Shown here: piece by piece, positions 1-26,735 of the stretch
Layout: each line of letters begins with the position of its first letter
How positions within the stretch are numbered: position 1 is the first letter of the stretch
IMG/VR virus record: IMGVR_UViG_3300029954_000074
Location: 1-26,735 of that record
From: a virus
DNA length: 26,735 nt
Reading direction: 5' to 3' (one strand)
The notes under the pieces: model-generated
Told to the model about the DNA's origin: nothing
The model's database searches: none
The model's input: the letters and a program-made list of their open reading frames with translations, nothing else
Translations under genes and position numbers: made by a program

Positions 1-1
1 C

Positions 2-340
2 GTGATTGAGTTCGGATTAAATGGCTGGATGGCGTTTCACCGATCGTGGAAAGACGGCTATCTGGCGGCCCCATATTGTTCGTGTCTGACTGAGGATTTA
101 TATATTATCTATCGTCGTTGGTGTGATAAGAGCGGTGAAAAAGCGCTGACACTCACAAAATTTTCTGGATTCATCGGTAGTCGTGAAACTAAGGTGAAGA
201 AACCAGTTGCTGTTGGTCCTAAATTAAAAATGTCTCGGATGGTGTATGTCATTGAAAATAGTAATGAGCCAGGCACGTTAGATGAACAGGTGAATCATTT
301 TCGTGATCGCGCAGATGTTCGTGCGGACGGGAATGCGTAA
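2..340 (+). CDS. C-terminal fragment of a probable phage primase/helicase (5' truncated)
   Basis: Open from the left edge of the window, so only the last 112 or so residues are present and the GTG at position 2 is not claimed as a start. The segment reading LYIIYRRWCDKSGEKALTLT and then KFSGFIGSR resembles the C-terminal winged-helix part of phage and plasmid D5/P4-type primase-helicases, where a YxxWC pattern and a following helix-turn-helix-like stretch are typical. In those proteins this domain helps bind origin DNA. The gene stops immediately before a long inverted repeat rich in ACCCTGC motifs, which fits a replication initiator next to its origin. The catalytic primase and helicase domains are outside the window, so the call rests on the C-terminal pattern and position only. 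It could be another replication protein with a similar DNA-binding tail. Confidence 0.5.
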   Translation: MIEFGLNGWMAFHRSWKDGYLAAPYCSCLTEDLYIIYRRWCDKSGEKALTLTKFSGFIGSRETKVKKPVAVGPKLKMSRMVYVIENSNEPGTLDEQVNHFRDRADVRADGNA

Positions 341-343
341 ATT

Positions 344-599
344 ATGCAGGGTTATTCATGGTTGCACTCAAACCCTGCTAACCGCAAAGCCAAGCCCAGT
401 ATAGGTTTCAGCAGGGTATGCAGGGTTTTCAGGGTTTCGCGCACGTATATGTGAATTTGTTTTATGTGTATCTATGTTGATTTATTTTTTATGGCGATTA
501 TTAAAAAACCCTGCATACCATACATACCCTGCTAAGAGTGTTACTGGGCGTGGCTTTGCAGTGAGCAGGGTTTAAGAATAAGTAAGATTAACCCTGCAT
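344..599. repeat. Long imperfect inverted repeat with multiple ACCCTGC/GCAGGGT motifs (candidate origin)
   Basis: This is the main content of the gene-poor stretch 341-628. The left arm 344-420 and right arm 523-599 align as reverse complements without gaps over 77 nt, by my hand count at about 60 of 77 positions. The best block is 370-420 against 523-573. The 7-mer GCAGGGT or its complement ACCCTGC occurs eight times, starting near 346, 372, 411, 420, 508, 526, 565 and 591, with a near copy at 430. Within each arm the motif copies are themselves in opposite orientation, so smaller hairpins can also form. The centre 438-506 is AT-rich. Iteron-like motifs, an AT-rich core and a position next to a primase-type gene suggest an origin or replication control site. 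A transcriptional regulatory element is the alternative. Confidence 0.7.
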
Positions 600-628
600 A
601 TCACGTGATTGATGAGGAAAATTTTGGG

Positions 629-808
629 ATGGCGATTTATGAACGATATCGATATGGTGATCCGCTGGATGTACTAATTTTTGAAGAGTCAAAGACGTGC
701 AAGGGATGTCACTACAACGTTAAATTATAGGAGATGGATGTATGTCCAATAAAAAATGTGAAGGCCATGATTCGGTGCAAAAACTACAGGGAGAACGGTA
801 ATGTCTAA
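629..808 (+). pseudogene. Small four-cysteine phage protein interrupted by an in-frame amber codon
   Basis: An ATG at 629, preceded by GAGGAA at 613-618, opens a frame of 60 codons ending at TAA 806-808. A single in-frame TAG lies at 728-730. Before the TAG the protein has 33 residues including TCKGC (Cys24, Cys27). After it the frame continues with VCP (Cys39) and RCKNYREN (Cys50). The C-x2-C plus two later cysteines, and the RCxxYRE ending, look like small putative zinc-binding proteins found in phage regulatory regions. The two halves therefore make sense only together. The end overlaps the next gene by the 8 bases 801-808, a normal coupling arrangement, which supports this frame as the ancestral one. 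It may be a decayed gene, an amber-readthrough gene or a sequence error. The 33-residue product alone lacks half the cysteines. Confidence 0.5.
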
Positions 809-1163
809 GCTAGGGATACAAGTGCGTTATATTGTGCAATCACCGCTGGATGTGTGTTTAGAGATATGGGTAAGTTGGACGCGTCGTGACAATTTAAATA
901 ATAATCACCGCGACCGCGTATGTGATCATGACAACGATGACACTGCCTATATTATGGCTGATATAAAAACAGCGGAGGCTGTCGATGTTATTGTGTATGA
1001 TTTACCACTGCATCAGCAGTGGGCTGTTCGGAAACGTTGTGGCATTTCTCCTGCTGTTTGGCGGTACCCAAACCTAGATTATGCCGTGACGTTGGAATCG
1101 GCAGAACGTGCGATGATTCAGAAAATGAAAAAAAGCTTTGCATGTTGCAAGTATTTCGATTAA
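801..1163 (+). CDS. Putative late-transcription regulator (antiterminator Q-like), weak
   Basis: A 120-residue protein whose ATG overlaps the end of the preceding small frame. The C-terminal half is the informative part. A segment around residues 57-85 (AEAVDVIVYDLPLHQQWAVR) is followed by a VWRYPNLDYAV stretch and a basic helix ending in KKSFACCKYFD. This layout resembles small phage antitermination/late-regulator proteins with a sigma-70-region-4-like helix-turn-helix, but the match is by general pattern and I see no diagnostic motif. The gene sits between the replication end and the late operon and is followed by a strong hairpin terminator, the place where lambda-type phages put Q. A hypothetical protein of other function is possible. 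Confidence 0.35.
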   Translation: MSKLGIQVRYIVQSPLDVCLEIWVSWTRRDNLNNNHRDRVCDHDNDDTAYIMADIKTAEAVDVIVYDLPLHQQWAVRKRCGISPAVWRYPNLDYAVTLESAERAMIQKMKKSFACCKYFD

Positions 1164-1235
1164 TATTCGTTCCATGGGTGTTTCTTCACGCCCAGAACTT
1201 TATCACTAGCAACTATATACTAGGATAAATATATC

Positions 1236-1266
1236 AGCCGCACTCTACACAGAGATGCGGCTTTTT
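1236..1266 (+). terminator. Rho-independent terminator after the putative late regulator
   Basis: AGCCGCA pairs with TGCGGCT, and inside this CTCT pairs with AGAG around an ACAC loop with one bulged A. A run of five T follows at 1262-1266. It separates the early/regulatory genes from the gpZ-like gene and cos. If the upstream gene is an antiterminator, this could be a terminator it must overcome to reach the late operon. Confidence 0.75.
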
Positions 1267-1319
1267 GCATTTGGTCGCCACTTTTTGTACGGATGTTCTC
1301 CTAGCCGTCTAAAAACAAA

Positions 1320-1904
1320 ATGATTAAAATTTCTGTCTCATCAAACGGCAAGGATATTACTGCAAGTTTAAATCGATTCATTGTGGATCAGCAGAAAGCC
1401 GTTGTGCGTGCGTTGAACAAGACCGCAGAACAAGCTAGAACAGCAGCGTCACAAGAAGTCCGTTCTGCTGGTTATAACATTAAAGTCAGTGCCATTAAAA
1501 AAAGCTTCACCATTAACCGAGCATCTAGTAAGAATCTAATTGTCGTACTGAAAGCAACAGGTAAGCCCATTGCTATGATTAACTATGGTGCACGGCAAAC
1601 GAAGTCAGGTGTTTCCATCAATGTGAAAACTGGTCGTCAATTATTACGTCACGCATTTATAGCGACAATGGCGAACGGACATCAGGGTGTGTATGAACGT
1701 GTTGGTATTGCGCGAACTAGTGGGAAGATTACTAAAGGCGGAAAGACACAACGGGCAAACTTGCCTGTGAAAGAATTATTCGGGCCATCAATCCCGATGG
1801 CCTTATCCAATGATGTGGTCGAGCAGGCTATCATGAGTAAGATCAAAGAAAAGTTTCCGAAGATATTGGCATCGGAACTGAACTACCTTAGGCTAAAAAA
1901 GTGA
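1320..1904 (+). CDS. Prophage minor tail protein Z-like
   Basis: A 194-residue protein, close to the roughly 192 residues of lambda gpZ. The N-terminal part (ALNKTAEQARTAASQEV, then a GYNIKVSAIKKSF block) and the central NYGARQTKSGVSINVKTGRQ region with a following HAFIATMANGHQGVYER stretch are the recognisable GPZ-family pattern. This includes the conserved glycine-rich G-R-x-x-x-x-x-H-A-F run and the later LPVKELFGPSIP motif. In lambda, gpZ acts late in tail completion so that tails are infective. Here the gene lies upstream of cos rather than beside the tail-terminator gene, and the rest of the tail is Mu-like, so its role may be adapted. No clear Shine-Dalgarno precedes the ATG, and upstream stops exclude an earlier start. 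Confidence 0.8.
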   Translation: MIKISVSSNGKDITASLNRFIVDQQKAVVRALNKTAEQARTAASQEVRSAGYNIKVSAIKKSFTINRASSKNLIVVLKATGKPIAMINYGARQTKSGVSINVKTGRQLLRHAFIATMANGHQGVYERVGIARTSGKITKGGKTQRANLPVKELFGPSIPMALSNDVVEQAIMSKIKEKFPKILASELNYLRLKK

Positions 1905-1930
1905 GTTCCCATGAGGTAATAGAAATCAAT

Positions 1931-2000
1931 GGGTCCTTCCCCGACCTTTCTGTATTGCGGGGACGAAGACTCGCGAGTTTCCGCTATTTGAAAAAATTAT
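1931..2000 (+). other. cos site (lambda-like): cosQ-like heptamer and cohesive-end nick region
   Basis: GGGTCCT at 1931-1937 is identical to the lambda cosQ heptamer as I know it. It starts 29 nt before a GGG at 1960, against 30 nt in lambda. Position 1960 begins the 12-mer GGGACGAAGACT, followed by CGCGAGTTTCCGCTATTTGA. Lambda has GGGCGGCGACCT followed by CGCGGGTTTTCGCTATTTAT. By analogy the 12-nt 5' overhang would be 1960-1971. The site lies just upstream of the terminase small subunit, as in lambda. Only 45 bp separate the predicted cut region from the terS start, so there is little room for a lambda-sized cosB. I did not identify R sites or an IHF site. The nick positions are inferred, not observed. 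Confidence 0.85.
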
Positions 2001-2016
2001 CTAAGGGGGTTGTATA

Positions 2017-2532
2017 GTGAGCCTTCAAGAAACTATTTCACAAAAAAAGTTTGGTGATTTAATTGGTATCAGTCAGCAGGCAGTTAGCGATTTGATTCGA
2101 CGTGATGTGCTGCGGTCGAATGACCCCGCGTGTGTATGGCTGCTGAGTTATTGTAGTCACTTGCGTGAACAAGCTGCAGGCCGTGCTGCGACAGGGGATC
2201 TTGATTTGGCTGGTGAGAGAGCCGCGCTGGCGCGGGTCCAACGTGAGCGTATTGAGATGCAAAATGATGTTACCCGCCGCGAGCTGGCCCCAGTAGCGAT
2301 ACTAGAGTTTGCGCTGGCAACAGTAGGTCAAAAAATTGCCGCTATTTTGGAATGTATTCCAAGGAACATCAAGCGCCGCTCTAAGAACCTGACTTCCGAG
2401 GATATTGAAATCATAGTCGCTGAAATTACCAAGGCGCGTAATGTCGCTGCGTCCGTGCAACTCGATATGAAAGATTATGACGGTACTAGCGGAGATACAG
2501 AAATCGATACGGATGGGGCTGAAGAGTCTTGA
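2017..2532 (+). CDS. Terminase small subunit (Nu1-like)
   Basis: A 171-residue protein, against about 181 for lambda gpNu1. It starts at a GTG preceded by AAGGGGG at 2003-2009, which decides the start. Residues 1-32 form a winged-helix DNA-binding start (KKFGDLIGISQQAVSDLIRR) of the kind Nu1 uses to bind cosB. The middle is a charged helix with LARVQRERIEMQNDV, and the second half carries conserved helices (LATVGQKIAAILECIPRNIK) seen in Nu1-family proteins, which mediate TerL contact and oligomerisation. It would recognise the cos site immediately upstream and position the large subunit. The 3' end overlaps the terL start by 56 bp in another frame, implying coupled translation. Confidence 0.88.
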   Translation: MSLQETISQKKFGDLIGISQQAVSDLIRRDVLRSNDPACVWLLSYCSHLREQAAGRAATGDLDLAGERAALARVQRERIEMQNDVTRRELAPVAILEFALATVGQKIAAILECIPRNIKRRSKNLTSEDIEIIVAEITKARNVAASVQLDMKDYDGTSGDTEIDTDGAEES

Positions 2533-4501
2533 AGCACCGCCACCATTGCGTTTGTCAGAATGGGCGGCTGAGCATTTCTATCTAAGTAGCGAGTCGTCAT
2601 ATGTCCAAGGTAAGTGGGAAGCATACCCATTTCAGATTGCAATTTTGGATGCGATCAGCAATGACGATATCGAAGAGCTGGTTTTTAAAAAATCAGCGAG
2701 GGTTGGCTATACCAAAATGATTGTTGCAGCAATGGGATATTTTGCCCACCACAAACGTCGCAATCAGGCTATTTGGCAACCTACCGATGATGATGCAAAA
2801 GAATTTGTTAAGGTTGAGTTAGACACAATGTTGCGCGATGTCCCGGCGCTTCAGGATGTCATGCCGCGTAGCTCTGGACGGGATAGTGGTAACACGCTGA
2901 GCTCAAAAAGATTTCTTGGCTCAATGCTATTTATTCGTGGCGGAAAAGCGGCAAAAAATTACCGCCGCTTGTCGGTTGATGTCGCGATCCTAGATGAATT
3001 AGATGGTTTTGACATTGATATTGAAAAAGAAGGAAGCCCGGATAAGTTAGCTAAGAAACGTACGGAAGGTGCGACGTTTCCTAAGCAAATTATGGGGTCA
3101 ACACCAAAACTCAAAGGGTTTAGTCGAATAGAAGCGCGTGAACAGCAGTGTGATTTACGGTTTTTGTATCATGTTCCATGTCCTTCCTGCACTGAATTAC
3201 ATTCTATACAGTGGGGCGGAAAAGATAAAAGTTACGGTTTTAAATGGATTAACGCAGACCCTGAAACAGTGGGGCATGCCTGCCCGCATTGTGGTGTCAT
3301 TTATGACCAAGCTGATTATTTATCGATTTGGAAAAATGGGCGTTGGATTGCTGAAGATGGCACTTGGATTGATGCATCAGGGCATTTTCGGTCTGGGATA
3401 GGGGATGTCGTTGCTGCTCCACGTGCCATCGCGTTTCATATCTGGACTGCATATAGTCCTCAAACAACATGGGTACAAATTGCACGCGAATTTTTGGCCG
3501 CAACGGAGAAAGCGCGGGCGGGTGATGCCAGTGAGTTAAAAACATTTGTTAATACAACGTTGGGTGAAACATGGGAAGAAGAGGTTGAAAAAACCGATGT
3601 CGATGCATTAATTAGTCGTGCTGAAAAATATACGCTGCGTAAAGTGCCGATGGGTGGATTGGTATTGGTTGCTGGTGTTGATGTGCAATCAAATCGATTT
3701 GAGGTTGTGGTCTGGGCTATCGGGCGCGGTGAAGAAATGTGGGTAGTAGATTATCACATTATTGACGCTAATCCAGCGGATGAACGTGACTGGGAAGAAA
3801 AGCTAGACCCATATCTCCTGATGCGGTTTCGACATTCTGCAGGGCAAAGTTTAGCTATTGAAGCAGTTGGAATAGATACAGGCGGGCATTTTACACATCA
3901 ATGTTATAACTTTTGTCGAGCCCGTACGCGACGTCGAATTTATGCCGTAAAAGGTGAAAATCATCCGGGGCGACCAGTTAAGGGGCGTAGCAGTTTACAA
4001 GATGTGAACTATCGCGGGTCTATCTTAAAACGGGGAGTGCGGCTATGGATGGTCGGGACCGATACTGCTAAGGATTTGATCCACGGACGACTTCAGGTTA
4101 CTGCAGTTGGTCCTGGTTACATGCATTTTTCAGCAAGTCTTCCAGCTGAGTTTTATGCACAATTGACAGCAGAGGTTCGGGTCTTACAAAAGACTTCCAG
4201 TGGTGAGCAGTATCGATGGGTCAAACGTCAGACGCGCAACGAGGTACTTGACTGTACTGTTTATGCCATGTTTGCAGCGCATACATTGGATTTACATCGT
4301 TATACCGACCGCATGTGGACCAAACTGGAAGCTGCAGTTTGTCCACCAGTAACCGACATGTTTGGAGGATTACCTGATCCAGATGAAGAAATGCACGTAA
4401 TAGAGATTGAGAAAGAGCCAAAATTAGCGCTTGCGTCAGCACCTACGGTATACGTAACCCCCGTTAAAAAAACATTAACTAGTCGTTTAGCCAGGATTTA
4501 A
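2477..4501 (+). CDS. Terminase large subunit (lambda gpA family)
   Basis: A 674-residue packaging ATPase and cos nuclease, against 641 for lambda gpA. It reads very close to gpA along its length. The N-terminus matches the GLRSL and SEWA-FYLSSES-YVQGKWEAYPFQ region. An atypical Walker A, KSARVGYTK, sits at residues 72-80. GGKAAKNYR precedes a Walker B segment ending in D173-E174. The central part has CPSC and CPHC pairs and the FHIWTAYSPQTTWVQI and FVNTTLGETWE motifs. The nuclease half begins near VAGVDVQSNRFEVVVW, where the Asp is a likely metal ligand, and the end carries the RNEVLDCTVYAMFA motif. The start at 2477 is chosen because gpA homology begins upstream of the next ATG at 2513. It would cut cos and power DNA translocation through the portal. 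Confidence 0.95.
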   Translation: MTVLAEIQKSIRMGLKSLEAPPPLRLSEWAAEHFYLSSESSYVQGKWEAYPFQIAILDAISNDDIEELVFKKSARVGYTKMIVAAMGYFAHHKRRNQAIWQPTDDDAKEFVKVELDTMLRDVPALQDVMPRSSGRDSGNTLSSKRFLGSMLFIRGGKAAKNYRRLSVDVAILDELDGFDIDIEKEGSPDKLAKKRTEGATFPKQIMGSTPKLKGFSRIEAREQQCDLRFLYHVPCPSCTELHSIQWGGKDKSYGFKWINADPETVGHACPHCGVIYDQADYLSIWKNGRWIAEDGTWIDASGHFRSGIGDVVAAPRAIAFHIWTAYSPQTTWVQIAREFLAATEKARAGDASELKTFVNTTLGETWEEEVEKTDVDALISRAEKYTLRKVPMGGLVLVAGVDVQSNRFEVVVWAIGRGEEMWVVDYHIIDANPADERDWEEKLDPYLLMRFRHSAGQSLAIEAVGIDTGGHFTHQCYNFCRARTRRRIYAVKGENHPGRPVKGRSSLQDVNYRGSILKRGVRLWMVGTDTAKDLIHGRLQVTAVGPGYMHFSASLPAEFYAQLTAEVRVLQKTSSGEQYRWVKRQTRNEVLDCTVYAMFAAHTLDLHRYTDRMWTKLEAAVCPPVTDMFGGLPDPDEEMHVIEIEKEPKLALASAPTVYVTPVKKTLTSRLARI

Positions 4502-4768
4502 ATGAGAGTGAATCTTCCAAGAGTAGGCCTGTTGGCAGGTCGTGCTACGTCCCAACTTCAGTTGGATTTAAATGCCGCACAACAAGCCTATATTGACCTG
4601 TCAACAGGATCTAAGGGGGAGTCCTATACGTACACACAAGAGGATGGGACTAAATCGGTTACATACACTCGTGCGAATATTCAAGCTCTTTCCGCATTGA
4701 TTATTACCTTGCAGTGCGCATTGAAAATTCCCGGTGCAGGGCGTCGTGCTATTCGATTTAATTTCTGA
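4502..4768 (+). CDS. Head-tail joining protein, gpW-like
   Basis: An 88-residue protein that starts right after the terL stop. Residues 20-88 match the small gpW fold: a first helix (DLNAAQQAYIDLSTG), a beta-hairpin with alternating polar residues (ESYTYTQEDGTKSVTYT), a second helix (NIQALSALIITLQCAL) and an arginine-rich tail ending RRAIRFNF. Lambda gpW is 68 residues, so there is an extra N-terminal piece of about 20 residues. In lambda gpW enters the portal ring after packaging, stabilises the filled head and creates the surface for gpFII. The order terL, W, portal is that of lambda. The stop overlaps the portal ATG by one base. Confidence 0.85.
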   Translation: MRVNLPRVGLLAGRATSQLQLDLNAAQQAYIDLSTGSKGESYTYTQEDGTKSVTYTRANIQALSALIITLQCALKIPGAGRRAIRFNF

Positions 4769-6408
4769 TGAGTAACAACGTAAAAATAATTGGCGTAAAT
4801 GGCTTGCCATTGCCTCACTCACGGTCACGTGCAGCGATGTTATCCGGAGGGGGGAATTCTCCTTATGATGCCGCTGATATTTATGGCGACCACATGTCAT
4901 CGTGGAATCCTTATCTAGGATCGCCTGATGGTGAGTTGAACATGTATCGCGACCGGATTGTGTCGCGGGTACGTGATTTAGTCCGTAATGATGGATGGGC
5001 CAGTGGTGCAGTCACGCGTGTTCTCGATAATGCTATCGGGGCCAATTTCAGGCCAATTTTTAAACCTGATTATATGGCGCTTGCCGCGCATACAGGAATT
5101 AAAGGTTTTGATCACGTATGGGCAGAGGAGTATGGTCAAGCGCTTGAGGCAGCCTGGCGTACTTGGGCAAACGACATGGGTCGGTTTTGTGATACTCAGC
5201 GTAATTTAACCTTGTCCCAAATTATGCGACTAGCATTTCGGCATAAAATTATTGATGGTGATGCGCTGGCAATGGTGCACTGGTTGCCTGATCGTGTTCA
5301 ACCAGGTCGAGCGCGTTATGCAACGACGATACAGGTGATTGATCCTGATCGGTTATCTAACCCTCAAAATACATTGGATCAAAATTCAATGAGGGGTGGT
5401 GTTGAGGTAGATGCGTATGGAGCTGCTATTGCGTATCACATACGTAAGGCGCACCAAGGCGATTATTTTAGTGCTGCTAAATCAGTGACGTGGGATCGGA
5501 TAGAAAAAGAAACGAGTTGGGGTCGCCCCATTATCGTTCATGACTTTGACCATGACCGTGCAGCACAACATCGTGGTGGCGCAGGAATTTTCGCTCCTGT
5601 TGTGCAGCGGCTAAAAATGTTGATTAAATATGATGGTGCAGAGTTAGATGCATCGATCATTAATGCAATTTTTGGCGCATATATTGAATCCCCTTATGAT
5701 CCGGCAATGGTTGAATCCGCGATTGGAGAGGGAAATAAGGAGGTTATCGGTGCATATCAGGATGAACGAACAGACTTTCATAAGGATCAAAAAATAAAAT
5801 TGGGCGGAGCACGTATGCCCATTTTATTCCCTGGTGAAAAAATTAACGCCGTGACTGCTGCACGACCGAATAGTAATTTCAAAGATTTTGAAAATGCTGT
5901 GCTACGTAATTTTGCTGCAGGTACTGGTTTATCAACTCAGCAGGTCAGTAATGACTGGTCTGACGTTAATTATTCGTCAGCACGAGGAGCAATGCTGGAA
6001 GCATGGAAAACATTATCCCGTCGTCGAAATGACTTTGCCATGGGATTTGGCCAACCGATTGTTTGTGCGTTTACCGAAGAATCTATGGATATTGACAATT
6101 TACCGCTACCGACTGGTGCTCCTGAGTTTTCAGAATTTCGCGCTGCATATGCGCGAGTGAAATGGATGGGGCCAGGTAAAGGAATCATTGATCCAGTTAA
6201 AGAGCGGCAGGGTGCGATTTTGGGAATGGATGCCGCATTATCCACACTGGAAGATGAGGCGGCTGATTTAGGCGGTGTGGACTGGCGTGAAACAGTAGCG
6301 CAACGTGCAATTGAAATTGCACGATTTAAAGAGCTAGGTATTGCGCTCCCTGAGTGGGCCGCTGGTTTTGATGCAACACAATCGATTGATGAACCTAAGG
6401 CCTCATGA
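4768..6408 (+). CDS. Portal protein (lambda gpB family)
   Basis: A 546-residue protein, close to the 533 of lambda gpB. Family patterns include the N-terminal YRDRIVSRVRDLVRNDGWASGAV and DNAIGANFRP segments, the RWTWANDMGRF-like region (AWRTWANDMGRFCDTQ), a conserved IQVIDPDRLSNP block, the central GAELDASIINAIFGAYIES part and the C-terminal DWSDVNYSSARGAMLEAWK motif. Twelve copies form the ring at the unique head vertex through which terminase pumps DNA. The gene starts at an ATG overlapping the gpW stop and ends overlapping the protease gene by ATGA. No truncation or frame disruption is seen. The C-terminus lacks any obvious added domain. Confidence 0.93.
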   Translation: MSNNVKIIGVNGLPLPHSRSRAAMLSGGGNSPYDAADIYGDHMSSWNPYLGSPDGELNMYRDRIVSRVRDLVRNDGWASGAVTRVLDNAIGANFRPIFKPDYMALAAHTGIKGFDHVWAEEYGQALEAAWRTWANDMGRFCDTQRNLTLSQIMRLAFRHKIIDGDALAMVHWLPDRVQPGRARYATTIQVIDPDRLSNPQNTLDQNSMRGGVEVDAYGAAIAYHIRKAHQGDYFSAAKSVTWDRIEKETSWGRPIIVHDFDHDRAAQHRGGAGIFAPVVQRLKMLIKYDGAELDASIINAIFGAYIESPYDPAMVESAIGEGNKEVIGAYQDERTDFHKDQKIKLGGARMPILFPGEKINAVTAARPNSNFKDFENAVLRNFAAGTGLSTQQVSNDWSDVNYSSARGAMLEAWKTLSRRRNDFAMGFGQPIVCAFTEESMDIDNLPLPTGAPEFSEFRAAYARVKWMGPGKGIIDPVKERQGAILGMDAALSTLEDEAADLGGVDWRETVAQRAIEIARFKELGIALPEWAAGFDATQSIDEPKAS

Positions 6409-7271
6409 TGAAATTTGGATTTTTAGCACAACGCCTATTCAATACGCCATTGGCGATTGCTCCAGATAAGGCGGAAATTATTATGGCTGCGTTGGCAGAC
6501 AGATTGGGGATTAGTCAGATTACACGCGTTGGCGCACCTGTCATGATGGACGATGATGATAGCCCTTACGCAGTTGCAGGTCGTAATCCGCGTGGTGGGT
6601 ATGACGTAGTAGGTGGTGTCGCTATTGTCGAGGTTCAGGGAACTTTGGTACAAAAGCTAGGTACACTTCGTCCATACTCTGGCATGTCAGGTTATGACGG
6701 TATCCGGCAAAATTTTTTGCTTGCGTTGTCGGATCCTGCAGTAAAAGCGATCATGCTCGATATTGATAGTCCGGGTGGAGAGGTCGCAGGATGTTTTGAT
6801 CTTGTAGATACTATTTACAACGCACGTGGTAAAAAACCAATTTGGTCGATTTTGAATGAGTCGGCCTATTCTGCTGCTTATGCGATCGGTAGTGCTGCTG
6901 ATCGATTGATCATTCCGCGTACGGGTGGCGTTGGTTCGATTGGTGTGATCTGGATGCATATGGACTGGTCAAAAGCATTAACCTCATCCGGATTTAATGT
7001 CACATTCGTGACATTTGGGGATGCAAAAGCAGATGGACGTCCAGAAATTCCACTTTCTAAAGAAGCATTAGCCCGATATCAAACTGAAATTAATACTATG
7101 GGTGAACTGTTCGTTGCAACAGCTGCGCGTAATCGGAACATTCCAGCTGCTTCTGTTCGTGATATGCAAGCCGCGACGTACTTAGGTAGTAATGGGGTAA
7201 GCCAAGGTCTTGCAGACGCCGTAATGGCTCCTGATGCTGCATTTCGGGCATTGCTCGCCGAAATTGCTTAA
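6405..7271 (+). CDS. Head maturation protease, S49 (SppA/gpC-like)
   Basis: A 288-residue serine protease of the S49 signal-peptide-peptidase family, equivalent to the protease part of lambda gpC. The ClpP-like core runs from about residue 70 (GGVAIVEVQGTL). It includes LDIDSPGGEVAG at 118-129 and the presumed nucleophile Ser156 in SAYSAAYAIGSAAD. The presumed general base is Lys208 in FGDAKADGRP, the typical Ser-Lys dyad. GGVGSIGVI follows the nucleophile helix as in SppA. It would process scaffold and portal inside the procapsid. The gene begins at an ATGA overlap with the portal stop. In lambda, protease and scaffold share a frame; here the charged scaffold-like protein is a separate downstream gene. 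Confidence 0.92.
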   Translation: MMKFGFLAQRLFNTPLAIAPDKAEIIMAALADRLGISQITRVGAPVMMDDDDSPYAVAGRNPRGGYDVVGGVAIVEVQGTLVQKLGTLRPYSGMSGYDGIRQNFLLALSDPAVKAIMLDIDSPGGEVAGCFDLVDTIYNARGKKPIWSILNESAYSAAYAIGSAADRLIIPRTGGVGSIGVIWMHMDWSKALTSSGFNVTFVTFGDAKADGRPEIPLSKEALARYQTEINTMGELFVATAARNRNIPAASVRDMQAATYLGSNGVSQGLADAVMAPDAAFRALLAEIA

Positions 7272-7283
7272 CTTTTTTTTTAC

Positions 7284-7288
7284 AAGGA
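7284..7288 (+). promoter_or_regulatory. Ribosome binding site fixing the scaffold-like gene start
   Basis: AAGGA lies five bases before the ATG at 7294. This makes 7294 the likely start rather than the in-frame ATG at 7234, which lies inside the protease gene and would add a serine- and phenylalanine-rich lead with no family likeness. Confidence 0.6.
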
Positions 7289-7293
7289 ATAAA

Positions 7294-7896
7294 ATGAAAT
7301 TAGCAAAAGTAATGAGCGCGCTGCCGTATGCGCATTTGCTCGGAATCTCTGCAGCAAAAGTAGAGAAGGAAGATGATGCACCAAAACAGCGAGCGGATGA
7401 GTCTGATGAAGAATTCGCTAAGCGCTGCGAGGAAGAGGACGATAAGAAAAAAGCTGATACATCTGATGTGTTGGATAAAGACGATCTGGAAAATGATGAC
7501 GATGATAAGGCCAAGAAGTCTAAGAAGGCTGATAAATCAGGCGACGAAAATTCCGAGGATGAAAAGGAAAATAAATCAGCAAAGGCAGCAACCAAGGCAG
7601 AACGTGCACGTTGCGCAGCCATTTTCCGTTGCGCGGCTGCTGGGGTTCGTCCTGATGCGGCAGCTCATATGGCATTCGATACCGATATGAGCGCAAATGC
7701 CGCCATTTCTATGTTGTCAGTTGTTGCTTCTGGCGGAGCGAGTCGACCGGGTAGCTTAGCTAGTCGTATGACTAGCGTGGCGGTACCCAATGTAGGCTCT
7801 GATGGTGGAGCTACACCAGATGGTAATAGCAATAGTGCACAATCGGTGGCAGATAAAATCATTGCCGCTGGAAAAAAACGGCGTAACGAAGCTTAA
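7294..7896 (+). CDS. Putative capsid scaffolding protein
   Basis: A 200-residue protein just after the protease and just before the decoration protein, the place of lambda Nu3. Residues 20-100 are extremely charged with runs of Asp, Glu and Lys (EEEDDKKKAD, ENDDDDKAKKSKK), expected to be helical or disordered. The second half has AERARCAAIFRCAAAGVRPD, AAHMAFDTDMSANAAISMLS and a small-residue tail ending GKKRRNEA. The ERAR-x-AIF followed by AH-x-AF-x-TDMS pattern is one I associate with the C-terminal, scaffold-like part of phage S49/ClpP-type protease proteins. The basic C-terminus could bind the coat protein. A direct role in shell assembly and later cleavage by the upstream protease is inferred from order and composition. 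Confidence 0.6.
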   Translation: MKLAKVMSALPYAHLLGISAAKVEKEDDAPKQRADESDEEFAKRCEEEDDKKKADTSDVLDKDDLENDDDDKAKKSKKADKSGDENSEDEKENKSAKAATKAERARCAAIFRCAAAGVRPDAAAHMAFDTDMSANAAISMLSVVASGGASRPGSLASRMTSVAVPNVGSDGGATPDGNSNSAQSVADKIIAAGKKRRNEA

Positions 7897-7910
7897 TTTA
7901 GGGATTCCAA

Positions 7911-8327
7911 ATGACATTACCAATCGATTCAATCGGTGACAATTCCCAAATGCCGGGAATTTTCGCTGAAACGTATATCCCGGATCAACTGATTGCAGGG
8001 AATCTGAAGTTAATATCCAATTCCGTTACTAATGCATCAGGTCAATTATTGCGGCGCGGTACTGTGATGGGGTTAGTTACTACTACCGGGTTTTATACAG
8101 TAGCTACTTCTGCGGCAACAGACGGCTCACAAAATCCTTGCGCAATTTTAGCTGATACCAGCGATGCAACTGCGGGGAATGTTACTGCGGGCGTGTATCT
8201 GATGGGCGAATTCAATGCAAATTCGTTGATTTTGGGTGCGGGAATGACTCTTCCTACTGTTACTTCCGCACTTCGGTTACTGGCCATGTTTGTTAAGAAT
8301 GTTATTACTGCCAGCGATCCATCGTAA
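7911..8327 (+). CDS. Head decoration protein (gpD-like)
   Basis: A 138-residue protein, against 110 for lambda gpD. It has the gpD-family beta-tulip pattern: an N-terminal arm, a short NASGQLLRRGTVMG strand-turn where the domain begins, GFYTVATSAATDGSQNPCAILADTSDAT in the middle, and GVYLMGEFNANSLIL with a final long C-terminal segment. Trimers of such proteins cement the expanded capsid at three-fold sites. The order scaffold, decoration, major capsid protein is that of lambda. A clear terminator hairpin follows the gene, separating it from the coat gene. The longer N-terminus could be an extended arm. Start chosen at the ATG preceded by the weak purine stretch TTAGGGATT. Confidence 0.88.
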   Translation: MTLPIDSIGDNSQMPGIFAETYIPDQLIAGNLKLISNSVTNASGQLLRRGTVMGLVTTTGFYTVATSAATDGSQNPCAILADTSDATAGNVTAGVYLMGEFNANSLILGAGMTLPTVTSALRLLAMFVKNVITASDPS

Positions 8328-8378
8328 AGAATTAAAACGGTAATCTCCTGCCCAGTTTGGCTGCTTTTGATATGAATG

Positions 8379-8404
8379 AAGCTCTCGTAATGAGAGCTTT
8401 TTTT
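8379..8404 (+). terminator. Intrinsic terminator between decoration and major capsid genes
   Basis: AAGCTCTC pairs perfectly with GAGAGCTT around a GTAAT loop, followed by T residues to 8404. Only 27 bases separate the T-run from the major capsid ATG, leaving no room for a full promoter between them. Confidence 0.85.
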
Positions 8405-8431
8405 ATGTCTAAAATTTATTGGAAATAAAAA

Positions 8432-9496
8432 ATGAATTTTATCTATGACACAAATGCACTAATTCAAGTAGTGCCTAATTTAAAGCGTTCGCAAAAGTTC
8501 CTGCTTGATAAGTTTTTTCCCAATATGGTGATGTCCGATACAGAGTTTGTATCGATCGATATTGATGTTGGTATTCGTCGTATGTCGCCCTTCGTTTCTC
8601 CGTTAGTTGAGGGGAAACTGGTTGAGCAACGCCGCTATCAAACTAATAGTTTTAAACCAGCTTATATCAAAGATAAACGCGCACCTGATCTACGTAAGCC
8701 AGTTCGCAGAATGATTGGCGAACGGATCGGGGGTGAATTAAAAGGATCTGAGCGTGAAGCCGCGAATCTGGAAATGGAAATGACCGATCAGATTGATTTG
8801 ATTGATCGCCGTCTGGAATGGATGGCATCACAGGCACTGGTGAATGGCTCTGTCACTATTGCCGGTGACGGATTCCCTTCCGTAGTGATTGATTTTGGCC
8901 GCGATCCAACCCTGACAGTGGCATTAACTGGCGCTGCAAAATGGGATACTGCGTTTTCGGCCGTTGGTGCGAATGGTATTTTTAATACGCCATCTGCTAA
9001 TATTGAACAATGGGCTCATCAAATACTCAAAAAATCGGGTGGAGTGGCGACAGACATTGTTTTTACGCCGACCTCATGGCTCTTGTTTAGCCAGGACTCC
9101 AGTGTTGCTAAATCCATCTTCTACCCGCGCTCTGGTAATGCAACCATCGATATGGGATCGCAGATTCAGCGTGGTGCGCAATACAAAGGGCACTGGGGTC
9201 AGTATGATCTGTGGGTGTATAACGACTGGTATGTCGATCCGAACACCAATATTGAAACGCCCATGGTTGCCGATGGTACGGTGATCATGTCTGGGCCTGA
9301 TTTGTTGGGTACGCGCTCATTTGGTCAAATTTTTGATCCTGCATTTAACTATCAGGCACTTCCGTATGCACCGAAGACATGGATAGAAAATGATCCGCCA
9401 CAACGCATGATCATGATGCAGTCGTCACCCATTGTAATCCCGACACGCGTGAATGCCTCATTTTCAGCAAGCGTTGCAACACCGGTGGTCAGTTAA
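8432..9496 (+). CDS. Major capsid protein (lambda gpE family)
   Basis: A 354-residue protein, close to lambda gpE at 341. Recognised from the N-terminal NLKRSQKFLLDKFFPNMVMS segment, the IDIDVGIRRMSPFVSPLVEGK block, the YIKDKRAPD region and the ERIGGEL-x-GSEREAANLE motif typical of gpE. In the second half an FTPTSWLLFSQDSS stretch corresponds to the A-domain, and the end has the NDPPQRMIMMQSSPIVIP motif. It forms the HK97-fold shell. The gene is flanked upstream by a terminator hairpin and downstream by small connector genes, the standard lambda order. A weak GGAA precedes the start. Confidence 0.95.
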   Translation: MNFIYDTNALIQVVPNLKRSQKFLLDKFFPNMVMSDTEFVSIDIDVGIRRMSPFVSPLVEGKLVEQRRYQTNSFKPAYIKDKRAPDLRKPVRRMIGERIGGELKGSEREAANLEMEMTDQIDLIDRRLEWMASQALVNGSVTIAGDGFPSVVIDFGRDPTLTVALTGAAKWDTAFSAVGANGIFNTPSANIEQWAHQILKKSGGVATDIVFTPTSWLLFSQDSSVAKSIFYPRSGNATIDMGSQIQRGAQYKGHWGQYDLWVYNDWYVDPNTNIETPMVADGTVIMSGPDLLGTRSFGQIFDPAFNYQALPYAPKTWIENDPPQRMIMMQSSPIVIPTRVNASFSASVATPVVS

Positions 9497-9498
9497 TC

Positions 9499-9714
9499 AT
9501 GGCAGGGAAATTGATAAAAGCCATTGTGGCACCGCGTAAAACGCTGATGTATGGGGGGAAATACGTTGGCTCTGGGATAGAGGTCAGCCTTCCTGCTGAA
9601 GAGGTTGCTGAACTGCAGAAGCTTGGATTTCTTGTTGATTCTAGCTCTGCGCCTCTCCCGGCTACTGGGCAGGGGCCAGTATTTGAGCAGGCCTTAACTA
9701 CTACAGGCATATGA
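9499..9714 (+). CDS. Small conserved phage protein of unknown function after the capsid gene
   Basis: A 71-residue protein in the slot where lambda has FI. It contains an N-terminal KAIVAPRKTLMYGGKYVGSG strand-rich segment followed by EVSLPAEEVAELQKLGFLVD. This pattern occurs in small proteins that sit after capsid genes in many proteobacterial phages and looks like a compact SH3-like or beta-barrel piece with one helix. No catalytic motif, signal peptide or membrane segment is visible. It begins two bases after the capsid stop and ends with an ATGA overlap with the connector gene, so it is part of the head operon. A connector or head-assembly role is a guess from position. Confidence 0.65.
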   Translation: MAGKLIKAIVAPRKTLMYGGKYVGSGIEVSLPAEEVAELQKLGFLVDSSSAPLPATGQGPVFEQALTTTGI

Positions 9715-10040
9715 TTGATTGGGATAAGCAGGTGATTAGTCCTCTGCAGAGCGTATTTGGTGAAGAAACGACTTATACGCCTGCAGGAGGAGCACCGTTT
9801 GCTATTACGGGTGTGTTTGATCGCGCATTCCGTAAAAAAGCGATATTTGATGATGGGTCGATTAGTGTGCAAACAACATCGCCTGTGTTAGGTGTTCGCC
9901 TATTGGATTTTGCTATCTCTCCTGTGCAGAATGATCGTGTATTTATTCCTAGCGTCAATACAACCTTTGTTGTCCGAGAAATTCATTCTGATGGGCATGG
10001 CTGGGCAAAGCTAGTTCTAAATAAAGTGAGTTCGCCATGA
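9711..10040 (+). CDS. Head-tail connector, gpFII-like
   Basis: A 109-residue protein, against 117 for lambda gpFII. The pattern VFDRAFRKK, then TTSPVLGVRLLDF, a proline and an NDRVFI turn, and the closing FVVREIHSDGHGWAKLVLN matches the gpFII/attachment-protein family seen in lambda-like heads. In lambda gpFII binds below gpW and makes the surface on which the tail docks. It overlaps both neighbours by ATGA. It is the last lambda-type protein before the tail becomes Mu-like, so it is the piece that would have to meet a contractile tail. Confidence 0.82.
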   Translation: MIDWDKQVISPLQSVFGEETTYTPAGGAPFAITGVFDRAFRKKAIFDDGSISVQTTSPVLGVRLLDFAISPVQNDRVFIPSVNTTFVVREIHSDGHGWAKLVLNKVSSP

Positions 10041-10675
10041 CGGTTTCTGCTGATTTGTTTGCACTGGCGGTGACGGCGCTCACTGGGTCGACCAATGCAG
10101 GCACACAGGTGTTTTCTACGCTGGATTGGCCAACGTGGGACGGCACCTACCCCTGCATGTATATTCATCCACCTGTTGAAGATAAAGAGTCGCTTGGGCG
10201 TGCAGGGGCAGCACAGTTCACCGTAGTGGCAACACTGACGGTAGAAAGTCGGTTTCAATGCCCAGCAGGACCACTGTCGTCGCCGTTTGATTCCGGTGCC
10301 GCGACAGTAGAAAGCGCACTGTCTATCATGGCAGGTCAAATCGAACGTGCGCTGATTAATTCACCATCTTTAACTGCGTTGGTTTCGCAATTTCCATTCA
10401 TTCGGACACGCATGAATTTATCTGCTGAGGGCGAGCAGCATCTCGGAAATTTAATTACTGAGATTGGTCTGGAGTTTTATCAAGGGCCAGAAGATTTTTA
10501 TCAAATGGAGTCAGTCGATTCCAGTGGTAATTCGGTTATTACGATGAGTAATGGTGTGCCAGTATTAACTGAAATTACCGAGTTTGTATTGACCAAGCAA
10601 TTAATTTCTACGTCGCAGCAAGAGGCCGTACTAGATAGCGATTTTATCCTGGATAGCTCTCCGCTCAGTTTTTAG
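10037..10675 (+). CDS. Putative tail terminator/completion protein
   Basis: A 212-residue protein between the gpFII-like connector and the DUF2635 and sheath genes, the position used by tail-terminator or head-tail joining proteins. The N-terminal half has an ADLFALAVTALTG helix, then LDWPTWDGTYPCMYIHPPVEDKE and a TVVATLTVESRF strand, consistent with the small alpha/beta fold of gpU-like or Mu gpK-like terminators. The second half includes ALSIMAGQIERALINSP and a long C-terminal extension rich in Ser and Thr without a family match. I do not recognise a specific family, so function rests on position and secondary-structure pattern. It overlaps the connector by ATGA and is followed by a 42-bp gap. 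Confidence 0.45.
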   Translation: MTVSADLFALAVTALTGSTNAGTQVFSTLDWPTWDGTYPCMYIHPPVEDKESLGRAGAAQFTVVATLTVESRFQCPAGPLSSPFDSGAATVESALSIMAGQIERALINSPSLTALVSQFPFIRTRMNLSAEGEQHLGNLITEIGLEFYQGPEDFYQMESVDSSGNSVITMSNGVPVLTEITEFVLTKQLISTSQQEAVLDSDFILDSSPLSF

Positions 10676-10706
10676 CTAGTTCATCATGTTATTTAACGTT
10701 ACACAT

Positions 10707-10712
10707 AAGGAG
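10707..10712 (+). promoter_or_regulatory. Strong Shine-Dalgarno before the sheath operon segment
   Basis: A perfect AAGGAG sits five bases before the ATG at 10718. It is the strongest ribosome binding site in the tail region and serves the DUF2635 gene and, by ATGA coupling, the sheath gene. It lies in the short 10676-10717 gap, where I see no terminator. Confidence 0.75.
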
Positions 10713-10717
10713 CGACC

Positions 10718-10912
10718 ATGAAGGTCTACCCAACCCCCGGCTTGCAAGTACGTGACCCGGTGACGAAACAGTTATTGCCAGCGGAAGGCGTGGATGCCCT
10801 TGAGGGGAATTTATTTTATGTTCGCCGCTTGCGCGATGGTGATATGACATTAACACCGCCAGCATCTGTTATTGCTGCAAAAGTGGGAAGCATCATCGGG
10901 GATAAAGCATGA
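10718..10912 (+). CDS. DUF2635 family protein
   Basis: A 64-residue protein with the DUF2635 pattern: a KVYPTPGLQVRDPVTKQLLPAEG opening, a conserved FYVRRLRDGD segment and a short C-terminal tail. This family usually sits immediately upstream of Mu-type sheath genes, as here, where its stop overlaps the sheath ATG by ATGA. Its role is unknown; a small structural or sheath-assembly role is suggested by the invariant linkage. No signal peptide or membrane segment is visible. It marks the switch from lambda-like head genes to Mu-like tail genes. Confidence 0.85.
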   Translation: MKVYPTPGLQVRDPVTKQLLPAEGVDALEGNLFYVRRLRDGDMTLTPPASVIAAKVGSIIGDKA

Positions 10913-12390
10913 CGATTCCTTTTAAAAATATTCCATCCAATATTCGGACACCGTTCTTTTTTGGTGAAATTGATCCCTCGCATGCCAACACAGCGACCTT
11001 GAATCAACGGGCATTAATTATTGGACAGTTGACGGCAGCAGGAACAGGCGCTGTCAATATACCGGTGATCTCACAAGGGGTAGCGGATGCTAAAAACCAA
11101 TATGGACAAGGGTCTCACTTAGCGCAAATGATGTACACCTATCGCCAAAATGATACCTTTGGGGAAGTATGGTGCTTACCGCTAGCGGATGATCCTGCAT
11201 CGGTTGCCGCTACGGCTACGATTACGTTCACGCAAGTGAACATGGCTGTTGGAGTATTGTCGCTGTATGTTGGTGGGATGTTGGTATCTACTATGCTGAC
11301 GACAGGACAGACGTTGACACAAATTGCGGCTACAGTCGCTGCATCAATCAACTCGATCAATGATCTAGCAGTCACTGCTACGGCTACGGCTGGCGTTGTG
11401 TCACTAGCGGCAAAAAATAAAGGGTTGACGGGGAATGATATTGACATCCGCGTTAATTATCTGGGTTTAGCGGGTGGGCAGACAACACCAGTTGGGTTGG
11501 TGTTGTCGATTACCCCGATGTCGGGCGGTTTAGTGAATCCGAACCTGAGTAGTGGCCTTGCAAATTTGATGGATCTGCCATTTGATTTTATTGTGATGCC
11601 GTACACCGACACTGCCTCACTCAATGCACTCCAGTCATTCTTGAGCGATACCACTGGTCGCTGGAGCTGGAGTTCGCAGATTTACGGCGGTTTGTTCGTT
11701 GCGTATCGCGGGACATTTGCTGCGCTCGGGACATTTGGCACAACTCGCAATGATCAGCATGCATCCTGCATGGGGTTTTATGATTCGCCAACTCCAAACT
11801 GGAAATGGGCGGCGGCATTAGGCGCTCAAGCGGCAATCAGTGTCCGCGCTGATCCCGGTGTGCCACTGCAAACACTAATTTTGAACGATGTGTTAGCACC
11901 GCCGATTCAATCGCGAAATGAACTGAGTGAGCGTAATACGCTGCTATACGACGGCATATCGACATTCACGGTGAATACCGCAAATCAGGTGTGTATTGAA
12001 AATGTGATTACGACATATCAGACTAATGCATTCGGTCAGCCAGATAACTCGTATTTGCAAGTGGAAGACATGTATTTACTGATGTACGTATTGCGGCGTC
12101 AGCAAAGTGTTTTCACAACAAAATATTCTCGCGTGAAGCTAGCGGCTAATGGAACCCGTTTTGCACCAGGGGCAAATATTGTGACGCCAGATACCATTCG
12201 CGCTGATCTGATTGCGGATTATCAAGCAATGGAGTACGAAGGCTATGTACAAAATGCCCCCGCATTTGCCGCTGCATTGATCGTTCAACAGAATGCCAGT
12301 AATCCTATGCGTGTCGACATTCTCTACCCGGCGACATTGATTGATCAGCTGCGGATTGTTGCGTTGTTACTGCAGTTTACTTTGCAGTAA
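10909..12390 (+). CDS. Contractile tail sheath protein (Mu gpL-like)
   Basis: A 493-residue protein, matching the roughly 495 residues of Mu gpL. The N-terminus has FKNIPSNIRTPFFFGEIDPS, a common sheath opening, and LNQRALIIGQL. The middle carries an Ig-like insertion region rich in Val, Thr and Ala at about residues 100-210, followed by DLPFDFIVMPYTDTASLNAL. The C-terminal half has WKWAAALGAQAAISVRADPGVP, LQTLILNDVLAPP and NTLLYDGISTF, typical of the subtilisin-like sheath family. The end is CIENVITTYQTN and YLQVEDMYLLMYVLR. It contracts to drive the tube through the envelope. It is followed by a terminator hairpin and then the tube gene, the usual pairing. Confidence 0.93.
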   Translation: MTIPFKNIPSNIRTPFFFGEIDPSHANTATLNQRALIIGQLTAAGTGAVNIPVISQGVADAKNQYGQGSHLAQMMYTYRQNDTFGEVWCLPLADDPASVAATATITFTQVNMAVGVLSLYVGGMLVSTMLTTGQTLTQIAATVAASINSINDLAVTATATAGVVSLAAKNKGLTGNDIDIRVNYLGLAGGQTTPVGLVLSITPMSGGLVNPNLSSGLANLMDLPFDFIVMPYTDTASLNALQSFLSDTTGRWSWSSQIYGGLFVAYRGTFAALGTFGTTRNDQHASCMGFYDSPTPNWKWAAALGAQAAISVRADPGVPLQTLILNDVLAPPIQSRNELSERNTLLYDGISTFTVNTANQVCIENVITTYQTNAFGQPDNSYLQVEDMYLLMYVLRRQQSVFTTKYSRVKLAANGTRFAPGANIVTPDTIRADLIADYQAMEYEGYVQNAPAFAAALIVQQNASNPMRVDILYPATLIDQLRIVALLLQFTLQ

Positions 12391-12423
12391 TCCATAATCA
12401 CGTAAATAACGATTCACATGAAT

Positions 12424-12445
12424 AAGTACCTGCGGGTGCTTTTTT
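12424..12445 (+). terminator. Hairpin terminator between sheath and tube genes
   Basis: AAGTACC pairs with GGTGCTT, with one G-U pair, around a TGCG loop, followed by T residues to 12445. The stem is modest. It ends only 20 bases before the tube ATG, so it may reduce rather than stop readthrough. Confidence 0.65.
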
Positions 12446-12465
12446 CGTTTCTGGAGCTATAAAAA

Positions 12466-12840
12466 ATGGCAGACAATACAAACAGATTAGCCGGTATCGC
12501 CTTCATTACTGTCGATGGCGTAAGCTATATGTTGGAAGCTGATGCATCCTACAAGGTCTCTACGGTCAAACGTGAAACCAAATCAGGTCAAGATTCTGTA
12601 CACGGCTATAGTGAAATGCCTGAACCTGGCATGATCAGCGCAACCCTACGTGATGCAAGTGGACTAAGCGTTGCATCCATCAACAGCATGACTAGTTCAA
12701 CCGTGGTGCTAAAACTAGCAAATGGGAAAACGATCATAGGATCAAAAATGTGGACTGTTGACGTGCAAGAAGTCAAGACAGCCGAAGCAACGTTTGAAGT
12801 TAAATGGGAAGGGCGTGACGGAAGCGTCACAGAAAATTAA
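12466..12840 (+). CDS. Tail tube protein (Mu gpM-like)
   Basis: A 124-residue protein, against about 118 for Mu gpM. The family pattern is clear: an N-terminal RLAGIAFITVDG strand, SYKVSTVKRETKSGQDSVHGYSEMPEPGMISATLRD in the centre, NGKTIIGSKMWTV, and a final AEATFEVKWEGRDG. Stacked hexameric rings of this protein form the rigid tube pushed through the cell envelope upon sheath contraction. A GGAG at 12453-12456 precedes the ATG. The gene sits between sheath and chaperone as in Mu. Length and motifs are complete. Confidence 0.92.
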   Translation: MADNTNRLAGIAFITVDGVSYMLEADASYKVSTVKRETKSGQDSVHGYSEMPEPGMISATLRDASGLSVASINSMTSSTVVLKLANGKTIIGSKMWTVDVQEVKTAEATFEVKWEGRDGSVTEN

Positions 12841-12842
12841 TT

Positions 12843-13112
12843 ATGGATAAAAATACTGAAATCCCAGATGAATTAGTCATCGTATTACGTAAGCCGGTGA
12901 AGTTTGGTGAAGACACCATCACCGAATTAAATTTACGCGAGCCTAATATGGGCGAGGTAGAAAAATTCACAAAGAATGTTGTTAAATGGTCTCCTCTTGA
13001 AGCAATGAATTTTTTCATTGCGGATATAGCCAAAATTCCAAAGCCCGCCGTTGATTTGATTGGTGGAAGAGATGGGAAATTAGCGCGGGAGTATTTGACT
13101 AATTTTTTGTAG
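12843..13112 (+). CDS. Tail assembly chaperone, short form
   Basis: An 89-residue protein of the phage tail assembly chaperone group that includes P2 E and Mu gp41. Seen pattern: IVLRKPVKFGEDTITELNLREPNMGEVEKF, then a helical second half ending REYLTNFL. It sits between tube and tape measure, where chaperones that coat the tape measure during assembly are always found. It ends at TAG 13110-13112 directly after a T-TTT-TTG slippery sequence. It would be the major product, with a minority extended product from frameshifting. It starts two bases after the tube gene. Confidence 0.88.
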   Translation: MDKNTEIPDELVIVLRKPVKFGEDTITELNLREPNMGEVEKFTKNVVKWSPLEAMNFFIADIAKIPKPAVDLIGGRDGKLAREYLTNFL

Positions 13113-13273
13113 CAGGCTCAAAGGGTCTTCCTTCTAACTGGCGATACATTCTATCGATAGTAACGAAGACCTATTCATGGGGGCCACACGATGCTAAGAC
13201 GCTCACATGGAAAGAACTTATGCAGTGGCATGATGACGCAAGTCAGATGATGGAGGACTCAAAACATGGCTAA
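12843..13273 (+). CDS. Tail assembly chaperone, -1 frameshift long form (E+E'-type)
   Basis: If ribosomes slip by -1 on T-TTT-TTG (13103-13109), decoding continues with GTA at 13109 and runs for 54 more codons to TAA 13271-13273, giving about 143 residues. The extension reads VAGSKGLPSNWRYILSIVTK, then TYSWGPHDAKTLTWKELMQW and a charged ending. The tryptophan spacing, with W-x-x-x-D and W-x-E-L-x-x-W, is typical of E'-type extensions in P2- and Mu-like phages. The extension fills the otherwise empty 13113-13265 gap and overlaps the tape measure ATG, explaining why no independent ORF start is there. The frame has no stop over this stretch. Such long forms contact the tape measure while short forms recruit tube protein. 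Confidence 0.85.
13103..13171 (+). promoter_or_regulatory. Programmed -1 ribosomal frameshift signal
   Basis: The slippery heptamer T-TTT-TTG is at 13103-13109, in the right phase for zero-frame codons AAT TTT TTG TAG, the same heptamer known from P2 E/E'. Downstream, GGTCTTC (13124-13130) is perfectly complementary to GAAGACC (13165-13171), enclosing the small palindrome CTATCGATAG at 13151-13160. This could be a stimulatory stem. Its 14-nt spacing from the slippery site is longer than usual, so the stem role is less certain than the slip site itself. Confidence 0.75.
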
Positions 13274-15245
13274 TGATTTCAAAATTACGATTAGTGCGGT
13301 TGATAAAGCAACGGCGACAGTCCATAAAATCAATGCGTCCATGGCAAAAATGGTGAGCCCTGTCACGGATTTTCAGAAGTCGATGACGTCGTTAAAAGAT
13401 GCTACTGGTCTGAATGTAGTTGTCAAAGGTCTTAGCGGAATTGGGCGTAGCGCAACAGATGCCGCTGAAGGGATTGGTAAAATAGTCGCTCCTATAGCGG
13501 CATTGTTCGGCATTGGAACAATTGCAGGGGTTACTGAGTTAGCTACTAGCTTTGGAAAGCTGGGTTTTAATATTTCCAAAACAGCTGCATCGATTGGCAT
13601 TTCAACGAGGGACCTGCAGCTTTTGCGTGGTGCTGCCTCCATGGCGGGTATATCGGCGGGTGAGCTGGATTCTGGTTTGGTGTCGCTTGGCAGCACGATG
13701 GAAGGCGCTATGTTTGGGCGTAACCAAGATGCTATGTTACTGATGAATCGATTTGGCATTACTTTGCATCGTTTAAAAGATGGCTCTGTCGATACACAGC
13801 GGGGATTGATGGATATTTCCCGTGCTATGCAGGGACTTAATGCACAGCAACAGCATTTGCTCGCAGGAGGAATGGGCGTCGAGTCATTTTTTTCGTTACT
13901 CCAAAAGGGTCCCGCGGTTATTTCTGCATATAAAAAAGCAGTTGATGCTGTTGGTGGTGTAATGGATGGCCCTGCGATTAAAGCCGCGGAGAATTTTGAA
14001 ATTAAAATGGCAGGACTTCACGGAGCCATAGATGGGCTTACCAATCGAATTGGAGCTAAATTAATTCCAATTCTTAGCCCGTTAATCGATCAATTTTCAG
14101 CTTGGGTGGCGATTAATAAAGATTTTATCGCGACAAATGTCGGAGAGTTCGTGAAAGAAATTGGCGAGTGGTTAAAAACGGTTGATTTCAAGAAGGTTGG
14201 GAGTGATATTGTCGACGTGGCGAAAGACGTGGTCAGTTTCATTAATTTAATTGGTGGATGGAAGGTGGCGATCATTGGGATTGGTGCTTTGATGATGGCC
14301 GGCCCAGTCGCCAGTGTGTTAAGCCTGGGAACATCGCTCGGGTTGACAGGGCTAAAATTAGGGACGTTTGCACTCCAAAGTATACCTATCGCAGTCAAAG
14401 CGATAGGTATACTGGATGTTGCGGCGGTAATTGGGCAGGGTAGTATCGTTGGATTAACTGCCAGCATTGGCGCGCTTCTTGGAAAATTAGCCTTGCTCGG
14501 TGTGGCATGGGAAGCTGGCCACCTATTTGGTGAATATGTCGTTAATCCGCTGATTAACAAAGTTAGCCAATTGTCTACTGGTGATGAAAATGCTACGCTG
14601 GGTGGAAAGATATACGACTGGACACACTCAGGACAAGCGGCGACAACGTCAGATTCCACTATTTCCAGGCCAGTCGTAACAGTGCCGACGGTCATTTCAC
14701 CCATGGTAGCTAAGGCCGTAAATGGAAATAAGAAAGCACCTTTAGGCATCCGTAGCAATAATCCTACTAATATGAATCCCGGCGGGATTGAATCTGTTTT
14801 TGCAACTCCAGAGGATGGAATAAGTGCCGCTGTCGCTAATCTGCAAAAAAATTATCAAGGATTATCGTTAGCGGCTTTGGCAGATAAATGGACGGGCGCT
14901 GCTCGCGCTGGAAATACGCCGAAACAAACCGCAAATTACGTTAGCGGACTATCTGCTGGTACCGGCTTGGCTCCTAACCAAGTACCTGATTTAACAAATC
15001 CTTTCATGGTGTCCAATTTAGTTAAGGCAATTACTTTTCATGAAAATAGCCAGCAACCTTATTCCGACGACACTATTAACAAGGGGATAGCACGAGGCAT
15101 GAGTAGTGGCGGGGCGCAAAATATTAATTTGCATGTGAAATTTGCAAATGCACCAGCGGGAATAACGGCTCAAGCAGAATCCAAAGACAGCGCTGGTGAT
15201 ATGCATGTCCAAACGCGAATTTCCTATTCGATGGGGGTTATATGA
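13266..15245 (+). CDS. Tail tape measure protein with C-terminal peptidoglycan hydrolase-like domain
   Basis: A 659-residue protein that sets tail length. The N-terminal third (ISAVDKATATVHKINASMAK and on) is typical of Mu-like tape measures, with helical Ser/Ala-rich sequence. Residues about 329-418 are strongly hydrophobic (WKVAIIGIGALMMAG onwards), the part expected to enter the membrane at ejection. Residues about 492-612 form a separate domain starting LGIRSNNPTNMNPGG, with FATPEDGISAAV, WTGAARAGNTPKQTANYVSG and ITFHENSQQPYSDDTINKGI. This resembles the RGIRNNNPGN...-type phage structural muramidase/transglycosylase domain. A tail with a local wall-cutting activity is inferred; E593 is conserved in position but not proven catalytic. 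GGAGG at 13252-13256 precedes the start. Confidence 0.9.
   Translation: MANDFKITISAVDKATATVHKINASMAKMVSPVTDFQKSMTSLKDATGLNVVVKGLSGIGRSATDAAEGIGKIVAPIAALFGIGTIAGVTELATSFGKLGFNISKTAASIGISTRDLQLLRGAASMAGISAGELDSGLVSLGSTMEGAMFGRNQDAMLLMNRFGITLHRLKDGSVDTQRGLMDISRAMQGLNAQQQHLLAGGMGVESFFSLLQKGPAVISAYKKAVDAVGGVMDGPAIKAAENFEIKMAGLHGAIDGLTNRIGAKLIPILSPLIDQFSAWVAINKDFIATNVGEFVKEIGEWLKTVDFKKVGSDIVDVAKDVVSFINLIGGWKVAIIGIGALMMAGPVASVLSLGTSLGLTGLKLGTFALQSIPIAVKAIGILDVAAVIGQGSIVGLTASIGALLGKLALLGVAWEAGHLFGEYVVNPLINKVSQLSTGDENATLGGKIYDWTHSGQAATTSDSTISRPVVTVPTVISPMVAKAVNGNKKAPLGIRSNNPTNMNPGGIESVFATPEDGISAAVANLQKNYQGLSLAALADKWTGAARAGNTPKQTANYVSGLSAGTGLAPNQVPDLTNPFMVSNLVKAITFHENSQQPYSDDTINKGIARGMSSGGAQNINLHVKFANAPAGITAQAESKDSAGDMHVQTRISYSMGVI
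14379..14413. repeat. Perfect 14-bp inverted repeat inside the tape measure gene
   Basis: AGTATACCTATCGC at 14379-14392 and GCGATAGGTATACT at 14400-14413 are exact reverse complements, separated by the 7-base loop AGTCAAA. The sequence encodes the hydrophobic segment SIPIAVKAIGIL of the tape measure. There is no T-run after the right arm, so it is not a standard terminator. It could be an mRNA hairpin or a protein-binding site; I assign no function. Confidence 0.9.
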
Positions 15246-16171
15246 ATTTAAGCAATATCATTCCCGGCGCAACTAATGCAGCGGGTGCTGTCCAGGGGGT
15301 GTCAAATGCGGTTGCTGGATTTGTTGCATTATTTGGGTCGCCTGGAGGAAGCATTTCGTTTCAAAGTCAGATTAAAAAATCATCCTGGCGTGGTGTGCCA
15401 TTTATCACGCTTTCAGCTGACACTCATGTTGGACGAAAAAAAGCGACACATGAATATCCATTTCGTGATCTGCCGTGGATTGAGGATATGGGACGGGCTA
15501 CGCGAAAGTTCAATGTAACCGGATTTTTGCTGGGCGATGATGTCATTAGTCAACGGCTTGCATTATTGCAGGCATGTGAAAAGCCCGGCCCAGGTGAGCT
15601 AGTACACGGAACACTCGGAAAAATTACCGTAGATCTACTGGCGTGTGAATTCGTTGAAAAATGGGATGCACAGCGTTATTTTGAAGTATCGATGCAATTT
15701 GCCCAGGGCGGACAACGGATCTACCCTGCGGTCGTGCAGTCTACGGCGGCAGTCGTTGCAGCGGCAGGAGTTGCGGCTCATGCAGCCTCTGCCGCCAGTT
15801 TTATGTCAACGGCAACAAGCGCATTGAAATCGGGTGCAGCGGTAGTTAGCGCAGCGGTATCAACGGCAACAGGATGGATTAGTAAGGCTGTTATGCTAGT
15901 GAAAGACGCAACAACAATTTTTCATGCGGTTTCAGCTGTCGTGAACACGGCAACAGCATTCTTTGGTGGGCGAATTAGCAGTTTGGCGGGAGTGTTGTCG
16001 GCGGTTCAAGGTACTGCGAATGCCGTTCAGCGCGCTACCGTCGCCACGGGAAGCATCGCTATTGCAACGCAAACGACACAGTCTTTAGCCGCGGCAGCAA
16101 CAGCTAGCCGCAATGCCGTGACGCAGTCTGCGGACTATCTCATGTCAACTACAGGGAGTTTAGGTCTATGA
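15242..16171 (+). CDS. DNA circularisation/Mu gpN-like protein, N-terminal part
   Basis: A 309-residue protein carrying the DNA_circ_N pattern from about residue 46: SSWRGVPFITLSADTHVGRK, HEYPFRDLPWIEDMGRATRK, a VTGFLLGDD turn, QRLALLQACEKPGPGELVHG and FEVSMQFAQGG. This is the N-terminal domain of Mu gpN, a baseplate protein annotated as DNA circulation protein. The remaining half is Ala/Ser/Thr-rich (residues 160-309) and ends at a stop that overlaps the next ATG by ATGA. In related phages the gene is a single ORF of about 490 residues; here the expected C-terminal domain is encoded next door. The name does not imply that the protein itself circularises DNA. Confidence 0.88.
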   Translation: MNLSNIIPGATNAAGAVQGVSNAVAGFVALFGSPGGSISFQSQIKKSSWRGVPFITLSADTHVGRKKATHEYPFRDLPWIEDMGRATRKFNVTGFLLGDDVISQRLALLQACEKPGPGELVHGTLGKITVDLLACEFVEKWDAQRYFEVSMQFAQGGQRIYPAVVQSTAAVVAAAGVAAHAASAASFMSTATSALKSGAAVVSAAVSTATGWISKAVMLVKDATTIFHAVSAVVNTATAFFGGRISSLAGVLSAVQGTANAVQRATVATGSIAIATQTTQSLAAAATASRNAVTQSADYLMSTTGSLGL

Positions 16172-16731
16172 GCTCGCTATCTGATCTTGCTCTTGCCGCT
16201 CAAGGATTGGCAGCAACATTATCTGCATCGGCAATCAGCGCCGGTGATGCAATGCGACTGCTTGGTGTGTTGGCGGCGCCATCTGCGGAAATTGTTCCGA
16301 TAGGTACATCGGTTGGCGCCAGTATGGCTGCAATGCAAAACGCCATGAATGATTTATTTCGACGTGCTGCCGTTGTGGAAATTGCGATTGCATCGTCAAC
16401 GTATCAACCGTATTCAAGTAATGATGCGGCAACGGTTAGGGCAATGGTGTGCGGGTTTCTAGATAACGAAATTTTGGTGGCGGGTAATCAGGGGGAGGAT
16501 GGTGTTTTTAATTCGCTGCGCACTCTCCGCTCTGCCGTTGTCGCTGATTTGACTGCGCGAGGTGCGGGTTTAGCTTCCATCCAAAATTTTCAATTTAACG
16601 CATCGCTTCCAGCATGCGTCATTGCACAGCGACTTTATAGTGATCCGAGCAGAGAGGCTGAATTGGTTACACAAGCCAATCCGCCTCATCCTGCTTTCAT
16701 GCCTGCAACTTTTACAGCGCTGTCAAGTTAG
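16168..16731 (+). CDS. Mu gpN-like protein, C-terminal part encoded separately
   Basis: A 187-residue protein. Its second half (FNSLRTLRSAVVADLTARGA, then SLPACVIAQRLYSDPSREAE and QANPPHPAFMPATFTALSS) matches what I know as the C-terminal part of DNA circularisation proteins in related phages: LRDLR-x-AVV-x-DL-x-ARGA, LPALVLA-x-RLY-x-D-x-x-REAE and HPxFxP. The first half (MQNAMNDLFRRAAVVEIAIA) corresponds to the middle of the full-length protein. Together with the upstream gene the length is 309 plus 187 residues, close to the single Mu protein. The ATGA overlap implies translational coupling, so the two halves probably work together in the baseplate. It could alternatively be the result of a fusion breaking in evolution without loss of function. 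Confidence 0.75.
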   Translation: MSSLSDLALAAQGLAATLSASAISAGDAMRLLGVLAAPSAEIVPIGTSVGASMAAMQNAMNDLFRRAAVVEIAIASSTYQPYSSNDAATVRAMVCGFLDNEILVAGNQGEDGVFNSLRTLRSAVVADLTARGAGLASIQNFQFNASLPACVIAQRLYSDPSREAELVTQANPPHPAFMPATFTALSS

Positions 16732-16778
16732 CATTTTCATCGGCGGTAATCAAGCTCTCGCGTATATTAGGCAAAAAA

Positions 16779-17849
16779 ATGAATGATGATCTAACCCTAC
16801 TCGTTGAATCACAGGAAGTATCTGGTTGGAATTCAATCAGGGTCACACGGGGAATCGAGCGTTGCCCTAGTGATTTTGACATTGAAATGACAGAGCGCTA
16901 TGCCGGTGAAATAAGTACTTTGGTTGTGAAGCCGGGTGATGCATGCCAAGTAAAACTCGGAAATGACGTTGTAATCACTGGCTACATAGACAAAGTTACG
17001 CCGTCTATATCCGAAAACCAGCATACCATTCGAGTCGCGGGGCGTGGAATGTGCCAAGATTTAGTTGATTGCTCTGCCGAATGGCCTGGTGGTCAAATAT
17101 CGAGCCAGACAGTTTTAACTACTGCGATCATGCTGGCTGCCCCATATAACATTACAGTCAATGCAACCTGTGAGGTTGGGGCAGTAATTGCGCAAACAAA
17201 TATTCAATTTGGGGAATCGCCCTATGAGATTATTGAGCGTCTTTGCCGATGGCGAGCATTGCTTGTCTACGATCAGCCGGATGGTAGTCTGCTTCTTTCT
17301 GATGTTGGTACAACGATGGCAGCAAGCGGATTTACAGAGGGTATCAATATCGAAAAAGCTGCACTCGAATACTCCATCGATGGACGTTTTTCAGAGTACT
17401 GGACCAGTTCACAATCGGCTGACGTATTGGGCGATATTGGCGATGCGGGGTATTTGCATGCAGTATCGAAAGACCCGTTAGTACCGCGGCATAGGAGACA
17501 CTTTTTTCACTGTGAAGCATCAGCAAGCGGCTTGAATTTATTACAAAGGCGCGCTGACTGGGAGGCCAAGCGGCGACTCGGTCGATCGGCGAAATTATCT
17601 ATTACGACGGATAGTTGGCGGGATTCATCGGGTGCTCTATACACGCCAAATACGCTTGTCCCACTCAATATTTCGTCACTTCGGATAGTAAATAAAGCGT
17701 GGCTAATTTCAGAGATTTCTTATAAAAGAAATCAAGATGGAACGACTTGTGACTTGGTAATTATGCCAGATCAGGCATTCTCCATTGGCCCCATGACAGA
17801 AGCGCAAGCTATTGGCGGATCACTTGCAGCTGAATTTCAAACGAAATAA
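16779..17849 (+). CDS. Baseplate hub protein (Mu gpP-like)
   Basis: A 356-residue protein, against about 379 for Mu gpP. Recognised features are the N-terminal [20 protein letters not shown] barrel start, [20 protein letters not shown] and [20 protein letters not shown]. These are followed by the [13 protein letters not shown] segment, the [20 protein letters not shown] helix and the C-terminal [20 protein letters not shown] region. The gp27/gp44-type hub is a trimer of barrels joining the tail tube to the spike. The gene lies between gpN-like and gp45-like genes in the Mu order. The 47 bp before it has no terminator; an AGG at 16764-16766 is the only plausible ribosome binding site. Confidence 0.88.
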
Positions 17850-17857
17850 ATGTACAG

Positions 17858-18463
17858 ATGATTAATTCACTTTACCGACGAATTGTGCTATTGATTGGGC
17901 GCGGTCATATTACGGCCGTCAATGATTCGGGGCCAGTTCAAAAAATGCAGGTGAAATTTTCAACCCTGGAAACGCATGATAATTTACCTAGACTGGCTGA
18001 ATTTGGCTTTAGTTCAAATCCTCCTTCTGGGGCAGATGCGGTCGTTTCATTCTTTGGTGGTGACAGATCCAACGGTGTCGTGATTGCGACTGGCCACCAA
18101 CAAAGTCGACCAGTAAATCTACTTCCGGGTGAATCTATGCTGTACAGTCAGGACGGTAAGCATGTGTATTTGACTGCTGACGACGGGATTGTGATTGATG
18201 CGCAGGGCCAATCGGTGATAGTGAATAATGCATCAACGCTCACAGTGAATGTCGCCACAACCATCACGCTGAATGCTCCCACGGAGATTATCGCTAATAC
18301 CGCGTTGCTGTCAGTTTCAGGAGACATCCTTGACAACGCCGGAACTAACACAAAAACCATGGCACAAATGCGTGAAATTTATAACACCCATACGCATGTG
18401 GTGTCTAGTATTCAGACGGGCGGGGGAAGTGTGACCTCGGCTGTGCCGATACAAACAGACTAA
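17858..18463 (+). CDS. Baseplate spike protein (Mu gp45-like)
   Basis: A 201-residue protein, close to Mu gp45 at about 197. The N-terminal OB-fold region includes [40 protein letters not shown] and [13 protein letters not shown]. The middle has the repetitive [20 protein letters not shown] and LLSVSGDIL beta-helix-like sequence. The end has [10 protein letters not shown] with H178 and H180, the HxH motif that binds an iron ion at the spike tip in gp45/gpV proteins. It would pierce the outer membrane. It starts at the ATG of 17858 rather than an ATG at 17850 that runs only three codons. A strong terminator follows. Confidence 0.92.
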
Positions 18464-18495
18464 GTGCTGTCGCTAAGTTATATAAATAATCAGAT

Positions 18496-18518
18496 AACCC
18501 GCTTCGGCGGGTTTTTTT
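18496..18518 (+). terminator. Strong intrinsic terminator after the spike gene
   Basis: AACCCGC pairs perfectly with GCGGGTT around a TTCG tetraloop, an especially stable type, followed by T residues to 18518. It lies only 13 bases upstream of the next ATG at 18532. Confidence 0.92.
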
Positions 18519-18531
18519 ATACCGGAACGTT

Positions 18532-19053
18532 ATGTCAGACACCGCGATTCAATGGGATGTACAGAATGCCTGCGGCGATTGGGTGCTGCTTGGATCACAA
18601 CTGCAAACCGGAAATGATTTACAAACCGCCGTTTTGATTTCCTTGTTCACTGACCGGACCGCCACGGCTGACGACATTATCCCTGACAGCTCCGGCGATC
18701 CACGTGGCTGGGTGGGTGATCTTGATGAAACGTACCCCATCGGATCGCGGCTGTGGTTGCTCGATCGCTCAAAACAAACCGCTACGGTGCTGGCCAGTGC
18801 CACTGATTATTGTGCGGAAGCGTTGCAATGGCTGATTGATGATGGTGTTGTTGCCCGATTTTCCATTGTTGTTGAATGGACGCGCCCAGCTATGATGGGA
18901 ATTCAGATTGTGGCCTACCAGAGCAGCGGAACCCAATCCGCCATGAATTTTGCGGCGGCATGGAACCCATCTCCAGCCGAAACCGTACCACCGCAACGAC
19001 CATTAGCGCGACTCGATGTGGACTTTACGTTGGGAAGTTCCGTGCTTTACTAG
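18532..19053 (+). CDS. Baseplate wedge protein (Mu gp46-like)
   Basis: A 173-residue protein of the phage GP46 family. The pattern is DLQTAVLISLFTDRTATADD, a GDPRGWVGDLDETYPIGSRL block with the conserved GW-x-GD, LWLLDRSKQTATVLASATDY, and the helix YCAEALQWLIDDGVVARFSI. Related to gp25/gpW-like wedge lysozyme-fold proteins, it forms part of the baseplate connecting sheath and wedges. Mu gp46 is around 145 residues; the additional C-terminal part here is Pro/Ala-rich. It directly precedes the gpJ-like gene. GGAA at 18523-18526 is the likely ribosome binding site, right after the terminator. Confidence 0.9.
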   Translation: MSDTAIQWDVQNACGDWVLLGSQLQTGNDLQTAVLISLFTDRTATADDIIPDSSGDPRGWVGDLDETYPIGSRLWLLDRSKQTATVLASATDYCAEALQWLIDDGVVARFSIVVEWTRPAMMGIQIVAYQSSGTQSAMNFAAAWNPSPAETVPPQRPLARLDVDFTLGSSVLY

Positions 19054-19071
19054 AATGAGGTTTGATTAGAT

Positions 19072-20217
19072 ATGCCCTATGCCCGTCCGACATTATCACA
19101 ACTGCGTAGTCAAGTAGCGCAAGACATCGCCGCTGGCTTACCCGGATCTGACCCGCTGCTACGATTTTCAAACCTGAGTATCACCGGGACTGCACAGGCC
19201 AATTTAGCCAATTTGCATTATGGCTATCTTGATTGGATTTCGTTGCAGTCCGTTCCTTTTACGTCTACCGGCGAATTTTTGGAAGGATGGGCGGCACTGA
19301 AAAATGTGTTCCGTAATCCAGCAACCCAAGCTGGAATCTTTATTCCTGGTCAAGTGAGCTTTACTGGGGTAGTGGGCAAAGATGTCCCTGCTGGGACAGC
19401 GCTAGTCCGCGGTGATAGCGTCGCGTATACAACGACGGTGGATGCAACTGTGTCCAGTACTGGTACCGTGACGGTGCTAGCTGTAGCCAACCCTGATCTC
19501 ACCGGCGTAACTGGCGCATTTGGGAATTGTCCGGTGAATACGGCAATGACATTGGGACAATCCATTGCCGGAATCCAATCGAATGGCGTGGTAACGACCG
19601 CATTTACTGGTGGCGCGGACATTGAGCAAGACGATAGTTTACTATCGCGGATGTTGTATGCGTATCAAAACACCCCGCAAGGAGGTGCTGCAAACGATTA
19701 CGTTAATTGGGCGCTTGAGGTGAACGGTATCACGCGTGCCTGGTGTAGCCGTAATGGCTTTGGTGGTGGGACGGTAGTTCTTTACGTGATGTTGGATACT
19801 ACCGAATCAGCGTACAACGGATTTCCGCAGGGCGTAAATGGGGTGGCTACAGCAGAAACGCGACCGGCCATCACTGCAACCGGTGACCAATTGGATGTTG
19901 CCAATACGATTTGGCCGCTCCAGCCGGTGACAGCGATGGTATATGTCTGCTCCCCGCTCGATGCTGCTCAAAACTTTACTATTGGCGGGATTGCCGCCGC
20001 ATCGGTGGCGACAAAATCGGCCATCGCTTTAGCGATCGCCGGGGTGTTCGTTCAATACGGTACTGCCTTAGGTGGTGTGGTTGATATGTCCTACATTGAG
20101 TCCGCCATCGCCGCCATTTCCGGTACCGCTGGTTTTGTCATCACCACGCCGAGCGGAAATATCACCACAGCTGTCGGGTATTTGCCGACAGTTGGCACGA
20201 TTACCTATACCCCATGA
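19072..20217 (+). CDS. Baseplate wedge protein J-like (Mu gp47)
   Basis: A 381-residue baseplate J/gp47-like protein. Conserved patterns include the opening RPTLSQLRSQVAQDIAAGLP, NLHYGYLDWISLQSVP and the helix FLEGWAALKNVFRNPATQA. Further on are FTGVVGKDVPAGTALVRGDSV, then AFTGGADIEQDDSLLSRMLYA and GGAANDYVNWALEVNGITRAW, which are hallmarks of the family. The C-terminal part has LWPLQPVTAMVYV-type sequence (IWPLQPVTAMVYV) and a beta-rich end. Six copies form the wedges that trigger sheath contraction on receptor binding. The 18-bp gap after gp46 has a weak AGG, and the stop overlaps the gp48 ATG by ATGA. Confidence 0.93.
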   Translation: MPYARPTLSQLRSQVAQDIAAGLPGSDPLLRFSNLSITGTAQANLANLHYGYLDWISLQSVPFTSTGEFLEGWAALKNVFRNPATQAGIFIPGQVSFTGVVGKDVPAGTALVRGDSVAYTTTVDATVSSTGTVTVLAVANPDLTGVTGAFGNCPVNTAMTLGQSIAGIQSNGVVTTAFTGGADIEQDDSLLSRMLYAYQNTPQGGAANDYVNWALEVNGITRAWCSRNGFGGGTVVLYVMLDTTESAYNGFPQGVNGVATAETRPAITATGDQLDVANTIWPLQPVTAMVYVCSPLDAAQNFTIGGIAAASVATKSAIALAIAGVFVQYGTALGGVVDMSYIESAIAAISGTAGFVITTPSGNITTAVGYLPTVGTITYTP

Positions 20218-20810
20218 GCGCACCTAATTATTCCGCTGCCGATTATCTCGCAGCGATGCAGGCATTAATGCCACGTGGCCGTGTTTGGCCAACCGAATCA
20301 GGGACAGTACAAACGCAGGTGTTATCTGGGTTGGTGCAAACTTATGCGCGACATAATGCGCGCGCGACGAATTTACTGATTGATGCATTTCCATCTAGCA
20401 CAGAAGAATTATTGCCGGAGTGGGAGGCCACACTAGGGTTGCCTGATCCGTGTGCCGGGCTTGCGCCCACCATTCAGCTGCGACGGGCACAGGTAATGGC
20501 ACGATTCACAGGGACAGGCGGACAGTCTAGTCAGTATTTTGTCCAAATGGCCGCGACATTAGGGTATGCCATCACGATCACCCAGTTTGCCCCGTTTAAA
20601 TTTGGACAGACCACATTCGGCACACAAATGTACGGAGCAGACTGGGCATTTGCATGGCAAGTCAATGCGCCAAGTTTTTCAATTAATCGCTTTCAATTTG
20701 GCGTAGATGGATTTGGTGAGCCGCTGGCCACTTGGAACAACAATGTATTGCAGTGTGAATTACAAAATGCCGCACCCGCTCACACCACTTTAATGTTTAA
20801 CTACAGCTGA
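20214..20810 (+). CDS. Mu gp48-like baseplate/tail protein (DUF2313)
   Basis: A 198-residue protein with the DUF2313 pattern: an opening YLAAMQALMPRGRVWPTESG, LVQTYARHNARATNLLIDAF, the STEELLPEWEATLGLPDPC core and QLRRAQVMARFTGTGGQSSQ. It closes with a beta-rich stretch in which FKFGQTTFGTQMYG and FQFGVDGFGEPL repeat a related pattern. In Mu-like phages this protein follows gp47 and links the wedges to the fibres. It is coupled to gp47 by ATGA and followed after six bases by the first fibre gene. The pattern and position fit well; no odd feature is seen. Confidence 0.9.
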   Translation: MSAPNYSAADYLAAMQALMPRGRVWPTESGTVQTQVLSGLVQTYARHNARATNLLIDAFPSSTEELLPEWEATLGLPDPCAGLAPTIQLRRAQVMARFTGTGGQSSQYFVQMAATLGYAITITQFAPFKFGQTTFGTQMYGADWAFAWQVNAPSFSINRFQFGVDGFGEPLATWNNNVLQCELQNAAPAHTTLMFNYS

Positions 20811-20816
20811 GGATCT

Positions 20817-21860
20817 ATGGATCGTTTGATTGCCACTAATTCCGTACCGGCCGCATTAGCTGATACGGCGCCCGCAACCGGCACGCCACAATTTGCTACA
20901 TCCGGTAACCCGGCAACCAGTACCCCCGCAACAGTATTGCCGGCCTATGCCTTTAACGCACTCCAGGAAGAGTTGATCGCAATCATTACGGCCGCGGGGA
21001 TTACCGCTGATCGTACCAATAACGCACAGGTATTGGCGGCGATTCGGGCGCTCATCAAGCAGTCTAGTATTTTGATGGATAGCGGTACCGCCAATGCCTA
21101 TGTAGCAGTCAATCCAACACCATTGACGTCGGCAACACTACTAAACGGCACACGTCAAACAGTACAGTTTAGCGCTGCAAATACGGGGCCATCCACGTAT
21201 GCGCCGGATGGTCTCTCTATAAAACCCCTCTACGGGCGTGCGTTATCGGCATTGCAGGGCGGTGAAATTGCACTGAATGGTATTGGTAGTTTGGTGTACG
21301 TAGTCAACCCCACGATCAACGCTGGTGCTGGCGCATGGATTTTGATGGAGTGTACTGGAGGCGTATTACAAATTCTGTCCGCTATACAATCCAATCAGGC
21401 TGCAACACTCGGGCAATTAACGGCTATACAGACTAATGCTACCGCAACGTATGAAACGATCAGCGCAGCAGCGGCAACTTATTTGCCACAAACAACTGCC
21501 GCGTCCACATACGAAACGATCAGCGCAGCTACAGCGACATACTTATCTCAGGCCAATGCAGCCACTACATACGCGACCTTAGCTTCTGCATACGGCATTG
21601 GCCAGACTCCGACGAATGTCACTGCTTCACGCGCTGCAAACACCACTTATTACAACGCAACTCTAAAACCTATCGATGTTATTTTAGAGGCAAGCGTTGT
21701 TTTAAGCACTTTATGGACATTCACATTGGGCCCATTGCCTGCTATCTCATACGTGAATGCTGGCAGTGTGTATGGCGTATCGGGGACGGTTTCATTCACC
21801 GTGCTGCCGGGCGTTAGTTACAGCGCTAGTGGATTTACTAATTGGTTTGAAACACGTTAA
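20817..21860 (+). CDS. Tail fibre protein with 20-residue repeats
   Basis: A 347-residue protein immediately after gp48. Its N-terminus ATSGNPATSTPATVLPAYAF and the NALQEELIAIITAAG helix is a common baseplate-attaching module of phage fibres. The middle (residues 80-190) is beta-rich. Residues 210-249 hold two 20-residue tandem repeats of TYETISAA-x-ATYL-x-Q type and a partial third (TTYATLASA), expected to form a coiled or helical shaft. The C-terminal 85 residues, ending GFTNWFETR, are probably the receptor-binding tip. It is likely trimeric. No enzymatic motif is visible. The gene is in the adhesin block shared with the four following genes. Confidence 0.82.
   Translation: MDRLIATNSVPAALADTAPATGTPQFATSGNPATSTPATVLPAYAFNALQEELIAIITAAGITADRTNNAQVLAAIRALIKQSSILMDSGTANAYVAVNPTPLTSATLLNGTRQTVQFSAANTGPSTYAPDGLSIKPLYGRALSALQGGEIALNGIGSLVYVVNPTINAGAGAWILMECTGGVLQILSAIQSNQAATLGQLTAIQTNATATYETISAAAATYLPQTTAASTYETISAATATYLSQANAATTYATLASAYGIGQTPTNVTASRAANTTYYNATLKPIDVILEASVVLSTLWTFTLGPLPAISYVNAGSVYGVSGTVSFTVLPGVSYSASGFTNWFETR
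21444..21590 (+). repeat. 60-bp tandem repeats in the tail fibre gene
   Basis: Two full 60-bp units, 21444-21503 and 21504-21563, plus a partial unit to 21590, encode the 20-residue repeats. GAAACGATCAGCGCAGC is identical in both at 21453-21469 and 21513-21529. Third positions differ elsewhere, so the duplication is not recent. Such repeats can change fibre length by recombination. Confidence 0.75.
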
Positions 21861-21871
21861 AAGGAAAAATT

Positions 21872-22369
21872 ATGAGTCAATATTACCAAGATCCCCATGG
21901 TGGCCTCCATTTTCTTGATGATGTGAGTTTTGTGACGTTGTTGCCAGCGGGGTGCATTGAAATAACACCAGCGCAGGCATTGGCAATCCAGAATCCGCCG
22001 GTTTCATTAAGCCAAGCGCAACTGAGTCAGAATCAACTTTTACAATCAGCTTATGTGACTGCTGTTGCTGCTGACGTTACTTATACTAGTAAAGCCGGGG
22101 TTGCAAAAACGTATCAAGCGGATAACAAATCGATCGCTAATTTACAGGCGTTACTCATCGCATTTCAGTCCATCCCTGCATCATTGCCTCCTACCTTTTA
22201 TTGGGTAGCGTCTGACAATACGCAAGTTCCATTCACTTACGCGGATATGCAGGCACTTGCGCAGCTCATTGCCGCACAAGGGATTACGGCATTCGCGCAT
22301 CTGCAGACACAAAAAGCATTGATTGCAGCGGCAACTACGGTCGCTGCTGTGCAAGCTATTAATTATTGA
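21872..22369 (+). CDS. Tail fibre assembly-type protein (DUF4376-like)
   Basis: A 165-residue protein between two fibre genes. The N-terminus (YYQDPHGGLHFLDD, then TLLPAGCIEITPAQALA) resembles small tail fibre assembly proteins. The second half resembles the DUF4376 pattern: VAADVTYTSKAGVAKTYQAD, SIANLQALLIAFQSIP, PFTYADMQALAQLIAAQGIT. DUF4376 proteins are usually associated with phage fibres, as chaperones or fibre parts. AAGGA sits seven bases before the ATG. A chaperone for the upstream fibre is the most economical reading, but a structural role cannot be excluded. Confidence 0.65.
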   Translation: MSQYYQDPHGGLHFLDDVSFVTLLPAGCIEITPAQALAIQNPPVSLSQAQLSQNQLLQSAYVTAVAADVTYTSKAGVAKTYQADNKSIANLQALLIAFQSIPASLPPTFYWVASDNTQVPFTYADMQALAQLIAAQGITAFAHLQTQKALIAAATTVAAVQAINY

Positions 22370-22373
22370 GGGA
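22368..22373 (+). promoter_or_regulatory. Ribosome binding site fixing the start of the signal-peptide-bearing gene
   Basis: GAGGGA lies four bases before the ATG at 22378. This favours 22378 over the in-frame TTG at 22366 and puts a hydrophobic stretch directly at the N-terminus. Confidence 0.6.
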
Positions 22374-22377
22374 TCAC

Positions 22378-22971
22378 ATGAAAAAATTGCTCTTTATTTT
22401 ATTGCTGACAATTGCGACATCGGGCTTTCCCCAGTTTCTTCCCGGAACAGTGTTAACTGCTGCTGCACTGAATGCAGCGTTAGCACAGAAGGCAAATGTT
22501 AATGCGTCGACTGGTACAGGTTTAACAGTCTTAAATAATTCACCGGTATTAAGTGGGGTAGTCACCGCGCCCATCGTGATCGGAACGTTACAGCAATCCC
22601 CATTTTATAGTTTTGTGACGCCACCTGGTCCCACGCAAGTTTTTTATATTGCAAATGGATTGACGCAAATATATACAGCAAATGCCACAAACAACTGGGT
22701 ATTAAATTTAAGTTATTCGCCTGGAGTGTCATTTAATTCTCAGGTTATAAATGGAAATTTAGTGCAGGTAAATTGTTTAGTGACTAACGGTTCAACTGCA
22801 TATTATCAGATTGCACTGCAGATAGATGGGGTCACAGTAACGCCGTTGTGGAACACCGGATTTGCCCCGACATCAGGTGATCCCAATAGTGTTGACATGT
22901 ATACGTACACAATTTTAAAAACAGGCGCTACGTCATATTCTGTTTTTGCGTCAGCAAATCAATATCAATGA
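22378..22971 (+). CDS. Fibre-like protein with an apparent N-terminal signal peptide
   Basis: A 197-residue protein. Residues 1-19 (MKKLLFILLLTIATSGFPQ) have a basic start, a hydrophobic core and small residues near the end, like a Sec signal peptide. Immediately afterwards FLPGTVLTAAALNAALAQKA and then a TGTGLTVLNNSPVLSG segment are typical of phage tail fibre N-termini. The rest is beta-rich (IYTANATNNWVLNLSYSPGV and so on). A signal peptide on a virion fibre is unusual, since phage structural proteins assemble in the cytoplasm. It may instead be an exported or membrane-anchored phage protein, or the hydrophobic part may pack onto a neighbour in the virion. I do not recognise a specific family. 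Confidence 0.65.
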   Translation: MKKLLFILLLTIATSGFPQFLPGTVLTAAALNAALAQKANVNASTGTGLTVLNNSPVLSGVVTAPIVIGTLQQSPFYSFVTPPGPTQVFYIANGLTQIYTANATNNWVLNLSYSPGVSFNSQVINGNLVQVNCLVTNGSTAYYQIALQIDGVTVTPLWNTGFAPTSGDPNSVDMYTYTILKTGATSYSVFASANQYQ

Positions 22972-22978
22972 GACTATT

Positions 22979-24568
22979 ATGCCATTAAATAATTTAGCAA
23001 CACTTCCGGCACTTACATTAGCAGTTGCAAATGCGGCAAATTCAGCCGTAACTGCGGCAACAGCAGCAACAACTGCTTCTGCCGCGAGTACTGCTGCGAA
23101 CGCAATTGGTAAGGTATTCGTCACGATAGCATTAGGTCTTTCGGGGACGACCAGTGGCCAGAGTTTTTCTGTTTTGAGTGCAGATCTGTTGACATTAGTC
23201 GTTTATACCAATACAGCCGGGGCAGCAACACCTATTTTTCAGTTTCGCACGAAGGCATTTTTGGATTCTCTCGGCTTTGACACTTCCTATGCCGTACGAG
23301 TAGGGTATGCCGCAGCATGGATGGATGCATCGAATAATCTTGCATTGGGAATTAGCAATGATGGCCGTGTTATTTTTGGTCATGGTGGCGATGTTGCCAC
23401 ACGGCTTGATAATCTAGAGGTTCTTACTGACCAATCGTATTCGCCACGTAGCGGGTATGTATGGGGGGTTGTCGGACAAAATAACGGCATGTCGATTGGT
23501 ATCCTTCCAAACGGCCATATCATCTTCGGGCATGGTGGCGATGTTGCCACACGGCTTGATTTGCTCGAAGGCAGTTCGATAACTACAAGTAATGTTTCCT
23601 CTAATCGCAGCGGATATTTTTGGGCATGGGAGGATAGTGCTGGTAATTTGGCTGGCGGTATCGACGTGGCTGGAAATCTGATTTCTAAGGGCTTAAACTT
23701 AACTACACAGGCAGCGACGCAGACAGCGATTGTAGCTTCTAATTCAAAGTGGATTACTCCCACCGGCTTCTGGTGGTACGGGGATTCTCTGTCAGCTTCT
23801 GGTGCCCCAGGATGGTTATCGAGTTATTTAGGCTTGCCAGTTACAGTAGGTGCCGTGGGTGGGCAGACTGCACAACAGATAGCGTCGCGCTTTGGTGGAC
23901 AAATTTCCTTTTTTACTATCGCTGGTAATACGATACCGGCATCTGGTCCAGTCGCAGTTATCACGCGCTCGATTGAAATTATTACTGCGCAAAATGCTGG
24001 GTCATGGACGGGAAAACTTTTTGGAATTGCCGGTACGTATGCTAGTGATGGCGCAACTACTTGGACGTTCACACGAACCACGCCCGGAACAGCTTTAGCC
24101 ATTGATCCTGCCACCCCATTTTTTATTGATATAACAGACAATCGCATGTTTGGCACTGTAGTTTTTTGGTATGGCCGTAATAATGTCGGAACGTCTACAT
24201 TTAACGCTGATGTTAAACAAGCTATTTCCGACTCTATTGCGCAATTAAAAACACTGGATCAGCGCTTCATCGTATTGAGTGTTTTGAACTGGCCAACTGA
24301 AATTATCGGCACCGCAAACCATGATGCAGTTGTTCAGTTGAATTCTGATTTAAAAGCTCTTTACCCACGCAACTATGTAGAAGTGCGAAACCTCCTAATT
24401 CGGAATGGGAATGGTTCTGCACAGGATAATGCGGATGTAGCAAATGACGTGGTGCCCACATCGTTACGCAACTCTATCACAGATGGGCATCTCAATAACA
24501 CAACAGGAAATCCAATAGTGGCGACCCGTGTGTTTCAATTTTTAAATGAAAAAGGATGGTTAGAATGA
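22979..24568 (+). CDS. Tail fibre/tailspike with SGNH/GDSL esterase domain
   Basis: A 529-residue protein. Residues 1-45 are an Ala/Thr-rich helix. Residues about 108-240 hold three related repeats of GY-x-x-AW-x-D-x-x-N-x-x-x-GI-x-x-x-G type, two ending in VIFGHGGDVATRLD or its Ile variant. From about 262 an SGNH hydrolase domain follows: block I WYGDSLSAS with Ser270, block II VGAVGGQTAQQI, block III FWYGRNN with Asn401 and Asn402, and block V DGHLN with Asp502 and His504. Residues about 312-385 are a beta-rich insertion between blocks II and III. The enzyme would remove acyl groups from surface glycans at the cell. The start is the ATG at 22979, not the upstream TTG at 22946. The end overlaps the next gene by ATGA. 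Confidence 0.85.
   Translation: MPLNNLATLPALTLAVANAANSAVTAATAATTASAASTAANAIGKVFVTIALGLSGTTSGQSFSVLSADLLTLVVYTNTAGAATPIFQFRTKAFLDSLGFDTSYAVRVGYAAAWMDASNNLALGISNDGRVIFGHGGDVATRLDNLEVLTDQSYSPRSGYVWGVVGQNNGMSIGILPNGHIIFGHGGDVATRLDLLEGSSITTSNVSSNRSGYFWAWEDSAGNLAGGIDVAGNLISKGLNLTTQAATQTAIVASNSKWITPTGFWWYGDSLSASGAPGWLSSYLGLPVTVGAVGGQTAQQIASRFGGQISFFTIAGNTIPASGPVAVITRSIEIITAQNAGSWTGKLFGIAGTYASDGATTWTFTRTTPGTALAIDPATPFFIDITDNRMFGTVVFWYGRNNVGTSTFNADVKQAISDSIAQLKTLDQRFIVLSVLNWPTEIIGTANHDAVVQLNSDLKALYPRNYVEVRNLLIRNGNGSAQDNADVANDVVPTSLRNSITDGHLNNTTGNPIVATRVFQFLNEKGWLE
23381..23560 (+). repeat. Exact 30-bp direct repeat in the SGNH fibre gene
   Basis: Identical 30-bp copies occur at 23381-23410 and 23531-23560, exactly 150 bp (50 codons) apart, in frame, encoding HGGDVATRLD. 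The flanking sequence is much less similar, so only this part is strictly kept or has been homogenised. Recombination between copies would delete exactly one repeat unit without breaking the frame. Confidence 0.9.
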
Positions 24569-25356
24569 GCTTAATTACTAAAATACCGGGCGTAATATTC
24601 ACTGATTCAACGCTCCCTAAACTGTACCGTGATGCGGCGATTACATCTGGAACGAAGTTTTGTTTCGATGCGGGTGATACGTACTCATTTCCAGCGCAAG
24701 CAACACCAGCCGCTTCCAGTTTGTGGACAGACTTAACACCAAATAATTCCTCCGCTACGTTCGGGTCTGCACCAGCCGCATTTCTGAACAGTGGATTTAA
24801 TTTTAATCCAGCCGTCAATGGACTAGAAAGTATTCAATTACCAATGTCTGGTAAGCCAGCAGCAAATGCAGCAGGTTTTTTATTCGTGATTTGGTTAAAA
24901 TATTTGGCACCAACATCTTCTTCATATGCGGGTGTTGCTGGCTATGCTGACAGCACGTCTGCGTCTGTTTGCGCGTATGCGTTAGATACGGGGGCAGCGA
25001 ATGGCAGTACTATACGAACTACTATTAATGGTTTCACCGGGTCTACTCAGCCGATGGTAGTTGGCAATATATATCAAATCGGTGGCTGCGCTAAAAAATT
25101 AGCGAATGGGACGTATGATTATTATTTCTACCAAAATGGCGTTTTGATTAATTCAATTAATACTGGTGCAACCGCATTAGGTGTTCCTATTGTTACACCG
25201 AATCCATTTATAGGTGTATTTTCAGGATTTTCTCCCGGAGCAGGATTCAGAGCATTTCGTTGTCTGTATGATGATACATCCGTACTAGCTAATCAAGCTG
25301 CGATCACAGCAATGGTGTTAGCTGACTATAACGCAAACAATGGCCGATTTAGTTAG
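24565..25356 (+). CDS. Putative receptor-binding tail protein, beta-rich
   Basis: A 263-residue protein whose ATG overlaps the stop of the SGNH fibre by ATGA. This start is preferred to one nine bases upstream inside that gene. Content is largely beta-strand: FCFDAGDTYSFPAQ, NFNPAVNGLESIQLPM, GFLFVIWLKYLAP, a GNIYQIGGCAKKL segment and YYFYQNGVLINSINTG. The order of strands and the YDYYFYQNG...NSINTG pattern are like LamG/concanavalin-type lectin jelly rolls, and the length suits one such domain. I do not recognise a family with certainty. Its place at the end of the fibre block suggests glycan or receptor binding. A strong terminator follows. Confidence 0.55.
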   Translation: MSLITKIPGVIFTDSTLPKLYRDAAITSGTKFCFDAGDTYSFPAQATPAASSLWTDLTPNNSSATFGSAPAAFLNSGFNFNPAVNGLESIQLPMSGKPAANAAGFLFVIWLKYLAPTSSSYAGVAGYADSTSASVCAYALDTGAANGSTIRTTINGFTGSTQPMVVGNIYQIGGCAKKLANGTYDYYFYQNGVLINSINTGATALGVPIVTPNPFIGVFSGFSPGAGFRAFRCLYDDTSVLANQAAITAMVLADYNANNGRFS

Positions 25357-25376
25357 AAATCCATTTATAAGACAAT

Positions 25377-25400
25377 AAGCCGCCTGCGGGCGGTTTTTTT
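25377..25400 (+). terminator. Intrinsic terminator closing the fibre block
   Basis: CCGCC pairs with GGCGG around a TGCG loop, flanked by AAG on the left and a T-run to 25400 on the right. It separates the fibre genes from the lysis genes, 31 bases before the holin-like ATG. Confidence 0.85.
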
Positions 25401-25431
25401 ATGCGCACTCGCATTACGTTAAAGGACAAGC

Positions 25432-25794
25432 ATGCAAAAACAATTCGATGCAATCAATGCGCGCTTAGATGATGGGCAGGGAAAATTTAGTGAAGTAGCT
25501 GATGCACTCACAAAAATAACGGCGCATCTGAAAAGTCAGGATGAAGCGATGTCGCTAATGGCGGACAAGATCAACCAAACTGCTGAGGGGACGGGGTCGA
25601 TTTTGGAAATGTGGAACGGTGGCGTAAAAACCGTTCGATTTTTCTGTCGCTTAGCGGAGGCATGGCGATTTTTTATTAGGGAAATGCTTATTCCTGTATT
25701 CCTACCGATGATGGGTTTTGGCGCAGTTATTTATTATATCAACCACGGCGACCTACCAAAGTGGGCCGCCATATTAATTAAATTGATTACATAA
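25432..25794 (+). CDS. Putative holin (single-membrane-segment protein)
   Basis: A 120-residue protein directly upstream of the lysozyme gene with one base between them. Residues 1-50 are a charged helical region (FDAINARLDDGQGKFSEVAD and on), suggesting a coiled coil. Residues about 83-103 (EMLIPVFLPMMGFGAVIYYI) are a membrane segment, with a second amphipathic stretch KWAAILIKLIT at the end. A membrane protein coupled to a signal-less lysozyme is most easily read as the holin that lets the lysozyme reach the wall. It lacks a clear match to a named holin class, so a spanin-like or other membrane role is possible. AAAGGA sits upstream of the ATG. Confidence 0.6.
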   Translation: MQKQFDAINARLDDGQGKFSEVADALTKITAHLKSQDEAMSLMADKINQTAEGTGSILEMWNGGVKTVRFFCRLAEAWRFFIREMLIPVFLPMMGFGAVIYYINHGDLPKWAAILIKLIT

Positions 25795-25795
25795 A

Positions 25796-26245
25796 ATGGA
25801 TATTGATTTAATCGAAACAGAGCTTCGCAGAGATGAGGGTGTGAAATATACGCCATATCGCGACAATTCGCCAAAAAAAAACTTAACCGTGGGTATTGGT
25901 CATAATTTGGCCGCATCCCCGTTACCCGGTGAAAAATATCCCATGACGGATGCGCGCGTGAATCAGATTCTGTCCTCTGATTTGACACGCACATTCGCAG
26001 GACTCGATCAGCACTTGCCTTGGTGGCGAAAATTGGATGAAGTCCGCCAGCGCGTCATCGCCAACATGGCGTTTGAGATGGGCGTCGATGGTTTGATGAC
26101 ATTCACGAATACTCTGAAATTTATCGAGGCTGGCAGCTATCTAAAAGCAGCAATGGGCATGCGTGCATCTGAATGGGCGCGTGAAGTGCCAGCACGCGCA
26201 GGTCGTTTATCGGATGCCATGCAGACCGGAATTATGCCGGGGTAA
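25796..26245 (+). CDS. Endolysin, T4-type lysozyme (glycoside hydrolase 24)
   Basis: A 149-residue muramidase, against 164 for T4 lysozyme. The catalytic set is present in the usual order: Glu14 in RRDEGVK, Asp23 in PYRD and Thr31 in NLTVGIGH. The C-terminal lobe keeps VRQRVIANMAFEMGVDGLMTFTNTL, matching the T4 pattern NM-x-FQMG-x-x-x-x-x-x-FTNSL, and SEWAREVPARAGRLSDAMQTG. It would cut the glycosidic bonds of peptidoglycan. There is no signal peptide or signal-anchor, so it needs the holin encoded just upstream. Followed by a strong terminator; no Rz/Rz1 pair is seen in the window. Confidence 0.93.
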   Translation: MDIDLIETELRRDEGVKYTPYRDNSPKKNLTVGIGHNLAASPLPGEKYPMTDARVNQILSSDLTRTFAGLDQHLPWWRKLDEVRQRVIANMAFEMGVDGLMTFTNTLKFIEAGSYLKAAMGMRASEWAREVPARAGRLSDAMQTGIMPG

Positions 26246-26276
26246 CGGTTCTTCACGACTAAATTCAAACGATTAC

Positions 26277-26300
26277 AGGCCTCTCCGGAGGCCTTTTTTT
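26277..26300 (+). terminator. Intrinsic terminator after the lysozyme gene
   Basis: AGGCCTC pairs perfectly with GAGGCCT around a TCCG loop, followed by T residues to 26300. It closes the lysis genes and lies ten bases before the last ORF. Confidence 0.9.
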
Positions 26301-26310
26301 ATGGGTGATA

Positions 26311-26735
26311 ATGATGCAAGAATTACACAACGAGCACGAGAAAAAAGCCACGCTCACCGAAGACACGTTTTACCCTGACCACGCAGCACGTACCGTATCG
26401 CCCACCTTTGCGCGTACTAAAAAACATATGAAGGCCGGTGGATATAACCAGTGTTCCGTGTGTGGCGATACAGAAACAGTTGAATACCACCACCGTTTTT
26501 TTGAATGGGCATACCAGCACGTGATTCAATGGCAGTGGATCAAGGATGTGGCCACCAATAAAACGGACGTAATGTGGTCACACAAACTCGAAATCACAGT
26601 CCCGATCCCGAAAAAACATCCGGTCTGGGATTTGATCCGGCTCACGCAAGGATTTGACTGGGAGACATTCGATCCGGCCACACCAGAAGCGTTTGTGGAC
26701 TCCGAACATAACCAACTGCCGCTCTGTGAACTGCA
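26311..26735 (+). CDS. Unknown phage protein with C-x2-C and HH putative metal site (3' truncated)
   Basis: Open to the right edge, with 141 codons visible. Start is ATG 26311 or 26314; GGTGA at 26304-26308 favours the second. A putative metal site combines C48-x2-C51 (QCSVCGD) with H60-H61 (VEYHHRFFEW), which is the style of HNH-like or zinc-ribbon proteins. The second part has RLTQGFDWETFDPATPEAFV and DSEHNQLPLCEL. I have an impression of uncharacterised phage proteins that continue after this with further His/Cys motifs, but I cannot name a family. The true C-terminus is beyond the window. Position after the lysis genes gives little functional hint. Confidence 0.6.
   Translation, partial: MMQELHNEHEKKATLTEDTFYPDHAARTVSPTFARTKKHMKAGGYNQCSVCGDTETVEYHHRFFEWAYQHVIQWQWIKDVATNKTDVMWSHKLEITVPIPKKHPVWDLIRLTQGFDWETFDPATPEAFVDSEHNQLPLCEL

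Follow-up and report, generated by a model that had tools for sequence, protein, structure and literature searches.

The DNA analysed here (hereafter the window) is a viral fragment of 26,735 bases from IMG/VR, the 5' end of which falls within a primase-helicase gene. An array of the heptamer ACCCTGC, arranged as two sets around an AT-rich core, begins at most 6 bases past the stop codon of this gene, which is the putative initiator gene (Table 1). The array is followed by genes for a tail-completion-like protein (1320–1904), the terminase small subunit (2017–2532), the terminase large subunit (2477–4501) and the portal protein (4768–6408). No nucleotide-level match was found to positions 1–3000 of the window among phages or to positions 1–1000 among E. 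coli genomes, and Rfam returned no credible match.

Table 1. Features of the array and of the adjoining gene end, in window coordinates.
Feature	Position	Strand	Remarks
Initiator C-terminal 112 aa, D5-type winged-helix domain	2..340	+	PHROG 2249 DNA primase, E 2e-9
Left iteron set	344..427	.	ACCCTGC at 346(-), 372(+), 411(-), 420(-)
Left spacer box GCAAAGCCAAGCCCAGTA	384..401	+	Lies in the 39-nt opposed iteron pair; recurs inverted, with differences, at 542-559
Alternating purine-pyrimidine tract CGCGCACGTATATGTG, Z-DNA-prone, 16 nt	438..453	.	Lies past the left iteron set, before the core
AT-rich core containing a T-run; putative melting region	456..500	.	78% A+T at 460-499; sequence conservation 0.60, flanks conserved
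Right iteron set	508..597	.	ACCCTGC at 508(+), 526(+), 565(-), 591(+)
Right spacer box	542..559	-	Inverted near-copy of 384-401

The array lies within a large inverted repeat. Aligned without gaps, positions 344–420 and the reverse complement of 523–599 agree at 60 of 77 positions, compared with best 77-nt inverted matches of 37–46 in 20 mononucleotide shuffles of positions 1–1500. A longer repeat was returned by repeat-finding, with 95-nt arms (343–437 and 506–600) which are 78% complementary and have 68 nt between them. Eight exact copies of ACCCTGC (hereafter iterons) are present in the array, four in each orientation, with only three more in the remainder of the window. Elsewhere in the record, no second two-orientation 7-mer array with at least two copies each way was detected in 400-nt segments, compared with eight copies at the array. 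The A+T content of the core is well above the 53% found for the window as a whole. A preliminary description of the locus had recorded the two arms, the eight heptamers, the AT-rich core and the neighboring primase-type gene, all of which were reproduced; it had missed the tract at 438–453 and had not separated out the matched spacer boxes within the arms.

The window carries only the C-terminal end of the putative initiator. The product of the ORF at 2–340 aligns with the C-terminal 110 residues of proteins 808–958 amino acids long, and the Pox_D5 profile scored under its cut-off on this ORF. Fuller statements on domains come from relatives such as L001, in which DUF5906 was identified with an E-value of 1.5e-19. 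In an AlphaFold2 model of the L001 fragment, a winged-helix-like unit was predicted confidently at residues ~406–460, with the C-terminal helix-helix-strand-strand unit having a pLDDT of about 80–90. The model is poor at residues 235–318 (pLDDT below 50), and so only fold-level statements are drawn from it. The modelled helicase and winged helix were found to resemble SaPI5 PriRep (Foldseek E 3e-6; Z 10.7 over residues 14–484), and the same model gave a Z of 15.0 against the C-terminal region of NrS-1.

Viral contigs were scanned with the 112-amino-acid C-terminal piece, which identified 44 loci, mostly on metagenomic contigs, with products 65–77% identical to that of the window. Every one of the 44 loci carries the array directly downstream of its initiator gene, with 5–10 exact copies of ACCCTGC within 700 bases past the primase stop codon. 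Most of them share a fixed spacing, in which each arm contains a 39-nt opposed iteron pair and, on its core-facing side, two iterons of like orientation. Among 19 non-redundant relatives, the iterons at 372, 411, and 420 are 98–100% conserved, those at 508, 526, and 565 95–100% and the outermost two about 70%, while mean conservation is 0.91 for iterons, 0.71 for non-iteron positions and 0.60 for the core. The array also turned up in a scan of genomes, in those named as Massilia, Duganella, Undibacterium, and Janthinobacterium, mostly Oxalobacteraceae, and it is unbroken in prophages of the first three. A search for the array beside the same primase had been proposed in the preliminary description, and the array and its spacing are kept in all of the close relatives found.

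A wider scan took in initiators down to 42% identity. The position of the array and its two-arm plan stay constant as the initiator diverges, while the iteron differs, with at least 11 sequences in all. At an initiator identity of about 50% the iteron is AACAGGG, and at about 42% AAGTTGAA and CGGGGCA were found. Named phages at 34–41% initiator identity have CCCAACACA (Pseudomonas phages pAN and Turba), CCGCACA (Stenotrophomonas phage S1) and TCAGACA (Halomonas phage H4907), with Moraxella phage Mcat7 showing weak repeats only. Four small plasmids (7.6–9.7 kb) encoding a DUF5906-type primase-helicase carry arrays of GGTTACAA, TGGAAA, ACCCTGGACA or ACCAAGTAC 3' of that gene; a short gene lies between gene and array in pW47-1, and in pIsolateG_E the array sets in about 300 bases past the gene. 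The AACAGGG and ACCCTGC iterons are closely alike (AACCCTGTT vs. AACCCTGC), which makes the independent iteron changes fewer than the count of motifs, and the co-variation of iteron and initiator was assessed without tree correction. Compared with the ACCCTGC class, the other classes are 49–64% identical in the helicase core and 27–43% in the linker and winged helix, values which are uncorrected for shared ancestry.

The prominence of these arrays was assessed by scanning 10 whole records (the window, five phages and four plasmids) for 7-mers that recur in both orientations. The array after the initiator gene was the strongest two-orientation array in eight of the 10; it ranked second in pMP1 and was not found in Mcat7. 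The same scan also recovers the crr of phage P4, which is established as a replication region acting in cis. Under a strict criterion of two copies each way, the arrays of L047 and L121 went undetected and that of L118 ranked second, owing to the degeneracy of some copies.

In relative L026 (1883–4345), the N-terminal half of the primase is unlike that of the other relatives, in which it is TOPRIM-type, but the helicase and winged-helix half fused to it is the one they share; the ACCCTGC array is kept. From its sequence, this primase looks like a natural domain exchange.

Z-DNA can form in alternating purine-pyrimidine runs. Such a run, of 11–26 nt, was found in the first 350 bases past the initiator gene in 21 of 21 records, usually near +80 to +130, and it is present in every initiator class examined. 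A median of 0.9% of the other 350-nt segments of the same record reach that run length. The longest run sits elsewhere in the array in L007, L042, and L119. The runs of L111 and L121 are unremarkable, with 15% of segments reaching their length.

The array is very probably the replication origin of the phage, lying beside its initiator. An origin at this place had been suggested in the preliminary description, and the suggestion gains from the retention of array and spacing beside the same gene in close relatives and from the change of motif with the initiator in distant ones. The support is sequence-based and consists of the position of the array, the conservation of the iterons, their change with the initiator, the AT-rich core, the winged helix and the similarity of the helicase fold to SaPI5 PriRep. 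Cumulative GC skew, which had been put forward as a further check, showed no consistent inflection in nine records.

The way in which such an origin would work, from binding through ring loading and melting to priming, is inferred from the examples of SaPI Rep and Cch2. It is known that SaPI Rep recognizes its origin via its C-terminal domain and that the isolated C-terminus of Cch2 binds its repeats (PMC7581432). By the same token, the primase-helicase encoded upstream would bind the heptamer iterons via its C-terminal winged helix, and initiator seated on both iteron sets would give rise to two helicase rings, each oriented toward the AT-rich core. This core would then open, perhaps together with the neighboring purine-pyrimidine tract, allowing the rings to load onto opposite strands, and the priming of bidirectional synthesis would fall either to the primase part of the protein or to the host.

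The preliminary description had named no described system with this exact layout. In general terms there is one, as the origins of SaPIs and other PICIs, which lie immediately 3' of rep and consist of an AT-rich region flanked by two iteron sets, share it (PMC6092414); replication of an E. coli PICI requires both rep and ori (PMC6092414). The likeness to the pri-rep-ori modules of SaPIbov1, SaPI5, and EcCICFT073 extends to a D5/SF3-type helicase initiator with a C-terminal DNA-binding domain, an origin directly 3' of the initiator gene and two iteron sets flanking an AT-rich core. Unlike those modules, the carriers here are full-size phages with terminase and portal genes, as well as small plasmids, and the initiator belongs to the DUF5906/PHROG 2249 family, being 8–14% identical to SaPI5 PriRep in structure alignments. 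The purine-pyrimidine tract and the spacer boxes of the array may be further points of difference. In its sequence features the element conforms to a module of the SaPI/PICI type, and its carrier is a phage. The carrier itself was rejected as a PICI, meaning a satellite without full virion and packaging genes, since the window encodes both terminase subunits and the portal. The putative origin of SCCmec served by Cch2 is similar in that repeats downstream of the initiator gene are bound by the C-terminal domain of the gene product; it differs in having three iterons only, as direct repeats, and in its separate primase, CCPol-MP.

Phage P4 offers a different model, in which the array would be an enhancer or copy-control site needed in cis for replication, like crr, and synthesis would begin elsewhere. 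The alpha protein of P4 likewise has a primase fused to an SF3 helicase and winged helix, and crr lies 3' of the alpha gene with type 1 iterons running both ways, the separate ori of P4 being about 5 kb off. However, P4 has type 1 iterons at both of these sites, whereas the window has a single array with symmetric arms, and those contigs of relatives for which ACCCTGC positions were listed have one cluster each. The crr of P4 also lacks the symmetric plan of two sets around one central AT-rich core. A role of this kind is considered unlikely for the present array.

The arms themselves could be taken to form a cruciform or stem-loop origin recognized by its structure, as has been proposed for pRN1 and Bordetella phage BIP-1, both described as having stem-loop origins 3' of the replication gene (PMC4234260). 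These systems share with the present locus a primase, an SF3 helicase, a winged helix and an inverted repeat 3' of the gene, and the window, as a single strand, folds far better than its shuffles (−62.2 vs. −28 kcal/mol, z −9.5). However, the conserved feature reported for pRN1 and BIP-1 is structure and not iterons, whereas here sequence conservation is higher in the iterons than in the remainder of the array. The 32-nt spacers within the opposed iteron pairs have an inverted match of 16–26 of 32 positions in most relatives. The left spacer has the opposite orientation in 11 loci (the L005 group), so that the inverted match falls to 10–12 of 32 with a shifted direct match of 20–22, while the iterons are unaltered. 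Pairing of the arms is therefore not kept independently of sequence, and the loss of spacer pairing with retention of iterons fits sites read by a protein rather than a conserved cruciform, contrary to the large cruciform-forming element that the preliminary description had offered as a second reading. No comparable iteron array was found in Bordetella phages BIP-1 and BPP-1, which look like a different origin type, and recognition by structure appears quite improbable for the array studied here.

The spacer boxes may have a role of their own. The box ATCCATGCGGGTT is present in L111–L128 and in most close relatives, and it also occurs in the AACAGGG class. Its occurrence in classes with different iterons suggests that its reader may differ from the iteron-binding domain, and the box may be a host-factor or priming site.

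A late-operon control element (operator, terminator or antitermination site) between the replication and head genes is highly improbable: the array does have the primase gene on one side and the head and packaging genes on the other, and some distant relatives have a hairpin-like spacer after the primase gene, but no promoter- or terminator-like matches were found in 341–600, Rfam offered nothing credible, the genes after the same plan are quite different in other phages and plasmids, and the iteron tracks the initiator. A telomere-resolution site of the N15 type was rejected, with protelomerase (PF16684) in none of the records of 20 relatives, some of which are perhaps fragments. An attP site was likewise rejected, as the integrase domain is at least 10 kb from the array where both were located and the array is intact within prophages in host genomes.

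With the array read as an origin, a wider proposal can be made, which we offer tentatively as a real possibility that falls somewhat short of being favored. A single origin plan 3' of the DUF5906 primase-helicase gene may serve a broad class of replicons, namely temperate phages of several proteobacterial groups and small plasmids. In this class the two iteron sets, the AT-rich core and the Z-DNA-prone tract would be constant, with an iteron that differs according to the winged helix. Throughout the class the tract would serve for melting or loading, and the iteron together with the C-terminal half of the protein would form an exchangeable specificity unit. The general type of origin is already known. 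No earlier description of such arrays in phages was found in a literature search, subscription journals aside, and as far as that literature goes neither the plan outside satellites nor the range of iteron types nor the purine-pyrimidine tract has been described.

Should the arrays prove to be origins, the plan would be widespread among ordinary temperate phages and small plasmids, a point of relevance to the ancestry of satellite replicons. It would also provide a rule for finding origins in unannotated phages and plasmids, namely a short repeat in both directions right after a DUF5906 primase-helicase gene, and a recognition code could be worked out from the naturally occurring set of iteron and winged-helix pairs.

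Some further repeats were observed in these records. A fragment of Yersinia phage Rostov 43 (L146) has GGTTACAA repeats after its primase gene at ~3571–4550, a motif also found in the Proteus plasmid pW47-1. A second strong 7-mer array lies away from the primase gene in V. vulnificus plasmid pMP1 (L143, 6551–6950, CAGTTAA in both directions) and in Citrobacter plasmid pIsolateG_E (L145, 1126–1475, CGAATAC), and these second arrays are possibly partition or other control sites.
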